Both the position numbers and the translations under genes were made by a program. Positions 1 through 64,000 of a DNA stretch of 64,000 bases are shown piece by piece. The notes beneath the pieces are model-generated. The model was given only the letters and a program-made list of their open reading frames with translations. It did not search any database and was not told the origin of the DNA. Numbering within the stretch: position 1 is the stretch's first letter; every line of letters starts with the position of its first letter. Source of the stretch: Clostridia bacterium (lineage in GTDB: Bacteria; Bacillota; Peptococcia; DRI-13; UBA5745); assembly GCA_018436095.1 (NCBI GenBank), contig JAHDMJ010000005.1, positions 1-64,000 of the forward strand, written 5' to 3'.

Positions 1-230
1 CTTCAAATTGGTTCAGATTACGAAGAATTGCACTCTAATCCGTCACACAACTTCGATTTTTGTGCATCTGGAACCGAAAAACAACCAAATCCTCTGCTTG
101 CCGTCACACAACCTCAATTTTTGAGCAGTTGGCAACAGTGAATCCGATTTTAGCCACTATACGGACTGCGACTTTTTCAGCGGCCTCGTACAAACTTGCA
201 TTTTTGCACAAAACGCCTGCGCTTCCATGC
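1..230. repeat. Dispersed intergenic repeat locus R1
   Basis: This gene-free stretch is built of short elements that recur elsewhere in the window. Positions 1-133 match 20763-20896 at roughly nine of ten positions by eye. It holds an element with outer arms CACAA / TTGTG (about 46-68), a related one ending in GAGCAGTTGGC (about 106-133), and at 171-214 a GACTTTTTCAGC module followed by an ACAAACTTGCA element also seen near 50543-50582. The repeat may continue upstream of the window. No convincing gene is visible here. Confidence 0.8.
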
Positions 231-242
231 CGGGTGCACCTA

Positions 243-280
243 AAAAGGTACTGTTCCTTAACTTGGGACAGTACCTTTTA
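243..280. terminator. Rho-independent terminator, probably bidirectional
   Basis: A 15-bp stem (243-257 pairing with 265-279, one G-U pair) closes a 7-nt loop and is flanked by an A-run on the left and a T-run on the right. It probably ends a gene lying before the window and insulates the zinc operon. Confidence 0.7.
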
Positions 281-328
281 TGATGCAAAAATTTATCCAG
301 CAGCCCTAGCGTCTATCTCCAGGTCCGG

Positions 329-358
329 TTGACAAAAGCTTACAATTAATGGTATAGT
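329..358 (+). promoter_or_regulatory. Promoter of the zinc-uptake operon
   Basis: A perfect -35 TTGACA (329-334) and -10 TATAGT (353-358) are separated by 18 bp. Transcription would start near 365, at the edge of the inverted repeat 366-386, so a repressor bound there would block initiation. Confidence 0.75.
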
Positions 359-365
359 AAGTAAG

Positions 366-386
366 ATTTGCGAATCAATCGCAAAT
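366..386. promoter_or_regulatory. Candidate Zur operator (21-bp inverted repeat)
   Basis: Arms ATTTGCGA (366-373) and TCGCAAAT (379-386) form a perfect 8-bp inverted repeat with a 5-bp spacer. It lies between the predicted transcription start and the ribosome-binding site of a Fur/Zur-type gene. Size and symmetry resemble Fur-family boxes, although the sequence differs from the Bacillus Zur box. Autoregulation by the neighbouring repressor in response to zinc is inferred. Confidence 0.6.
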
Positions 387-400
387 TTGGAGGTGAGTTC

Positions 401-793
401 TTGAAAAAATACGCTACCGCACAAAGGAAGCTATTGCTCTCTTTTTTCAGCGAACATCAGGATCAACAGTTTTCTGTTGAGCAAATTGCCGGGCAATTAT
501 GCCATTCAGAAAACATCAGCATCAGCTCCATCTACCGTAATATTAGCGACATGGTGGCCGAGGGCTGCTTGCAGCGCTTTCCGGTGGAGGGCAGCCGGCA
601 CTTTCTATACCAGTATATCGGCAATGGCGATTGCAGCCGCCATCTTCACTTAAAATGCGAAAAATGCGGCCAGATTTTCCACATGGATGATCCTTCTGCG
701 GAAAGCTTGCTGGCCTTAGCCATGCGCAATAACGCTTTTCATATTAATAAGAAGAAAACTATACTCTATGGCTCTTGCCGAGATTGTACATGA
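401..793 (+). CDS. zur: Fur-family metalloregulator, probably Zur
   Basis: This 130-aa DNA-binding repressor of the Fur superfamily has a winged helix in its N-terminal half (recognition region about residues 39-57) and a metal-binding dimerisation half. Two CxxC pairs (C86/C89 and C126/C129) can form the structural zinc site, and H81, H83 and H94 are candidate sensory ligands. The TTG at 401 is preferred because GGAGGTGAG (389-397) sits at ideal spacing; the upstream TTG at 368 lies inside the operator palindrome. It heads an operon with a complete zinc ABC importer, so a zinc-responsive (Zur) role is inferred rather than iron or peroxide sensing. The family is certain, the metal likely. Confidence 0.85.
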   Translation: MKKYATAQRKLLLSFFSEHQDQQFSVEQIAGQLCHSENISISSIYRNISDMVAEGCLQRFPVEGSRHFLYQYIGNGDCSRHLHLKCEKCGQIFHMDDPSAESLLALAMRNNAFHINKKKTILYGSCRDCT

Positions 794-809
794 AAGGAGG
801 GGGACGGTC

Positions 810-1100
810 ATGAATAAAAAAGTCATCGCTTTACTGCTTTGCACCTTATTATGCTTTGCCATGGCCTCCTCTTTTGTATTGATTGCCGAGGCTGTGGACC
901 ACCATTGCCCCGGTCATGACTGTCATATCTGCCTGGAGCTTAAGGCTTCTCTCTCCCTATTAAATAGTATGTTCTTAGTTGTCATTGCAGCCTTTTCTGT
1001 TGCTGCCATTGCCGGCCCTGCCCATCTTCTGCTTAAAAACCGGCTTGTGACCGGCAGAGGCAATACTCTTGTCTCATTAAAGGTACAGTTGACTATATAA
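810..1100 (+). CDS. Small His/Cys-rich membrane protein of the zinc operon
   Basis: This 96-aa protein has a strongly hydrophobic N-terminus (about 5-28) and a second membrane segment (about 48-70). They flank a short loop with H31, H32, C33, H36, C38, H39 and C41, an obvious metal-binding cluster. The ATG at 810 follows an AAAGGAGGG site and lies 16 bp after the zur stop. The position between the regulator and ZnuA suggests a part in zinc capture or sensing at the membrane surface. I do not recognise a characterised family, and no function beyond metal binding can be claimed. Confidence 0.75.
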   Translation: MNKKVIALLLCTLLCFAMASSFVLIAEAVDHHCPGHDCHICLELKASLSLLNSMFLVVIAAFSVAAIAGPAHLLLKNRLVTGRGNTLVSLKVQLTI

Positions 1101-1247
1101 ACCTATAGGCGAGGCGACAAGGGAGCCTCCTGGCTTTTTGCCTTTACTGGCAGTGATGTTAACGCTTCCTTGTCTTTTTGTATTCATTTGCGCCCGTTTC
1201 CATTATTGGTCAACTCTTTTAATACATTTGCCTATGGAGGTTTATTC

Positions 1248-2426
1248 ATGAAAAAAATAATCGCCGTTTTGGCGGCAATATTAACGTTTACAATGCTGGT
1301 CACATCCTGCGGCAGCCAGCCTGTGCAGGTCAGCAGTCAAAAGCCCCATATCGTTACAACTATTTTCCCCCAATACGACTGGGTAAGGGAAATTGCGGGG
1401 GATAAAGCCGCAGACCTCAATTTAACGCTGCTTCTTGACGATGGCATCGATTTACACAGCTACCAGCCCACTACAGAGGATATGGTTAAAATTTCAACCT
1501 GCGATATGTTGATTTATGTGGGCGGGGAGTCCGAGGCCTGGATAGAAGACGCCTTAAAGGTCGCCACCAATAAGGATATGATCGTTATTAAGCTTCTGGA
1601 TGTTTTAGGTGACGAGGTTAAAACCGAAGAGCTCAAAGAGGGTATGGAGCATCATCACGACCATGATGATGAGGACGGTCACGATCACGAAGATGAGGAC
1701 GGCCACAGCCACGAGGATGGGGACGACCATGACCATGAAAATGAGGACGGCCACAGCCACGAGGATGGGGACGACCATGACCATGAAGGTAAAGATGTCC
1801 ATCACGAGGATGAGGACAGCCACGGTCATGAAGATAGCGGCACTCATGAAGACAGCCACGTTCATGAAGACGGCGGTCATCACGAAGAAGAAATGGATGA
1901 GCACGTCTGGCTTTCCCTGAAACATGCCCAAACCCTCTGTTCTTATATTGCCGATCAGTTAGGCCTTCTGGATGAAGAAAACCAGGCCGCCTATCAAGCC
2001 GGCGCTGCCGAATACATCAGCAAATTACAGGCCTTAGACACTGCCTACGCAGAAGCCGTCAAAGGAGCAAGCCATCATACCCTGCTCTTTGGCGACCGCT
2101 TCCCTTTCCGCTATTTGGTGGATGATTACGGCTTAGATTATTTTGCGGCCTTTTCCGGCTGCTCGGCAGAAACGGAGGCCAGCTTTGAAACTATTGTATT
2201 CCTGGCCGGCAAAACCGATGAATTGGCTTTGAAGAACGTTATGGTTGTTGAAACCTCCGATCAATCCATTGCCAAAACCGTCATCCAAAACACAAAGAAT
2301 AAAAGCCAAAAGGTCTTGGTTTTGGATTCACTGCAGTCTGTAACCTCTGAGGCTATTTCCTCCGGAACTACTTACCTTGCCGTAATGGAAAGCAATCTGG
2401 CTGTATTAAAAGAGGCCTTGTCTTAA
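1248..2426 (+). CDS. znuA: Zinc-binding lipoprotein of the ABC importer
   Basis: This 392-aa substrate-binding protein of the ZnuA/AdcA cluster 9 family has a lipoprotein signal peptide with lipobox cysteine C21. H70 (in LHSYQP) and H219 (in DEHVW) are expected zinc ligands. Between them lies a very long His/Asp/Glu loop (about 135-218), typical of zinc chaperoning but enlarged here by an exact-looking 16-residue duplication. The usual third-ligand segment reads GDRFPFRY. The ATG at 1248 has a GGAGG site; upstream in-frame codons do not encode a signal peptide. The 147-bp gap before it holds only a weak GAGGC/GCCTC hairpin. It should deliver zinc to ZnuB/ZnuC encoded next. Confidence 0.95.
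   Translation: MKKIIAVLAAILTFTMLVTSCGSQPVQVSSQKPHIVTTIFPQYDWVREIAGDKAADLNLTLLLDDGIDLHSYQPTTEDMVKISTCDMLIYVGGESEAWIEDALKVATNKDMIVIKLLDVLGDEVKTEELKEGMEHHHDHDDEDGHDHEDEDGHSHEDGDDHDHENEDGHSHEDGDDHDHEGKDVHHEDEDSHGHEDSGTHEDSHVHEDGGHHEEEMDEHVWLSLKHAQTLCSYIADQLGLLDEENQAAYQAGAAEYISKLQALDTAYAEAVKGASHHTLLFGDRFPFRYLVDDYGLDYFAAFSGCSAETEASFETIVFLAGKTDELALKNVMVVETSDQSIAKTVIQNTKNKSQKVLVLDSLQSVTSEAISSGTTYLAVMESNLAVLKEALS
1693..1788 (+). repeat. 48-bp tandem duplication inside znuA
   Basis: Two adjacent 48-bp units (1693-1740 and 1741-1788) differ only at the ends and encode a 16-residue His/Asp/Glu block twice. The surrounding loop contains further degenerate copies, consistent with expansion by slippage. 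Confidence 0.9.
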
Positions 2427-2520
2427 AGCCTCTCCTAAAGCTTGTCTGCCCTCAGCCCTGATATTGCTTTTATTTTAGATTTTAGCATCTTAATTTTGTC
2501 TTAATATAAGGAGGCCGTAC

Positions 2521-3237
2521 ATGGCACTGCTGACCTGTCAGGATCTTGCCCTTGGTTATGAAGGGAAAAAGGTCGTCGAAAATCTATCTTTCTCCGTAGA
2601 CTCCGGCGATTACCTGTGTGTTGTAGGAGAAAATGGATCAGGCAAAAGCACGCTGATCAAAACCTTACTGAAGCTGATGCCCCCTATCAAAGGGCAAATC
2701 CTGACTGGCGACGGCCTTAAACAAAATGAAATCGGTTATCTGCCTCAGCAGACGGAGGTGCAGAAAGATTTTCCCGCCTCCGTCAAAGAAGTGGTACTGT
2801 CCGGTTGCCTGAACCGCTCCGGCCTGGGGCCTTTTTATTCCTCCGGGGAAAAAAAGCTAGCCCTGGCCAACATGGAGAAATTGGGCATCACCAATCTGGC
2901 CAAACGCTGCTACCGGGAGCTTTCCGGCGGCCAACAGCAACGGGTTTTGCTGGCCAGAGCCTTGTGCGCTACCCACAAGCTGCTGCTCCTTGACGAGCCT
3001 GTAGCCGGCCTGGATCCGAAAGCTACCGCCGATATGTATCAATTGATCGAAAAGCTCAACGCTGCCGACGGCATTACCGTTATCATGATCTCTCATGATA
3101 TTGGAGCTGCTGCCAGGTATGCCAGCCACATTCTGCATATCGGCCACCAGAAGCCCTTGTTTTACGGCAGGAAAACCGATTATACCGCCAGCGAACTAGG
3201 CAGGGCTTTCTGCCTGGCAAAGGGGGATGAAGCCTGA
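2521..3237 (+). CDS. znuC: Zinc ABC importer ATPase
   Basis: This 238-aa ABC ATPase powers zinc uptake. It has Walker A GENGSGKST (about residues 39-47), the signature LSGGQQQR, Walker B LLLLDEP and the switch histidine in MISHD. Length and order are those of the manganese/zinc/iron ABC family. AGGAGG precedes the ATG. The stop overlaps the znuB start by one base (TGATG), which implies translational coupling. Confidence 0.95.
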   Translation: MALLTCQDLALGYEGKKVVENLSFSVDSGDYLCVVGENGSGKSTLIKTLLKLMPPIKGQILTGDGLKQNEIGYLPQQTEVQKDFPASVKEVVLSGCLNRSGLGPFYSSGEKKLALANMEKLGITNLAKRCYRELSGGQQQRVLLARALCATHKLLLLDEPVAGLDPKATADMYQLIEKLNAADGITVIMISHDIGAAARYASHILHIGHQKPLFYGRKTDYTASELGRAFCLAKGDEA

Positions 3238-4088
3238 TGCAGATAATGATTGAAAAGCTGAGCCTATACTTTCAATTTCCCTTTGTCCGCTATGCTTTAA
3301 TAGTAGGTGTTCTAATCTCCCTTTCTTCCTCGCTGCTGGGCGTTACCCTTGTGTTAAAACGCTTTTCCTTTATCGGCGACGGTTTATCCCATGTAGCTTT
3401 CGGCGCTATAGCTATCGCCACTATTTTGAATCTCTCCAACAACATGGTTTTAGTGGTACCGATAACGGTTTTATGCGGTATTCTGCTTTTGGCCACAGGC
3501 CAGCATACGAAGATAAAAGGGGATGCGGCGGTGGCCATGCTCTCCGTAGGCTCGTTAGCCATCGGCTATCTGCTGCTGAATCTGTTTTCCGTCTCCGCTA
3601 ATTTAGCCGGCGACGTTTGCGCCACTTTGTTTGGCTCCACCGCCATATTAACCCTGACCATGACGGAGGTTTGGCTTTGCATTGGCATGTCCCTACTGGT
3701 CATCGCTGTCTTCCTCTTGTTTTATCGCCAGATATTTGCCGTCACCTTCGATGAAACTTTTGCCAAAGCTACGGGTACAAAGGCAAATATTTATAACTTG
3801 CTCATTGCCGTAATTATTTCCGTCATCATTGTTTTAGCGATGAACTTAGTTGGTTCTCTGCTGATCTCCGCTTTAGTCATCTGCCCCGCTCTGTCAGCTA
3901 TGCGGGTATTCAAGAGCTTTAAATCCGTTATCCTTTGCTCCGTAGTGATTTCCGTTGTCTGTACGGCTTTGGGTATTCTGCTGGCCATCCTGATCAGCAC
4001 GCCTGTAGGCGCCACTATTGTGACCGTGGATATTATTACTTTCGGCCTATTTAGCCTGCTCGGCCGGATGACAGGAGGAAAAATATGA
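3237..4088 (+). CDS. znuB: Zinc ABC importer permease
   Basis: This 283-aa ABC-3 family integral membrane protein has about eight hydrophobic segments over its full length. It would form the homodimeric channel receiving zinc from ZnuA, energised by ZnuC. Its start overlaps the znuC stop, and its own stop overlaps the next ATG (ATGA), so the operon is tightly coupled. Confidence 0.94.
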   Translation: MQIMIEKLSLYFQFPFVRYALIVGVLISLSSSLLGVTLVLKRFSFIGDGLSHVAFGAIAIATILNLSNNMVLVVPITVLCGILLLATGQHTKIKGDAAVAMLSVGSLAIGYLLLNLFSVSANLAGDVCATLFGSTAILTLTMTEVWLCIGMSLLVIAVFLLFYRQIFAVTFDETFAKATGTKANIYNLLIAVIISVIIVLAMNLVGSLLISALVICPALSAMRVFKSFKSVILCSVVISVVCTALGILLAILISTPVGATIVTVDIITFGLFSLLGRMTGGKI

Positions 4089-4591
4089 AGAAGCTTTCTT
4101 GTTTGCTGATCGTTTTATTATTGGTCTTGAGCCTCTTTGCCGGCTGCGGACAGGAAGAAAAGGCTGCCGCGGGAAATGCAGCCGAAGAAAGCACCTCCGC
4201 CACAACCCCAGTCGAAAACCCACCCTCCGGCGCCGCTGACTCTGCCATTGATTTGGACTTAACCCAACTAAGCAGCATCATGGTTTATTCGGAAGTTTTC
4301 AGCATGATGGAACGTCCCGAGAAATACATGGGTAAAACCATGAAAATGGCAGGACTCTACTATAGTCTCTACGACGAGACAACAGAGAGCGCCTACCATT
4401 TCGTTATCATTGAAGATGCTTTGGAATGCTGTCAGCAGGGAATCGAGTTTGTCTGGAAAGGCGATCACGGCTACCCCCAGGATTACCCTGAGGAAGGCGC
4501 AGTGATCCAGGTTACCGGCTCCTTAGAGGTCTATGAAGAATCCGCCATGGAATATTACCGTTTGGCAGTGGATGAGCTGACCATCATTTAA
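4085..4591 (+). CDS. Lipoprotein linked to zinc uptake
   Basis: This 168-aa predicted lipoprotein carries the lipobox LFAGC, with the modified cysteine at about residue 20. An Ala/Glu/Pro-rich linker follows. The C-terminal domain (about 70-168) contains a GKTMKMAG strand and a CCQQGIEF motif, resembling the C-terminal part of YcgQ/DUF1980-type proteins found beside zinc transporters. It overlaps znuB by four bases and is the last gene of the operon. A role in extracytoplasmic zinc handling is inferred from context; the vicinal cysteines are plausible metal ligands. Confidence 0.8.
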   Translation: MKKLSCLLIVLLLVLSLFAGCGQEEKAAAGNAAEESTSATTPVENPPSGAADSAIDLDLTQLSSIMVYSEVFSMMERPEKYMGKTMKMAGLYYSLYDETTESAYHFVIIEDALECCQQGIEFVWKGDHGYPQDYPEEGAVIQVTGSLEVYEESAMEYYRLAVDELTII

Positions 4592-4611
4592 TAATCAGGC
4601 CGCCCTATGGT

Positions 4612-5001
4612 TTATAGCTCCGCCGGCGCTGCAATTTCTGAGCCTACAAGATCAACGACCTTAATAAAACCATCCCGATCTTTCAGCTTGCTGCCGCCGG
4701 AAGTGGGGATGCAAACGATCTTTTCTCTGCCTACCTCTTTAATAAAAGCCCGGACGGCGGGAGGAAAGGTTCCTGCCCAAATAGGAAATATTAGGGCAAT
4801 AGGCGCCTCCCCAACGGGTTTTTTATAAATCCCGGGCAGGGATTGCTTCTTTACCGCCACGAGGCAAGCTTTAATGTAGCCGCCGATACCTTGCCAATCC
4901 TTACCGTCTTTGATTTCCTCTGCCTGAACCTGATGGCGGGCCGCCAATTCCCCGGCGATTTTTTTGCTTCTGCCGGAGCGGGTAAAATAATAGATTTGCA
5001 T
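4612..5001 (-). CDS. Flavodoxin-like protein
   Basis: This 129-aa protein opens with a beta strand and an FMN phosphate-binding loop (YYFTRSGRSKKIA), followed by a second strand ending in PIWAGTFPP and a third at IPTSGGSK. Those are the three loops that hold flavin in flavodoxins. It is shorter than classical flavodoxins (about 140-170 aa). It is convergent with the zinc operon. It may be an electron carrier or NAD(P)H-dependent reductase; the partner is unknown. Confidence 0.75.
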   Translation of the reverse strand: MQIYYFTRSGRSKKIAGELAARHQVQAEEIKDGKDWQGIGGYIKACLVAVKKQSLPGIYKKPVGEAPIALIFPIWAGTFPPAVRAFIKEVGREKIVCIPTSGGSKLKDRDGFIKVVDLVGSEIAAPAEL

Positions 5002-5235
5002 AACATCATTCCTTTCTCAGCGATTTCATATAAATGTTGAAGATTCCAACACCTTTGCTATAACGAGGCTTCTGCGGCATTCACTATTCCTTCTCACTTT
5101 TTTCAATCATCACATGCCCAAGCCTCGTTGAAACACATATAGGCAAGAAAATTTTCTGTCTCAAAAATTTTCTACTGAGGTGTTATAATATAACTATATA
5201 CCTTTAACAGCAAAGGTCAAGAAAGGATTCCTGTT

Positions 5236-7251
5236 ATGCCAAAAACAGAGATAAAAAAGACCATTTGCCCCTACGATTGCCCTACTTCCTGCGGCCTCCT
5301 GGCGGAAACCGACGGCCAAACTATCTTGGGCATTGCCGGCGACCCCGGCCACCCGGCCACCAAGGGCCTGATCTGCCGCAAAATGCGCCATTATGAAAAA
5401 TCCATCCATGCCGCCGGCCGCATTATGACGCCGCTAAGGCGTACCGGCCCCAAGGGGGAGGGGCTTTTTGCGCCCATCTCCTGGCAGGAGGCAGTGGCCG
5501 AAATCAGGGACAATTGGCAGCGGATCATAGAGGAACAAGGTCCTCAAGGGATTTTGCCCATGTATTATTCCGGCGTCATGAGCCTTATCCAACGCAATTG
5601 CGGCGACGCTTTTTTTAACCGCATGGGAGCTTGCAGTCTGGTAAAAACCCTATGCTCTTCGGCTAAGCAAGCGGGCTATGCTGCCGTAATGGGTAAAACC
5701 GGCTGCCTGGACCCTCGGGAGCTCCGGGCCAGCGATTATTATATCATTTGGGGCTGCAATATGAAGGCCACCCAGCTACAAGCTCTGCCGGAAATTATCA
5801 CCGGCCGCCGGGCAGGCAAGAAGGCGGTCCTTATCGAAACCTGGGCTGAGGACATGGCTGCCTACTGCGATCAGACCATCCTCATTAAACCCGGCACCGA
5901 CGGCGCTTTAGCCCTGGCTATGATGCATATCCTCATAACGGAAGGCTTGGCTGATGAGGCTTTTTTGCTGGAGAACGCTTTGGGGTTTGCGGAATTCAAG
6001 GCTTCCCTTTATCAATATACGCCGGCCTGGGCGGAAGGGATTACCGGTATTCCCGCCGCCACTATTGTTGCCTTAGCCAGAGAATACGCAGCCGCTAAGG
6101 CTCCCGCCATTATACTGGGCAGCGGCAACTCACGATACGGCAACGGCGGCATGACCGTCCGGCTCATTACCATCCTCTCAGCCTTCACCGGAGCCTGGCA
6201 GCATGCCGGCGGCGGTCTTTGCGGCTGCAATCCCGGCAACGGCCAATACGTGGATGTTCAGCGTATTACCAGGCCCGACTTTCGCACCAATAGGCCCCGC
6301 AAGGTCAATATCAATCAGGTAGCCTCAGCTCTAAACGGTGCGGCGGGCCTGCCTGCCGTCAAGAGTCTTTTCGTTTACGGTGGCAATCCCGTAGGCTCCG
6401 TCAGCAATCAGGCCGACATCATTAAAGGCCTTTTGCGCCCGGATATCTTTACCGTGGTTCATGAGCGTTTTATGACGGATACAGCCAGATATGCGGATAT
6501 TATACTGCCGGCTGCCTTCTCCGTGGAGCAAACCGATTGCTATAACGCTTACGGTTATTGTACCTTCGGCGTTGCCCGTAGAATTATTTCGCCTCCCGGC
6601 CAGTGCAAAAGCAACTGGGATACCTTTTGCCTTCTGGCAAAGGCCATGGGCTATGGGGAGGAGTACTTTCAGCAGACAGAAGAGGAAATGCTGGATGAGC
6701 TCTTATCCTATCCTCTGCCGGCCCTAGCCGCTATAAGCGCCGATGACCGGGCCGCTCTGGAGCAGGGCGCCGTCATCAACATGCCCTTTGCCGATCACCT
6801 GCATTGGCAGACGCAAAGCGGCAAGATGCAGATCGTCAACGAAGATCTGGAGCAGCCTTTGCCCCGCTATCTCGAAAGCCATGGCGGCCCTTATCCCCTG
6901 CGTCTTGTGTCCGTTCCCAGCAGCTACACCTTAAACTCCATCTTCCTGGAGCGGCCGGAACTGCTGCAGCAGCGGGGCCTGATGATTCTCGCCCTGCATC
7001 CTGAGGATGCCGCCAGCCGGGGCATCTCCGACAACGACAGCATCGTAGCCTTCAATGATCTGGCGGAGGTAGGCTTTACGGCCCGGGTTACGGATAAGGT
7101 AGCCAAAGGCTCTGCCGCCGCCCCGGGCATCTACACCCGGTCTGCCTCCCGCAACGGCCTTTTGGTCAATGCCCTGCACCATGAAAGGCTGTCGGATATA
7201 GCAGAAGCTACCACTATGAACGATAATACCATCGAAGTCAAAAAAGCCTAA
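5236..7251 (+). CDS. Molybdopterin-dependent oxidoreductase, large subunit type
   Basis: This 671-aa member of the DMSO reductase/formate dehydrogenase superfamily binds a [4Fe-4S] cluster through C11, C15, C19 and C47, followed by two Mo-bis-MGD domains and the C-terminal dinucleotide-binding domain (about 550-671). C140 in KTLCSS is the best candidate for the molybdenum or tungsten ligand; no in-frame TGA selenocysteine codon is seen. No Tat signal is present, so it is probably cytoplasmic. A TATAAT (5184-5189) lies upstream and GAAAGGA precedes the ATG. No small subunit is adjacent; the convergent ferredoxin could be its partner. The substrate cannot be assigned. Confidence 0.88.
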   Translation: MPKTEIKKTICPYDCPTSCGLLAETDGQTILGIAGDPGHPATKGLICRKMRHYEKSIHAAGRIMTPLRRTGPKGEGLFAPISWQEAVAEIRDNWQRIIEEQGPQGILPMYYSGVMSLIQRNCGDAFFNRMGACSLVKTLCSSAKQAGYAAVMGKTGCLDPRELRASDYYIIWGCNMKATQLQALPEIITGRRAGKKAVLIETWAEDMAAYCDQTILIKPGTDGALALAMMHILITEGLADEAFLLENALGFAEFKASLYQYTPAWAEGITGIPAATIVALAREYAAAKAPAIILGSGNSRYGNGGMTVRLITILSAFTGAWQHAGGGLCGCNPGNGQYVDVQRITRPDFRTNRPRKVNINQVASALNGAAGLPAVKSLFVYGGNPVGSVSNQADIIKGLLRPDIFTVVHERFMTDTARYADIILPAAFSVEQTDCYNAYGYCTFGVARRIISPPGQCKSNWDTFCLLAKAMGYGEEYFQQTEEEMLDELLSYPLPALAAISADDRAALEQGAVINMPFADHLHWQTQSGKMQIVNEDLEQPLPRYLESHGGPYPLRLVSVPSSYTLNSIFLERPELLQQRGLMILALHPEDAASRGISDNDSIVAFNDLAEVGFTARVTDKVAKGSAAAPGIYTRSASRNGLLVNALHHERLSDIAEATTMNDNTIEVKKA

Positions 7252-7257
7252 AGCAAA

Positions 7258-7295
7258 ATGAGCCAGGGACACAAGTTCCCTGGCTCATTCTTTTA
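7258..7295. terminator. Bidirectional terminator
   Basis: A perfect 12-bp stem (7258-7269 with 7277-7288) and a 7-nt loop are followed by TTCTTTTATTT on the + strand and a T-rich tract on the - strand. It separates the convergent oxidoreductase and ferredoxin genes. Confidence 0.88.
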
Positions 7296-7311
7296 TTTAT
7301 GCTATGCTGAT

Positions 7312-7503
7312 TTATTCCTCAATAGTGATGACGGAGACTGGACAGCCCTCCTCCGCCTCTTTGGCCAGATCATAATTATCTTCCTTCACTTCTCCCCAAA
7401 CCTCGGCCAGGCCATCGTCACCTACCCGAAAAACTTCCGGACAAGTGTCGTAACATAAGCCGCAGCTAATGCAGCCATCCCTGTCAATTACAGCTTTCAT
7501 CAT
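7312..7503 (-). CDS. Single-cluster [4Fe-4S] ferredoxin
   Basis: This 63-aa ferredoxin contains CISCGLC with C11, C14 and C17 plus a distal GCP cysteine (C54), enough for one [4Fe-4S] cluster; C21 is extra. It resembles the monocluster ferredoxins of thermophilic and clostridial anaerobes. An AAGGAAGG site precedes tandem ATG codons. It is likely a soluble low-potential electron carrier. The physical link with the oxidoreductase across the shared terminator is suggestive only. Confidence 0.9.
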   Translation of the reverse strand: MMKAVIDRDGCISCGLCYDTCPEVFRVGDDGLAEVWGEVKEDNYDLAKEAEEGCPVSVITIEE

Positions 7504-7597
7504 ATCATCCTTCCTTTTTCATTCGTCGCCGCAATCATTGTCGCTTGCCAGTATTATTGCCAAAATTTCCGGGAATACTCAAAGGATTTCCGCTTTC

Positions 7598-8053
7598 TCA
7601 ATCGGCCAGCTTGGTCATGCAGATCTCGTCACAATTGGGAAACTTGGGACAATTGATGCAATCCATCCATACTTTTTGGGGCATATTATTTTTGTCCTCC
7701 TCACTGAAGCCGCAAGCCCTGAAGAACTCCGGCTGATAGGTAAGGGCAAAAAACTTTTTGACCCCCAAGGCCTTGCCTTCTTCCATCAAGTCGGAAACGA
7801 TTTTATAACCGATGCCTTTTCTCTTATATCCCTCGGCTACCGCCAAAGTCCGCACCTCAGCCAGATCGATCCACATCATGTGCAGAGCCGCTACCCCTAC
7901 GATCTTGCCATTATCCTCTGCTACTAAAAAGTCCCGGATATTTTCATAAATCTGGTGCCGGGCCCTTGTTAGCATTTGGCCTTTTTCTGCATAATAATTA
8001 GCTAATTCATATATCTGCTCCGCATCGCTCATTAAAGCTTTTCTGTATAACAT
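7598..8053 (-). CDS. GNAT N-acetyltransferase, ArgA-like
   Basis: This 151-aa GNAT acetyltransferase has the acetyl-CoA loop in GYKRKGIGYK and an N-terminus (MLYRKALMSDAEQIYEL) like short stand-alone N-acetylglutamate synthases. It ends with a cysteine-rich tail (CINCPKFPNCDEIC) that could bind metal. The ArgA-type assignment is moderate; no arginine genes are nearby. It lies 82 bp downstream of sigE on the same strand. Confidence 0.75.
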   Translation of the reverse strand: MLYRKALMSDAEQIYELANYYAEKGQMLTRARHQIYENIRDFLVAEDNGKIVGVAALHMMWIDLAEVRTLAVAEGYKRKGIGYKIVSDLMEEGKALGVKKFFALTYQPEFFRACGFSEEDKNNMPQKVWMDCINCPKFPNCDEICMTKLAD

Positions 8054-8135
8054 ACCGAACCTTCCCCCTGCTTATTCTTTGGCATATTATACACTATGAT
8101 GAATTTTATTGCAACAAAAATCTATTAATATCCCA

Positions 8136-8840
8136 TTAAACCATGCGTTCCATATCCCGGCGCAGCCGCTTAATGATGCGTTTTTCCAGGCGGGATATGT
8201 AGGATTGGGAAATCCCCAGGGAATCGGCCACTTCTTTTTGGGTTTTCTCCTGACCGCCCACCAGCCCAAACCGCAGGTTCATAATCTGCCGCTCCCGGCC
8301 GGAAAGCTTCGTCAAAGCCTGGCCTAAAAGCCGCAGTTCCAATTCTTCCTCAATCCCCCGATAAATCAGGTCGGCATCGGTACCCATGACGTCGGAAAGC
8401 AAAAGCTCATTGCCGTCCATATCCACATTCAGAGGCTCATCAAAGGAAACCTCCGCCTTGGTTTTGCTGGTGCGCCTAAGATGCATTAATATTTCATTTT
8501 CTATGCAGCGGGAGGCGTAAGTGGCCAATTTGATCTTTTTTTGGGGATCAAAGGTGTTGACGGCCTTAATCAGCCCGATAGTCCCGATAGAAATCAGGTC
8601 TTCGATTTGTATACCCGTATTTTCAAATTTGCGGGCGATATAGACAACCAGCCGCAAATTCCGTTCAATCAATATACTCCTTACCCGCTCTCCATCCTCT
8701 TCCAGATGCTCCAGCAGGCTTCTCTCCTCTTCCGTAGTCAAGGGTTGGGGCAGAGATTCCCCCGTGCCAATATATTGTACCGGTTCAACCAGGTGGAAAA
8801 ATCGTAATATTTTATCAATAATGGTCCGCATGAATTTCAT
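8136..8840 (-). CDS. sigE: Sporulation sigma factor, mother-cell early (sigma-E)
   Basis: This 234-aa sigma-70 family factor directs early mother-cell transcription. The N-terminal hydrophobic/basic stretch corresponds to the pro-sequence removed by SpoIIGA. Region 2 ([12 protein letters not shown] through [12 protein letters not shown]) and region 4 ([15 protein letters not shown] plus an [11 protein letters not shown] helix-turn-helix) are intact. The ATG at 8840 is chosen because AAGGAGGAG lies just upstream and the length matches SigE. The start lies inside the end of spoIIGA (26-bp overlap), giving translational coupling. The usual downstream sigG is not here. Confidence 0.96.
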
Positions 8841-9900
8841 GTTGATCCGTCTCCTCCTTTTTATGCGGCAAAGAAAAATACTCTGCCAACTCAAAAGGCG
8901 CCAACAACTGATATTTTCCTTCCCGGTCCAAAAGCTCCGGCGTCAGCGCCACCATACATTCTCTTTTTTCCTTACCTTCTGCCTGCAGTACCAAAGGTCC
9001 CCAAACTGGCAGGCTTTTAACGCCGCCGGCAACAGTACGTAAAGACAAGCGCTCCAGCTTCTCCCATCCTATGCTGCTGATGGCCTGGGCCCAGGGTCCC
9101 GGCAAGCCGGCCAGAGACATTACCAGCACAGGCAAGCCGCTGGCGGGGTCTGTTAAATGATGGCCTGTATCCAGAAAAGCAGTAAATTTCCAGCGCTGCG
9201 GCCGGCCGTTCCCTTGACTTTGGAGCGCCGCCCCTTGGCTTGAGTCTGCCTCTTGGCCTGAGTCTGCCTCTTGGCCTGAGTCTGCCCCTTGGCTTGAATC
9301 CGCCTCTTGGCTTGGGCTTGCTTCTTGGCTTGGGACTGCTTCTTGGCTTGGGCTTGCTTCTTGACTTGGGACTGCTTCTTGATCTTGCAGTGATGCCGGC
9401 AGCCAAAGCTCCAGCTTCATCAAAAATGAGCCCATTGCCAGCCGTCGTTTTTGCCGGCGGTCTGCCAGCAAAAGCATTGCCATCACCAGCACGCCTAAAG
9501 GCAGAGCAAAGGCTGAGGGCGCTGTAAAACGTCCCAGGCTATCCGGCAGGCCGGCAGTGGAGGCAAGCAAATACCAGAGGCCAAAGGCGGCTCCCCCTAA
9601 AGAAAAGGAAACAAGATAAAAAGCCCCGCAATACCGCCAAAACCACAGCCAGCTCTCCGGCCGGTAAGCGAGGGCTACCAAAAGGCAGCCGCTAAACAGC
9701 TTCAGCCAGCCGGCAGCCAGGATGCTATAGGGCCACAGAGCCGCCCCCAGGGCATAAAAAGCCCCCAGCACTGCCGCTCCCCCCAGCCAAAACTTTTTAC
9801 CTGGCCGGCCGGTGAGGCGTCCGGCAATCCATAATACCAGCCAATCCATGACCAGATTGGCGGCAAAAACCAAATCGGCATAGACAATAATGGTTGACAT
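8815..9900 (-). CDS. spoIIGA: Pro-sigma-E processing aspartic protease
   Basis: This 361-aa protein has five or so N-terminal membrane helices and a C-terminal aspartic-protease-like domain with the FLDTGHHL active-site motif. It processes pro-sigma-E at the asymmetric septum. The join between membrane and protease halves is enlarged by a Gln/Glu/Ser/Ala/Pro repeat encoded by 18-bp units, not present in the Bacillus protein. The start at 9900 matches the family N-terminus ([16 protein letters not shown]); the open frame continues upstream without homology. A -10 hexamer ends seven bases before this ATG, so the message may be nearly leaderless. Confidence 0.93.
9230..9391. repeat. 18-bp tandem repeats within spoIIGA
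   Basis: About eight full units plus a partial one of 18 bp (variants of GCYTCTTGGCTTGGGCTT on the + strand) run from 9230 to 9391. Each encodes six residues of the QEAxPS or QEADSG type. Units form two sub-families, suggesting successive duplication events. Length is likely to vary between strains. Confidence 0.9.
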
Positions 9901-9906
9901 GGTTTG

Positions 9907-9939
9907 ATTATACACCTGGCAAACCCGGAAACTTGTCAA
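9907..9939 (-). promoter_or_regulatory. spoIIG promoter with long spacer
   Basis: On the - strand, TTGACA (9939-9934) and TATAAT (9912-9907) are perfect hexamers separated by 21 bp. Bacillus spoIIG is known for an unusually long (22-bp) spacer and activation by Spo0A at sites overlapping the -35. TTGACAA here resembles a degenerate inverted 0A box. Spo0A control is inferred from this likeness. Confidence 0.6.
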
Positions 9940-9963
9940 TTTAAGTCGGGAGAAAAAATAATC

Positions 9964-10098
9964 ATGGCAGCCAAGGCGGCCATGATTTGCGGTACAACCA
10001 ATACTGCGGTATAAATAAATATCAAGCAAGTTCTTCCTATCCTGCTGGAAGGTACTCCGGCGGAGATTAACCGCATGACTGATGTTCTTCTTGCTTAG
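9964..10098 (+). pseudogene. Small ORF interrupted by one in-frame TAA
   Basis: Starting at ATG 9964 (GGGAG upstream), the frame reads MAAKAAMICGTTNTAV, meets TAA at 10012-10014, then stays open for 27 codons to TAG at 10096-10098, with protein-like composition (VLPILLEGTPAEINRM). A strong + strand terminator follows 28 bp later, implying a real transcript. It could be a broken small gene, a readthrough gene or chance. No family is recognised. Confidence 0.35.
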
Positions 10099-10126
10099 GT
10101 GATAATTGTTTGGATGATAATTGGGC

Positions 10127-10165
10127 AAGGCGCTTCATCCTTTCGGATGAAACGCCTTTAGTTTT
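10127..10165 (+). terminator. Rho-independent terminator on the + strand
   Basis: The arms AAGGCGCTTCATCC and GGATGAAACGCCTT close a TTTC loop and are followed by TAGTTTTT. The only candidate upstream gene on this strand is the interrupted ORF at 9964-10098. Confidence 0.75.
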
Positions 10166-10179
10166 TATGCATTAAAATA

Positions 10180-10240
10180 TAAAGAGGCGGCGGATAACCA
10201 TCTCCCGGAATCACTGCCGGGCTATTGCCGTCCCGCCGCC
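10180..10240 (-). terminator. Terminator of the CRP/DUF2225 gene
   Basis: GGCGGCGG (10186-10193) pairs with CCGCCGCC (10233-10240), with an inner CCCGG/CCGGG stem. On the - strand it is followed by a CTCTTTATATTTT tract. It lies 86 bp beyond the stop of the gene at 10326. Confidence 0.6.
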
Positions 10241-10325
10241 TTTTCGCTATCCGTACTGCCTTATGCTGCTGTACCGCCTTATTCCGTCTATGCCGCCTTA
10301 ATTCCGGCTGTGCCCACGGGATTCC

Positions 10326-11738
10326 TTATTCCTGGCCTCTTCTGAGGCTTTTGATCTCCTCCCGCACCTCATACAAATACGTATCTGCCTGCCGCTTGAC
10401 AGCCTGAGAGCCGCCTTTATTCATCTTGGCATAATGGAGGAAGGTCCGGGCATTTTCAAGATTGCCCATCTTATAGTGCAAATCGCCAATGACAAAACAC
10501 AGTTGCTGGCTCTGCTTTTCCGATAGCCGCAGCCCTTCATAGGCGTAGGTATAGTCGGTCAGCGCCATCTGATTGGCGTATTGCTTCATCTTCTCATCGC
10601 CGCAGTCTTCGTAGATGCGGGCCAGGCGCAACCAGAGCTTGGCCGTGGTAAGCTGATAATCGCCGGCCACCACCGGCGCGCAAAGCAGAGCTAAATAATA
10701 GCCGGCAAACACGGTAAAGGTATCCCGATCATATCCGGTTTTGATTGCCAGTCCCAGTCCCTCCTGACAAAAAGCCCCTACTTTAGCGGCAATCTGCTCC
10801 GCCTGCCGTTTATTTGCCCCGGCAAAAGAATCCGCGAAGGCGCTATAACAGCAAGCCGGGCAGGTAATAACATCGTAGTACATAGGCTCGATATCTTTAT
10901 AACGGGGCCGCATATCCATGTCATTACGCTCTAAACGCAGCTTTGACATAAAAAGGGATAGGGTGTTAAATTTATGGCCGCAGACCGGGCAAATAGTCTC
11001 CCGCTCAAAAAGCAGGCCCTCTTTTTTGTTATCAATCGGTAGCAGATAAGAGCCGTGCCCTGGGGGGAACAAACTGCTGGGGGCAGAGACTTGCTGCGCA
11101 ACCTCAGACCCCGCCGCCGACATAGGCTTAGTCTCCGTTACCGGCGTGAGCTCCTTCTTCTCCGCCACCGGCCTGGGCTCCGGCCGCAGCTCGGGCAGCG
11201 GTGCAGAGGCCGGCTGCAGCGGCGCGGGCTCAGGCTGCATTTCCGGCAGCGGATTCGGGTCTGGCATTGGCTGGACTGCCGGGCCTGGCACCGTCTGATT
11301 TATCTTGCCGGCCTCCTGGGCCAAGCCGCCGCCGGCGGCAGCCACTTCAGCCACGTATCGTTCATAAAGCATTCTGTAGTTTTCATTGGTTTTCGCCAAC
11401 CGCCGGCATAGATTCTGTATAAATGTGAAGGTCATCCCAGGCTGGTCGGCGAAAAAGGAATAAATGTTTTGCCGTCCTATGGCAAGGACGATACAATGAG
11501 TCAAGGCTACAACTGTAGCCTTAGACGGTTCATCAAGGAAAAAGTCCATTTCCCCCAAAAAGCTGCCGGCTTCATAGACGTTTAACTGAACCTGGCCGGC
11601 ATCTCCATAATCCTTATATACTCCGATGCTGCCTTGCAACAGGATAAACATATCCCTTGCGGCTTCACCCTCCCGAAGAAGAATTGCTCCTGCCGGATAT
11701 TGCTTAGAATATTGTAACAACGAATCGGTATCGTTCAA
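10326..11738 (-). CDS. Cyclic-nucleotide-binding / DUF2225 fusion protein
   Basis: This 470-aa protein joins a CRP-type cyclic-nucleotide-binding domain (about 1-125, with GSFLGEMDFF in the phosphate-binding cassette position) to a Pro/Glu-rich linker (about 145-215) and a DUF2225 region. DUF2225 opens with CPVCGHKF and contains CPACCYSAF, a likely zinc-binding pair, and ends in TPR-like helices. No helix-turn-helix is visible, so it is not a typical CRP regulator. It sits between ftsZ and spoIIGA on the same strand, behind its own terminator and a long repeat-rich gap. A ligand-regulated scaffold or effector is inferred; the function is unknown. Confidence 0.8.
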   Translation of the reverse strand: MNDTDSLLQYSKQYPAGAILLREGEAARDMFILLQGSIGVYKDYGDAGQVQLNVYEAGSFLGEMDFFLDEPSKATVVALTHCIVLAIGRQNIYSFFADQPGMTFTFIQNLCRRLAKTNENYRMLYERYVAEVAAAGGGLAQEAGKINQTVPGPAVQPMPDPNPLPEMQPEPAPLQPASAPLPELRPEPRPVAEKKELTPVTETKPMSAAGSEVAQQVSAPSSLFPPGHGSYLLPIDNKKEGLLFERETICPVCGHKFNTLSLFMSKLRLERNDMDMRPRYKDIEPMYYDVITCPACCYSAFADSFAGANKRQAEQIAAKVGAFCQEGLGLAIKTGYDRDTFTVFAGYYLALLCAPVVAGDYQLTTAKLWLRLARIYEDCGDEKMKQYANQMALTDYTYAYEGLRLSEKQSQQLCFVIGDLHYKMGNLENARTFLHYAKMNKGGSQAVKRQADTYLYEVREEIKSLRRGQE

Positions 11739-11929
11739 AGGGTCTCCTCCTCAGTGGAAAATTACATATTTGATGCTGCCCATCATTTTTGAGGCTGCTC
11801 CTTATTATACAACAGCCCTATCGCCGCGTCATCTCTTATTATGTAGAATTTCAATTATTTATCATAAGCTAAATTAGACTTTGAAATTGTTAGATTTGCT
11901 GCATACACGGCGGCGGGCCGGACCTGCTG

Positions 11930-12560
11930 CCGGGCAGTTTGCTCAAAATCACAACTTTGCACGAGGGCACTGAAAAAGTTGCCTCAGTCTCAGCCGGGTG
12001 TACAAAATTTGAAGTATTATGTGGTTCGCTCTGTTAAAATAGGCGTTGTAATCTGCCCAAGACACTAAATGTAGAAAAAAGACGGTTCTCGGTGTGGTAA
12101 AAAATGAAATTCCGGACAGTTAGCTATGGCAAATACACATAATATCTCGTTTTTTGTACAAACGGCTGGATGGGAAGCGAATTTTTCAGCGCCCTCACTT
12201 TGCACCTCGCACAGAAGGCACTGTTTGCTCAAAATTTCAAGTTTGTCGCTATTTGTTGAGGCTAACTGTGCAAAAATGCAAGTTTGTAGAGGACATGCAC
12301 CCCCAAATGTGCAAAATTTCAAGTTTAACATGTCTAATCCCTGCTTTAATAAGGCTGAAAAGCACTTTTTTGCTATATTTAGTGTCGCCGATTTTACGAA
12401 TCCCCTATTCTAGAGAGTGACAGGCAGCAGCTACAGGTGACAAACCTGCAATTTTGCTCATTTTTCAAGCGTACGGTGTGACAAACTTGCAATTTTGAGC
12501 AGTTAGCCATAGTAAACGGCTCAGCGGGCCTAAAATTTGCAAGCTGATCAGTTAGCTATG
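11930..12560. repeat. Dispersed intergenic repeat locus R2
   Basis: The roughly 1.1-kb gap between ftsZ and the CRP/DUF2225 gene (11739-12847) contains no recognisable gene. It carries many short repeat elements, such as GCTCAAAATTTCAAGTTTG near 12227, TGCAAAAATGCAAGTTTG near 12269, TGTGCAAAATTTCAAGTTT near 12308, and two GTGACAAAC(C/T)TGCAATTTTG copies near 12437 and 12478. GGGCACTGAAAAAGT-type modules also appear. Core elements have short complementary ends (CAAA...TTTG), so each could form a small hairpin. Confidence 0.75.
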
Positions 12561-12635
12561 GGAGCAGTACTACAACGACATACTACCGTAGCACACTATC
12601 GCTGCATGTCTGGTTGGTTAATCCGCAAAGGGCCA

Positions 12636-12679
12636 TAAAAAAACCGCCTTGCCTGATCTTTCTGTCAGGAAGACGGTTT
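12636..12679 (-). terminator. Terminator of the dcw/ftsZ transcript
   Basis: AAACCG(C/T)CTT arms with an inner CCTGA/TCAGG stem (12641-12679) are followed on the - strand by a run of seven T (12642-12636). It lies about 170 bp past the ftsZ stop. Confidence 0.82.
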
Positions 12680-12847
12680 AAGAGCATATCGTATCGTCTA
12701 GCAAAAGGCTTTGACCGCTGGCAGTCTGCCGCTAATAGCCTGCCAAGCAGCTTACCGCTGATAACCGGCCTTCTTCTGATGCCAATAACCTAACCTATCC
12801 TAATAATCTGCCTCTTGCTGCTCTTAGAATCGGTCACCGATAATTGA

Positions 12848-14011
12848 TTATTGGTCAAAGTAGTTTTTGCTTTGCAAAAAGGGCGGCAATTCGGAATTCC
12901 GGGAACTGCTGTCAGAAGAAACAGGTCTGGCCGTGGGAAAGCCCGTTCTTTTATTGCGGTCAAAAACTGTTTCCAGCTCGATTTCACCGGCTCGGCCCAT
13001 AGGGGGAGCAGGACGGCCGGCGGGCTGGTTTTTAGTGTTGCTGGTGGGCTTGCTGGGCCCAAAGCCAGTGGCTATAACGGTAATCCGGATGCTGTCGCCC
13101 AGACACTCATCGATGGCCTGACCGAAAATGATCTCCGCATCGGGATCGGCAGCCTCGATAATCAGATTGGCAGCCTCGTTAACCTCCATCAGGGTCAGGT
13201 CGCTGCCGCCGGTGATGTTCAGCAGCACCTTGCGGGCGCCGTCAATGGCCATTTCTAAAAGGGGACTGGAGATCGCGGCTTGGGCAGCCTGAACTGCTCT
13301 CTTCTCACCGCTGGCCTGGCCGATGCCCATCAGGGCCTCGCCCCCTTCTTTCATTACCGTGGTAACATCGGCAAAGTCCAGGTTCACTTCGCCGGGAGAT
13401 TTCACCAGATCGGTGATGCCCTGGACACCCTGCATCAAAACCTCATCAGCCATCAAAAAAGCATCGGCGATGGAGGTGTTTTTGTCAACAATTTGAAGGA
13501 GTTTTTCATTAGGGATAGCAATGAGGGCATCCACACTTTCCCTCAGCTTGGCAATGCCGTCTTCTGCCTGGCGGGCCCGCTTTCTGCCCTCAAACAGGAA
13601 AGGACGGGTCACAATACCGACGGTAAGGATACCCTCTTCCTTTGCGATTTGGGCCACTACGGGAGCAGCGCCGGTACCGGTGCCGCCGCCCATGCCGGCA
13701 GTAACAAAGAGCATATCTGTCCCTTTGATCAGAGCTGCAATCTCGTCTCTGCTTTCTTCAGCCGCCTTTTCGCCTACTTCGGGTTTAGCGCCGGCACCCA
13801 ATCCTCTGGTAAGCTTGGCTCCCAACTGCACCCGGTAATCGGCTTGCGAGCGGTTTAACGCTTGTCCATCCGTATTTAAGGCAACGAACTCCACGCCTTT
13901 CAGGCCACAGGCAATCATGCGGTTAACGGCATTACCGCCGCCGCCGCCAACTCCTATCACCTTAATCACTTCGCGGCTGGAGACCTCTTCCATTTCAAAT
14001 TCAAAAGCCAA
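12848..14011 (-). CDS. ftsZ: Cell division GTPase
   Basis: This 387-aa tubulin homologue polymerises into the Z ring. The GTP-binding signature GGGTGTG, the NTD motif and the T7-loop residues NLDFAD are intact. A variable linker (about 320-375) and a C-terminal LPPFLQSK-type peptide follow; that peptide would bind FtsZ partners such as SepF. The start is a TTG at 14011 with GAGGG six bases upstream; the next ATG, six codons in, has no ribosome site. It is the last gene of the dcw cluster. No ftsA is adjacent. Confidence 0.98.
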
Positions 14012-14145
14012 TCTAATCCCTCGCTTCCTTCAGGCTTCTATTCCCCAATTCGTAGTAAATTCAACAGTCAGTCTGGTTTTTCCTTCTTATTCCATTAACA
14101 AATTTTCAATTCTCCTAAGAGAGCCGGAGATTATTCCCCGTCTCA

Positions 14146-14922
14146 TTACTTTCGGCTTAAAATCGGCTGAGTATCATAGCGAAGATCCACGTAATTCAAG
14201 GTTTGGGCATTACACTGCTCCTTATTTTTAATGAGCAGCTCTTCATAATATTGCAGCTTTCTGTCCAGGTTTTCCGGCGGCCCGAAATATACCGGCAATC
14301 CGTCTATATTGATTACCGCCAGCTTCTCGGCGGAAGGGGCGTCAAACTCTAAAATATTCTCCAGAAAAAAGGGATCCAGCTTCTCGATGAGGGCAAGGGC
14401 TGCCAATACGCCATCATTCTCTGTCTTCTCTCCCGGCAAAAGATCCATGGCTTCACTGCTGCACCGAATACTGGGCAATGTCCAGCTTTCTGCCGCCGCC
14501 AGGCCTACCTCAGCTATACAATAGCCTTCTCCATCTAAGATAAGGTACCGCTGGTCGCCGCTGATCAAGGCCATAGGAGACCGCTCGGCAATCCTGATCT
14601 CTATCTTATTGGGGAGGCTGCGCCTTACGTCCACTTCCTTTACATAAGGATGGGCTTGAACGCTTTCCGCCACCTGCTGCCGGGAAACTTTCAACAGATT
14701 AGTACCGATCCGCAAACCAGATAACTGGATAAGCTCATCTTGGCTAAGAACCTCATTGCCCGCTACCTTAATTTCTTTTAAATCAAAAAAAGAGGAGTTA
14801 GCTAATGAGTATCCGCCAAAGCCCGCCAAAAATATGAAAATCAAGCCCAGGCCTGTGATAAATGTACGCTTGAGGCGACGCCGCCCTTTTCTTTGCCTGG
14901 CGCTGCTGTGTCTTATCGTCAC
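14146..14922 (-). CDS. ftsQ: Cell division protein with POTRA domain
   Basis: This 258-aa FtsQ/DivIB-type protein has a basic cytoplasmic tail, one membrane helix (about residues 20-40), a POTRA domain starting at FFDLKEIKVAGNEVLS, and an FtsQ domain. It bridges the divisome with FtsL and the septal synthase. GTG 14922 is preferred because AAAGGAAGG lies nine bases upstream; the frame also opens from a GTG at 14961. A 357-bp untranslated gap with strong secondary structure separates it from murA. Confidence 0.9.
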   Translation of the reverse strand: MTIRHSSARQRKGRRRLKRTFITGLGLIFIFLAGFGGYSLANSSFFDLKEIKVAGNEVLSQDELIQLSGLRIGTNLLKVSRQQVAESVQAHPYVKEVDVRRSLPNKIEIRIAERSPMALISGDQRYLILDGEGYCIAEVGLAAAESWTLPSIRCSSEAMDLLPGEKTENDGVLAALALIEKLDPFFLENILEFDAPSAEKLAVINIDGLPVYFGPPENLDRKLQYYEELLIKNKEQCNAQTLNYVDLRYDTQPILSRK

Positions 14923-15082
14923 CCGGCTTGTCCTTCCTTTACCTGAAATCCAGCATATCACAATAATATCTCATAGCATCCTCTTTGTCCAGTCTTTGAC
15001 GGAATTGCCATAATAAATGGCAAGGGAATTGGTGGAAGAGCATGAGTAAACATTTTGAAAACAAGGGGGGAGGGCTTTGCGC

Positions 15083-15213
15083 AAAGGTCATGCCAACCGC
15101 GCTCACTTCCTGCGATGAAGGTATACGCTTTCATCCTCCGGCTAAATCCTGAATGAAATTACCTTAGTTATTTAGCCGGCTGCGAAGGTTTGCTTGGACT
15201 GGCACGACCTTTT
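15083..15213. other. Folded intergenic element between murA and ftsQ
   Basis: An outer stem (15083-15095 with 15200-15212, one imperfect pair) encloses at least two further hairpins: GATGAA/TTCATC (15114-15135) and a perfect 10-bp stem CCGGCTAAAT/ATTTAGCCGG (15138-15147 with 15170-15179). The layout is a multi-branch junction of about 130 nt. No known riboswitch consensus is recognised. The outer stem gains a G-U pair on the - strand and the small hairpin gains one on the + strand, so the transcribed strand is undecided. The rest of the 14923-15279 gap holds nothing recognisable. Confidence 0.45.
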
Positions 15214-15279
15214 CCCCTAAATACCTTCCCTCATCTTACCGATGGTTTACCCATGTTCTTGACCTGATGGAAAAAAATC

Positions 15280-16533
15280 CTAAGAGGTTATCCGCATAAT
15301 CTGGGCTCCTAAATTGGCCAGCTTCTGCTCAAATTGATCATAGCCCCTATCGATATAGTGAATATTACCAATAATACTGGCTCCTTCCGCCATCAGCGCC
15401 GCCGTCACCAAAGCCGCTCCCGCCCGCAGATCCGTAGCCTCCACATAAGCGCCGCTTAAAGATTCCACCCCCTGGACTATGGCGGTGCGCCCTTCCAGGC
15501 GGATATTGGCCCCCATGCGGCAGAGTTCCGCCACATGCTGAAAGCGGTTTTCAAAGATGGTTTCCGTAGCGATGCTGGTGCCTTTTACCAAGGTCATTAG
15601 GGCCATTACCTGGGCCTGCATGTCGGTGGGAAAGCCGGGATAGGGCATAGTCTTCAAATCGACAGGTTTTAGCCGCCGGGGACTGCCGATCCAAAGACCG
15701 CCGTTTTCCTCCTGGATCCTGGCGCCGGCTTCCCGCAGCTTGGCAGTTACCGCTTCCAGATGCTCCGGAATTACATTTTCCAAAAAGATCTGACCCTTTG
15801 TAGCCAAGGCCATCACCATGTAAGTTCCTGCCTCAATGCGGTCCGGCGTCACCACCTGCTCCGCGCCTCCCAGCCTATCTACGCCTTCAATGCGCACCGT
15901 GTTGCTGCCGGCTCCTTTTACTTTGGCTCCCATGGCGTTGAGAAAATTTTGGAGCTCCACAATTTCCGGTTCTCTGGCCGCATTGTGGATAATGGTTGTG
16001 CCCTGGGCTAAGGTTGCCGCCATAATTAAATTCTCCGTGGCCCCCACACTGGGAAAATCCAGGCAGATTTCTGCGCCTTTTAATTTTTTAGCTCTGGCTT
16101 CTATACAGCCGTATCTGTCGGTAAATTCTGCCCCCATCAGCCTTAGTCCCCGGATATGCTGATCCATGGGACGGGAGCCGATCAGACAGCCGCCGGGATA
16201 AGGTATCCGCACATGCCCCAGCCTGGCCAGGAGAGGCCCTAAGACTAAATTTGATGCCCTCATGCTTCTGGCCAAACGGTCGGGAACCGTTTCGAACTGA
16301 AGCCTACCGGCATCAACCGTCAAGGAGTTTTGGTTTTTCTTTATCGCTGCCCCCAGAGTGCTCAAGACCTGGAGCATATTCTCTACATCGCTGAGATTCG
16401 GCACATCGTATAAATTGCAGGCATCCTCTGCCAATAAGCAGGCCGGCAGCAAAGTCAACACAGAATTTTTACTGCCGCCGATCCGCACCTTGCCGGACAA
16501 TGGCCTGCCGCCGACCACTACGTATTTTTCCAT
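15280..16533 (-). CDS. murA: UDP-N-acetylglucosamine 1-carboxyvinyltransferase
   Basis: This 417-aa EPSP-synthase-fold enzyme transfers enolpyruvate from PEP to UDP-GlcNAc, the first committed step of peptidoglycan synthesis. KNSVL near the N-terminus carries the conserved lysine and asparagine. The catalytic-loop position reads PYPGGCLIGSRP, with the reactive cysteine targeted by fosfomycin in this family. A GGGGGAAG site precedes the ATG. It follows murB after a 240-bp hairpin-rich gap. Confidence 0.97.
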   Translation of the reverse strand: MEKYVVVGGRPLSGKVRIGGSKNSVLTLLPACLLAEDACNLYDVPNLSDVENMLQVLSTLGAAIKKNQNSLTVDAGRLQFETVPDRLARSMRASNLVLGPLLARLGHVRIPYPGGCLIGSRPMDQHIRGLRLMGAEFTDRYGCIEARAKKLKGAEICLDFPSVGATENLIMAATLAQGTTIIHNAAREPEIVELQNFLNAMGAKVKGAGSNTVRIEGVDRLGGAEQVVTPDRIEAGTYMVMALATKGQIFLENVIPEHLEAVTAKLREAGARIQEENGGLWIGSPRRLKPVDLKTMPYPGFPTDMQAQVMALMTLVKGTSIATETIFENRFQHVAELCRMGANIRLEGRTAIVQGVESLSGAYVEATDLRAGAALVTAALMAEGASIIGNIHYIDRGYDQFEQKLANLGAQIMRITS

Positions 16534-16583
16534 AACTCTTCCCCCGCTTCCACCACGTCATCCAAGTGAGGGCTGCAGTAATA

Positions 16584-16730
16584 CGTTATACTCTTCTGCG
16601 ATTAAAATATACAATATTTTAATCCGGCAATTCTTGATTGCCGCTGCGCCAGAGGCGCAGGCAGAATGGTATATATACTGATCTGCGTGGGCTCTGCCCA
16701 CTGCCGCACTTTGTGCGGCAAATTATAACG
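16584..16730. other. Array of six contiguous hairpins within an outer stem
   Basis: Between murB and murA, CGTTATA (16584-16590) pairs with TATAACG (16724-16730) around a head-to-tail series of hairpins: 16600-16624 (11-bp stem, 3-nt loop), 16625-16643 (7-bp), 16644-16660 (7-bp, 3-nt loop), 16661-16686 (GCAGA/TCTGC around the palindrome GTATATATAC), 16687-16701 (6-bp, 3-nt loop) and 16702-16720 (8-bp, 3-nt loop). Five have perfect stems and adjacent hairpins are separated by no bases. No T-run follows, so these are not ordinary terminators. Confidence 0.85.
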
Positions 16731-16775
16731 AAGGTTTTAATTGCAGATTAGTATTAGTATGACTGAACCAATTCA

Positions 16776-17687
16776 CTATCTCCAGCAAATAACTTCGCTT
16801 TCCAATATGACCCCGAATTTTTCCGCCACTTCCTTCTGGGCTCTGTCCATTAAAGCCCTTACCTCGGCGGCTTTGGCCCCGCCCAGGTTAACGATGAAAT
16901 TGGCATGTTTGGGAGATATCTGGGCTTTACCAATTTGCAAACCCTTGAGCCCTGCCTGCTCAATATACCGTCCGGCGCCGCCGCCGGAGGGGTTGCGAAA
17001 TACGCTGCCCCCGTTAGGCAGCTCCAAGGGCTGCTTTTGGCGCCTGGCTTCCAAATATTCTTTCATCAAGGCCAGGCTTTCTTCCTGATTGCCGGCTTTA
17101 AGCTGCAGCCGGCCGCTCAATATTAATAAATCCGTATGCTTTAGCCGGCTCTCCCGGTAGCTATACCCCAATTCCTGCTCTGTCAGCACCCGGGTTTGCC
17201 CTGTCTTATCCATAACCCGGACTTCCAAAACCAGATCCGACATCTGGCCGTCATAAGCGCCGGCATTCATCACCAAAGCCCCGCCCAGGGAACCGGGGAT
17301 ACCGATGGCAAACTCCAGGCCCTTTAAGCTCCGGTCAGCGGCAGCCCTTGATAGTTGGGCCAAAGGCAATCCCGCTCCCGCCAGCACTTCTTTATCCGAC
17401 CATTCCATCCGCCGCAAAGTTCCGGTATGAACCACTACAGCTTCCACGCCCTCGTCAGCCACCAGCAGATTGGTACCGCTGCCCAAAAAACGGAGGGCAG
17501 CCCCCTGTTCACTGCAATATTGCAGCAGAGCAGCACACTTTTCTTCCGTCTCCGGCCAAACCATCAACCGGGCAGGACCGCCGATACGCCAGGAGGTAAA
17601 CTCCGCCATAGAAGCCTCTGCCTGCCATCTGCCGATCTGCTGTTTTTCTATCCAGTCCTCTATCTGCCGCCATTCCCTTTGCTGCAT
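16776..17687 (-). CDS. murB: UDP-N-acetylenolpyruvoylglucosamine reductase
   Basis: This 303-aa FAD enzyme reduces the enolpyruvyl group to give UDP-MurNAc. The FAD-binding motif GSGTNLL, the catalytic serine in GGSVFRNP and a C-terminal LESEV glutamate are present. Lack of the extra loop after the Y-containing segment fits type II MurB. An AGAGGA site precedes the ATG at 17687. It follows murC by 23 bp. Confidence 0.97.
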   Translation of the reverse strand: MQQREWRQIEDWIEKQQIGRWQAEASMAEFTSWRIGGPARLMVWPETEEKCAALLQYCSEQGAALRFLGSGTNLLVADEGVEAVVVHTGTLRRMEWSDKEVLAGAGLPLAQLSRAAADRSLKGLEFAIGIPGSLGGALVMNAGAYDGQMSDLVLEVRVMDKTGQTRVLTEQELGYSYRESRLKHTDLLILSGRLQLKAGNQEESLALMKEYLEARRQKQPLELPNGGSVFRNPSGGGAGRYIEQAGLKGLQIGKAQISPKHANFIVNLGGAKAAEVRALMDRAQKEVAEKFGVILESEVICWR

Positions 17688-17710
17688 GTTTGCATCCTCT
17701 GTACTTATTT

Positions 17711-19102
17711 CTATTTATCCGCCAAATGATTTAAAACCATTTCTCCAAGCTTTCTCACATTGCCTGCGCCCAAGGTCAATACCAGATCCCCCGGCTTCAG
17801 GATTTCCTGCAAAAGCCCGGCGGCCTGATCAAAATCCGCCGCCACTGCCGGCCGCTTCCCTGTATTAGCCTCTACGGCTGCGGCGATCAAACCGGAATCT
17901 ACTCCGGCTATAGGGTTTTCACCGGCGCTGTAAATCGGCAGCAGGATTAACTGATCCGCCTGGCCGAAGGCGCCGCCGAATTCTTTAGCCAGAAGCCGGG
18001 TACGGCTGAAACGGTGGGGCTGAAATAATACCAGCATCCGCTTGGCGCCAATCATTGCCGCCGCCGCCAGAGTGGCCTTGATCTCTGTAGGATGATGGGC
18101 ATAGTCGTCGTAAACCTTGACGCCCTTTTCCTCTCCCATATATTCCAGCCTGCGGTGGGCTCCCCGGAAGCTGTGCAAAATTCCCGCCATGGCTTCAAAT
18201 TCCAGATCGCACTCAAGGCCTGCCGCCAAGGCTCCCAGGGCATTCAATAAATTATGGTCACCGTAGACCTGCAGCCGCAAGGTACCCAGAAGCTGCTCCC
18301 GCCAATAAACCTCCGCCATCATTTCTCCTGCCTGACAGCGAAGATTAGCGCCCCGTAAAGCCGCCCCTTCAGCAACGCCGTAGGTCACTATACGGTTATG
18401 GTTAATTAAAGGCAGCAACTGGCGGATACCGGGATCGTCGGCGCAAAGAATCGCCTTGCCTTCTGAAGGCACTTTGTTGATAAAGGTGACGAAAGCTTCA
18501 TTGATTTTTTCCTGGCTGCCGTAGTGATCCAAATGATCGTCTTCCACATTGGTCACAAGAGCGATAACCGGCGTCAGTTCCAGAAAAGAACCGTCGGATT
18601 CGTCGGCTTCCGCCACCATGTATTCGCCTTGACCCCATTTGGCATTGGTGTCCAGATTCCCTACATAAGCCCCTACAAAAAAAGCAGGATCCAAGCCGCT
18701 TTTTTCCAGCAGCAAAGCGATCATGGCACTGGTGGTGGTTTTACCGTGAGCGCCGGCAATGGCGACGCCTTTCTTGTGATCCATCAGCCGGGCCAGGCAA
18801 CTGCCCCGATGAATCACAGGAATTCCTTTAGCCAAAGCAGCCTGAAGTTCCGGGTTTTCCTGCCGGATAGCGCTGGAAACCACTACCGCTTCCAGATCAT
18901 CACTGATGAGGGATTGATGATGGCCGCCGATATGAATCTCTGCGCCCAACGTCAATAAGCGGTCCGTCAATACAGAAGCTGCCATATCCGAACCGCTTAC
19001 CGGCTTTCCCATCTCCAGACGGGCTTTGGCAATACCGCTCATGCCTACGCCGCCGATACCTATAAAGTGCCATTTACCTTCTTTTGTCATCCTGATGACC
19101 AT
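17711..19102 (-). CDS. murC: UDP-N-acetylmuramate--L-alanine ligase
   Basis: This 463-aa Mur ligase adds L-alanine to UDP-MurNAc. It has the N-terminal Rossmann motif HFIGIGGVGMSG, the P-loop GAHGKTTTSAM, and the later YDDYAHHPTE motif. The ATG at 19102 directly abuts AAGGAAGGA; the in-frame ATG four codons on (19090) has better spacing and is an equal candidate. Confidence 0.97.
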   Translation of the reverse strand: MVIRMTKEGKWHFIGIGGVGMSGIAKARLEMGKPVSGSDMAASVLTDRLLTLGAEIHIGGHHQSLISDDLEAVVVSSAIRQENPELQAALAKGIPVIHRGSCLARLMDHKKGVAIAGAHGKTTTSAMIALLLEKSGLDPAFFVGAYVGNLDTNAKWGQGEYMVAEADESDGSFLELTPVIALVTNVEDDHLDHYGSQEKINEAFVTFINKVPSEGKAILCADDPGIRQLLPLINHNRIVTYGVAEGAALRGANLRCQAGEMMAEVYWREQLLGTLRLQVYGDHNLLNALGALAAGLECDLEFEAMAGILHSFRGAHRRLEYMGEEKGVKVYDDYAHHPTEIKATLAAAAMIGAKRMLVLFQPHRFSRTRLLAKEFGGAFGQADQLILLPIYSAGENPIAGVDSGLIAAAVEANTGKRPAVAADFDQAAGLLQEILKPGDLVLTLGAGNVRKLGEMVLNHLADK

Positions 19103-19204
19103 TCCTTCCTTTAGTTAGGGAATCATTAAAGGGTTTCCGGCTATGTCTTCTTTATATGCCATCCCCTGATAAAGAGTGCACGTACCAAAATGAGAGCATA
19201 GGTA

Positions 19205-20350
19205 TTACTGCTCCTCCATTAATTCCTTGACTATATTCAATATATCGTCCAAAGCCTGGCTGCGGGCCGCTTCACCGCTGGCTTTTGCCATAGCCAGGCG
19301 CTTATTTTCGTCGCCTATAATCTCCTCTAAGCTTCTAAGCAGCAGAGGGCCTTTCAGCTTTTGATCCTCCAGCACCACAGCGGCCCCTTTGCCGGCCAGA
19401 CTGGCGGCATTGTGAGCCTGGTGGTTTTCAGAAGCGTAAGGATAAGGGATAAGCAGAGCCGGCAGCCGGCATAAAGTAATTTCCGCCAAGGTGGAGGCTC
19501 CGGCCCTGCCTACAAAAATCTGAGCGGCCCCATAGGCCAGATCCATCCGGTCAATATAGGGCAGCATCCTGATGTTGCTTTCCCGGCCCCTTTCTCCCTC
19601 CTCATAACTCCAGGCTATATCCGCCTTTTTAAGCTCCTCCGCCATTTGTTCGTAATCCCTGGGGCCTGTGGCCAAAAGGACTTGTACATCCTGCCGATGA
19701 TAGAGGTTTTTAATAACATGAAGCATGGCCCGGTTTATACTCTGGGCTCCCTGGGAGCCGCCGATAGCTAAGATTGTCTTTTTGCCTTCTTTTAAATGAA
19801 AAAATGCCAAAGCCTCTTCTTTTTTGGCGTTGGTTATCGATGCTCTTACCGGCAGCCCCGTCACCGTCACCCGTTTACGGACATTGGGAGGAAAACGGCC
19901 GGCAGCCTCGCCGAAGCTGACCATGATTTTTTTTGCCCATAAGGAAATCAGGCGGTTGGCTATACCGGGAAAAGCGTTTTGTTCATGGATATAAACCGGT
20001 ATTTTTTTCTGAGCGGCAGCCGCCGCCATAGGTAAACAGACGTAGCCGCCGGTGCCGATGACGGCCCGGGGTTTAAATCTGTCCAAAAGCTCCAGGGCCT
20101 CCTGCCGGCCCCGGTAAGAAGCCTTCAAAGCATTGGATAATGTGCTGATTTTCCTGCCCTGCCAGCCCTCAGCCGTTATGCCCTGAAATGAGTAGCCGGC
20201 AGCCGGCACTACCCGGCTTTCCATACCCCGGCTGGCTCCTACATAGAGAATCTCCGTCTGGGGCCAGCGCCGTCTTATGCCGTCGGCAATGGCCAGAGCC
20301 GGATAAATGTGGCCGCCGGTGCCGCCGCCAGTCAGTATAAGTCTCGTCAT
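19205..20350 (-). CDS. murG: Lipid II synthase (undecaprenyl-PP-MurNAc-pentapeptide GlcNAc transferase)
   Basis: This 381-aa GT28 glycosyltransferase converts lipid I to lipid II on the inner membrane face. GGGTGGHIYPALA at the N-terminus and the C-terminal donor-binding part (GRAGASTLAE, then YPYASENHQ) are clear. The ATG at 20350 with AAAGGAG is chosen over an upstream in-frame codon. A 580-bp repeat-filled gap separates it from ftsW, unusual for this cluster. Confidence 0.97.
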   Translation of the reverse strand: MTRLILTGGGTGGHIYPALAIADGIRRRWPQTEILYVGASRGMESRVVPAAGYSFQGITAEGWQGRKISTLSNALKASYRGRQEALELLDRFKPRAVIGTGGYVCLPMAAAAAQKKIPVYIHEQNAFPGIANRLISLWAKKIMVSFGEAAGRFPPNVRKRVTVTGLPVRASITNAKKEEALAFFHLKEGKKTILAIGGSQGAQSINRAMLHVIKNLYHRQDVQVLLATGPRDYEQMAEELKKADIAWSYEEGERGRESNIRMLPYIDRMDLAYGAAQIFVGRAGASTLAEITLCRLPALLIPYPYASENHQAHNAASLAGKGAAVVLEDQKLKGPLLLRSLEEIIGDENKRLAMAKASGEAARSQALDDILNIVKELMEEQ

Positions 20351-20419
20351 TTTTCTGGCTCCTTTGTCTAGCATTACCCTTTTTTGCCAGGATTTATTCC
20401 GATCAGAATCAATACTGCC

Positions 20420-20930
20420 CCCTTTTGCTCAAAATCTCAAGTTTGAAGGGGCACTGAAAACTCGGTTAAATTTCAGGTTAAGCCCGGCCTTTTTTGTGCA
20501 AACTTGCAGGTTTGTTAACCGCGGGGACCCCCAACTGTGCAAATTGCAGGTTTGTAAGCAGTCGGCCCTCTAAAACAGTGGTTTCAATCAAGCTTCGGCA
20601 CTAAATACAGGTCAAAAGTAGTGTTTAATACGAAGGCATTGAAAAAGTCGGCGGCAAATCGGGCGAGGTGCACAAAAATCGAAGTTGTGTCGCAACGGAC
20701 ATCAAATTTAGGCTAAAAGCAGAGGCTAACTGCACAAAAAACGAAGTTGTGTTGCACTATTCCCTTCAAATTGGCTCAGATTACGAAGAACTGCCCTATA
20801 ATTCGTCACACAACTTCGATTTTTGTGCATCTGAAACCGAAAAACAGTAAAATCCCCTGCTTGCCGTCACACAACCTCAATTTTTGAGCAGTTGGCCTGA
20901 GCAAACGGTGACAAACTTGCAATTTTGCTC
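20420..20930. repeat. Dispersed intergenic repeat locus R3
   Basis: The whole ftsW-murG gap (20351-20928) is repeat DNA without a gene. Elements with CACAA/TTGTG ends lie near 20671 and 20735 in one orientation and near 20806 in the other. GAGCAGTTGGC follows a CAATTTTT element near 20869-20896. GCAAAATTGCAAGTTTG (- strand) ends at 20931 and contributes the TGA stop of ftsW. The part 20763-20896 repeats 1-133, and 20642-20732 recurs inverted at 50461-50552. Confidence 0.82.
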
Positions 20931-22029
20931 ATTTTCGGTAACGGGATATATTGAGCAATACGCCTACGGAGCCCATGGACATCAGCAAAGAAGAACCGCC
21001 GTAGCTAAGGAAAGGTAAGGCAATACCCGTCACCGGCAGGCAGCCGGTAACCACCCCTAAATTGAGGGCTGCCTGAAAAACCAGGCTGGTGGTAATACCC
21101 ACCGCCAGCAGACTGCCGTAAAGATCCGGGCAGCGGACGGCGATCATGTAGCCCCGCCAGGCAAAAAGTAAAAAGAGCATAACAACAAATCCGGCGCCGA
21201 TGAAGCCCAGCTCTTCGCCAATGATGGAAAAGATGAAGTCGGTATTTTGCTCCGGCAAAAAGCCCAGCTTTTGCCGGCTGTTGCCGATGCCCATCCCCCA
21301 AAAACCGCCGGAACCCAGGGCATACAGGGAATTGATAAGCTGATAGCCGGTATCGGCCGGGTCACCCCAGGGATCCAGCCAGCCCATGATACGCCGCATC
21401 TGATATTCACTATTCATAATAACAAAGACAACGCCGCCGCCGCCCATCACCGCCGCCGCCGCCACGTAAAACCATTTCAGACCTGCGGCAATAAGAATAA
21501 CCATGGCCATACCGGCCAAAGACATGGTAGCACCCAAGTCCGGTTCGATCAGAACCAGGCCCAGCACCAGTCCCAGAACAATGATGACGCGGCCCAGATC
21601 CCCCCGCAGATCATTGAGGTCCGCCTCCCGGCGGCTGAGAAAGACGGCCAGAAATAAAGCCAAGGTGAATTTCGCTATTTCCGAAGGCTGTAAATTGATG
21701 ATGCCAAGGGGGATCCAGCGATGGGAACCCTTCGTATCCTCGAAAAGAAATACTACCACAAGGAGGACGAGGGTCATGACCAGCAAAGGCTTATAAAAAT
21801 AGCGGTATCTTTGATAATCAAAATTCATGGCAATCAGCATAACCACAACGCCGATAGCTGCAAAACTACCCTGGCGCTTCAAATATTCAAAAGGATCACT
21901 GGACAGAGTATCATAGTAACTGGCACTAAACACCATGATGATACCGATGCCCACTAAAAATAAAGTAATCAAAAAGAGCCACATATCCGGCGTGCCCTTT
22001 TTTAGTGAATTTCTGGTATTGCTCTTCAA
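20929..22029 (-). CDS. ftsW: SEDS-family glycosyltransferase / lipid II polymerase
   Basis: This roughly 366-aa SEDS protein has about ten membrane helices. Conserved segments include GSHRWIPLG, QPSEIAKF and the C-terminal LPFLSYGGSSL. It pairs with the class B PBP encoded upstream; SpoVE is the sporulation paralogue of the same family. The start is uncertain: TTG 22029 has GGGGGTGA at good spacing, GTG 22038 is nearly on top of the Shine-Dalgarno sequence, and the frame is open further upstream through repeat DNA. The stop codon lies in a dispersed repeat. Confidence 0.93.
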   Translation of the reverse strand: MKSNTRNSLKKGTPDMWLFLITLFLVGIGIIMVFSASYYDTLSSDPFEYLKRQGSFAAIGVVVMLIAMNFDYQRYRYFYKPLLVMTLVLLVVVFLFEDTKGSHRWIPLGIINLQPSEIAKFTLALFLAVFLSRREADLNDLRGDLGRVIIVLGLVLGLVLIEPDLGATMSLAGMAMVILIAAGLKWFYVAAAAVMGGGGVVFVIMNSEYQMRRIMGWLDPWGDPADTGYQLINSLYALGSGGFWGMGIGNSRQKLGFLPEQNTDFIFSIIGEELGFIGAGFVVMLFLLFAWRGYMIAVRCPDLYGSLLAVGITTSLVFQAALNLGVVTGCLPVTGIALPFLSYGGSSLLMSMGSVGVLLNISRYRK

Positions 22030-22068
22030 CGACGTCACCCCCTCCCTTTGGCAGAATTTTCCCGCCGA

Positions 22069-22250
22069 CATCCGCGCCCTTAGTATCCTCGGATAGCAGA
22101 ACATCTGCGCCCTAAGCATCTACGGATAGCAGATTGAATCCGCAGGATTGTGTCCGAAGGAACATCTGCGCCCTGAGTATCCTCCGATAGCGGAACATCT
22201 GCGCCCTAAGCATCTACGGATAGCAGATTGAATCCGCAGGATTGAGTTCG
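22069..22250. repeat. Duplicated murD tail and related 34-bp repeats
   Basis: About 51 bp (22100-22150) recur at 22194-22244, an offset of 94 bp. Shorter variants of the same ACATCTGCGCCCT...GGATAGC unit occur near 22069 and 22161. The copy at 22194-22244 contains the real murD stop; the other repeats the last dozen murD codons and stop just downstream. Confidence 0.85.
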
Positions 22251-23699
22251 TAGGACAGCGGCTTTAAAAGCCTCGCCCCGCTTCTCATAATTGCTGAACA
22301 TATCCGTACTGGCGCAGGCCGGCGCCAAAAGCACCAAATCCCCCGGCAGAGCCAGGCCGCAGCAAATATCCACAGCCTCCTCCAAAGTAGCCGCCATACG
22401 GATGCTATCGAAGCCCTGCTCTAATAGGGCTTCTTTCATTTTATCGCCGTCTTTGCCAATTAAGACCACCAGCTTGGCCTTTTCGGCGATTTTTTCGGCT
22501 ACTTCTTTAAAAGGAGCATTCTTCCCGTCGCCGCCGGCGATCAGCAGTATGGGCCGCTCATAAGCATCCAGTGACTTGATGGCGGAATCAGGGTTGGTCG
22601 CTTTGGAATCATTGACATACAGTACACCCTGCCACTCTCCTACCACTTCCATCCTGTGCTCAACGGCTTTAAAACCAGCAGCAGCCTGCCGCAGCACTTC
22701 AAGAGGAACATCCAAGACCAGGCAAGCCGCCAGGGCCGCCAGCAAATTTTCCCGGTTGTGCCGGCCCGGCAAAGCAAATTCTGCCGCCGGCATGACTCTG
22801 GCCCCTTCTGAATCAGCGGCGGCTTTTCCATCCGGATCAGCACCCCTGGTCTGCGCTGGGCTCCCAGGAGAAAACCTTACCCAGCCTTCCTGATCTATCC
22901 ATAAGCCGGAAGCCGGCTTTTCTCTGGTGCTAAACCATAAAATCCGGGGTCCCCGCTGAGTTTGACCTGCCCCGGCGCCGGCAGACTCGGCAATTCTCTT
23001 GTGACCCTCTGCCCGCAAAAGGGGATCGTCATAATTGAGAATCAGCCAATCCTCTGGCCCTTGAAACCGGGCAATCCGCCACTTGGCAGCCTCATAATTG
23101 GCAAAGGATTTATGCCAGTCCAGATGATCCGGGGTCAGGTTAAGAAAAACCGCCACCTTGGGCTTTAAAGACAAGACGCCCTCCAACTGAAAGCTGGAAA
23201 GCTCCAGCACCGCCCAGCTCCGCTCATTCAGCCCGGGAGCCGCCAAAATAAAAGGAGTGCCGATATTGCCGCCGACAAAGGGATCAAAGCCCGCTGCCTT
23301 CAGCATCCGGCCCACCAGGCTGGTCACCGTAGTTTTGCCGTTGCTGCCGGTAATCGCTACAATAGAAGCTCCGCTTACCTGCCAGCCTAATTCAATTTCA
23401 TTGGTGACGGGAATACCTTTGGCCTTAGCCTCAGCTATACCGGCTTGATCCAAAGGCACTCCGGGGCTGGCCACGATCAACTCGGCCTTAAAGCTTAATG
23501 GATCGCAAGGTTTACCCAAATCCAGTATTGCCCCCTGGGCCTCGAGGTTCAGAAGCTCCCGCTTTTTTGCTTCGTCAAAATTCTCAAAAGCTTTTTTATC
23601 GTTGAGGCAAACCAGGGCCTTTTGCTCCAGCAGCCAGCCGGCGGCAGCCAGACCGCTCAGGCCTGCGCCAATCAGATATACCCTTTTTCCTTGCCACAT
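22206..23699 (-). CDS. murD: UDP-N-acetylmuramoyl-L-alanine--D-glutamate ligase
   Basis: This 497-aa Mur ligase adds D-glutamate. It shows the P-loop ITGSNGKTTVTSL, the NLTPDHLDWH motif and YVNDSKATNPDS. It is longer than the usual 450 aa or so because of an Ala/Gly/charged insertion around residues 240-300. The ATG at 23699 has a GAAGGG site. Its C-terminal codons lie in a repeat that is duplicated downstream. Confidence 0.96.
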   Translation of the reverse strand: MWQGKRVYLIGAGLSGLAAAGWLLEQKALVCLNDKKAFENFDEAKKRELLNLEAQGAILDLGKPCDPLSFKAELIVASPGVPLDQAGIAEAKAKGIPVTNEIELGWQVSGASIVAITGSNGKTTVTSLVGRMLKAAGFDPFVGGNIGTPFILAAPGLNERSWAVLELSSFQLEGVLSLKPKVAVFLNLTPDHLDWHKSFANYEAAKWRIARFQGPEDWLILNYDDPLLRAEGHKRIAESAGAGAGQTQRGPRILWFSTREKPASGLWIDQEGWVRFSPGSPAQTRGADPDGKAAADSEGARVMPAAEFALPGRHNRENLLAALAACLVLDVPLEVLRQAAAGFKAVEHRMEVVGEWQGVLYVNDSKATNPDSAIKSLDAYERPILLIAGGDGKNAPFKEVAEKIAEKAKLVVLIGKDGDKMKEALLEQGFDSIRMAATLEEAVDICCGLALPGDLVLLAPACASTDMFSNYEKRGEAFKAAVLRTQSCGFNLLSVDA

Positions 23700-23747
23700 A
23701 ATGAACCCTTCTTTATCCTGCTGCCGAACTTTCCGGTCTCAGTAGGC

Positions 23748-24698
23748 TTAAATTAATATACCGAGAAAAATCAAGGAAACCAAGGCCGTTAAAAACCAAA
23801 AAGCAATATCTACCTGGCTTTCATTCCAGCCGCAAAGCTCGAAATGGTGATGGAGAGGGGCCATACGAAAAAGCCTTCTGCCGCCGGTAAGGCGGAAGTA
23901 GCCCACCTGCAAAATCACCGATAAAACCTCCAGTACATAAACGACGCCTAAGAGAGGCAGTAAAAACTCGGTGCCCGTAAGCAGAGCCAGGGCAGCCACC
24001 GCTCCTCCCAGGGCCAGGGAGCCTGTATCCCCCATAAAAACCCGGGCCGGGTGGAGATTAAAAAACAAAAAACCCAGGCAACTGCCGGCCAGGCTGGCCG
24101 CAAACCAGGTCAACTGGCTGATACCCCAGGCCCGGCAAAGCAAAAGAAAAGCCAAAGCCACAAAAAAGGTAACGCCGGAGCACAAGCCGTCCAGGCCGTC
24201 GGTAAAGTTTACCCCATTGACTGTAGCAGCAATGATAAATACAGCCACCGGAATATACAGAATACCGATATCATAGAACCGATTAGCAAAGGGCAGCCAA
24301 ACCCTGCCGCCTTTCATCCACCATAATACTGCGGCAAAGATCAGGGCCACAATAATTTGTCCAATAAATTTTTGCTTAGAGGTTAAGCCTTCCGATTGCC
24401 TTTTTTTGATTTTCAGGTAATCGTCGATAAAGCCCAGGAGCCCCATGGCTAAAACCAGATATAAAGCCAGAAAGCTCTCCATTCCTACCTTGCCGGCAAA
24501 AAACATAGCAGCCGGCATGGCTATTAAAAACATGATTCCCCCCATAGTAGGAGTGCCGGACTTTGTCAAGTGGCTTTGAGGGCCTTCCTGGCGGATAAAT
24601 TGACCAAACTTAAACCTGCGCAAAGCCGGTATCAGGAAGGGCTCACTAATCAGCGCCACTGCCAGAGCCGTCAAACCGGCTTTCAAATAATCGGGCAT
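23748..24698 (-). CDS. mraY: Phospho-N-acetylmuramoyl-pentapeptide-transferase
   Basis: This 316-aa integral membrane enzyme forms lipid I. Conserved features are GTPTMGG, FIDDYLK with the paired aspartates, NFTDGLDGL, and FMGDTGSLALGG. The gene starts 33 bp after murE, the place where murF usually stands. Confidence 0.97.
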   Translation of the reverse strand: MPDYLKAGLTALAVALISEPFLIPALRRFKFGQFIRQEGPQSHLTKSGTPTMGGIMFLIAMPAAMFFAGKVGMESFLALYLVLAMGLLGFIDDYLKIKKRQSEGLTSKQKFIGQIIVALIFAAVLWWMKGGRVWLPFANRFYDIGILYIPVAVFIIAATVNGVNFTDGLDGLCSGVTFFVALAFLLLCRAWGISQLTWFAASLAGSCLGFLFFNLHPARVFMGDTGSLALGGAVAALALLTGTEFLLPLLGVVYVLEVLSVILQVGYFRLTGGRRLFRMAPLHHHFELCGWNESQVDIAFWFLTALVSLIFLGILI

Positions 24699-24731
24699 CG
24701 GGTCATAACCTCTCTAGTTCATTAAATTCGG

Positions 24732-26231
24732 CTATTGTACTAATCTCATGGCCTTTTGGACTTCTTCATAGTCGTCAAAGGCCAGCTTCTCGCCGCCTAC
24801 GATCTGATAATTCTCATGGCCCTTGCCGCAGACCAGCACAATATCGCCGGGCTGAGCCAGGGACACCGCCCTCACGATGGCCTGCCGCCGGTCCGGCTCC
24901 GTCAGTACCTGGGCCTTAGCCAAGGGCCCCTTCATCCCTTTCATTATATCACGGATGATGGCTAAAGGCTCTTCTTCTCTGGGATTATCGGAGGTAACGA
25001 TAGTAACATCCGACAGCCGGGCTGCCACTTCGCCCATCAAAGGCCTCTTTGTTACATCCCGGTGGCCGCCGGCCCCAAAGACGCTGATAATTTTGCCCCG
25101 GCACAGCTCCCTGCCGGTGATGATGCAGTTTTCTAAGCTGTCCGGCGTATGAGAATAATCCACAAATACGTTAAAAGGCAGCTTGCCCGTAGGATCCGCT
25201 ACCTGCTGAAAACGGCCGGCCACCGGCTCCATTTTTGCCAAAGCCCGCTGAATCACCTCAATATCCACGCCCTCAACCAAGGCAGCGGTAATGGCTGCCA
25301 GGGAATTGTAAACATTAAACCGGCCGTGGAGCTTAAGACGGATATCCTGGCGGCGTCCGCCATAGACCAACTGATAGCGGATCCCTTCAGCAGAAAGCTG
25401 AACATCCTCAGCCCGGACATGGCTTAAACCGTTTAAACCGTAAGTGATTACCGGCACCCGGCAGTAGTCGGCCAGGAAAGCGCTGGAGTTATCATCCAGA
25501 TTTAGTATAGCCGTTTTTTTGCGTTTTTTCTCCCCCTTAGGAGACAGGCCGGAAAAAAGTTTTGCCTTTTGGGCCAGATACTCATTAAAAGTCTCATGGT
25601 AGTCCAAATGGTCCTGGCTGAGATTCGTAAAAATCGCTACGTCAAATTCAATGCCGGCAGTTCTGGATTGGGCCAGAGCGTGAGAGCTAACCTCCATAAT
25701 GGCATAGTCCGTCTTTTCTTCTTTCATCTGCCGGAAAAGCTCGGCCAGCTGGGGACTATCCGGCGTGGTCAGCAGGGCAGCCTCCCGGCGCCCCCCTACC
25801 CTATTTTGGATCGTACCCAAAAGGCCTATTTTTTTACCTGCTTCCTCCATAATGTTGGCCACCATATTGGTTACGGTGGTTTTACCGTTGGTCCCGGTTA
25901 CGCCGATAACGTTCATCGACAGAGAGGGCCTGCCGGCCAGGGCTTGCATGATGGCGCCGTAAACCTCCCGGCTGTTTTTCACCAATATCCAGGGCTTTTT
26001 TTCGGCACAAAATTCCTCATTCTCCAGGATTACCGCCAGAGCTCCCTGGCTTAAGGCCTGATCTATATACTGATGGCCGTCATGATGCTCCCCTTTTAGG
26101 GCAACGAAAACATCGCCTTTTTTTATTTTGCGGGAATCGGCAGTGACGGATCCAATCTCTTTATCCCATTCTACATCCTGCTGCCAGCGGCTCAAACCTG
26201 GGCCGGCTGCAACTAATTCTCTTAGATTCAA
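24732..26231 (-). CDS. murE: UDP-MurNAc-tripeptide synthetase
   Basis: This 499-aa Mur ligase has the P-loop VTGTNGKTTVTNM and a carbamylated-lysine region near YHETFNEYLAQKAKLF. The motif DNPREEEP in the C-terminal domain is the DNPR signature of enzymes that add meso-diaminopimelate rather than lysine. The start codon is a TTG at 26231 behind a strong GGAGGTGAGG. No murF follows. Confidence 0.96.
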   Translation of the reverse strand: MNLRELVAAGPGLSRWQQDVEWDKEIGSVTADSRKIKKGDVFVALKGEHHDGHQYIDQALSQGALAVILENEEFCAEKKPWILVKNSREVYGAIMQALAGRPSLSMNVIGVTGTNGKTTVTNMVANIMEEAGKKIGLLGTIQNRVGGRREAALLTTPDSPQLAELFRQMKEEKTDYAIMEVSSHALAQSRTAGIEFDVAIFTNLSQDHLDYHETFNEYLAQKAKLFSGLSPKGEKKRKKTAILNLDDNSSAFLADYCRVPVITYGLNGLSHVRAEDVQLSAEGIRYQLVYGGRRQDIRLKLHGRFNVYNSLAAITAALVEGVDIEVIQRALAKMEPVAGRFQQVADPTGKLPFNVFVDYSHTPDSLENCIITGRELCRGKIISVFGAGGHRDVTKRPLMGEVAARLSDVTIVTSDNPREEEPLAIIRDIMKGMKGPLAKAQVLTEPDRRQAIVRAVSLAQPGDIVLVCGKGHENYQIVGGEKLAFDDYEEVQKAMRLVQ

Positions 26232-26290
26232 ACAACCTCACCTCCCATACCATAATACCTCAGTATTTGATCTATCCTACCGGACAGTCA

Positions 26291-28450
26291 TCAGGGACCT
26301 GCTAATTCCCCCGATGCCCCTTCGGCTAGAGGCTCTTCTAATCCCACGGTGACTTTGCTGCCCACATCCACCATTACCCCGGGAGAGGGCTGCTGATACA
26401 TGACCACACCCTGGCCCGTCAGCTCAAAATTCAAATTGTATTCCGCCGCAATAGCCAAGACTTCCTCGGCGGTTTTGCCCGTCAGTTCCGGCACCGCGAT
26501 CTGTTGCAGGGTTTCTGCGCTCTTCGGCAGCTTCGTATACAAAACCACGCTGCCGCCTTTGAGCATTTTTGTATTGGCCAAGGGCAATTGGGCATATACC
26601 TGGTCGCCGGCGCCTACTATAGATACGCTGAGTCCCTGGCTGGCAGCCTGACCCTGGGCAGCGGCAACAGACATTCCCGTATAATCCAATAAGGTAACTT
26701 CTTCAAGAGAGGCGGCGCTGACTTTCTCGGGCTCCACCTGGGTGGGCACCTGCAAATAGCTGAGCACATCCTTAACCGCAGCTTGAAAAATCGGGCCGCA
26801 AACGGCGCCGCCGGTGTGCAGCGGACCTTTGGGATAGTCCATAACCACCAGGCAGACAATCTGAGGATCATTGACGGGAGCAGCTCCCATGAAAGAGGCG
26901 ATAAATTCTCTATCCGAATAACCGCCAATGCCGGGTATTATCTTTTGGGCGGTACCGGTCTTGCCGCCCACCCGGTAGCCTTCAATATAAGCGCTTTTAC
27001 CCGTACCGGAACTGACTACCGTCTCCAGGGCTTTCAGAACCTTTTCGGAGGTGGAAGCGGAAATAACCTGGCGCACCACTTCCGGCTCAATGGTCTTTAC
27101 TACATTGCCCTCGCTATCCCGGATCTCTTTGACAATCTGGGGCTTCATCAAGTTGCCGCCGTTGGTGATGGCAGAAAAGGCCGTCAGCAATTGGATAGGC
27201 GTCACTGCATTGGCGTGACCGATGCTCATGGTAGCCAAATCCAGCTCCTGGGCCCGTTTTTGGGGCACCAGGATGCCGGTGGCCTCGCCGGCCAACTCGA
27301 TGCCGGTTTTTTTGCCGAAGCCAAAGCCATTGAGGTATTTATAGAAGATATCCTTGCCCATATTCAGCCCAATGGTGACGAATACGGGGTTGCAGGAGTT
27401 TTGCACTCCTTCCAAAAAGCTTTGGGAGCCGTGGGGGGTGGACCGCCAGCAGCGCACCGTGCCGCCGGGCAGTTTGACGGCGCCGCCGCAATAGAAATGA
27501 TCATTGATGGAGGCTACCCCTTCCTCAAGGGCCCCTGCCATTACCACTGTTTTAAATGTGGAGCCCGGCTCATAAACATCGGAGATCAGGAAATTCCGCC
27601 AGTTTTTCTGGTCGTAATCATTAAAGTGGTTGGGATCGAAGGTGGGATACTCCGCCATGCCCAGCACCCTGCCGGTTTTCGGCTCCATTATCAAAATGCC
27701 CATTTTGTCCGGATTATGTTCTTCCACGGCTTTTTTGACTTCCCTCTCCAGGATGTACTGGATGGTTTCGTCCACAGTCAATACCAAACTTCGGCCGTCC
27801 TGAGAAGGAATGTACTTTTGGGTGGCGTCGGGAATGCTTTGGCCCCGGTGATCCAGTTCCATCATCAGCTTGCCGGCAACGCCGGAAAGCACGCTGTCGT
27901 AAGCAGCTTCCAGGCCGCTGAGGCCGTTGTTGTCCGTACCCACAAATCCCAGGAAATTAGCCAGGAGACTGCCTTTAGGGTAGACCCGCATGGGCTCTTC
28001 CTGGAAATCCACCCCCGGCAAGGACAGAGCCTTAATGGCGCTGGCCTGCTCCTCAGTAATTTTCCGCTTAACGTACACAAACCATTTGGTCTTGTTTTTG
28101 TTGATCCGCTCAACCAAGCCCTCTTTATCCATCTCCAGTATTTCAGCCAGATGGCCCGCCACTTCCTCGACTTTTTTGGCTTTCACTACCTCGATGGGGT
28201 TAACGTACACCGAATCCGTCATGACGCTGATGGCCAGGGGCTTGCCTTTAGCGTCATAAATAACACCCCGCCGGGCATTGATGGGAACCTCATTAAAGCG
28301 GTTATCAGAGGCCAGGCTCTCAAATTCATCGCCTTTAAATAGCTGAATCCAGGTCAATCGGCAAAAGAGCCCGGCAAACGCCAGGGAAACCAATACCAAG
28401 ATAACCTGAATCCTTTTTTTTGTCTTTATCGATACGGGCTTTTGCCGCAT
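26291..28450 (-). CDS. spoVD: Class B penicillin-binding protein with PASTA domains (SpoVD/FtsI)
   Basis: This 719-aa transpeptidase is anchored by one N-terminal helix (about 13-33). It has a dimerisation domain with RRGVIYD, the catalytic SxxK in GSTFKT, SCN as the second motif and KTGTAQ as the third. Two C-terminal PASTA domains (about 580-710) likely bind muropeptides. Architecture matches SpoVD and Firmicutes FtsI; which role it plays cannot be told, though in Clostridia the dcw copy is often called SpoVD. Confidence 0.92.
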   Translation of the reverse strand: MRQKPVSIKTKKRIQVILVLVSLAFAGLFCRLTWIQLFKGDEFESLASDNRFNEVPINARRGVIYDAKGKPLAISVMTDSVYVNPIEVVKAKKVEEVAGHLAEILEMDKEGLVERINKNKTKWFVYVKRKITEEQASAIKALSLPGVDFQEEPMRVYPKGSLLANFLGFVGTDNNGLSGLEAAYDSVLSGVAGKLMMELDHRGQSIPDATQKYIPSQDGRSLVLTVDETIQYILEREVKKAVEEHNPDKMGILIMEPKTGRVLGMAEYPTFDPNHFNDYDQKNWRNFLISDVYEPGSTFKTVVMAGALEEGVASINDHFYCGGAVKLPGGTVRCWRSTPHGSQSFLEGVQNSCNPVFVTIGLNMGKDIFYKYLNGFGFGKKTGIELAGEATGILVPQKRAQELDLATMSIGHANAVTPIQLLTAFSAITNGGNLMKPQIVKEIRDSEGNVVKTIEPEVVRQVISASTSEKVLKALETVVSSGTGKSAYIEGYRVGGKTGTAQKIIPGIGGYSDREFIASFMGAAPVNDPQIVCLVVMDYPKGPLHTGGAVCGPIFQAAVKDVLSYLQVPTQVEPEKVSAASLEEVTLLDYTGMSVAAAQGQAASQGLSVSIVGAGDQVYAQLPLANTKMLKGGSVVLYTKLPKSAETLQQIAVPELTGKTAEEVLAIAAEYNLNFELTGQGVVMYQQPSPGVMVDVGSKVTVGLEEPLAEGASGELAGP

Positions 28451-28468
28451 AATTCATCCTGCCTCTTA

Positions 28469-28999
28469 CTATTTTTTCCAGGCCAAGAAGAAATCGATCA
28501 CCGCCGCCAGAGGCTTGATGCTCTTCGTTTCCTCCTCTGCCTGATTTTCGTCAGCCTTAATTTTTCCTTCTGCTACAATGGTGGATGACATCACCATATA
28601 CTCTACCGCCTCATTCTTGACCATGCCCAGCTCCTGGCTGGCGATGGCCGCTATCCGGTCCAGGGAGCGCAGTTCTGCGATCCGGCCCCTGATTTTCTCA
28701 TTCTCTAATACAATACGTTCATTCTCAGCTTGCAAGGTATTAATCTGATAATTTAAACGGCTGACGCCGGCCTTTACAAATATGTATGACATACTGAGCA
28801 AAAATAACACAAGGGCCATTCCAAAAAATACCCAGGCTGCTGTGCGCCGGAATTCGGCATTGGACTTAACCTGCCGTCGGACCAGCCGTTTGGTATTTAA
28901 TTCCCTCTTTTGCTGCGGTTCCTGCCGTCTTCTCTGAGGCTCGGTGCCGGGGCCGTAGGCAACGTAGTCGCCGGCTACTTTTCGCAATGGTATAGCCAT
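28469..28999 (-). CDS. ftsL: Cell division protein FtsL-like
   Basis: This 176-aa protein has a long basic cytoplasmic tail, one membrane helix (about 55-78) and a short coiled coil with a leucine/isoleucine heptad pattern (LNYQINTLQAENERIVLE). It lies between rsmH and the PBP gene, the standard ftsL position. Sequence conservation in this family is low, so context carries much of the call. Confidence 0.85.
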   Translation of the reverse strand: MAIPLRKVAGDYVAYGPGTEPQRRRQEPQQKRELNTKRLVRRQVKSNAEFRRTAAWVFFGMALVLFLLSMSYIFVKAGVSRLNYQINTLQAENERIVLENEKIRGRIAELRSLDRIAAIASQELGMVKNEAVEYMVMSSTIVAEGKIKADENQAEEETKSIKPLAAVIDFFLAWKK

Positions 29000-29020
29000 A
29001 ACGTTTCTCCCAAATGATCA

Positions 29021-30037
29021 TTAGTATTTTTCAAAGCCTCTTAATTTAGCGCTGCGGGCTCTGGGGTTTTCCGCCACTTCCTCAGCGCTGGGTAAAATCG
29101 GTTTTGAGGTGAGAATCTTGCCCTGGGGGCTTTTGCCGCAGACGCAGACCGGCAAATCCTTGGGACAAATACATCCTGCCGCCAGCTTTTTAAAAGCGTC
29201 TTTGACCAGCCTGTCCTCCAAAGAATGAAAGGTAATGATGCAAAGCCTGCCGCCGGGAGCCAGGGACTCTACTGCATCGTCGATAGCCTGCTGCAATATC
29301 TCCAGTTCACCGTTGACAAATATCCGCAAAGCTTGGAAGCTGCGCTTGGCCGGGTGAGGCCCATCTTCTCTGGCCCCTGCCGGTATAGCCTTTTTAATCA
29401 CCCTCACCAGGTCTTCCGTAGTCTCTATAGGAGCTTGCGCCCTTTCCTCCACAATAAATTGAGCGATGCGCCGGCTCCAGCGTTCTTCACCGTAGCGCCA
29501 TAAAATCTCTTCCAGTTCCCGGGCGGAAGCTTGGTTTACTACTTCCTTTGCCGTCTGACCGGCAACCGGATTCATCCGCATGTCCAAAGGGCCGTTGTGC
29601 TGATAGCTGAAGCCCCGGTCCCCTTCGTCCAATTGAAAGGAGGACACCCCTAAATCCATTAGCACCCCGTCAACGGCCGCTATGCCCAACTCCTCCAGGA
29701 TAGCTTTAATCCGGGAGAAATTGCTGTGAACCAGGGTATAGGGCTTATCATAGGTTTTATAGCCCACGATCCTGCCGCAAGCTTTGGCTTCTTGAGCTGC
29801 GGCTTGATCTTGGGCCTGCTCTGCCAGAAAGCTTTCCAGGTTTGCCGCCGCCGCCTGCAAGGCTTGGGGGTCCTGGTCAATGGCTACCAAAAAACCGGAG
29901 GGCTGTATGCGCTCCAAAATAGTCCGGCTGTGGCCACCACCGCCTACGGTGCAATCCACCGCCAAAATTCCCGGCCGCAGATTTAACAGATCTATAGTTT
30001 CTTGCCAAAGTACCGGCTTATGCCGAAAAGGAATCAT
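29021..30037 (-). CDS. rsmH: 16S rRNA (cytosine-1402-N4)-methyltransferase
   Basis: This 338-aa SAM-dependent methyltransferase has VDCTVGGGGHS, DLGVSSFQLDEGDRGFSY and FHSLEDRLVK. It is slightly longer than usual because of an insertion around residues 75-100. Its ATG overlaps the mraZ stop (ATGA), as in many dcw clusters. Confidence 0.97.
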   Translation of the reverse strand: MIPFRHKPVLWQETIDLLNLRPGILAVDCTVGGGGHSRTILERIQPSGFLVAIDQDPQALQAAAANLESFLAEQAQDQAAAQEAKACGRIVGYKTYDKPYTLVHSNFSRIKAILEELGIAAVDGVLMDLGVSSFQLDEGDRGFSYQHNGPLDMRMNPVAGQTAKEVVNQASARELEEILWRYGEERWSRRIAQFIVEERAQAPIETTEDLVRVIKKAIPAGAREDGPHPAKRSFQALRIFVNGELEILQQAIDDAVESLAPGGRLCIITFHSLEDRLVKDAFKKLAAGCICPKDLPVCVCGKSPQGKILTSKPILPSAEEVAENPRARSAKLRGFEKY

Positions 30038-30459
30038 TGAAAAAGCTCCTCAGCCAAAGCTTCATAATCTTCGTCAAGGCCGCCCCGGTAGTTTTCCCAG
30101 GCTTCCTTGTCCCAAATCTCCAAATGATCGCCGGCTCCCACAATATACACTTCCTTGGTCAGATTAGCGTGGCCGCGGAGCTCCTGATTAATCAAGGTCC
30201 GCCCCTGCTTGTCAACCTCACACTCGCCGGAACCGGAGAAGAAGCGGCGCTTAAAATCCCGGTTGCGCCGGTTGAATACACTCAAGGCATTGAGCTTTTC
30301 TTCCAGCTGAGCCCAGGCTTCCATAGGGTAAACGAAAAGGCAGGCTTCCATACCTTTTGACAGCATATATTTTGTCCCCAGGCTGTCCCGAAATTTGGCG
30401 GGCATGATCAATCTGCCCTTTTCATCGATGCCGTGCTGATATTCACCGCTGAAGGCCAT
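30034..30459 (-). CDS. mraZ: Transcriptional regulator MraZ
   Basis: This 141-aa protein has two SpoVT/AbrB-like halves (GEYQHGIDEKGRLIMPAKFR, then CEVDKQGRTLINQ). MraZ forms ring-shaped oligomers and represses the dcw promoter. The ATG at 30459 follows AAAGGAGG; an in-frame upstream extension lacks homology. Its probable operator lies just upstream. Confidence 0.96.
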   Translation of the reverse strand: MAFSGEYQHGIDEKGRLIMPAKFRDSLGTKYMLSKGMEACLFVYPMEAWAQLEEKLNALSVFNRRNRDFKRRFFSGSGECEVDKQGRTLINQELRGHANLTKEVYIVGAGDHLEIWDKEAWENYRGGLDEDYEALAEELFQ

Positions 30460-30506
30460 GCCCCGCCTCCTTTCTCCCCACTCTTCCACTAGCACTCCTA
30501 TTTACT

Positions 30507-30561
30507 CCATAGTATACCACTTCACTCCACTTTGCACCACCTTTTATTTCAAAAAACCACC
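30507..30561 (-). promoter_or_regulatory. MraZ operator repeats at the dcw promoter
   Basis: On the - strand, AAGGTGG (30543-30537), AAAGTGG (30533-30527), GAAGTGG (30523-30517) and a weaker ACTATGG (30513-30507) recur every 10 bp; TTGGTGG (30563-30557) keeps the same phase. Tandem AAAGTGG boxes with 3-nt gaps are the described MraZ target in Mollicutes. A TATACT in the overlap could be the -10. Confidence 0.75.
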
Positions 30562-30615
30562 AAAAAAATTAATAAAAATTTAACACCCATTTTATTACAT
30601 TCAAAAAAAGGTATA

Positions 30616-30644
30616 AAAAATAAGGGTGATCCCAGGATCACCCT
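30616..30644 (-). terminator. Terminator of the dnaD-dnaC operon
   Basis: A perfect 10-bp stem (30623-30632 with 30635-30644) has a 2-nt loop and is followed on the - strand by TTATTTTTTAT. It lies 60 bp past the DnaC-like gene stop. Confidence 0.85.
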
Positions 30645-30703
30645 ACATCTAGTGTCTTTATATTATTCACAACACTGTATAAATCTTCGTCCGCCACTGT
30701 CTT

Positions 30704-31672
30704 CTAGCGGCTGGAGCTTTTCTCTTTTTGAGCCTTTTTAAATCGTATACTATTTTCTTTCAAATAAAGGCGTTTGCCTTCGCCCAATACCCGGTCCACC
30801 AGCCGCAAATCATAACGGCCGCTGAACTTGTCACCGATGAGATGGCTGGTAATGATCCAGGGCTTCTGCCAGCTAATCCGCTGGTCGATGAGGCTGGTTA
30901 GCTGCTCCTCCGCAAAATCAGTGAGGCGTTCCGTGCCCAAGTCCTCCAATATTAACAAATCCGCCTCCAAAAGCCGGGCCGTTAGCTGGCTGCGGCTAAA
31001 CGCCGGCCGCTCCTGCCGCTCCCGCTCCGGTTTTTCGCTGCGGCCGTAAAAATCCTCCCGCAAAGCTTCCAGCAGTTCCTCGGTGCGGATATAAATCACC
31101 CTTTTTCCCACCCCTAAAACCCGGTTAGCCACAGCGCTGCAGAGATGGGTTTTGCCGTTGCCCACGGGCCCAAACAAAAACAGATTGCCGCAAGGCTCAC
31201 CCTGAACCAGCAGCTCACTAAAGCCCTGCATCTGCTGCACCAGCCGCTCCACCTCCGCCGGCTGGTCATACCACTCCAGAGAAAAATTTTCGAAAGTCAT
31301 TTTCTTCTGCAAGGGCGACAGGCCGCTTTCCAGGATCCGGCGGCTGCCGTCATCCCGGCGCTGGCAGGAACAAGGCTGTCCCGGCTGGACATAACCTCTG
31401 TCCTGGCACAGGGGACAATCCCAGGCCACCTCGTAAACGGTTTCATCCAAGCCCAGGGATGACAAAAGCTGGCTTTTCTTCTCCTGCAAAAGGCTGATCT
31501 TTTTTTGGATACCGGCGATAGCGGTTCCTTGCCACACCTTAGTCAGACCTTCCCGGCCGGCAGCGGCCAGATCATCATCCAGCTTTTTCAACTGGGGGCT
31601 CCGGCTATAGAGCTCCATTATTCTTTTGTCCCGCTCCGCCTGTTTCAGCAGACGCCTGGTATCTCTATCCAT
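30704..31672 (-). CDS. DnaC/DnaI-like helicase loader ATPase
   Basis: This 322-aa AAA+ protein has an N-terminal helical part, a zinc-finger-like CPLCQDRGY...CSC segment (about 86-103), Walker A GPVGNGKTH (about 168) and Walker B LLILEDLGTE. This is the DnaI/DnaC family that loads the replicative helicase. The DnaD-domain gene immediately upstream supports a primosomal role. Distinction from phage-type loaders rests on chromosomal context only. Confidence 0.88.
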   Translation of the reverse strand: MDRDTRRLLKQAERDKRIMELYSRSPQLKKLDDDLAAAGREGLTKVWQGTAIAGIQKKISLLQEKKSQLLSSLGLDETVYEVAWDCPLCQDRGYVQPGQPCSCQRRDDGSRRILESGLSPLQKKMTFENFSLEWYDQPAEVERLVQQMQGFSELLVQGEPCGNLFLFGPVGNGKTHLCSAVANRVLGVGKRVIYIRTEELLEALREDFYGRSEKPERERQERPAFSRSQLTARLLEADLLILEDLGTERLTDFAEEQLTSLIDQRISWQKPWIITSHLIGDKFSGRYDLRLVDRVLGEGKRLYLKENSIRFKKAQKEKSSSR

Positions 31673-31678
31673 CCTTGT

Positions 31679-32749
31679 TTAAGCCCCCTCATTGCGCCTG
31701 TGTTCATCATCTTCCTCATAGCCTGACCACAGGCTGGAGCCCCGCTCCTTTTCGGCCTGGCGGCGATTGCTTTTGCCGGTTTTGGGGCTGTCCTGGCCCT
31801 TTGATCCTTTGGCGGCGGCCTTTTTTTCTTCCTTCCAGAGCCGGATGGCTTCTTCGCAGGCTTCCAAGCTATTGATGCCCTGCTCATGCCAGCTTTCCAG
31901 AATCGAATCAATATACTTAAAGGTCGCATTGGCCGCTCCTACGGATTCCCGGGCCGCCCGCAGAATCAGGCCATGGCTAAGGCCCCAGGCCACATGCCAT
32001 TTCACGTAGAAATCCCGCTCCATCACCGTTACCATACCGTAAAGGCCCAGGTAATCTTTTTTGATTTCCGCCGCCTTGCGGCCGATCCAGTCCACCTCGT
32101 TCATAAAGGAGGCCAGGCCTTCCAGCGTATATATACCGCTGCGATAAATCTGGGCTGCCAGGGGTTTATAATTTTTCATCTGGCCCAGATCCCGTTGGCT
32201 GCACAGCCGGAAAAAGTTAAGGATAAAGTCGGTGGACCAGCCGTATTTTATATTAAACTCCTGAATTAATTGTTTTTCTCTGGCGGTAATGCTGAGACTG
32301 CCCCGCAGCCGGTCCAGCTCTTTGACGATGCGGCAATAATCAAAATCATTTTTGCCGGCATTCTGAGGTCTTTCTTGCCGCTCTTTTTCCTTTTCTTCCT
32401 CTTCCCACAGCTCGTAAAGCCTCTGCCATAAGGGATCAAAAACGATTTGCCGTTTTGCTCCCTCCCCCCGCCACTTGGCCCAGCCCTTATCCAGAGCCCG
32501 GCCCAGCCAGGGATTAGTACCCGGCTCTTCCTGCTCCGGATAAGCCTGATCCCCAGGGCAGCTTTGACCTTGGCCTTGAGCCTGGCCGGTTAAGGCTCTT
32601 TGATCTTGCTGCTGCTGAAAAAGGGCCAGAATCAAAAAGCCTAATTCATCCGGCCCGATATTGAGAGCCTGGTGCTTTTCCAGCAACCAGCCGGAAACCG
32701 CCACATGGCCTTTTTCTTGTATGAATTGTCCAAATTCTGCCGCTTTCAT
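31679..32749 (-). CDS. DnaD-domain replication initiation protein
   Basis: This 356-aa protein has an N-terminal winged-helix-like part, a Gln-rich linker (about 45-75) and a DnaD/DnaB-type domain (about 150-300) with the YxxxGI-type pair reading SWHEQGINSLEACEEAI. A charged tail ends it. Firmicutes DnaB/DnaD proteins recruit the helicase loader, here encoded 6 bp downstream. Which of the two Bacillus proteins it equals cannot be decided. Confidence 0.82.
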   Translation of the reverse strand: MKAAEFGQFIQEKGHVAVSGWLLEKHQALNIGPDELGFLILALFQQQQDQRALTGQAQGQGQSCPGDQAYPEQEEPGTNPWLGRALDKGWAKWRGEGAKRQIVFDPLWQRLYELWEEEEKEKERQERPQNAGKNDFDYCRIVKELDRLRGSLSITAREKQLIQEFNIKYGWSTDFILNFFRLCSQRDLGQMKNYKPLAAQIYRSGIYTLEGLASFMNEVDWIGRKAAEIKKDYLGLYGMVTVMERDFYVKWHVAWGLSHGLILRAARESVGAANATFKYIDSILESWHEQGINSLEACEEAIRLWKEEKKAAAKGSKGQDSPKTGKSNRRQAEKERGSSLWSGYEEDDEHRRNEGA

Positions 32750-32775
32750 CTCGGTTTATCTCCATTCTAAAGTCT

Positions 32776-32811
32776 TATATAGTCTATCACAGAATGGTTG
32801 GCCTGTCACTT
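32776..32811 (-). promoter_or_regulatory. Promoter of dnaD-dnaC, duplicated unit A
   Basis: On the - strand, GTGACA (32809-32804) and TAGACT (32786-32781) are 17 bp apart, with TG one base before the -10. The 36-bp block is 33/36 identical to 33854-33889. Confidence 0.6.
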
Positions 32812-32919
32812 TCAAAGAAGGGTTGTTCTTTCCTCGGGAGAGCAAGCCCGGCTCAGCGGCGGGACAGGATTCCTCATGGCGAAGCAGCGCCCGGCACTGA
32901 CGGCCCTGACGGGGACAGC

Positions 32920-32952
32920 AAAAAAGAGGCCTCCTTATGAGAGAAGAGCCTC
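32920..32952 (-). terminator. Weak terminator after the P-loop/Asp23-like gene
   Basis: GAGGC/GCCTC (32948-32952 with 32926-32930) is followed on the - strand by six T (32925-32920). The stem is short, so efficiency is doubtful. Confidence 0.4.
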
Positions 32953-32993
32953 CCGGTTTATCTTGCATTATTTGATTGGCCGGCCAAAAGATC

Positions 32994-33800
32994 TCAAGCT
33001 ACGCAATTTCTCACCAGCAGATGCACCTGCTCTACCGTGATGCCGCAAAGCTCCACAACTCTGGCTTCTAAAAGCCGGCGAATATCCTGAGCCATATGAG
33101 GGATATAGCCGGAGAGCCGGGCGGTAAATTCCAGCCTCACTTCGGCATTGCCCTTGCTGACCTCCACCTGCACTTTTGTAACCTTGGCCACTCCCGGTAC
33201 ACCTGCCACCAAAAAAGTAATGATTTGATCCAAGGCATGGTCGGTGATCACCAGTTTGCCCACAGAGCTGAATTTTGGCTGAACAATGGTTTTCTCCCCC
33301 TGCTTATGGCCGGACTTCAGCCGCAGCAAATAGCGGATAGGCCGCATCAGATAGCCTTGCAGATCTTCTTTTACTTCCACCACCGGTACGGGAATCACAT
33401 GCATACCGTAAGTCTTCCGCAGTTGCTTAGCCGTAGCGATCTCATTGGGGCTGGCTACTTCTTCAATGGTAAAGTAACGGCCAGGAGGCGGCAGCTCTAA
33501 AGCTTCGCTGATGCGGTTGACCATTTTTTCCGAGGTGCCCAAGATCAGCAGCTTATCGGGCTTGACTTCCGCAAGAACCTTTTTTACTGCTTCCCGGTGA
33601 GCATCTTCTACAAAAATTGCCCGTTTTACTGCCCGCACCGCCGTTTTTTCCGCTTTGGCAGAAGAGCCCGCCAGCCGCTGGCCTTCCCGGATCAGCAGGC
33701 CATCGTCGATAACCGTATTGATATCATTTTCATAGGCTACCGTCATGGCCCGGTGGCTTTTGCCTGTACCGCTGGCCCCGACCAAAGCATAGACTTCCAT
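32994..33800 (-). CDS. P-loop NTPase fused to an Asp23-like domain
   Basis: This 268-aa protein begins with a Walker A GASGTGKS at residues 8-15. The ATPase-like region runs to about 120, with LLILGTSEK as a possible Walker B strand. The C-terminal 100 residues (KLVITDHALDQIITFLVAGVPGV onward) look like an Asp23/Gls24 alkaline-shock domain. The ATG at 33800 after AAAGGTTGTG is preferred over a longer open frame running through the promoter. The biological role is unknown; the neighbours are replication and cell-wall genes. Confidence 0.75.
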   Translation of the reverse strand: MEVYALVGASGTGKSHRAMTVAYENDINTVIDDGLLIREGQRLAGSSAKAEKTAVRAVKRAIFVEDAHREAVKKVLAEVKPDKLLILGTSEKMVNRISEALELPPPGRYFTIEEVASPNEIATAKQLRKTYGMHVIPVPVVEVKEDLQGYLMRPIRYLLRLKSGHKQGEKTIVQPKFSSVGKLVITDHALDQIITFLVAGVPGVAKVTKVQVEVSKGNAEVRLEFTARLSGYIPHMAQDIRRLLEARVVELCGITVEQVHLLVRNCVA

Positions 33801-33853
33801 GGTGTCACAACCTTTTTTAAAAGTAACGCTAATAGCATAATGCCAATCTGCGC

Positions 33854-33889
33854 TATATAGTCTACCACAGAATGATTGACCTGTCACTT
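33854..33889 (-). promoter_or_regulatory. Promoter of the P-loop/Asp23-like gene, duplicated unit B
   Basis: GTGACA (33887-33882) and TAGACT (33864-33859), 17 bp apart on the - strand, repeat unit A with three substitutions. Both hexamers and the spacing are retained. Confidence 0.6.
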
Positions 33890-34055
33890 GCGGCTGAAAT
33901 AAATCAGGATACAGCATTCTTTAGTTTTATGAGCTATTATATTTTCTGAAAGGTTAGAAGATACAGTCTAATTTCTTTCTTAATAGAGGTAATCAATTAC
34001 ACTTGTGCCGTATTGAGCAGCAATATAAGATTACGTTAGATAGGAATTGATAGAC

Positions 34056-36143
34056 ATGAAAAAAAGAGCCCTTGATATGCTTAGATACTTCTTCCAAATC
34101 AATAGGTCTCATTACATAAGTCTTGACAGTTTTGCAAGAGATTTTGGTGTGTCTGAAAAAACCATAAGAAATGATATCGATGATATAAATTATTTTTTCA
34201 GAGATATTTATCCTAATAATATTATTTCCATTAATAAAGGCCGTTTTGCCGGTTTAGAAGAGGGCGCAGATTTGGAAGGGGTCTCCTGGGCATTATACAA
34301 TATGGCGGCTCACCAATATTCCATGACGGCTCAGGAGCGCATTTCCTACTCTTTAATAAAGATTTTATCTTCTGATAAACCTTTTAAAATAGCTGATTTT
34401 ATGGTTGAGACAAAAGTCAGCCGCGCCACAATTTGCACGGATTTAATCTCCATTAAGCTGCAATTGGAGCGTTACGGCCTTAAACACCATTCTGATAACC
34501 TGGGGTTGCATATCGAAGCCATTGAATATAAAAAAAGGCTGGTAATCTGCGAATTGCTCGAAAAGCATTACGACATTTTTGATGAATTCAGCGTTTATCC
34601 CAGATTATTGTACTCTGCCGTTTTTAAAACCGTGGATATTAAAAGCGTAGAAGCTTTTTTGGAAGAATTTCTGGAAGAAGAGTACTTATTAATAACAAAA
34701 GGATCCATGTATTGTTTAGCCTTGTATCTCTATGTAGCTCTGAACAGGATAGCCCAGGGCTGCAAGCTGTTTTGGGCAAATAAGGGTAATATTGCAAAAG
34801 CCGAAGACGAACTTTTCTTGGGTATTGAGCAAAAAATCCAAGCCAGCCTTGGCATAAAGCTTGATGAAGAAGAAATGGCCGGTATCAGATTTTATCTCAA
34901 AAAAAAGGGCATAACTTGGTCAACTGGACATAGCAATACCTGCTCTAAACAGCATTTTTACCTGAGCGAGTTTATCCGGGCTATTTCTAAAAAGCTTGGG
35001 GTCAACTTTAATACGGATTATACACTTTTTAATAATCTCTTGGGTCTCCTTCGCAAGAAGATGGATATGCAGGTTACAGCTATATCGGATATCTACCCTT
35101 TCAAAGGCCAAATGTGCGAAAGATATCCGGAAATTATTGACGCTGTCTATGAATGCAAGCATCTTGTGGAGAATTATCTTTCTCTTAAATTTGACGAAAA
35201 CGAGATCTTGTTTATCGCCACCCACCTCAGCAATCATATGGAGATTCATTTGAAAAAGCTGACAACTAACAAGGTATATGTAGCCTGCCCCAATAATGTG
35301 GCCACCGGTCAGCTGCTGGCAACCTTCTTGGAAAGAGAGTTCAATATACGGGTAAAAGGCGTTTTTTCAAAAAATGATTTTTATAAAAAAAGAATTGAAG
35401 ATATCGATTTTATCGTTTCAACCTATGATTTGAATATTGACAACATACCGGTGGCGGTGGTGAGCCCTTTTTTAGACGCCGGTGATAAAAGGAAAATTCG
35501 CCAAATGCTTGTTCAGCGGGGCTCTGCGGTCAAAGAAAATGCGAAGGCTAACGGTGTGGATATTACGGATTCTATCCATTATGTACAATCCAATTTATAC
35601 AACGACGCCGATAAAATCGCCTTTCAGGGCGAAATCAGCGAGACCGTCAAGAAATACCTGCAAAAAATCGGAGAAACCCCAAAAACCAGCTACAAAATTA
35701 GCGATCAGCTGGATAGGGATTTGTTGAGCATCATAAAGGATGATATTGGCTGGAGAGAAGCTATAGAGCGAGGCTGCAATTTATTAAAAGACACCGATTA
35801 TGTTGATTCTGCTTATTACCGCATGATTATCAAAAAAGTTGAGGAGCATGGGCCCTACTTTGTCATCAAAAACGGCATTGCCTTATCCCACGCCCCTCCC
35901 GGCACCTCTGTAAAAAAACTGGGTTTAAGTCTGGTAGTTTTTCCCCTAGGCGTTTGTTTTGGCCATGCGGAAAACGATCCGGTATTTTTACTGTTTACCT
36001 TTTGCACAAATCAGGAAGGCGGCTACTTAGAACTCTTGCAAAACCTGATGGATTTGACCAATCAAGAGGCCTTAATCCCTAAACTCATATCCGCTGAAGA
36101 TAAATCAAGGCTTTTGGAAGCCATCAGGGAGCTTGAGGAATGA
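34056..36143 (+). CDS. PRD-domain transcriptional regulator with PTS EIIA domain
   Basis: This 695-aa regulator of the LicR/MtlR/ManR class has an N-terminal helix-turn-helix (DFGVSEKTIRNDIDDINYFF), a second HTH-like part (about 110-145) and two PRD regions. An EIIB-like segment begins near NKVYVACPN and a C-terminal EIIA domain has the phosphorylatable His in ALSHAPPG. PTS-dependent phosphorylation normally tunes activity in this class. The ATG at 34056 is preferred over TTG 34047. The gene looks AT-richer than the rest of the window. It heads the + strand catabolic operon and is its likely activator. Confidence 0.9.
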   Translation: MKKRALDMLRYFFQINRSHYISLDSFARDFGVSEKTIRNDIDDINYFFRDIYPNNIISINKGRFAGLEEGADLEGVSWALYNMAAHQYSMTAQERISYSLIKILSSDKPFKIADFMVETKVSRATICTDLISIKLQLERYGLKHHSDNLGLHIEAIEYKKRLVICELLEKHYDIFDEFSVYPRLLYSAVFKTVDIKSVEAFLEEFLEEEYLLITKGSMYCLALYLYVALNRIAQGCKLFWANKGNIAKAEDELFLGIEQKIQASLGIKLDEEEMAGIRFYLKKKGITWSTGHSNTCSKQHFYLSEFIRAISKKLGVNFNTDYTLFNNLLGLLRKKMDMQVTAISDIYPFKGQMCERYPEIIDAVYECKHLVENYLSLKFDENEILFIATHLSNHMEIHLKKLTTNKVYVACPNNVATGQLLATFLEREFNIRVKGVFSKNDFYKKRIEDIDFIVSTYDLNIDNIPVAVVSPFLDAGDKRKIRQMLVQRGSAVKENAKANGVDITDSIHYVQSNLYNDADKIAFQGEISETVKKYLQKIGETPKTSYKISDQLDRDLLSIIKDDIGWREAIERGCNLLKDTDYVDSAYYRMIIKKVEEHGPYFVIKNGIALSHAPPGTSVKKLGLSLVVFPLGVCFGHAENDPVFLLFTFCTNQEGGYLELLQNLMDLTNQEALIPKLISAEDKSRLLEAIRELEE

Positions 36144-36172
36144 TTTAAGGATGAACGGGAAAGGAGCATCAA

Positions 36173-37873
36173 ATGTTACAGGGCAGCTGTGTCAGCAGAG
36201 GAATTGCTATAGGACAGGCCAAGGTTATTAAAAAAGCTTTACGCAAGGCCTCTCATGAAGAAAAGCAAAATATTGACGGGGCTGCGGAAGCCAAAAAAGC
36301 AAAAGCAGCTTTTTCCGAGGCAGCCGGCGAAATAGAGGCTTTAATTAAGCTGGCGGCAGATAAAAAAGCAGACGATGTGAAACATATCATGGAAGCCCAT
36401 AAGGCAATCCTTGAGGATCCTGTTTTAATTGAAATGGTTTTAAGCCGGATCCAAAAAGATGCTCTTTCTGCACCGGCAGCCATTGCCGCCTCTTTTGACT
36501 CATTTATTTCCATGTTGCTTGAGATAGACGACCCGGTATTTCAGCAAAGAGTCTTTGATTTAAAAGATCTTCAAGACCGCTTGCTGGCTATTTTGAACGG
36601 CGGGGAAGGCCGGCAGGAGCTAACGGGTTCCCTCATTTTGGTTGCCGATGAAATCAGCCCATCGGCTTTAATCAGCTTTGATAATCGCAAAGTGTTGGCC
36701 TTAGTAACGGAATTGGACGGAGCCACCTCCCATGTGGCCGTAATTGCCAATTCCCTGGGCATACCCACAATAATGGGCATACCGAATATACACAATAAAG
36801 TAAATGAAGGCGATCTGGTAATTGTTGACGCCATTAATAACAAAGTACTGATCAAACCCGACGAAGGTTTACAAAAAGAGTATGCTCAAAAAAGGGAAGA
36901 TTACCAAAAATATTTGCAAGGTTTAGAAAAGGATAAAAATATAGCGGCTTGTACTTTGTGCGGCGCCCGCCAAATAGAAATCCATGCCAATATTGCCTTT
37001 CAAAAAGAGACGGCAAGTGTGATTGACCAAGGAGGCGAAGGAGTTGGTCTGCTGCGCTCCGAGTTCCTTTTTATGGATAGGGAAGATTGGCCGGCGGAAG
37101 AGGAGCAGTTTGATTTTTATAAAGCCGTTTTATCGGATTTAGCGCCCCTGCCGGTAACGGTGCGGACCCTGGATGTGGGCGGCGATAAGGACATTCCCTA
37201 TATTAATATACCGAAAGAAGAAAATCCTTTTTTAGGGCTGCGGGCTATTCGTATTAGCCTGAAATATGAAGCCCAGTTCAAAATCCAATTACGGGCTTTG
37301 CTGAGAGCTTCTCATTTCGGTAACTTGCGTATTATGTTCCCTATGATTGCAGCCCTTGAGGAATTGCTTCAGGCCAAAAGGGTTTTCGACTTAGCTAAAC
37401 AGGAATTAAGAGCCGAAGGGCTGGCTTATGATCCCGATATCAAGGTTGGCATCATGGTAGAAACCCCTGCCGCCGCTATTTTATCCGATGTTTTGGCTAA
37501 ATATGTTGATTTCTTTAGCATTGGCACCAATGATTTAATGCAATACACCCTGGCCGCCGATCGAAACAATAATTCGGTAAAATATTTACGGGACTATTTT
37601 GAGCCTTCAATTTTACGGCTAATTGATCTGGTGGTAAGAAGCGCCGCTAAATCCGGTATCCCCGTGGGCATGTGCGGAGAAATGGCTTCCGACAAAATAG
37701 CGGCTTCTCTTTTAGTGGGGTTGGGCCTGGATGAGCTATCCATGTCTCCCCGTAAAATATCCGAATTAAAAAAAGCCGTTACCCAATGCCGTTTTAACGA
37801 ATGCGTAGCTTTATCCCAAAAGGCCCTGCAGCTTGAAACGGCGGAGCAAGTGGCTAATTTATTAGGGAGGTAA
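36173..37873 (+). CDS. ptsI: PTS Enzyme I
   Basis: This 566-aa phosphoenolpyruvate-protein phosphotransferase has the phospho-His motif GATSHVAVIA (H187), the PEP-binding LLRSEFLFMDR, GTNDLMQYTLAADR and the C-terminal cysteine in MCGEMA. It is full length. It sits inside a substrate-specific operon rather than beside a general ptsH, so this system carries its own phosphoryl supply. Confidence 0.95.
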   Translation: MLQGSCVSRGIAIGQAKVIKKALRKASHEEKQNIDGAAEAKKAKAAFSEAAGEIEALIKLAADKKADDVKHIMEAHKAILEDPVLIEMVLSRIQKDALSAPAAIAASFDSFISMLLEIDDPVFQQRVFDLKDLQDRLLAILNGGEGRQELTGSLILVADEISPSALISFDNRKVLALVTELDGATSHVAVIANSLGIPTIMGIPNIHNKVNEGDLVIVDAINNKVLIKPDEGLQKEYAQKREDYQKYLQGLEKDKNIAACTLCGARQIEIHANIAFQKETASVIDQGGEGVGLLRSEFLFMDREDWPAEEEQFDFYKAVLSDLAPLPVTVRTLDVGGDKDIPYINIPKEENPFLGLRAIRISLKYEAQFKIQLRALLRASHFGNLRIMFPMIAALEELLQAKRVFDLAKQELRAEGLAYDPDIKVGIMVETPAAAILSDVLAKYVDFFSIGTNDLMQYTLAADRNNNSVKYLRDYFEPSILRLIDLVVRSAAKSGIPVGMCGEMASDKIAASLLVGLGLDELSMSPRKISELKKAVTQCRFNECVALSQKALQLETAEQVANLLGR

Positions 37874-37877
37874 AAAT

Positions 37878-38336
37878 ATGTTGGACGCTTTAAATTTTTC
37901 TGAGGCCAACTCCTTTGTCCATCTGAATTTCCCCTCGGCAGAAAACCTCCTCCATTTTCTTGCGGATCATCTTAACAATGCAAAATTCGTAACGGAGGAT
38001 TTTTATCCGGCTTTGCTGGCCCGGGAAAAGCAGTATCCCACCGGCCTTGAAACCCCTATTCCCATAAGCCTTCCCCATGTAGGCGAGGGGATACGGCAGC
38101 CCTTTCTTGCTATCGCCACATTAGAGGAGCCTGTGCTCTTTAAAGATATGGGCGGTTCAAACAGGGATATACCCGTTCGGATTGTCATCTTATTCGGCAA
38201 CAACAGCAGCGATGCTCAAGCGGGAATCCTGCAAAAGCTAAGCGGCATTATTCAGGCTGAAGAAAAGCTAAAGGAATTGCTGGAGAGCCCTTCGGCAACG
38301 GCCCTTTATGAATCTTTTAAAAATATGATTGGTTAA
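37878..38336 (+). CDS. PTS EIIA, galactitol/fructose-mannitol type
   Basis: This 152-aa EIIA domain protein has active-site H67 in SLPHVGEG. The fold and length fit the GatA/PtsN superfamily. It would accept phosphate from HPr and pass it to the EIIB encoded three genes on. It starts 4 bp after ptsI behind GGGAGG. Confidence 0.88.
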   Translation: MLDALNFSEANSFVHLNFPSAENLLHFLADHLNNAKFVTEDFYPALLAREKQYPTGLETPIPISLPHVGEGIRQPFLAIATLEEPVLFKDMGGSNRDIPVRIVILFGNNSSDAQAGILQKLSGIIQAEEKLKELLESPSATALYESFKNMIG

Positions 38337-38362
38337 GCAAAACAATATATAGGGGGATGCGG

Positions 38363-38629
38363 ATGCTAACAAAAGAATTTACCGTCACCAATGCAGTAGG
38401 TTTACATGCCAGGCCGGCTTCGGTTTTAACACAATTAGCCGGCAAGTATGAATCGGAAATTTTTATTAAAAAGGCCAATGCTCAGGTGAATGTTAAGAGT
38501 ATTCTGTCATTGCTATCTTTAGGAGCAAGAAAGGGGGATAAAATTGTAATTGAAGTACAGGGAAGCGACGAGGAAGCAGCCTTAGAGGCGGTAATCGGGT
38601 ATCTTGCAAGCTTAGGTGACAACGATTGA
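38363..38629 (+). CDS. ptsH: HPr phosphocarrier protein
   Basis: This 88-aa HPr has the catalytic H15 in GLHARPAS and the regulatory S46 in KSIL. The ATG at 38363 is chosen because AGGGGG then has 7-base spacing and both residues fall on canonical numbers. S46 implies it could also be a target of HPr kinase if one exists in the genome. Confidence 0.94.
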   Translation: MLTKEFTVTNAVGLHARPASVLTQLAGKYESEIFIKKANAQVNVKSILSLLSLGARKGDKIVIEVQGSDEEAALEAVIGYLASLGDND

Positions 38630-38661
38630 TTTAACTGTAGTAAATGAAGGGGGCGAAATCT

Positions 38662-39933
38662 ATGGAACTATTAGCCAGTATTTTAAACACCTTTACATCT
38701 TTGGGAGCTACAGTAGTATTGCCTTTTATTATGTTCTTTCTGGGCCTGATTTTCAGGCTGGGCTTTTCCAAGTCTTTTAAATCCGCCCTGACTATCGGTA
38801 TCGGTTTTATCGGCATCAATTTAATCATCGGCTATTTTTGGGGGGCCGTTTCCCCTGTAGCCATAGCCTTTAGTGAAATGACCGGAAACAGGCTTACTAT
38901 GCTGGATATCGGCTGGCCCGCTGCCGCCGCCGTTGCCTGGGGCTCTATTGCCGCCCCCATTATTGTAATAGGCGCCCTGGTTGTTAACTTTATCATGATT
39001 AAACTGAAATGGACGAAAACCCTCAATGTGGACATCTGGAATTTTTGGGGTCCCATGCTATATGGCCAAATCGTTATTGTCCATACTAAAAGCCTGATCG
39101 CCGGTATCCTTACAGCCATTATCATCTTGGTCATTCTCAACCTTTTAGCCGACCGGACCCAAAAACACATGTATGAATACTACCAAGTACCCGGCGTAAC
39201 CATACCCCACTTGTTTTCTCAATCCGCAGGCATAGTGGCTTATCCGGTCAACTACTTGTTGGATCGGATACCGGGAATAAACAGCATCAATTGGACTCCT
39301 CAAAATATTAAACAAAAACTTGGCGTGTTTGGCGAGCCCATGAGCATTGGATTAATACTGGGTGCCGCAATGGCTATTATTGCGGGCTTTGATTATCGCG
39401 GAATTCTTACCACCAGCTTGGGGCTGGCCGGTTCAATGGTACTCCTGCCCAAAATGGTGGCTATATTGATGGAAGGTTTGGTGCCTTTTGCTAACGGTGT
39501 TTCCGGCTACATGACCGAGAAACTGGACGGCCATGAAGTCTACGTCGGAATGGATAGCGCCATTATACTGGGGGATCCCGCCAACCTGGTTACAGCAGTG
39601 CTTTTAATTCCCATTACTATTTTAATCGCTTTAATTCTTCCCGGAAATAAGGCTTTGCCTATGGCCGATTTGCCCGCTCTGGTGTATATGACCGTCATTG
39701 GCGTGGGTATAACCAAAGGCAACGTATTTCGCAGCGTAATCATCGGCATCCCCATCGTTATTGCCCTGCTGTGGACGGCTACTTACTTGGGACCGGAAAT
39801 CACCACCTTAGCCGGCGAAGTTGGCTTTGACGTGCCTGAAGGAGCTGTAACCATAACCAGTATTGCAACAGGCAGCAGTTGGATTGGCGTGGCTGTGCAA
39901 AAAATCATGGATATTATCGGCGGCATTTTTTGA
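38662..39933 (+). CDS. PTS EIIC, galactitol type
   Basis: This 423-aa membrane permease has about ten hydrophobic segments and the conserved region around YVGMDSAIILGDPANLVTA. It belongs to the GatC family (EIIC for galactitol and related polyols or sugars). ATG 38662 with GAAGGGGG is preferred over 38644. It provides transport with concomitant phosphorylation. The actual substrate is not readable from sequence. Confidence 0.9.
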   Translation: MELLASILNTFTSLGATVVLPFIMFFLGLIFRLGFSKSFKSALTIGIGFIGINLIIGYFWGAVSPVAIAFSEMTGNRLTMLDIGWPAAAAVAWGSIAAPIIVIGALVVNFIMIKLKWTKTLNVDIWNFWGPMLYGQIVIVHTKSLIAGILTAIIILVILNLLADRTQKHMYEYYQVPGVTIPHLFSQSAGIVAYPVNYLLDRIPGINSINWTPQNIKQKLGVFGEPMSIGLILGAAMAIIAGFDYRGILTTSLGLAGSMVLLPKMVAILMEGLVPFANGVSGYMTEKLDGHEVYVGMDSAIILGDPANLVTAVLLIPITILIALILPGNKALPMADLPALVYMTVIGVGITKGNVFRSVIIGIPIVIALLWTATYLGPEITTLAGEVGFDVPEGAVTITSIATGSSWIGVAVQKIMDIIGGIF

Positions 39934-39953
39934 GAGGGAAAGGATTGGCTTAT

Positions 39954-40256
39954 ATGAAAAAAATAAAAATTATTTGCGCCTGCGGCAGCTCCATTGCCAC
40001 TTCTACCATCATGGCCTCCAATGTTAACGACTTGCTGGAAGGCAAAGGCTATAGCGCCGATATTAAAAAAACCACTTATTCCAGCTTGGACGAAGACATT
40101 AAATCCTTTCAGCCCGATCTGGTTTTAACCAGCACAAATATCACGGTCAATACCGGCGTACCGGTATTGCTGGGCCTTCCTTATCTGACCGGCGTGGGTA
40201 AAAAAGACTTGGAAAAAAAGATACTGGATATTGTAGAAGGTATAAAAAATGATTAA
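39954..40256 (+). CDS. PTS EIIB, galactitol type
   Basis: This 100-aa EIIB has the phosphocysteine loop ICACGSSIATS (C10). It follows EIIC by 20 bp and overlaps the transketolase gene by 8 bp. It is the usual partner of GatC-type permeases. Confidence 0.91.
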   Translation: MKKIKIICACGSSIATSTIMASNVNDLLEGKGYSADIKKTTYSSLDEDIKSFQPDLVLTSTNITVNTGVPVLLGLPYLTGVGKKDLEKKILDIVEGIKND

Positions 40257-41157
40257 GGAAATCCGGGAGCCCTCTGTTGCCCAATACGCCAATGAGATAC
40301 GGCTTAATGCCCTCAGCATAATATTGGATAAGGGCGGCGGTTACCTGACCCAGGCCAGTTCCGCGGCAGAAATCCTTGCCACCCTTTTTGCCAGGGTACT
40401 GAAGCTATCCCTGGAAAAAGATCGCCTCCCCCTGGAATGCCCCATAGATTCCTATGTTCCCTTTGGTGGCTCTGCCTATTATGGGGAAAAAAGCAGCTTG
40501 GGGGACCGGCTCTTCATTTCTCCCGGTCACTATGCTATGGCCGTTTATTGTACCCTGGCGGCAGTAGGGATACTCCCGCCGGAAGCTCTTGAAGCTTTTG
40601 GCGCCGACGGTTCTTGTCTGGAAGCCATCGGCAATGATTTTTGTCCCGGCTTTGAAACAAACGCCGGCACCCTGGGCCAGACCATCAGCATAGCTGCGGG
40701 AGTAGCCTTAAGCCGCAAAAATCGGCTGGATTCGGGCAAAGTCTATGTTTTCATTTCCGACGGGGAGCTGCAATCCGGTCAAACCTGGGAGGCTATTCAG
40801 GCAGCGGTCCATTACCGATTGGATAATCTGGTTATCGTAATCGACAATAACTTCCATCAGGTGGAAGGCCTCACCAAAGACGTGATGAATGTTGAAGATA
40901 TCCTGGATAGATTGAGGGCCTTTGGGGCCGACGCCGTCAGAATTGACGGCCATAATCCGGAGGATCTGGCCAAAGCAATGCTGCGCCAAACCCCGGGAAA
41001 GCCTAACGCGGTTATTTGCGATACGGATCCAACCTTTAATATGGATTTTCTCAAGGAATATGAACCCTTTCTTCACTATTTCAGGATCAACGACGCAAAC
41101 AGGGATTCGGTGGAGAAGCAGCGCCACTTGTTAAGCGGGGTTAAAAGCTATGATTAA
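40249..41157 (+). CDS. Transketolase, N-terminal subunit
   Basis: This 302-aa protein matches the thiamine-diphosphate-binding half of transketolase, with SPGH in the early loop and the TPP/Mg motif GELQSGQTWEA through IDNN. Split transketolases of about 300 + 310 aa are common in Clostridia and in sugar operons. It would work as a heterodimer with the next product, moving two-carbon units between ketose and aldose phosphates. Confidence 0.9.
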   Translation: MIKEIREPSVAQYANEIRLNALSIILDKGGGYLTQASSAAEILATLFARVLKLSLEKDRLPLECPIDSYVPFGGSAYYGEKSSLGDRLFISPGHYAMAVYCTLAAVGILPPEALEAFGADGSCLEAIGNDFCPGFETNAGTLGQTISIAAGVALSRKNRLDSGKVYVFISDGELQSGQTWEAIQAAVHYRLDNLVIVIDNNFHQVEGLTKDVMNVEDILDRLRAFGADAVRIDGHNPEDLAKAMLRQTPGKPNAVICDTDPTFNMDFLKEYEPFLHYFRINDANRDSVEKQRHLLSGVKSYD

Positions 41158-42163
41158 AGAAACCGGGGTTCATGCAAAGAATCTGATCAAATGGGCCCAA
41201 AATAAGGATAATGTAGTGGTTTTAACCGCAGATTTGGGCAGTTCCTGTGAAGTCAAGGAGTTTTCCAGGGTCTTCCCTTCAAGATACTACTCCATGGGCG
41301 TTGCGGAGCAAAATATGGTTAGCTGGGCCGCCGGCATGGCCAGGGAAGGTTATTATCCCATGCTCCACACCTTTTCTGTATTCATGTACAGAAGGGCCCT
41401 GGATCAGATCGAAATGTCCGTGGCTTACAGCAATCTGCCCGTGGCCTTCGTTGGCTTTCTGCCGGGCTTAATGACGCCGGGGGGGCCCTCCCATCAGGCA
41501 ACCAATGACCTTGCGGTTTTACGCTCTATCCCCAACCTCCGCATATACGAAACCGGCGATGCAACGGATGTGGAAACGGTTTTGGAGGAGGCTTACCGTC
41601 AAAAAGGCCCCGTATATATCAGGATGCTGCGGGGAGAAATACCGCGTTTGTTCAGGGATAGTCCTGTCAATAAATATCAGCCCTGCCGCCTTCTCCGGGA
41701 GGGTGAAGGTATCCTCATATTCTCCAGCGGCATCATGACCGGCAGGATCGGCCAGGCCGTTGAGCAATTGGCAGAAAGCGGCCTCAGCATAAGGCATGTC
41801 CATATTTCCCGCATTAAACCTTTAGAAACAGAAACCATTTTGCGTTATATCGCCGGCATAAAATACGGCGTCCTTACGGTGGAAAACCATTCCATAATCG
41901 GCGGCCTGGGCTCGGCTATTGCGGAAATCATGTCCGAGACGGGGCCCAGCCTCCCATTAAAAAGAATAGGCATCCCGGATGCCTATTCAAGAGGGGGTTC
42001 CTTTGAGTACCAGTGCGGTTTAAACAATCTCACCGCCGATCAAGTGGTGACCGCCGCCAAAAATCTTACGGGCAGCAACTGCAGAGAGGAGGATTTTCAA
42101 GGGACAGCCGCTGCTACCGAATACTTTGATCAGAAAATGAAACAGGTGGTGATAAAAAAATGA
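41150..42163 (+). CDS. Transketolase, C-terminal subunit
   Basis: This 337-aa protein is the pyrimidine-binding and C-terminal part of split transketolase. GVAEQNMVSWAAGMA holds the catalytic glutamate that activates TPP. It overlaps the N-terminal subunit gene by 8 bp and the next gene by 4 bp (ATGA), so subunit stoichiometry is probably translationally coupled. Confidence 0.9.
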   Translation: MIKETGVHAKNLIKWAQNKDNVVVLTADLGSSCEVKEFSRVFPSRYYSMGVAEQNMVSWAAGMAREGYYPMLHTFSVFMYRRALDQIEMSVAYSNLPVAFVGFLPGLMTPGGPSHQATNDLAVLRSIPNLRIYETGDATDVETVLEEAYRQKGPVYIRMLRGEIPRLFRDSPVNKYQPCRLLREGEGILIFSSGIMTGRIGQAVEQLAESGLSIRHVHISRIKPLETETILRYIAGIKYGVLTVENHSIIGGLGSAIAEIMSETGPSLPLKRIGIPDAYSRGGSFEYQCGLNNLTADQVVTAAKNLTGSNCREEDFQGTAAATEYFDQKMKQVVIKK

Positions 42164-43194
42164 AGGCAGCAGTTTTATACGGCCCCGGTGATTTACGCAT
42201 CGAAGAAGTAGCCAAGCCTCAGGTTGATCCGGAATCGGTTTTAATCAAGATCGACTCTGTGGGCTTATGCGGCTCCGATATTCGTACCATTGGCTTTGGC
42301 CATCATCGCATCAAATACCCCCAGATCCTGGGCCATGAAATCACCGGCATGGTTGTGGAAACCGGCGGCGCTGTAGAGGGCTATTCCCTGGGGGAAAGGG
42401 TTTATGTTTCTCCCATCGTACCTTGCCTCAAATGCAGGGCATGCCAAAAAAACTGGTATAGCCAATGCGAGAATTTTACTGTGCCGGGTACCACTATTCC
42501 CGGCGGCTTTGCCGAGTATATGCTTTTGCCAAAGAGTATATTGGAACGGGGACAGGTAATAAAAATTCCCGAGGGTATGACTTATGAACAGGCCGTTATG
42601 ACGGAGCCTCTTTCCTCGGTATATGCGGCCCAGGAAAACGCAGATGTTAAGCTGGGCAATATCGTGGTGGTCATCGGCTTAGGGCCCATAGGCTGTATGC
42701 ATATTCAAACCGCCAAACTCAGGGGAGCGGTGAAGGTTATCGCCATCGAGGTCTTAGACTCCCGGCTTGAGCTGGCCAAAAGCTTCGGCGCCGATGAGGT
42801 GATAAACTCCAATAATGCGGATCCGGTTAGTGAGGTCAAAAGATTGACTGATGGCTGGGGAGCCGACGTCATCATTTCCGCCAACCCCTCAACCCTGGCC
42901 CAAAGGCAGGCTATCGAAATGGCGGCCAAAAGAGGCAAGGTTGTCTTTTTTGGCGGAGTTAAAAAAGGCGCCCTTACCGAAATCGACTCCAATATCGTTC
43001 ATTATAATCAGCTAATGATTATAGGCCATTACGGCTATGATCATATCGACAACTTTAATTCCTTCCAGCTCATTGCCACGAAAAAGTTTGAAGTTGACCA
43101 ATATATAACTCACGTATTGCCCCTTGAGGAAATCCATAAGGGAGTTGAACTGACCCAAAGGGGAGAAGCCATCAAGGTTATTCTAAAGCCTTAA
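42160..43194 (+). CDS. Zinc-dependent alcohol (polyol-phosphate) dehydrogenase
   Basis: This 344-aa MDR-family dehydrogenase has catalytic zinc ligands in GLCGSD and GHEITG and structural zinc cysteines (CLKCRACQKNWYSQC). The NAD(P) motif is GLGPIG. It resembles galactitol-1-phosphate 5-dehydrogenase and sorbitol dehydrogenase. In this operon it probably oxidises the PTS product to a ketose phosphate. Cofactor and substrate are inferred. Confidence 0.88.
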   Translation: MKAAVLYGPGDLRIEEVAKPQVDPESVLIKIDSVGLCGSDIRTIGFGHHRIKYPQILGHEITGMVVETGGAVEGYSLGERVYVSPIVPCLKCRACQKNWYSQCENFTVPGTTIPGGFAEYMLLPKSILERGQVIKIPEGMTYEQAVMTEPLSSVYAAQENADVKLGNIVVVIGLGPIGCMHIQTAKLRGAVKVIAIEVLDSRLELAKSFGADEVINSNNADPVSEVKRLTDGWGADVIISANPSTLAQRQAIEMAAKRGKVVFFGGVKKGALTEIDSNIVHYNQLMIIGHYGYDHIDNFNSFQLIATKKFEVDQYITHVLPLEEIHKGVELTQRGEAIKVILKP

Positions 43195-43258
43195 AAGCAA
43201 TCGAATGCCTTAAAAGCCGTCAAATTCATTAAACAACGAATATTGAGGAGGAGAATTT

Positions 43259-44563
43259 ATGAGAGACAGCAGTTATGGTTTACCGGATGTAGCAGTGGCA
43301 AACGGTGATATTATTGCAACCTATTACATCGAAAGCGCCACGGAAGAGATCATGCGTTATGTAGTCGCCTTAATTGAGGAGCAGACCACCAGCACCTGGA
43401 CTCCCGTTCCCGGCGAGCATTCCCGGGTCCGGGACAACCACACCGGCAAGGTAATTGCCGTCTACGGACTGCCGGATTACGAATACGTCTTGCCCAAGGA
43501 TGAGACCAGGAAATACGTGATTCAGCTGGCTTACCCTGCCATCAACTTCGGACCGGAAATCCCCATGATGCTCTCTACCTTAATCGGCAACATTGCTCAG
43601 GTTCCCGTGCTGAAGCTTCTGGATATTTCTTTCCCGGAAGAATGGCTTAAAGGCTTTAATGGACCTAAGTTTGGCATTGAAGGCCTGAGGAAACTCATGA
43701 ACGTAAAGGATCGCCCCTTTGTCAATAACATGATTAAACCAGATTTGGGCTGGACACCTGAGGAAGGGGCTCAAATGGCTTATGAGGTGGCCCTGGGCGG
43801 CGTCGATCTGATTAAAGACGACGAGCTGCTGCCGGCCAATCCCCCTTATTGCCCTTTGGCAAAGAGGGTTAAGCTGATTACGGAAAGCGTAAAACGGGCT
43901 AACGAGCAAACGGGAGAGAAAACCCTCTACGTGCCCAATATCACTTCCGATGTAGCCCATCTCAAGGAAAATGCTTTGCGGGCCCTTGACGCCGGCGCCG
44001 AGGCCTTGATGATCAACTTCTATACTGTTGGTTTTTCCGCCGCCAAGATGATTGCCGATGATCCGGAAATCCAGGTGCCCATTATGGCCCATATCGACTT
44101 TTCCGGCGCTATTTTCGGCTCTCCCTATCAGGGCATAAGCTCCCCTCTTCTTGTAGGCAAACTGGCCCGCCTGGCCGGCGCCGACATGCAGATTGTGACC
44201 AGCCCTTACGGCAAATTCCCCGTTGTCCGCTACAAATGCCAGCAGCAGGTAATCAATGCCCGGCAGAAGTTCTTCCATATTAAATCCTTGCTGCCTATGC
44301 TTTCCGGCGGTATGACCCAAGGCGCCGTGCCGAAAACCATGAAGGAACTGGGTTACGACATTTGCTTGGCTGCCGGCGGCGCTATCCACGGTCATCCTAT
44401 GGGAGCCACGGCAGGAGGCAAATCCATGCGGCAGGCTATTGACGCTACCATGAAGAATATTGATTTAGAGGAATACGCCAAAGATCATCCGGAACTGGCC
44501 GCCGTTGTCAATACCTGGGGCAAATCCGACGCTACTGAATATTTCGATCTGAAAATAAAATAA
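43259..44563 (+). CDS. RuBisCO-like protein (RLP)
   Basis: This 434-aa protein has the RuBisCO large-subunit fold. K160 (IKPD) matches the first active-site lysine, and K186, D188 and E189 (GGVDLIKDDE) match the carbamylated lysine and Mg ligands. H279, K319 (YGKF, loop 6) and the phosphate-binding AAGGAIHGHPMGATAGG follow. The second lysine of the KPK motif is D162, the residue after H279 is isoleucine, and the serine of SGG is alanine, so CO2 fixation on ribulose bisphosphate is unlikely. Known RLPs act as enolases, isomerases, or decarboxylases of 3-oxo-isoapionate 4-phosphate. The setting with PTS, transketolase and dehydrogenase genes suggests action on a phosphorylated keto sugar or sugar acid. 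A GAGGAGG site precedes the ATG. Confidence 0.92.
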   Translation: MRDSSYGLPDVAVANGDIIATYYIESATEEIMRYVVALIEEQTTSTWTPVPGEHSRVRDNHTGKVIAVYGLPDYEYVLPKDETRKYVIQLAYPAINFGPEIPMMLSTLIGNIAQVPVLKLLDISFPEEWLKGFNGPKFGIEGLRKLMNVKDRPFVNNMIKPDLGWTPEEGAQMAYEVALGGVDLIKDDELLPANPPYCPLAKRVKLITESVKRANEQTGEKTLYVPNITSDVAHLKENALRALDAGAEALMINFYTVGFSAAKMIADDPEIQVPIMAHIDFSGAIFGSPYQGISSPLLVGKLARLAGADMQIVTSPYGKFPVVRYKCQQQVINARQKFFHIKSLLPMLSGGMTQGAVPKTMKELGYDICLAAGGAIHGHPMGATAGGKSMRQAIDATMKNIDLEEYAKDHPELAAVVNTWGKSDATEYFDLKIK

Positions 44564-44598
44564 GGCTTTAATTCCTTACTGTTCATGTCAGCACATTT

Positions 44599-44651
44599 CA
44601 GGGTATCGGAAGCCCAAAGGATACGCAGGGTTCCGATATCCTGATATTTTT
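44599..44651 (+). terminator. Terminator or attenuator between RLP and HAD genes
   Basis: A 13-bp stem (44599-44611 with 44631-44643, one G-U pair) and a 19-nt loop are followed by ATATTTTT. It probably lowers expression of the last gene relative to the operon. Confidence 0.75.
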
Positions 44652-44662
44652 AGGAGACGACG

Positions 44663-45532
44663 ATGATTAAAATTATTGCGATAGATATCGATGGAACTTT
44701 GCTTGAGTACGGTGAAACGAGTATTCAACCCGCAGTGCTGAATGCTATTCATTATGCGAAAAATAAAGGTACAACCATCATTCTTGCCTCAGGCAGGCAC
44801 TTTGAATCCGTCGCCCGGCTTCTAAAGGTATTGCAAATTGATGGCTATGCAATTACCATCAACGGCTCTGTTCTCTATGATGTAAAAAACCGGCATATTG
44901 TATATACAGAATACCTGGAAGAGGCTATTGTTGATTATTTATTAAGCGAATGCCGGGAGTTAAAGCTGGCCCATGTGCTAATGTCGGAAACAAAGGCTTA
45001 TACAGACATAAGCTTCAGAGACGACCGGGTGGTGGCTGTTTTAGAAAATGAAGGCACCGTCAATTTCTATTCCGATCATGCCCCTCCTGTTGCTTCAGCA
45101 AAAATAAACAAGCTTTCCATCATGTCAAATGATCTCGATTTATTAAGTACAATTAGGGATAACGTTAACCAGCGGTTTCCGGAGGCAACTCATGGAGATT
45201 TGGCAATGAAAGATACTCTGGAAATTTACTCGAAGCAAGCCAGCAAGGCGTCGGCTTTAGAATATCTAAGCAGGATATTGGATATAGAAAGCAGTGAAAT
45301 TGCGGCCATCGGCGATTCGGAAAACGACATAAAAATGATTCAAATGGCGGGCTGCGGCATTGTTATGGCAAATGCCAGCGTTAAAGTCAAGAAGTATGCC
45401 GGATATACTACAAAATCTGTAGCAGAAGCCGGCGTTGCCCATGCCATAATGAACATCATTCCTGCTTATGAAAAAAGCAGACTGCCCCTCTCTGGGAAGA
45501 GAACAAAAAATGGGGATCCGCTCTATAGCTAG
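44663..45532 (+). CDS. HAD-superfamily phosphatase (Cof type, IIB)
   Basis: This 289-aa hydrolase has motif I DIDGTLLEYG with both aspartates, motif II SGRH, a type IIB cap and motif IV GDSENDIKMI. These enzymes dephosphorylate sugar phosphates or flavin nucleotides. Being last in the PTS operon, it may dephosphorylate a pathway intermediate or relieve sugar-phosphate stress. AGGAGA precedes the ATG. Confidence 0.88.
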   Translation: MIKIIAIDIDGTLLEYGETSIQPAVLNAIHYAKNKGTTIILASGRHFESVARLLKVLQIDGYAITINGSVLYDVKNRHIVYTEYLEEAIVDYLLSECRELKLAHVLMSETKAYTDISFRDDRVVAVLENEGTVNFYSDHAPPVASAKINKLSIMSNDLDLLSTIRDNVNQRFPEATHGDLAMKDTLEIYSKQASKASALEYLSRILDIESSEIAAIGDSENDIKMIQMAGCGIVMANASVKVKKYAGYTTKSVAEAGVAHAIMNIIPAYEKSRLPLSGKRTKNGDPLYS

Positions 45533-45543
45533 ATCCCATTTTT
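45505..45543. terminator. Bidirectional terminator
   Basis: AAAAATGGGGATC (45506-45518) pairs with GATCCCATTTTT (45532-45543) with one bulged base. The flanking A-run and T-run serve both strands, separating the convergent HAD and PerR-like genes. The HAD stop lies in the loop. Confidence 0.75.
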
Positions 45544-45585
45544 ACTGGTTATGTGCCGATTGCTTAACAATACTTCCCATCATCT

Positions 45586-45990
45586 TTAAATCGCCGCTTT
45601 TCCCTCTTGCTGGCAATCCTCACAGGTACCGTAGAATTCTAAACGGTGGCCGTCGATTTGGAAGTTTTTTAGTACCTTTGCCTTATTCTCAACGGTCTTC
45701 ATCACCGGCATGGGCAGATCCCAAATCCGGCCGCATTGAGTGCAGCGAAAATGATAATGATTTTGAGCCGTGCCGTCAAAACGGCTCTGGCTGCTGCCAT
45801 AATTTAATTCCAAAATTTCGCCGTTGTCCCGCAGTTGATTAAGATTGCGATAAACCGTGCCCAAGGACAGGCCGGGGATTTCTTTACGAGCTTCCTGGTA
45901 AATCCATTCAGCCGTAGGATGGGTATCCACGCTGCGCAGGATCTCCAGGATGGCTGTTTTTTGCTTGGTTAAGCGCTGACTCTTGCTCAT
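45586..45990 (-). CDS. Fur-family repressor, PerR-like
   Basis: This 134-aa metalloregulator has an N-terminal winged helix (LSLGTVYRNLNQL) and two CxxC pairs (CTQC, CEDC) for structural zinc, preceded by HYHF. Overall pattern and length are those of PerR. ATG 45990 is chosen; the ATG nine bases upstream is too close to AAGGG. A peroxide or iron response is inferred. It is distinct from the zinc-operon regulator at 401. Confidence 0.85.
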   Translation of the reverse strand: MSKSQRLTKQKTAILEILRSVDTHPTAEWIYQEARKEIPGLSLGTVYRNLNQLRDNGEILELNYGSSQSRFDGTAQNHYHFRCTQCGRIWDLPMPVMKTVENKAKVLKNFQIDGHRLEFYGTCEDCQQEGKAAI

Positions 45991-46007
45991 GTATACCATC
46001 CCTTAAA

Positions 46008-46055
46008 AATAATAATTATTAATTAGATACTAATCCTAATCCTTTGTGATGTCAA
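46008..46055 (-). promoter_or_regulatory. Promoter and A/T palindrome of the PerR-like gene
   Basis: TTGACA (46055-46050) and TAGTAT (46032-46027) with a 17-bp spacer form a strong promoter. Just downstream, AATAATTATT lies at the centre of an A/T-rich near-palindrome that is reminiscent of Fur/PerR boxes. Autoregulation is inferred. Confidence 0.6.
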
Positions 46056-46084
46056 GAAAAAATAGTTCCCATAAATCGCCGGAT

Positions 46085-46585
46085 TTATGAAAGCTTCGCC
46101 GCATCTATGCCCATTTTGGCTAAAGATGTCTTTGCCCGCTGATTAAGTTCCAAGTCAGAACAGCGTTTTACAATGGTTTTTAAGATCTCTTCATAATTAT
46201 TTAGTGTGGAATTAACCCTGATCCGTACCGGCTTAGACTGATTGTCCTGCAAAATATAGCTGCGGCCAAAGGTAAACAGGCTGGTATCGTCTTTGAGATA
46301 ACGGCCATCCTGCCACTTGATGGTCAAGGTCTTCCGGAGGGGACCGGCGCCTTTTTCCTGCACCAGCCTGTCGGCATAGACCAAAATCTTGCTGGAGCTG
46401 TCTTGCCAGATAATAAAGGCAAAGCCCGCGGCAAACAAAAAAACCAGGGCGGCTATGCCATATTTGCCGCCGTCGGCAATGGCTACCGGAATCAGGGCAG
46501 CCAACAAAAAGGTAATGACGCTTAACTGGATTTTGATCCTTCTTAAATAAGTGTATTCAGCCATCGGTCTTTCTTTGCTCATCAT
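46085..46585 (-). CDS. Membrane protein with PH-like C-terminal domain
   Basis: This 166-aa protein has two adjacent membrane helices (about 18-37 and 42-62) followed by a soluble beta-rich domain beginning SSSKILVYADRLVQEKG, resembling bacterial PH-domain membrane proteins. It starts on the base after the stop of the upstream gene, so the pair is coupled; the second ATG (46582) has better spacing to GAAGGG. Function unknown. Confidence 0.7.
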   Translation of the reverse strand: MMSKERPMAEYTYLRRIKIQLSVITFLLAALIPVAIADGGKYGIAALVFLFAAGFAFIIWQDSSSKILVYADRLVQEKGAGPLRKTLTIKWQDGRYLKDDTSLFTFGRSYILQDNQSKPVRIRVNSTLNNYEEILKTIVKRCSDLELNQRAKTSLAKMGIDAAKLS

Positions 46586-47641
46586 TTACCCTTCCATAAC
46601 CCGCCGGAATATCTCTTCTTCTGTCTCGTCAAGGACATTGACTACCGGAGCCTTTACCAGCTCTAAAAAACGCTCTTTTAACTTATCTTTATCAACATAG
46701 GCTGCTTCATAATCATGGGTAGAATAGCGATAGCGGGGATAAAAAGGATTGATGGTGATCAGCTTCAGCTTCACCTGTCTCAATACCGCCACCTTAGCCC
46801 CCATATCCTCAAGGCCTTTCAGCCAGCGCTGTAAATCCATGGGCAAGCCGGACACCAGTATCTTGATGGGGTCTTGAAAAACGAAGGTCACTCCTTGCAG
46901 CTTCTGGCCGCCTTTTTCCAGCAAGGCTTCAAAAGCGTCGCTGCCGATAATACCCTTTATGGCAACGGCTTCGGTGCCGGGCTGGATCCGTTTCAGCAGT
47001 TCTTTCGCCGTATCTTCGTCCAAAAGGGAGGTGCTTTCCAAAATAGCTCCCGCCCCTACTTTTTCCGCAAAATCGGCGCCTGCCGCCGGCTGATAAACAG
47101 GCAGCTCATATATGCTGCTGATATTGGCGGTTTCCTGGGCCAAAAGCTCGATATCCGCTTTACGGGAAGCGCCGGTAGCCATAATTATGCCGTCCGCCTC
47201 CACCATGGGAGCGATTCTGTTGAGGGCGCCGTCCACCAGGATCAGATCACAGCCCACTTCTTCCAGCATATCATTGGCCCGGCGAATCTCACTGCTTTTG
47301 GTAGGACCGGCAAGCAACAACAGACCGGGTTTTCTCACCCGGCCAATCACCACTTTGCCTAAAGCCGTGTCCATATCGGTTCGTTTTAAAATCTCGATGT
47401 CGGCGCCGCTTTCTTTGGCGCAGCGTTCGGCAATGGCTACCAGAGTACCGTTTTCCGCATATATCCTGGGTTTAGGCAACCCGGTGACATGATCCGCTAA
47501 TTCACCGTCATAGCCTATACTGGTGAGGGCCACTCGTAAGCCCTGGGCATAAGCGCCATCCATCACTACTTTCATGGTTGTGGTTTTACCTGTGTTTTTG
47601 GCCGTACCGCAAAAGCCTAAAATCTTTGCCATTTCTATCAA
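46586..47641 (-). CDS. P-loop NTPase of unknown role
   Basis: This 351-aa protein opens with a Walker A GFCGTAKNTGKTTT and has LILVDGALNR as a likely Walker B. The first domain resembles MobB/dethiobiotin-synthetase-like NTPases. The C-terminal third (about 260-350) contains a conserved-looking NPFYPRYRYS segment. I cannot name the family with confidence. It pairs with the membrane protein gene downstream. Confidence 0.7.
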   Translation of the reverse strand: MIEMAKILGFCGTAKNTGKTTTMKVVMDGAYAQGLRVALTSIGYDGELADHVTGLPKPRIYAENGTLVAIAERCAKESGADIEILKRTDMDTALGKVVIGRVRKPGLLLLAGPTKSSEIRRANDMLEEVGCDLILVDGALNRIAPMVEADGIIMATGASRKADIELLAQETANISSIYELPVYQPAAGADFAEKVGAGAILESTSLLDEDTAKELLKRIQPGTEAVAIKGIIGSDAFEALLEKGGQKLQGVTFVFQDPIKILVSGLPMDLQRWLKGLEDMGAKVAVLRQVKLKLITINPFYPRYRYSTHDYEAAYVDKDKLKERFLELVKAPVVNVLDETEEEIFRRVMEG

Positions 47642-47676
47642 TAATCTCCTATTAATCTTTTAGAGGTTGCAGAGTA

Positions 47677-48249
47677 CTAGCTTCTTTTTTTCCATTTGGG
47701 GACAATGGAAAGCTTCTCATATTCCGACCGCAGCATCCCCAGAAAAAAAACGTTGGCATATTTGCCGTCTACAAAGGCCTGGTTTCGCAAATGGCCTTCG
47801 GGCTTGTAGCCAAACTTCAGGGCATTTTGCAAACCGTAAGGCTGGCTTTCTAAAATCCGCATATATGTCTTTTGCAGGCCCAGCCCATAATAGGCCAGAT
47901 CAAGCAATACGATGAGCAGGTCAAGACCAAAGCCTGCCAGGCGCATATCCTTCTCTCCTATGCCCAGCAAAAGCTCGGCATTGCCGTTGAGCCGGTCAAT
48001 ATTGCGCAGGCAGCAGACACCGATGGGTACCTGATCTCTGGCTCTCAACACCAAAAACGTCAGCTTATCCAACCGGGGATCATATATCCCTCCCTGGGAC
48101 TGAGCGATTTCTTCTTTAATCGACTCGAGATCAATGCTATCATATGCATCATAAGCCTGGCGAAAATCCTTATCCATATACCATTTTTGCAGAATTTCCG
48201 CATCGGCGGCCTCAAGAGTGCGCAGGATTACTTTTTTGCCTTTCAGCAT
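47677..48249 (-). CDS. GNAT acetyltransferase, RimJ/RimL-like
   Basis: This 190-aa protein opens MLKGKKVILRTLEAADAEIL, the classic start of RimJ/RimL-type acetyltransferases. It keeps the acetyl-CoA region (GEKDMRLAGFGLDLLIVLLDLAY) and the C-terminal ESQPYGLQNALKFGYKPEG segment. The substrate could be a protein N-terminus or a small amine; undecided. A GGAGGTGACCC site precedes it. Confidence 0.82.
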   Translation of the reverse strand: MLKGKKVILRTLEAADAEILQKWYMDKDFRQAYDAYDSIDLESIKEEIAQSQGGIYDPRLDKLTFLVLRARDQVPIGVCCLRNIDRLNGNAELLLGIGEKDMRLAGFGLDLLIVLLDLAYYGLGLQKTYMRILESQPYGLQNALKFGYKPEGHLRNQAFVDGKYANVFFLGMLRSEYEKLSIVPKWKKRS

Positions 48250-48315
48250 GGGTCACCTCCATAATTCAAGGTATAATAACCGCTTTATGGTTATTATCCG
48301 AATTCGATTGCCATA

Positions 48316-49479
48316 TCAGGACTTTGCCGTAGGAATAAGGATCAATCCCGATAAAATTTTTGGTGCAAAAAACGTAGATTTCTCCGGCATAACGATTTCC
48401 GGATCCAAAGTGCCGGCATCAGCCACGGCCATTAAATCTTCGGGATTGACGGGATGGAGGGCCACGGCCAGATCGTAAATTCCTTCATCTACCACCTGCT
48501 GCATGCGGGCCAGATCCTGCTCCGGATAATAATCAAAATGGCGGCTGTCCATAATCATGTCATGCTGCAAACCCAGCAGCGGGTACAAGGTATTTTCCAA
48601 AATGCGGCAGTCCAGGCGCTCAATAACATCCCTCTCATCGACGGCGTCAACTTTATACTGCCATATGCCCTTTCTGGTATAGATCGTGAAGGCATGGCGC
48701 TGCGGCGTAGCAAAAGCCGCCACCGGCTCCAAAGGCAGCTTTTCTTTAATGTCTTCAAAATCCACCTTGCCCCGGATCACCCGGTTGTAGGCCTGGATTT
48801 TGGCTTGATCCGCCGGACAAACGTAAGCAATGCAGCGGTCAAGGCCCATTTTGAGGGCGCTGTGGTAGCGGTGATGACCGTCTGCAATATAAAGGGGCTC
48901 CCGCCCTACCATATCTTTCAGCAACTGACCTTGAGGGCTGTCTTCGTCTATTTTGAAAATACGGTTGCGGATACCGCTAAGCTCCGACTCTCCCTGAAAA
49001 TCCGAAGTAAATTCATAAAGAGGCTGATTGACGGCGCAAACCTGCTCCAGAACCTGGCCAATAGGCGCTCTCGTCAAAAGCCAAATCGGCTCCGTCACAT
49101 AGCCCGTCTCTTCCATTAGTTTTATCCTGCCTTTAACTTTTTCATCAAAAGTTTTTTCGTGGCGGATAACCTCTTTCCTCTCATAGGGAGTAACTTGGGG
49201 AGCAGCCAGCATACCGAGACGGCGCTGGGCGCCGTAGCATTGTTCGTAAACATAAAAGCCGGGCTTTTCGTCTTCGATAAGCGCGCCTTTTTGACGCAAA
49301 GCGGCAAGCCCGGCCACCGGTGAGCCGCCTAAAATCACATGATATAAAGAGTCAGGATTGCTTTGCAGCAGCATTTCCAAAGGAGTGCCCGGTTTAATCA
49401 CATCGTAAGGGGGACAAGTAACCTTTTCTGCCCATGCGACCGCCGGACGCAAGCCCGCCAAACCGAAAATCTTAGCCAA
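48316..49479 (-). CDS. DUF1015 family protein
   Basis: This 387-aa conserved protein has CPPYDVI near the N-terminus and the hallmark ADGHHRYHSAL in the middle, which defines DUF1015. Many anaerobic Firmicutes carry it near serine-biosynthesis genes, but those are not seen here. The HHR motif suggests a metal- or phosphate-binding site. Biochemical role unknown. Confidence 0.88.
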   Translation of the reverse strand: MAKIFGLAGLRPAVAWAEKVTCPPYDVIKPGTPLEMLLQSNPDSLYHVILGGSPVAGLAALRQKGALIEDEKPGFYVYEQCYGAQRRLGMLAAPQVTPYERKEVIRHEKTFDEKVKGRIKLMEETGYVTEPIWLLTRAPIGQVLEQVCAVNQPLYEFTSDFQGESELSGIRNRIFKIDEDSPQGQLLKDMVGREPLYIADGHHRYHSALKMGLDRCIAYVCPADQAKIQAYNRVIRGKVDFEDIKEKLPLEPVAAFATPQRHAFTIYTRKGIWQYKVDAVDERDVIERLDCRILENTLYPLLGLQHDMIMDSRHFDYYPEQDLARMQQVVDEGIYDLAVALHPVNPEDLMAVADAGTLDPEIVMPEKSTFFAPKILSGLILIPTAKS

Positions 49480-49647
49480 CGCTATCTACCTCCCAATTTA
49501 TACTGATTGCCGGAGCAAATTCGGCATTAGTACTGCGATCTATCAAGTTATTTTATCATCTTTCCGTCCATAATTAAAGGCCATTCTCTCTTTTATTGTT
49601 TAATTTAAACCTGACCTTATTAAAATTAAGGCCCGGCAAAAAAAACA

Positions 49648-49675
49648 TTGCTTTGTGCCCAGGCTTTGATATAAT
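49648..49675 (+). promoter_or_regulatory. Promoter of the DUF1858 gene
   Basis: TTGCTT (49648-49653) and a perfect TATAAT (49670-49675) are 16 bp apart, 52 bp upstream of the start codon. Confidence 0.65.
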
Positions 49676-49727
49676 CGAATTAATAAGGGCATCCTTATAG
49701 TAAATATTAAGCCGGGAGGTTTTTTTC

Positions 49728-49931
49728 ATGATTACAAAAGATATGGCTATTACCGATATCGTAGCCAATTTTCCTGAGGTTGTTCCCGTATTCAGAGAAT
49801 ATGGCATGGGCTGCATTGGCTGTATGGCCGCCCGTTTTGAAAATTTGGCCCAGGGCGCCGAGGTCCACGGCATCGATGTGGATCAGCTATTAGCTGATTT
49901 GAATGCCGCCGCAGAAGAAAAACAAGCCTAA
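49728..49931 (+). CDS. DUF1858 small protein
   Basis: This 67-aa protein has DUF1858 features: a helical VANFPEVVPVFREYGM segment and a CIGC pair (C29, C32), related to the N-terminus of ScdA/Ric-type proteins. It is often found alone in anaerobes and is thought to bind or sense metal or redox state. It is monocistronic with its own promoter and terminator, and GGGAGG precedes the ATG. Confidence 0.85.
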   Translation: MITKDMAITDIVANFPEVVPVFREYGMGCIGCMAARFENLAQGAEVHGIDVDQLLADLNAAAEEKQA

Positions 49932-49990
49932 AGCAGGCACTTTTAAGCGAAAATGAAGGCCGGGCACATTTAAGCGATGGCGAAGGCCGG

Positions 49991-50041
49991 GAGCTGCTGC
50001 AAATTGGTTTTAAGAAGCCAAGGAGCGGCAGTTCTTTTTTT
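49991..50041 (+). terminator. Terminator of the DUF1858 gene
   Basis: GAGCTGCTGC pairs with GCGGCAGTTC (two G-U pairs); an inner TTGG/CCAA stem sits across a 3x3 internal loop. Seven T (50035-50041) follow. Confidence 0.78.
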
Positions 50042-50179
50042 GCCCGCAGGGGGAAGGAAGAGGGCAAGGAGGAGGCGTGAACAGAGCGGCAGGTATTAAG
50101 GGAATGCGGCTTAGCAGGGCGGGCATTAGGGAAGTATGGCTTAGCAGGCAAGGGAGCGGCTGCAATGCCCCCATGAGAG

Positions 50180-50600
50180 AGTTCATGGGGCGGCTGTGCA
50201 AAATTGCAAGTTTTAACGCAGGGGCACCCCCAACGGGTGTGCAAAATTGCAGGTTTGTCACTGTTTGACTATGCTAACTGAGCAAAATTTCAACTTTGTA
50301 TCTGCTGTCCCGCTGTTTTTGAGCAAAATTTCAAGTTTAACTGTGTGTCGCCCCATCGGAATAGAGTGCACTTTCTCGCTGCGACACTAAATATAGGCAA
50401 AAGGGACTGGCCACAGCCAAAAACTAGTCTTCAAACGCTAACAAACTTGCATTTTTGCTCAGTTAGCCTCTGCTTTTAGCCTAAATTTGGTGTCCGCTGC
50501 AACACAACTTCGATTTTTGTGCACCTCGCCCGATTTGCCACCGACTTTTTCGGTGCCCTCCAACAAACCTGCAATTTTGCGCGTTTTCCAAAGGAGCGGC
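50180..50600. repeat. Dispersed intergenic repeat locus R4
   Basis: The gap 49932-51006 has no gene after the DUF1858 terminator. Repeat elements include GTGCAAAATTGCAAGTTTT near 50197, GTGCAAAATTGCAGGTTTG near 50238, GAGCAAAATTTCAACTTTG near 50281, GAGCAAAATTTCAAGTTTA near 50322 and CACAACTTCGATTTTTGTG near 50503. The stretch 50461-50552 is a near-identical inverted copy of 20642-20732. The remainder up to 50736 holds nothing recognisable. Confidence 0.8.
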
Positions 50601-50736
50601 CGAACGGCGGCTCCACGCCAGGCCGGCAAAGTGCTACTGACAGATCTGGCTGCTATTAAGCAGCCGCTCATCCGCAACCGGCACAGTCCGGGACCGGCCA
50701 GCGGCGAACTCCCCAGCCGCGGACTCCCCCGTCACG

Positions 50737-50906
50737 AACCGCTGCAAATCATCGCAAACTGTCGTGAACCATCGCGAATCGTCGTGAACTGTCGTGAACC
50801 ATCGCGAATCATCGCAAACTGTCGTGAACCATCGCGAACCGTCGTGAACCATCGCAAACCGCTGCAAGCGGCTGCAAGCCGTTGCGAATCGTCGCGAGCC
50901 ATCGCA
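50737..50906. repeat. 10-bp tandem repeat, 17 units
   Basis: Seventeen consecutive 10-bp units fit AAYYRTCGYR (for example AACCATCGCG, AACTGTCGTG, AATCATCGCA). Higher-order periods of 30 and 60 bp are visible: AACTGTCGTG followed by AACCATCGCG starts at 50757, 50787 and 50817. The last units before the terminator are the most degenerate. The array begins directly beyond the hydrogenase-like operon terminator. Confidence 0.92.
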
Positions 50907-50935
50907 AAAAGGCTGCCGCAAAATTGGCGGCAGCC
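50906..50935 (-). terminator. Terminator of the hydrogenase-like operon
   Basis: A perfect 9-bp GC-rich stem (50911-50919 with 50927-50935) has a 7-nt loop and is followed on the - strand by TTTTT (50910-50906). Confidence 0.85.
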
Positions 50936-51006
50936 TCGATTAATCGACGAGAAGTGAGCAGCGATTGATTTTCCCCTTGATTGAGCCCTCTTTTCTGCCC
51001 CCTGCC

Positions 51007-52308
51007 CTACATATCCTCCGACATGGACAAGGGCAGCTTCCTGGACAGCTTTACCATATCTTCGGCCAGGCTGGTGACCCGGTCCCGGAAAACAAAAATG
51101 CAATCCATCTGGTCGGCCTGATCCTGAACGATATCCTCGGCCAAAGCCCGGCAATTGGGAGCGCCGCAGGCGCCGCAGTCCATCCCCGGCAGCTTGCGGA
51201 GAATATCGTTGACCGCTTCCAGCTTCAGCATGGCCACTTCCGGCTTCTCATCCAAAAGCAGAGCCGCCTGGTATTGCAAGCTATGGTTCCATTGGTAGTC
51301 CTGCCAGCGCAAGGCCCCTTCTTCCATTTCCATTTCAGGCTTTATCCGCCGGCTGGTTTGGCGGATAATCTCCCGGGCCACATAGCTGTTTTCCACATTG
51401 AGCACGCCGCCCACACAACCGCAGGTGCAGGCCCGGCCTTCAATATAATCGATACCCTGCAGCCGGCCCATGGATAAGGACTCCAACACTTCGATTAGCG
51501 AACCTAAACCGTCCACAGCCAAAGTGCTGTAATTGCCTTTCAGCATTTTGGCTTCGCCGCCGATGCTGGCCCAGCGCAGGCCTTTGGCGCTAAAGTGGGA
51601 ACTGACTACGGGAACTTTTAATCCTTTGACGATATTAAACAAAGGCCAAAAGACGTCACCGATGCTAATACTGCCGTCGATGACCCGCTCATCCATGCCG
51701 ATAGGGTTTCTGGCGGCAGTGACTTCCGCCGTGCAGGGAGCCAGATAAAATATACCCACTTCTTTTGCCGGGTAACCTTCTTTAATCATCTTTTCCCTGG
51801 TCAGCTTCGCCATGATTTCTGCCGGTGAAAACACAGGAATCACATTCTCCGCCAATTCCGGAAAACGCACGGCAATCAGACGGCTTACTGCCGGGCAGCC
51901 GGCAGAAATCAAAGGCCGGATATCGGGATGATCCTCCACATAGCCGTTGATGATGCTTTCCAGATAATCGGCGCCTTGAGCCACATCTACTACCCGTTTA
52001 AAACCCATTTCAATAAGCCCCGATAAAACCAGGGAGCTGTCCGTACCAAGGGGGAATTGGCCATATAATGCGGGAGAAACCAGTGCCACCGGATAACGGT
52101 ATTCCCGGATCGCTTCCAAGTCCATAGTATTGGCGATTTTGGCATATTTGGGACATACCCGGATACATTCACCGCAATCGATACACCGGGCTTCTGTAAT
52201 GAAGGCCATCCGCTTTTTTACCCGAATGGCCTGAGTCGGACAGCTTTTGATACAAGCGGTACAGCCGACACAACGTCCTTTTTCCAGTGCAACAGAATGG
52301 GACTTCAC
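51007..52308 (-). CDS. [FeFe]-hydrogenase-like iron-sulfur protein
   Basis: This 433-aa protein has two N-terminal [4Fe-4S] ferredoxin motifs (C13/C16/C19/C23 and C42/C45/C48/C52). A hydrogenase large-subunit-like domain and a C-terminal four-cysteine Fe-S motif (C378/C381/C386/C403) follow. H-cluster motifs are divergent: SAGCP (C138), APCTAE (C192) and ACTCGC (C294-C298) keep candidate cluster cysteines. The proton-relay cysteine of TSCCP is glycine (G137) and the lysine of PCxxK is missing. It resembles sensory rather than turnover hydrogenases. GTG 52308 has good spacing to AAAGGAGG; GTG 52314 is too close. Last gene of a three-gene operon. Confidence 0.85.
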   Translation of the reverse strand: MKSHSVALEKGRCVGCTACIKSCPTQAIRVKKRMAFITEARCIDCGECIRVCPKYAKIANTMDLEAIREYRYPVALVSPALYGQFPLGTDSSLVLSGLIEMGFKRVVDVAQGADYLESIINGYVEDHPDIRPLISAGCPAVSRLIAVRFPELAENVIPVFSPAEIMAKLTREKMIKEGYPAKEVGIFYLAPCTAEVTAARNPIGMDERVIDGSISIGDVFWPLFNIVKGLKVPVVSSHFSAKGLRWASIGGEAKMLKGNYSTLAVDGLGSLIEVLESLSMGRLQGIDYIEGRACTCGCVGGVLNVENSYVAREIIRQTSRRIKPEMEMEEGALRWQDYQWNHSLQYQAALLLDEKPEVAMLKLEAVNDILRKLPGMDCGACGAPNCRALAEDIVQDQADQMDCIFVFRDRVTSLAEDMVKLSRKLPLSMSEDM

Positions 52309-52351
52309 GACCACTCCTCCTTTTCATCTTCATGGTGAAGACAGGTGCGCG

Positions 52352-52810
52352 TCAACCTTCGTCTTTAATCAACATAGTAATTACCGTAGGCGAGCCGGCC
52401 TTGCTCTCGATGGTAAACTCATCGCAACAGCTCTTCATGTTAGGCAAACCCATGCCGGCGCCAAAGCCCATCTGCTGAATGTGGGGCGGCGCTGTGGAAA
52501 AGCCTTTTTCCATGGCTTTATCCAAGTCGGCAATACCCGGACCTCTATCCCGGGCTACGATCTGAATCAGACCGGGCCGGACGCCGCATTCCAGCCATCC
52601 CCCCAGGGAATGAATGACGATATTCAGCTCCGCCTCATAAGAGGCCACCGCCACCTGACGGATAGCCTTAGGAGAATAGCCCAGTTTCAGCAAATTGGCC
52701 TTGATCTGAGAACTGCCTTCGCCGGCATGGGCAAAATCCTCTTTATTAACTTCAACATTCACAATAGGGGTAAAACTCAGCGATGCTCCCTTAACTTTTT
52801 TTGCGCTCAT
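52352..52810 (-). CDS. RsbT/RsbW-like stand-alone HATPase (serine kinase or anti-sigma type)
   Basis: This 152-aa GHKL ATPase domain has an N-box EAELNIVIHS, G1 DRGPGI and G2 GFGAGMGLPNM. There is no dimerisation/histidine domain, so it is not a classical sensor kinase; family members such as RsbT or SpoIIAB phosphorylate partner proteins on serine. It lies between a receiver-like regulator and an Fe-S protein. The partner is unknown. Confidence 0.85.
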   Translation of the reverse strand: MSAKKVKGASLSFTPIVNVEVNKEDFAHAGEGSSQIKANLLKLGYSPKAIRQVAVASYEAELNIVIHSLGGWLECGVRPGLIQIVARDRGPGIADLDKAMEKGFSTAPPHIQQMGFGAGMGLPNMKSCCDEFTIESKAGSPTVITMLIKDEG

Positions 52811-52825
52811 CCATTCTCCCCCTTC

Positions 52826-53527
52826 TCAGCGGTTAACATTATCCTGAAGCATATAGCCAACACCGCTGCAGGTAACTAAATAAATGGGGGATGCCGGATC
52901 CTTTTCAATTTTCTGACGCAGCCGTCCGATGCCCACCCGAAGATAATGAACGTAATCGGCGTATTCGGCGCCCCAGACATGAATCAGCAGTTCCTCATGG
53001 CTGATCACCTGGTCGGGCCTTTCCGCCAGATAAACCAAGAGTTTAAACTCCGTAGGCGTCAAAGAGGCCGCTTTGCCTTTGACAATAACCTGCCGCTGGC
53101 TCATATCGATGATCAGGCTGCCGATTCTTTTTTTGCCATCCTCCGCCCGGTAGATTTCTCTGCCAATGCGGCGCATTACCGCGCCTACTCTGGCAAAAAA
53201 CTCATCGGTAGAATAAGGATAGCATAAAAAGTCGTCAACGCCGGCATTGAGGGCAGCCACCACTCCGGCGCTGCCTTCTTCCTTAGCCATCATTACAATG
53301 GGAATATTGCTGCTAAGCCTGAGGGTATTGACGAATTCCAAGCCGTCCATGTCCGGCAAGGCTTCTCCAATCACCAATAAGTCGCTGTAATTTTCGTTGA
53401 TATTGCTGAGGATCTCCCGCCCACCCTGGGCGGTTTCCACATCATAACCTCCGGCTCGCAAATTTGCCCGTAAAAGCCGTAAGGATTCCGGGGCTTGTAT
53501 CGCCAGTACCGCTTTTAAGCGTCTCAT
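52826..53527 (-). CDS. OmpR-type regulator with degenerate receiver domain
   Basis: This 233-aa protein has a receiver-like domain (1-120) and a winged-helix DNA-binding domain (TPTEFKLLVYLAERPDQVISHEELL, then VGIGRLRQKIE). The acidic pocket reads AIQAPE in place of DDE, the acceptor position in VIGEALPDMDG is glycine, and the lysine of the KP motif is tyrosine (CYPY). Phosphorylation therefore looks impossible, so this is a pseudo-receiver. ATG 53527 with GGAGG is chosen. First gene of the three-gene operon. Confidence 0.88.
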   Translation of the reverse strand: MRRLKAVLAIQAPESLRLLRANLRAGGYDVETAQGGREILSNINENYSDLLVIGEALPDMDGLEFVNTLRLSSNIPIVMMAKEEGSAGVVAALNAGVDDFLCYPYSTDEFFARVGAVMRRIGREIYRAEDGKKRIGSLIIDMSQRQVIVKGKAASLTPTEFKLLVYLAERPDQVISHEELLIHVWGAEYADYVHYLRVGIGRLRQKIEKDPASPIYLVTCSGVGYMLQDNVNR

Positions 53528-53567
53528 GATCCCCTTGCCTCCTACTATCATACTATTTCCGGATTAA

Positions 53568-54842
53568 TCAGTCAAAAAACTCAAATTCCATAGGACCGAT
53601 GACAATCGTATCGCCATTTTGAGCGCCTGCCTGACGCAGGGCTTTGTCCACATCCAAGGATCGTAATATTTTCAGCAGACGGCTGACCGCCGCTTCATTG
53701 GCAAAGTTAGTCCGCAGGATCTGGCGTTCCACTTCATGGCCTGCCAAAATCCAGTAATCGTTTTCCCTCTTGACGAACAGAGCCGGCCCTTCGGCTCCTT
53801 CCAGGCGGGTGATTTTTACTTCGTCCTCGATAGTGATTTCCGGCAGGATAGGCAGTTCTTTCAGACGGTTGCCTGCTGCCCGCATCAATTCCTGGCAGCC
53901 TTGGCCGGTGGCGGCAGACAAGGAGAAAATTTCATAGCTATCCCCCAGTTTTTCCTGCAAGCGGATCAGATTCTCCGCCCCTTCCGGTAAATCCATCTTA
54001 TTGGCGGCAATTATCTGGGGCTTCTGGCTCAAACCGGGGCTGTATATTTCCAGCTCCTTTTGGATTTGTTCAAAGTCCGCCAGGGGATCCCGGCCTTCGG
54101 AACCGGCAATATCCAAAACGTGAATCAGCAGCCTTGTTCTTTCCACATGGCGCAAAAACCGGTGACCCAGGCCGGCGCCTTCTCCGGCTCCTTCAATTAA
54201 GCCGGGAATATCTACTAAAACGAAGCTTTCTTCTTCATCAAGGCGTACTACGCCTAAATTAGGATCGATAGTCGTAAAATGGTAATCGGCAATTTTGGGC
54301 TTGGCGGCAGACACCCTTGAGATGATGGAGGATTTGCCCACATTGGGAAAGCCGATAAGGCCCACATCCGCCAAAAGCTTCAGCTCCAGTACCAGCCAGC
54401 CTTCTTCCCCCGGTTCGCCGTTGTCCGCTATCTGAGGGGCCCGGTTAACGGAGGAAACGAAACGGGCATTGCCCTTGCCCCCCCGGCCGCCTTTGGCTAC
54501 CGTAAGCTTCTGCCGGTGGCAGATCAGATCTCCCACCACGGTGCCGTCTTCCCGTTTCACCACAGTGCCTACGGGTACCTTGACCGTAAGGTCGCCGCCG
54601 GCGGCCCCATGCATGTTTTTGCTGCGGCCGGCTTGCCCGGGAGTTCCATGAAAATGTTTTTTAAAACGGAAATCCACCAGGGTGCGCAAACCTTCATCGG
54701 CAATGAAAACCACATTGCCGCCCCTGCCGCCGTCGCCGCCGGAAGGTCCTCCCGCCGGAACATATTTTTCCCGGCGAAAAGCGACCATACCGTCGCCGCC
54801 TTTACCGGCCTTAACAAAAATTTTTGCGTAATCGTAAAACAT
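53568..54842 (-). CDS. obgE: Ribosome-associated GTPase Obg
   Basis: This 424-aa GTPase has a glycine-rich N-terminal Obg domain, G1 GFPNVGKSS, G3 DIPGL and G4 NKMDL, plus a C-terminal Obg/OCT domain. It acts in 50S assembly and stress control. It ends the rplU-prp-rpmA-obg group, separated from rpmA by a terminator-like hairpin. Confidence 0.97.
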   Translation of the reverse strand: MFYDYAKIFVKAGKGGDGMVAFRREKYVPAGGPSGGDGGRGGNVVFIADEGLRTLVDFRFKKHFHGTPGQAGRSKNMHGAAGGDLTVKVPVGTVVKREDGTVVGDLICHRQKLTVAKGGRGGKGNARFVSSVNRAPQIADNGEPGEEGWLVLELKLLADVGLIGFPNVGKSSIISRVSAAKPKIADYHFTTIDPNLGVVRLDEEESFVLVDIPGLIEGAGEGAGLGHRFLRHVERTRLLIHVLDIAGSEGRDPLADFEQIQKELEIYSPGLSQKPQIIAANKMDLPEGAENLIRLQEKLGDSYEIFSLSAATGQGCQELMRAAGNRLKELPILPEITIEDEVKITRLEGAEGPALFVKRENDYWILAGHEVERQILRTNFANEAAVSRLLKILRSLDVDKALRQAGAQNGDTIVIGPMEFEFFD

Positions 54843-54877
54843 AGCTCTCCTTTTAATCCCCTCAGATCAGGAGATTG

Positions 54878-54901
54878 AAAAAGCCCCGGCAGTGCCGAGG
54901 C
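54878..54901 (-). terminator. Terminator-like hairpin between rpmA and obg
   Basis: GCCTCGGC pairs with GCCGGGGC (one G-U pair) across a 3-nt loop, followed on the - strand by TTTTT (54882-54878). Partial readthrough into obg is likely. Confidence 0.75.
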
Positions 54902-54930
54902 CTATATAACCCTGTCGAACAAAAAAACCC

Positions 54931-55221
54931 TTATGCCTGCACTTTTTCTGCGTAAATGCTGACCCGTTTGCGGCTTTTGTCCAGATGTTCAAACTTGACA
55001 TAGCCGTCGATCAGGGCAAAAAGGGTATCATCCTTGCCCAAACCTACGTTTGTGCCGGGATGGACCTTCGTCCCCCGCTGGCGGATAAGAATATTGCCGG
55101 CGGAAACTTTTTCGCCGTCATATTTTTTTACACCCAAACGCTGGGCGGCGCTGTCCCGGCCATTGCGGGAGCTGCCGACGCCCTTTTTGTGGGCAAAAAG
55201 CTGTAAATTCATTCTGATCAT
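54931..55221 (-). CDS. rpmA: Ribosomal protein L27
   Basis: This 96-aa L27 starts [17 protein letters not shown]. The short extension before AHKKG matches the Firmicutes leader peptide that must be cut by the protease Prp so that L27 can reach the peptidyl-transferase centre. ATG 55221 has AGGAGGTGA. The prp gene directly upstream overlaps the leader region by a few bases of open frame. Confidence 0.97.
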
Positions 55222-55226
55222 GGCGT

Positions 55227-55556
55227 TCACCTCCTATAGGCAAAATCAATGTAGCCTTGATGGTCCCGCCGGATAGCCTCCAGCCCCAGAACCATGGTGG
55301 CAAGAATTACTTGGGCATCCCGGGCCTTGTCTGGGGACAATGTCCCTGCCAGACGGCAATAGATCAGACCCTGGGGTAAAATACGGTAACAAACATCTTC
55401 AGCCAGCAGCTCCTCAAGTCCAAGCAATGCGGTGGTGGCAACAGCGGATACGCCGGCACAAACCACATCCTGGCCGTAGGCGGCAAATCCGGCATGGCCC
55501 CAGACCGAAAAACCTTCGATCTTCCGGGAGCTGCCTTTGATCCTGACCCGGATCAT
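55227..55556 (-). CDS. prp: Ribosomal-processing cysteine protease Prp (YsxB)
   Basis: This 109-aa cysteine protease has the catalytic histidine in GHAGFA and cysteine in VVCAGVSA. It trims the L27 leader. Its ATG overlaps the rplU stop by one base, giving the standard rplU-prp-rpmA order. Confidence 0.94.
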
Positions 55557-55873
55557 TAGGCTAAAATCTCGTCAACAACCACTTTGGAATAAGGCTGACG
55601 ATGGCCCCGCAGCTTGCGGAACTTCTTTTTGGCCTTGTACTTGAAAACCAGAACTTTTTCGCCTTTGCCTTGTTCCATGACCTTCAGTACAACCTTGGCG
55701 CCTTCCACGTAAGGCTTGCCCACGGTGAGACCGCTTTCCTGGCCCAGAGCCAGAACCTTGGCTACCTCCACGGTTTCACCCACCTCGGCTGCCAGCTTCT
55801 CCACGCAAAGCACATCGCCCTTCTGGACTTTAAACTGCTTACCGCCGGTTTCTACAATTGCATACATTTTCAT
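55556..55873 (-). CDS. rplU: Ribosomal protein L21
   Basis: This 105-aa L21 has the family pattern [14 protein letters not shown], then [27 protein letters not shown] precedes tandem ATG codons. It is transcribed from a strong promoter about 150 bp upstream, with a structured leader. Confidence 0.97.
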
Positions 55874-56018
55874 TACACCTCCTGTCCTGGACTCGCCGCC
55901 CTGAAAGGCAGCCGCAGCATTTGTATCCCCTATCCTGCCGGTTGGCGGCGGATGAAAGGATGCCTTGGGCGAGCGGTTTGGCAGGCATTGGTATCCTGAC
56001 GATACGCAGCACCTACGT
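55874..56018 (-). promoter_or_regulatory. rplU leader, candidate L21 autoregulatory RNA
   Basis: About 145 nt lie between the predicted start and the rplU ribosome site. Paired segments include GGTATCCTGAC/GTCAGGATACC-like halves around 55991-56010. Position and length suit the L21 leader described in Firmicutes; the consensus could not be checked. Confidence 0.4.
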
Positions 56019-56024
56019 TAAAAT

Positions 56025-56053
56025 AATATATCATTGTTGACTACAATTGTCAA
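56025..56053 (-). promoter_or_regulatory. rplU operon promoter
   Basis: TTGACA (56053-56048) and TATATT (56030-56025) with a 17-bp spacer lie between the rng stop and the rplU leader. Confidence 0.8.
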
Positions 56054-56066
56054 ATTAATTCTTGCC

Positions 56067-57308
56067 TTAATTTTTCAAGGGAATGCGGCCTTTTCCTGCA
56101 CATTGGGGGCACAGTGTTTCCAATGTACTGTCCAGGGATTGGCGCACCTTTTTGCGGGTGATTTCCACCAGCCCCAAAGCGGTAATCCCCAAAACATGGG
56201 TGGGAACCTTATCCTTGCTTAACTCCGCCGCCAGCAAATCCAATACCTTTTGCTTATGGGGTTCCACTTCCATGTCTATAAAGTCGATAATGATAATGCC
56301 GCCGATATTGCGGATTCGCAACTGCCGGGCAATTTCCCGGGCCGCCTCCATGTTGGTTCGCAAAATCGTATCCGTCAAGTCTGTGCTGCCCACATATTTG
56401 CCGGTATTGACGTCGATGACCGTCAAGGCCTCGGTGCGGTCGATAATCAGATAGCTGCCGTTTTTCAGCCAGACCTTCCGGTCAAGAGCTATAGCCATCT
56501 CCTGCTCAATGGAATATTTATCGAAGAGTTCCTCAATATTGCAAACGAAAACCTTGCGTTTCAATTGGGGCTCCATCATGTCCAGGTATTCCTGCACCTC
56601 ATTGTATAAGGCCCGGGAATTGACCATCAGCCGGTTGATATCTGAACTGAACACATCCCGCAGTATGCGTTGGCGCAGGCCCAGGTCCTTATAAATCAAG
56701 CCTTTAGCGCCGCATTGCTCAAAACGGCTTTTGATCCCCTCCCAGACCAGCAGCAGCTGCTTTTGATCTTGGATCAACTCTTCCCGGGAAATGCCCTCTC
56801 CTACGGTACGGACAATAAGGCCCATGTTTTCCGGCCGCAGCTCTTCGGCCAGAGCCTGGAGCCGCTGACGCTCCGCCGGGTTTTGAATGCGCCGGGATAC
56901 GGCGCCGTGATTAACCGTAGGCATCAGCACCAGATAACGTCCGGGCAAAGTGATTTGAGCCGTGATCCGGGCTCCTTTTGAGCCCACCGGCTCTTTGGTG
57001 ATTTGCACCATCAGCTCCTGCCCTTCTTTCAGCAGGCTCTGAATAGGGGTTTCGGCCAAAATCTGTTCCTGGCCTGCCATTCCGGCCCAGGCGTCGTCTA
57101 CGTAAAGAAAGGCATTTTTCTCCAGCCCTATATCGACAAAAGCGGCTTGCATGCCGGGCAAAATATTTTTGACCACGCCTTTATATATATTGCCCACAAC
57201 CCGGCAGTCAAATTCCCGCTCCACATAAAGTTCCACCAAGCGGCCGTCTTCAATGGCGGCCACCGTAGTCTCATTGGCTTGCCAACGCATCAACAACTCT
57301 CTGCGCAT
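56067..57308 (-). CDS. rng: Ribonuclease G/E family endoribonuclease
   Basis: This 413-aa protein has an N-terminal S1-like domain (VGNIYKGVVKNILPGMQAAF) and the DNase I-like catalytic aspartates in VIDVNTGKY and IIIDFIDM. The zinc-link motif is CPQCAGKGR. Length matches RNase G without the long RNase E scaffold. It lies 1 bp after the preceding gene in the same operon. Confidence 0.95.
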   Translation of the reverse strand: MRRELLMRWQANETTVAAIEDGRLVELYVEREFDCRVVGNIYKGVVKNILPGMQAAFVDIGLEKNAFLYVDDAWAGMAGQEQILAETPIQSLLKEGQELMVQITKEPVGSKGARITAQITLPGRYLVLMPTVNHGAVSRRIQNPAERQRLQALAEELRPENMGLIVRTVGEGISREELIQDQKQLLLVWEGIKSRFEQCGAKGLIYKDLGLRQRILRDVFSSDINRLMVNSRALYNEVQEYLDMMEPQLKRKVFVCNIEELFDKYSIEQEMAIALDRKVWLKNGSYLIIDRTEALTVIDVNTGKYVGSTDLTDTILRTNMEAAREIARQLRIRNIGGIIIIDFIDMEVEPHKQKVLDLLAAELSKDKVPTHVLGITALGLVEITRKKVRQSLDSTLETLCPQCAGKGRIPLKN

Positions 57309-57309
57309 C

Positions 57310-58065
57310 CTAATCCCTTACTCCTTCCATAGGGGCAAATCGTTTACCGCCTTGCTCGATCAACAAAGCCCGGCGGCATACCGCCAAAGGCGTAAGGGCC
57401 TCAAAATCCCCGGCGGCGGCAATCATCTCCCATAACTCCTGGGGCCGCAGTTGTCCCTCGGCGCTAAGCCTCAAAACCATTTCTAATTCAACGTTTTTTT
57501 CAGGCCCGCCGGCATTGTCCGTCCCATTCCCCGCCGCCGCTCCTGCCGGCTGCGGCTCCAGGACGCTGATCTGCCGGATCAGGCCCCGGACTTCTTTGGC
57601 CGGCGTAGGCTTCTTGCCCGGTTTCTCCTTAGGCTTTCGCCACAGCTCCGGCGCCGCCAGCACTTTTTCTATACCTAAGGCTACTTTTTCCTCATCTTCA
57701 GGCTTTACCGCAACCTTAATTCTATATATGGCTAAATTAACAATAGCCGATAAGCTTTTGCTGTTTTCCCGGATTTCCTCTGCCGCCACAAAGGCCAAAG
57801 CCGGCGGCAGAGCCTTTTCCAGAGCCTGACTGAGGGCTTTTACATTAACCCGGGCAGCCAGCTCCACATCCAGATACTCCCGGCAGCCGGTGGTGCCCAC
57901 AGCCAGAGCCGAAGCAAAGGACAGCTTAGGGTGGGGGTTGAAGCCCTCGGAAAAGGCTAAAGGAGCTTTGGCCCGGCGCAGGCTGCGCTCCATGGTGCGG
58001 GCCAGGTCCAGATGGGAAAGGTAACTGCCCCTATCGGTTTTGCCATAGCAAATTCGGATTTTCAC
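57310..58065 (-). CDS. TIGR03936 / DUF2344 protein
   Basis: This 251-aa protein begins KIRICYGKTDRGSYLSHLDLARTMERSLRR and includes SEGFNPHPKLSFASALAVG, characteristic of the DUF2344 family that is either separate from or fused to the radical SAM protein encoded upstream. Its start overlaps that gene's stop. A central Lys/Pro/Gly-rich insertion (about 150-185) is non-conserved. An RNA-modification role is suspected from context only. Confidence 0.88.
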   Translation of the reverse strand: MKIRICYGKTDRGSYLSHLDLARTMERSLRRAKAPLAFSEGFNPHPKLSFASALAVGTTGCREYLDVELAARVNVKALSQALEKALPPALAFVAAEEIRENSKSLSAIVNLAIYRIKVAVKPEDEEKVALGIEKVLAAPELWRKPKEKPGKKPTPAKEVRGLIRQISVLEPQPAGAAAGNGTDNAGGPEKNVELEMVLRLSAEGQLRPQELWEMIAAAGDFEALTPLAVCRRALLIEQGGKRFAPMEGVRD

Positions 58066-59918
58066 TGGTCCACCGCCTCTCCATGCAGGATATTTTCCCC
58101 GATCCGCCGGCTGCCGCCGCCAGTCGTCTCATCGATACCAAAAGCGCAGACGCCGCAACCGCTGCAGCCTTTGTAACGGCAGTCGCCGGTGATGGCTGCT
58201 TCCAAGGATTTTTTGTATTCTCTCAGCAAATAGCTTTTGCTGACGCCGTAATCCAGATGATCCCAAGGCAGGGGACTGTCCAGGTCAAAATTCCTGGTAG
58301 CCAGAGCCTCCATATCCATGTCCAGCTCCTCAAAAGCCTGCCGCCAGCTATCCCGGCGCAGCTCTTCCGTCCAGCTATCGAAATGACAGCCCTTCTCCAC
58401 AGCGGCAGCCAATACGGCAGCCAACTCCCGGCCGCCCCGGGCAAAGACGGCCTCCAGCATACTGGTGAAGGCGTCGTGATAATTATAGGAAATACGGCGG
58501 TCCTTGATCTTCTCTTTCAGCCGCCGCTGCTTGGCCTTTAGCTCTTCCTGGCCGGCCTGTCCCACCCACTGAAAGGGCGTTTGGGCTTTCGGCACAAAAT
58601 TGGATACGGCGCAAGTCACCCGAAGGCCTCCCCGGCGGCCTTGCTCCTTCATCACCCTGTTGCCGGCCTGCACTACTTTTTCGCAAAGCTCGGCAATGGC
58701 TTCCACATCCTCCATAGTCTCTCCCGGCAAGCCGATCATAAAATACAATTTGATCTGCTGCCAGCCGGCGGAAACCGCTTTTTCCACCGTGGCCAGCAAA
58801 GCTTCTTCCGTTACGCCCTTATTAATCACATCCCGCATCCGCTGGCTGCCGGCCTCCGGCGCAAAGGTAAAACCGGTACGGCGGACTTTTTGGATCTCTT
58901 CGGCCAAAGACACGGAGAAATGGTTGGCCCGCAAAGAAGGCAGGGATATGCTGATCCTTTCCTTATTAAACTCGGCCGTCAGCTCTTCCACAATTTCCTT
59001 GATGCAGGTATGGTCGGAACTGCTGAGGGAGGTCAGAGCAATTTCATTGTGGCCCGTATTGTCTCTAAGGGCCCGGGCCTGGGCCAGTAAAGCCTCCTTG
59101 GACCGCTCCCGCACCGGCCGGTAAATCATCCCGGCCTGGCAAAAGCGGCAGCCCCGGGTACAGCCCCGCAGGACCTCCACCATCATCCGGTCATGGACCA
59201 CCTCAATGTAGGGCACCAAAGGAGTAAGAGAGAATACAGCCTCATCCATTTCCTTTAGCCTGGCCTTTTTGATCACCGGGCCTTTAAGGGAAGGGATATA
59301 GACGCCTTCCAGAGCCGACAACTCCTCAAGAAGCAGGGACTTGTCCACGGCTCCCCGGCGTTTTTCCTTATGGCGGCCAATGGTTTCCAACAGTGCCGGC
59401 AAAAGCTCCTCGCCTTCCCCCACCACTACCGCATCAAGAAAAGGAGCCAGGGGCTCCACATTGGCCACGCAAGGGCCGCCGGCAATAATCAGAGGGTCTT
59501 GGTCCCCCCGGTCTTTGGCCCAATAAGCAATACCGGCCAGCTTCAGCATTTGCAGAACGTTGGTATAGCTCATCTCATGCTGCAAGGTAAAGCCAATGCA
59601 ATCGAAATCGGCGGCAGGCCGCCCCGACTCCAGGGCATACAGAGGTATACCCTGCTTGATCATAATAGCCTCCATGTCCAGCCAGGGAGAGAAGGTCCGC
59701 TCCATCAGCAGGCCGGACCGGCGGTTTACGGCCTCATATAAAATTTGCAGCCCCAGATGGGACATACCCACATCGTAAACGTCGGGAAAAGCAAAAAGAA
59801 AACGGCACTGCACCGAATCCCATTCCTTCTTAATCTCATTTAATTCCCCGCCCAGATAACGCTGGGGCTTGACCACTTGCTGCAAATAAGGTTTTACCAA
59901 TTCGATACAGTCCTTCAT
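58062..59918 (-). CDS. Radical SAM protein, TIGR03960 family
   Basis: This 618-aa protein has an N-terminal B12-binding-like part and the radical SAM cluster motif CTRGCRFCQAG, with a C-terminal cysteine set (YKGCSGCGVCAFG). It matches the TIGR03960 family that precedes DUF2344 and rng in many Clostridia. The substrate is unknown. Confidence 0.92.
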   Translation of the reverse strand: MKDCIELVKPYLQQVVKPQRYLGGELNEIKKEWDSVQCRFLFAFPDVYDVGMSHLGLQILYEAVNRRSGLLMERTFSPWLDMEAIMIKQGIPLYALESGRPAADFDCIGFTLQHEMSYTNVLQMLKLAGIAYWAKDRGDQDPLIIAGGPCVANVEPLAPFLDAVVVGEGEELLPALLETIGRHKEKRRGAVDKSLLLEELSALEGVYIPSLKGPVIKKARLKEMDEAVFSLTPLVPYIEVVHDRMMVEVLRGCTRGCRFCQAGMIYRPVRERSKEALLAQARALRDNTGHNEIALTSLSSSDHTCIKEIVEELTAEFNKERISISLPSLRANHFSVSLAEEIQKVRRTGFTFAPEAGSQRMRDVINKGVTEEALLATVEKAVSAGWQQIKLYFMIGLPGETMEDVEAIAELCEKVVQAGNRVMKEQGRRGGLRVTCAVSNFVPKAQTPFQWVGQAGQEELKAKQRRLKEKIKDRRISYNYHDAFTSMLEAVFARGGRELAAVLAAAVEKGCHFDSWTEELRRDSWRQAFEELDMDMEALATRNFDLDSPLPWDHLDYGVSKSYLLREYKKSLEAAITGDCRYKGCSGCGVCAFGIDETTGGGSRRIGENILHGEAVDQ

Positions 59919-59927
59919 GAATACTCC

Positions 59928-60911
59928 TTAAATCCATTTTTTAATTTTTAATATAATATAGATAATCAGGCTCACCAAAGCCATGAGACCGAAGGAAAAC
60001 AAATAGCCCAGCTTCCAGGATAGTTCCGGCATATAAATAAAGTTCATGCCATAAATGCCGGTAATGATGGTTAGCGGGGCAAAGAACACGGTAATCACCG
60101 TCAATTTATTGACCACCTCATTGGTCTGCATAGCAATTTTGCTTTCGTACATACCCAGCATCTGATTGGAATATTCCTGAAGGCTAACGGAAAAATCATA
60201 TAATTTATTGATCCTTGTATCAATATTTTTAAAGAACTTATAGCTTTCTTTGGCAATTAAGCCGTTTTCATTCATCAGCAAGCCGTCGCCCACGTAAAGC
60301 AAGGGCCGGCACATTTTTTTCAACAGGTAAGCGATCTCCCGCAGACGGTTGATGGAGCCCAAAAAATTCTTGTCCACCTGATGGTTCAGCATGAAGTCTT
60401 CCATTTTATTGATCTCGTCTTCTATCCGCTCCATGCTTTCCAGCAGCCGCTGCAAAAAAGCGTCCATGATAAAATAGCATATTCTATTGCAGCTAAGCTC
60501 CTCATGGCTGAATTTCGTAATTTTGGCCATGACTTGCTCCCGCCACTTGCTAAGCACACCATCATCGATATCATCAGGCAAAACCAACAGGCAGTAGTTT
60601 TTACCCAGATAAATATTAACCTCGGCGGAGACTGTAGACAGGTCGCTGTTGACATAAAAGTAAAGCAAACTGATAAAATCATAGCCGGAATAGGCTTCAT
60701 GGCGGATATTTTCATCATAATTCAGGCAATCCGCCACGGTCTCCTGGTCAAACCCAAACAGAGGCTGCAACTGAATCATATCTTCGGGGGTAGTGATAAG
60801 AAAAATATCTTTTTTTAGACCCGGCTTGAAGCTTTCCGGCAGCTTGTCCTCCACAAAAGCCTGAAGGTCAATGTCCTCCAGCTTTTTTGCAGCAAATTGA
60901 TAGCTATACAT
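59928..60911 (-). CDS. corA: CorA-family divalent cation transporter
   Basis: This 327-aa protein has a large cytoplasmic N-terminal funnel and two C-terminal helices, with the selectivity motif YGMNF between them. CorA proteins carry Mg2+ and sometimes Co2+ or Ni2+. It stands between a SpoIVFA-like gene and the radical SAM gene, where spoIVFB would be expected. Confidence 0.94.
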   Translation of the reverse strand: MYSYQFAAKKLEDIDLQAFVEDKLPESFKPGLKKDIFLITTPEDMIQLQPLFGFDQETVADCLNYDENIRHEAYSGYDFISLLYFYVNSDLSTVSAEVNIYLGKNYCLLVLPDDIDDGVLSKWREQVMAKITKFSHEELSCNRICYFIMDAFLQRLLESMERIEDEINKMEDFMLNHQVDKNFLGSINRLREIAYLLKKMCRPLLYVGDGLLMNENGLIAKESYKFFKNIDTRINKLYDFSVSLQEYSNQMLGMYESKIAMQTNEVVNKLTVITVFFAPLTIITGIYGMNFIYMPELSWKLGYLFSFGLMALVSLIIYIILKIKKWI

Positions 60912-60972
60912 GAATCAGCACCTGTTCTTTTAATTCCGTAAAATACATTTTAACATATTATACAGGTGCAAC

Positions 60973-61971
60973 TCAATGGCCGCCTAAAAAGAATGCTGCT
61001 GGATCCAAAGCCCGGCCTTTATAGTACACCTGAACATATAGTCTGCCCACCTCCCGGCCCACTGTATCCTCGCCATCTCCGGCGCTGCGGACATTGGCGG
61101 TTTTGCCTAAAAGCTGGCCCTGCTTCACCTGGTCGCCCTGAGCGATCTGCAAGTCTTGGCAATGGCTGTAACGAAAAGTCCAACCCAGGCCGCTGTCCAG
61201 CACAAACCAGGACACGCCGCTTTCGGCTTTGCCCAAATCGCTGATCTTGCCATCCATGGCCGCCCGGATGCTGCTGCCAGCCTCGGTCTCAATCCAGATG
61301 CCCTGGTCATCGGCCAAGGCTCCGGCAGCAATGGCAATTTCATCGGCCTGTTTTTTTTCGTCCTCTTTTGTCTCCGAGCCTTTGCCTATGCCCTTATCGG
61401 CAGCCTCGCCATCGGCGGCGGCCTTCTCTCCGCCCTCCTGGTCACCCTCAGCAGTTTTCGGCCCGCTGGCTCTGCCGGCTTCTTCACCGCTTGCCGCTCC
61501 ATCCGCCCCTTGTACAGGCGCAGCCGTCCCTTGAGCCTCCGGCCCTTCTGGCTGCAGGCCGGAACTCAGCATCCGGCCGTCCGTAGGCAAAGACACTTGA
61601 GCCGCTGCTGGCAGTTCAAAGCTTTCCGGCTTCTCCGTTACATCGCCCCAGGTCATTACCGCATCCATAAAGCTGAAAACCGGCGTCAAGCCATAGTCCT
61701 CCACCACATAGCGCTTAATTACCTGTTGGGTGCGGGCGGCCCTTTCCCCCGGCAAAGCAAATACAGTAATAATCATAGCCAAAAGAGCTACACAGGCCGT
61801 GGCCTGCCAAAACCAGCGTTTTCCCAGCAAGCCTCTGCCGCCTCTCGTCCGGCGGCCCCCTTCCCCCATCATTTTGTTTAATGTTGAAGCTCTTGGCAGG
61901 CCGGCCCTCTTATTTAAACCGCCAAGTTCCTGAAATCCCCATAGGCCCTGGCTTCTCTCTTTTTTTCTCAT
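60973..61971 (-). CDS. SpoIVFA-like membrane protein with degenerate LytM domain
   Basis: This 332-aa protein has a basic N-terminal tail, one membrane helix (about 58-78), a long Ala/Glu/Gly-rich linker (about 135-215) and a C-terminal M23/LytM-like domain. That domain keeps YSHC and the GQLLGKTAN strand, but the other zinc ligands are absent, so it is probably non-catalytic, as in SpoIVFA. Position upstream of the rplU block also matches spoIVFA. ATG 61971 follows GGGGGAAG. A SpoIIQ-like role is the alternative. Confidence 0.7.
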   Translation of the reverse strand: MRKKERSQGLWGFQELGGLNKRAGLPRASTLNKMMGEGGRRTRGGRGLLGKRWFWQATACVALLAMIITVFALPGERAARTQQVIKRYVVEDYGLTPVFSFMDAVMTWGDVTEKPESFELPAAAQVSLPTDGRMLSSGLQPEGPEAQGTAAPVQGADGAASGEEAGRASGPKTAEGDQEGGEKAAADGEAADKGIGKGSETKEDEKKQADEIAIAAGALADDQGIWIETEAGSSIRAAMDGKISDLGKAESGVSWFVLDSGLGWTFRYSHCQDLQIAQGDQVKQGQLLGKTANVRSAGDGEDTVGREVGRLYVQVYYKGRALDPAAFFLGGH

Positions 61972-62149
61972 TATTTCTTCCCCCCTTCTCTCCTGTTTGC
62001 CCATAAAATCGCTACTTATATATACTCCCGGGAAACCAATTTATACCCATATATACTCCCGTTTTCTGCCGCTTTATCCTCTTTGTCCGCCAGCCGGGCA
62101 GGGCGCGTTTATGAAAAAAGGTGGCGGAGGGCAAGTTTTTGCCGGAACC

Positions 62150-62390
62150 AGATGTTAGATAAAGCTAACTGCACAAAAAACGAGGTTGTACGCACTAATT
62201 CGGAATCATTACGGCTTCAGAAGGTGTTATTTGAGTAATTATGTGCATAGTCTTGGCTATTTCTCATTTTTATAGAGAGATTTGAATAAAGTTTCTGCAC
62301 AACCTCAAATTTTGAGCAACTGGCCTTTTGAGCAACTGGCCTGGCTTTTGAGCAACTGGCCTTGGCCAGTTTATGCGCCTTGGCCAGTCG
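62150..62390. repeat. Dispersed intergenic repeat locus R5
   Basis: The 62005-62478 gap holds no gene. It carries CTGCACAAAAAACGAGGTTG (near 62168), a TGCACAACCTCAAATTTTGAG element (near 62297) and three tandem TTTTGAGCAACTGGCCT copies (62317-62363). A weak promoter (TATAAT at 62434-62439, no clear -35) precedes metH. Confidence 0.75.
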
Positions 62391-62478
62391 CGGCCATCAG
62401 GAATTTCTTCTGTTAAACTTGCTTGTAATGCGTTATAATAATGAAATAGTTGATTCCCGGAAAGGTTGGTTTTCAGAA

Positions 62479-64000
62479 ATGCAAGGCATTATGGAAGTTT
62501 TTAAACAACAGTTTCTCATCAGTGACGGCGCCATGGGCACCATGCTGCAAACAAAAGGTTTGCCCGCCGGTGAAAGCCCGGAGGTCTGGATGCTTACCCA
62601 TCCCGAAACAATCCTGGAGATTTCCGAGGCTTACGCCAAAGCCGGCGCCCGAATTATTGAAAGCAATACTTTTGGCGCCAACCGTCTCAAGCTGGCGGAG
62701 TTTGGCCACCAGGACAGTGTGGGCAGCATTAATATGACCGCCGTAAAGCTGGCCCGCCAGGCTGCCGGCGACCACGGCTATGTGGCCGGTATTATCGGTC
62801 CCAGCGGTCAGTTTCCCGCTCCCATAGGAGCGCTGTCTTTTGATGAGCTGGTAGAAATCTTTGCCCAGCAGGCCCAGGCTTTGTCTTTGGCCGGCGCCGA
62901 CATCATCTATTTGCAGACATTTTCCGATTTAGGTGAAGCCAGGGCAGCCTATTTGGGCGCCCGCAAGGTCACCAATATTCCTATAGCCGTTTCCCTGACT
63001 TACGACGAAAACCAAAGAACCCTTACCGGCACCGATCCCGAGACGGCGGCGGCTGTATTCACCGCCTTGGGCGCCGATATGCTGGGAGCCAATTGCTCCA
63101 CCGGGCCGGCGGAGATGCTTGAAGTGATAGACCGCTACCGGAAATGCTGCAAGCTGCCGCTTTTGGCGGAAGCCAATGCCGGCATTCCCGTACTGGCCGA
63201 CGGCCGTTCCCATTTTCCTTTGACGCCGCAAGTCATGGCTTCTTACGTGCCGATGTTTCTGGAATCCGGCGTCCGCTACTTAGGCGGCTGCTGCGGCACC
63301 ACTCCCCAGCATATTAAGGAAATTGCGGAAGCCGCCAAGGCCTGGGATGGCCAGGTGATTTCCGGCCGCCAGGATCTGCCGGCATCCTTAGCCTCCCGCT
63401 CCCGCACCATCTATCTGGGCGGTAATTATCCCCCCCGCCTCATCGGCGAGCGGATTAACCCTACAGCCCGCAAGGTCTTAGCCCAAGCCTTAGTGGCCGG
63501 GGATTACAGCCTGCTGGTGCGGGAGGGGGCCGACCAGTTGAAGGTGGGGGCCGATCTGCTGGACGTCAATACCGGCCTGGCCGGCGGCGACGAGGTGACC
63601 AATCTCACCCAAGTGGTTTTGGGTTTGCAGCAATCTTTAGATTGCCCCCTGGTCATTGATACCGTAAATCCCCAGGCTCTGGAAAAAGCCCTGATTCATT
63701 ACCACGGCAAGGCCTTAATCAACTCCGTCAACGGCGAAGCAGCCAGCCTGGATACCGTGCTGCCCCTGGCCAAACAATACGGCGCCGCTGTTCTCGGCCT
63801 GACTTTGGACGAAAAAGGCATCCCCGATAAGGCAGAAGACCGTCTGGCTATTGCGGAGCGGATTCTGGACAGGGCTTTAGAGGAAGGCATTGCCAAAGAA
63901 AACGTTTTTATCGACTGCCTGGTGCTGGCTGCCGCCACCGATCCCAAGCTGGCGGCAGAAACGCTGAAGGCTATTACTTTGGTCAAAGAAAAACTGGGCC
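62479..64000 (+). CDS. metH: Cobalamin-dependent methionine synthase, 5' part
   Basis: The frame is open from ATG 62479 to the window end (507 complete codons). The homocysteine-binding domain shows DGAMGTML, ANCSTGP and the zinc cysteines of GGCCGTT. The pterin-binding domain starts near GERINPTARK and continues to the edge. It catalyses methyl transfer from methyl-tetrahydrofolate to homocysteine via B12; in anaerobes related two-domain proteins exist, and the C-terminal B12 domain lies outside the window. GGAAAGG is 13 bases upstream; ATG 62491 is an alternative start. Confidence 0.93.
   Translation, partial: MQGIMEVFKQQFLISDGAMGTMLQTKGLPAGESPEVWMLTHPETILEISEAYAKAGARIIESNTFGANRLKLAEFGHQDSVGSINMTAVKLARQAAGDHGYVAGIIGPSGQFPAPIGALSFDELVEIFAQQAQALSLAGADIIYLQTFSDLGEARAAYLGARKVTNIPIAVSLTYDENQRTLTGTDPETAAAVFTALGADMLGANCSTGPAEMLEVIDRYRKCCKLPLLAEANAGIPVLADGRSHFPLTPQVMASYVPMFLESGVRYLGGCCGTTPQHIKEIAEAAKAWDGQVISGRQDLPASLASRSRTIYLGGNYPPRLIGERINPTARKVLAQALVAGDYSLLVREGADQLKVGADLLDVNTGLAGGDEVTNLTQVVLGLQQSLDCPLVIDTVNPQALEKALIHYHGKALINSVNGEAASLDTVLPLAKQYGAAVLGLTLDEKGIPDKAEDRLAIAERILDRALEEGIAKENVFIDCLVLAAATDPKLAAETLKAITLVKEKLG

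Follow-up and report, generated by a model that had tools for sequence, protein, structure and literature searches.

RuBisCO-like proteins (RLPs) have been assigned few functions so far, namely those of MtnW (YkrW), a 2,3-diketo-5-methylthiopentyl-1-phosphate enolase, of the 5-methylthioribulose-1-phosphate (MTRu-1P) isomerase, and of OiaX/OiaT, OiaX being a 3-oxo-isoapionate-4-phosphate decarboxylase that is followed by TPI- and RpiB-type isomerases of L-erythrulose-1-phosphate and D-erythrulose-4-phosphate. The R. rubrum RLP isomerises MTRu-1P to 1-methylthioxylulose-5-phosphate (MTXu-5P) (PMC4958253; 'Deep-Ykr'), a ketose of transketolase-type geometry without a C1 hydroxyl. Here, we describe a real and conserved association of phosphotransferase system (PTS) genes with an RLP branch to which no function has been assigned, starting from the window (the whole stretch of 64,000 nucleotides of clostridial DNA that was analysed). 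A PTS-fed RLP had already been suggested by the first-pass annotation of this DNA, and that interpretation is supported by the analyses below.

Gene content of the RLP operon

The open reading frame at 43259-44563 (+ strand, ATG start, 434 aa) encodes a full-length homologue of the RuBisCO large subunit, in which Pfam detected both large-chain domains (RuBisCO_large, 1.5e-56; N-domain, 3.3e-8). The best structural matches to its AlphaFold2 model (pLDDT 91) were all MtnW, RLP, or RuBisCO structures (Z 42-50), with MtnW ranking first (Z 48-50) ahead of other RLPs and form III enzymes, a predicted resemblance that indicates the fold and not the function. Domains and modelled fold bear out the first-pass identification of this gene as an RLP, and the protein combines the fold, carbamylation lysine, Mg ligands, and changed RuBisCO residues that characterise the RLP superfamily (form IV).

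This gene is the tenth of 11 same-strand genes in a putative operon (34047-45532, + strand). The operon opens with a PRD/EIIA regulator of the LicR/MtlR type carrying a C-terminal PTS_EIIA_2 domain (34047-36143; Pfam HTH_11 6e-10, PRD 2.9e-11, PTS_EIIA_2 8e-22), followed by PTS enzyme I (EI, 36173-37873; TIGR01417 579 bits, cut-off 341.7); no second EI was found in this genome. Next come a fructose/galactitol-type EIIA (PTS_EIIA_2, 37878-38336; Pfam 1.9e-24), HPr (38357-38629; Pfam 2.6e-29, TIGR01003 over cut-off) with GLHARPAS and Ser46-type KSI motifs, a permease of the galactitol (GatC) family of EIIC (38644-39933; Pfam EIIC-GAT 5.8e-73), and a GatB-like EIIB (39954-40256; Pfam PTS_IIB 2.7e-8). 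A split transketolase follows, with an N subunit (TK-N, 40249-41157; Pfam Transketolase_N 1.7e-19) and a C subunit (TK-C, 41150-42163; Pfam 4.8e-31 and 9.3e-17), and then a Zn-dependent medium-chain dehydrogenase resembling threonine 3-dehydrogenase, scyllo-inosose 3-dehydrogenase, and GatD (42160-43194; ADH_N 7e-27, ADH_zinc_N 1e-26) that reached no NCBIfam equivalog cut-off. Downstream of the RLP, a HAD-IIB (Cof-type) phosphatase (44663-45532; TIGR00099 171 bits, cut-off 137) is possibly the last gene of the operon; homologues of it also occur in two other RLP loci (L017 and L052). Neighbouring genes overlap by 8 nt (EIIB/TK-N and TK-N/TK-C) or 4 nt (TK-C/dehydrogenase), those upstream of the dehydrogenase otherwise lie 4-30 nt apart, and the two last gaps measure 64 nt (dehydrogenase-RLP) and 99 nt (RLP-HAD). 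The EIIA, EIIC, EIIB, split transketolase, and dehydrogenase genes that the first-pass annotation had placed ahead of the RLP on one strand, with overlaps or short gaps, are therefore all confirmed. Its description of the PTS operon as complete also holds, although it had listed only EIIA, EIIC, and EIIB and mentioned neither the EI and HPr genes nor the regulator and phosphatase at the two ends. Sequence motifs include the phosphorylatable histidines of EI, HPr, and EIIA (PH motif) and the cysteine of EIIB (CACGSS), and the operon is predicted to encode an entire, functional PTS phosphorelay.

Like the galactitol PTS operon (gatABC, gatD), this operon combines GAT-family EIIA, EIIB, and EIIC with a Zn-dehydrogenase; unlike it, it carries its own EI and HPr, a transketolase, and an RLP, and lacks a tagatose-bisphosphate aldolase. 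EIIC, EIIB, and the dehydrogenase all scored under the galactitol cut-offs (TIGR00827 349 bits against 542 for EIIC; NF007643 47.9 against 95 for EIIB), and EIIC thus resembles GatC without qualifying as a galactitol EIIC under its model, belonging to the same Pfam family and a different subfamily. A galactitol pathway was rejected because of these missed cut-offs and the lack of the aldolase. Elsewhere in the window, tandem repeat arrays were observed at 1656-1888, 9230-9381, 22068-22255 (two copies of 94 bases, 92%), and 50750-50861 (10/20/30-base repeats), and the window contained no Rfam matches.

Active site and placement of the RLP

RLP residues were numbered by alignment to form I and III RuBisCO. 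Kept residues (window = RuBisCO) are E41=E60, T46=T65, W47=W66, N111=N123, K160=K175, K186=K201, D188=D203, E189=E204, H278=H294, and K319=K334, together with the glycine motifs S349-G350-G351 = S379-G380-G381 and G373-G374 = G403-G404, while K177 (D162), R295 (I279), H298 (S282), and H327 (I312) are lost. The catalytic and CO2-contact set of RuBisCO forms I-III (K175/K201/D203/E204/H294/K334) is accordingly present, and the set for the P2 phosphate of RuBP (K177/R295/H327) is absent. Since the second-phosphate residues are replaced and the P1 residues kept, the P1 phosphate site is presumably retained and the P2 site lost, taking site assignments from established RuBisCO structure, and this predicted P1-only pattern suits a substrate with one phosphate beside its carbonyl. 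Across 81 RuBisCO-family rows, the residues at 60 and 334 always change together (an acid with Lys/Arg in 60 rows, Gly with a non-basic residue in 21). The K177 column holds Asp or Cys across the clade of the window RLP, and the N123 column holds Asn in the whole clade and Lys in every MtnW row. The carbamylation lysine and Mg ligands named by the first-pass annotation (K186, D188, E189) align with K201/D203/E204, and its reading of the second KPK lysine as D162 was also right (aligned with K177); its statement that SGG is replaced by AGG came from a misalignment, since SGG is kept as S349-G350-G351 and the AGG at 372-374 belongs to the G403-G404 motif.

In a 75-row IQ-TREE phylogeny (supports as bootstrap/SH-aLRT), the window RLP grouped at 100/100 with L017 of Eubacteriaceae UBA12179 (73% identical) and L044 of that family (60%). 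It lies outside three other clades: MtnW (100/100), OiaX with the four-carbon-kinase RLPs (100/99), and the 12-row R. rubrum/R. palustris type (100/99). The last of these contains no R. rubrum RLP in our tree, where R. palustris 3qfw and L105, a plasmid-borne cupin-linked RLP, stand for it. Placement within the MtnW or OiaX/OiaT clades, one of two outcomes that the first-pass annotation had named as speaking against its interpretation, was thus not observed. NCBIfam models agree, with scores below cut-off for MtnW (NF007095 358.8 against 409; TIGR03332 306.5 against 513.6) and OiaX (193.9 bits against 700). Membership in MtnW was rejected on these cut-offs, the separate clade, the replacement of catalytic Lys98 (G. 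kaustophilus) by Asn111, and the lack of mtn genes at 34-46 kb of the window (the MtnW rows L098-L102 have a conserved neighbour set); membership in OiaX was rejected on the missed cut-off and the separate clade. By sequence, we therefore place the window RLP in a branch outside the characterised RLPs and without assigned function. This clade keeps a near-whole RuBisCO catalytic set apart from the second phosphate site, occupies a position between MtnW and the isomerases, and extends into Thorarchaeota, and its reaction therefore bears on the diversification of RuBisCO chemistry.

PTS genes and transketolases around related RLPs

The genomes compared are mostly metagenome assemblies, with open reading frames outside the window called by a custom script. 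PTS genes surround nine further RLP loci (L044-L050, L052, and L064) from about four lineages, five of which (L044, L045, L047, L048, and L049) have all five of EI, HPr, EIIA, EIIB, and EIIC around the RLP, or nearly so, while L046 lies at a contig end. In the RLP tree, L045-L049 and L064 sit near the window group, joined at 89/89, L052 forms a long branch of unsure position, and the PTS-linked rows do not make up one strongly supported clade. Gene orders also differ among these operons, which consequently do not represent one inherited block. An EI domain search in eight genomes found nine EI genes, all of them inside RLP operons (a same-genus genome has two of each), the other matches being proteins of PPDK size. 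PTS_EIIC-family permeases were absent from five of the seven PTS-RLP genomes searched, with one in each of the other two. We estimate the probability that an EI lies near an RLP by chance at <1% for each genome (20 kb out of 2.5 Mb). Because homologues in other genomes are accompanied by the same families of genes and all nine EIs fall in RLP operons, the operon association is far beyond chance, and we regard the linkage of RLP and PTS as almost certain. The second outcome that the first-pass annotation had named as speaking against it, no conserved association with PTS genes in relatives, was therefore not observed either. That EI is found exclusively in RLP operons across these eight genomes suggests that the PTS is kept there largely for the RLP route.

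The remaining gene content is more variable. The oxidising enzyme is a Zn-dehydrogenase in the window, L046, L047, L049, L050, and L052, and a 2-hydroxyacid dehydrogenase in L044, L045, and L048; most loci encode a LevR-type activator, and five (L045-L049) a class II aldolase/epimerase-family protein. These proteins scored 198 and 192 bits with ribulose-5-phosphate 4-epimerase and fuculose-phosphate aldolase models against 82 with MtnB, which disfavours their identification as MtnB. The exception to the linkage is L017, in which the RLP adjoins HADs and a dehydrogenase 65% identical to that of the window, with EI on another contig of a PTS-rich genome. A contig scan returned close relatives only. 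The first-pass annotation had expected a separate clade always next to a GatC-type PTS and a split transketolase: the PTS does recur and the transketolase subfamily is RLP-linked, but 'always' does not hold, since among PTS-RLP loci a split transketolase adjoins the RLP in the window's genome only, and the others have an aldolase-family gene, a PDH-like complex, or neither. The complex belongs to L052, a second and divergent PTS-RLP operon in a genome (G023) of the window's genus, where a PDH/acetoin-dehydrogenase-like thiamine-enzyme complex takes the place of transketolase; its E2 (218 aa) matched the catalytic domain only, with no lipoyl domain.

RLPs of the wider clade also occur in non-PTS contexts, including PEP_hydrolase/UPF0261 operons and Thorarchaeota. 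Operons of a sister subclade from Clostridia (L053-L066) encode, besides the RLP, a pair of PEP_hydrolase-like TIM proteins, the Tm-1-like UPF0261, and a ComB-type phosphatase, frequently together with a GlpP antiterminator. Thorarchaeotal RLPs (L011-L016, L018) are 45-48% identical to the window RLP and neighbour formate-THF ligase, FolD, formiminotransferase, an old-yellow-enzyme homologue, and a DJ-1-family protein. In five further loci (L067, L068, L096, L097, L103), the RLP is accompanied by RpiB and an extra TPI paralogue (at least two TPIs in 5/5 genomes), an arrangement resembling the tetrulose-phosphate isomerase pair that acts after OiaX.

Searching 398 genomes of the phylum with the window TK-C yielded five matches at 330-343 bits (48-55% identity), the next scoring 223 (39%), and in all five genomes the transketolase adjoins a short RLP of the R. 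rubrum/R. palustris type. Both window subunits fall, as long branches, in the clade of RLP-adjacent transketolases (100/100 each). This subfamily carries GFLPGxxT-PGGxxHQ (GFLPGLMT-PGGPSHQ in the window) instead of xTHAGxTVGEDGxxHQ; its lost THAG/GEDG residues and GHPD histidine correspond to E. coli TktA H461, D469, and H100. TktA H100 contacts the C1 hydroxyl of the donor. The same subfamily occurs on rhizobial/Devosiaceae plasmids in operons encoding an ABC importer, mtnK, mtnA, TK-N, TK-C, and a short RLP (L173, L174, L175, L177, L179), in Agrobacterium (L083; mtnA-TK-TK-RLP within the stretch examined), and without an adjacent RLP on Marinovum (L176) and Paracoccus (L178) plasmids, next to an FGGY kinase, a threonine-DH-like enzyme, a class II aldolase, and a molybdopterin oxidoreductase. 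A Vibrio plasmid locus (ABC, SDR, TK-N, TK-C, RLP, FGGY kinase) follows the same logic. Rhizobia apparently use methylthioribose through an RLP and a transketolase, which would act on MTXu-5P. The notion that transketolases beside any RuBisCO-family gene form one subfamily was rejected, since a form III-type locus in the window's phylum (L094, G356), whose RuBisCO has all form III/I catalytic residues, adjoins an ordinary split transketolase. We found no open-literature paper joining an RLP with PTS and transketolase, with methylthioribose and transketolase, or with apionate, and nothing relevant on RLPs with galactitol or phosphotransferase.

A candidate pathway and known systems

Our tentative reading of the operon is a self-contained pathway for a sugar or polyol supplied by the PTS, in which the RLP is a ketose-1-phosphate isomerase whose product is cleaved by transketolase; we infer the RLP reaction, the order of steps, and the substrate class as follows. 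EI, HPr, EIIA, EIIB, and EIIC would carry the substrate into the cell and place a phosphate on a terminal hydroxyl, as expected from family function and the relay residues, and the Zn-dehydrogenase, judging from its family, would oxidise the product to a ketose monophosphate (ketose-1-phosphate). Using Lys160 as base and a Mg centre at carbamylated Lys186, the RLP would bind the single phosphate in the RuBisCO P1 site, enolise the ketose-1-phosphate via an enediolate on Mg2+/carbamate, and shift its carbonyl in the manner of the R. rubrum-type enzyme with MTRu-1P, giving a ketose phosphorylated at the opposite end. Such a carbonyl shift is suggested by the shared transketolase subfamily and the P1-site pattern. 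This ketose, which probably carries something other than an ordinary hydroxyl at C1, may then be cleaved by the RLP-linked transketolase to glyceraldehyde-3-phosphate and a two-carbon unit. R. rubrum-type RLPs belong to another clade, with T65-W66 deleted and E204 changed to His, so that equal chemistry does not follow. Other observations also count against this reading: among PTS-RLP loci this transketolase is confined to the window, the same subfamily occurs without an adjacent RLP, the 2-hydroxyacid dehydrogenase of L044, L045, and L048 would fit an acid substrate, and retention of E60-K334 would equally be expected of an enzyme that handles carboxylates.

The last two points lead to the main rival, an OiaX-like decarboxylation, which we consider rather unlikely. 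Here, the PTS would bring in a sugar acid (or a polyol oxidised later), the dehydrogenase would form a 3-oxo acid phosphate, the RLP would remove CO2, and the resulting ketose phosphate would be cleaved by transketolase or a class II aldolase. E60-K334, in RuBisCO a contact of the CO2-derived carboxylate, is kept in the window as in RuBisCO and OiaX (D60, K334), and the two positions co-vary perfectly; however, E60 is likewise retained, together with Arg334, in R. rubrum-type isomerases, and the pair therefore does not prove CO2 chemistry. Similarly, four sister loci (L067, L068, L096, L103) that pair the RLP with the extra TPI paralogue and RpiB recall the OiaX route, but their RLPs lack E60 and K334. 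The nearest relatives of the window dehydrogenase, TDH and IolM, oxidise a 3-hydroxyl, which speaks for this route, while the position of the RLP outside the OiaX clade, its score far below the model cut-off, and the Gly of OiaX at N123 all weigh against it. OiaX and its relatives share the E/D60-K334 pair, the Mg site, and catabolic sugar operons with the window, but come with four-carbon acid sugar kinases and ABC/TRAP importers, and the window has no such kinase.

An MtnW-like enolisation, in which an MtnB-like class II aldolase-family dehydratase would yield a 2,3-diketo-1-phosphate to be enolised by the RLP and dephosphorylated by the HAD, appears improbable. MtnW provides the closest solved structures (PDB 2zvi, 2oek, 3fk4; ~35% identity) and the best models, being the nearest characterised relative by score, and has a carbamylated Lys-Asp-Glu Mg site and a mono-phosphate site like those of the window RLP; aldolase-family proteins are encoded in L045-L049 and a HAD phosphatase in the window. 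Yet the window lacks an aldolase-family gene, those of the other loci fit epimerase and aldolase models over MtnB, and no mtn genes accompany the PTS context. Moreover, the MtnW base (K98, N123 column) is Asn clade-wide, and MtnW, in its separate clade, has Gly, Ser, and S-A-G where the window keeps E60, K334, and SGG. It is very unlikely that the RLP is a passenger, present by chance or for an unrelated salvage in an ordinary polyol pathway of PTS, dehydrogenase, and transketolase. The L017 arrangement and the several non-PTS contexts in the wider clade would fit this, but linkage at ten loci from about four RLP lineages, exclusive EI placement, the RLP-dehydrogenase pairing retained even in L017, and a transketolase type common to other RLP loci argue otherwise. 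Least probable, and hardly credible to us, is a true carboxylase adding CO2 to a monophosphorylated ketose: every RuBisCO residue for carbamylation, enolisation, and CO2 contact is kept, but K177 is lost, a catabolic operon for a PTS sugar offers no reason for CO2 fixation, and we know of no characterised RLP with carboxylase activity.

If ketose-1-phosphate isomerisation followed by transketolase cleavage is correct, the operon could represent an undescribed bacterial route of sugar degradation, with the sole PTS phosphorelay of the organism devoted to an RLP isomerase whose product goes to a specialised transketolase. As this transketolase elsewhere works behind R. rubrum-type RLPs, two RLP branches may possibly be joined to the same thiamine enzyme. 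The link between PTS, RLP, and thiamine enzyme offers a concrete, assayable pathway, and the shared transketolase subfamily a testable lead on methylthioribose use by rhizobia. Among known systems, form III RuBisCO (T. kodakarensis, P. horikoshii) shares nearly all carbamylation, enolisation, and P1 residues with the window RLP (~37% identity over the C-terminal domain), but the latter lacks K177/R295/H327, and no RuBP supply genes were seen in its operon. The split transketolase of Carboxydothermus hydrogenoformans (PDB 6yaj, 6yak) has the same two-gene architecture and thiamine-diphosphate fold but belongs to another subfamily, the window enzyme being without the GHPD His, THAG His, and GEDG Asp. 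R. rubrum/R. palustris-type RLPs (PDB 3qfw) resemble the window RLP in the acid at 60, Asn at 123, a basic residue at 334 followed by Phe, and, in most, Ile at 327; both would start from a ketose-1-phosphate, and the rhizobial ones are accompanied by the same transketolase subfamily as the window RLP. They differ in clade, in sequence (~28-31% identical), and in supply, which comes from ABC-MtnK-MtnA or nucleoside salvage and not from a PTS. On the isomerase reading, the PTS and dehydrogenase of the window would replace MtnK and MtnA of the rhizobial methylthioribose operons.
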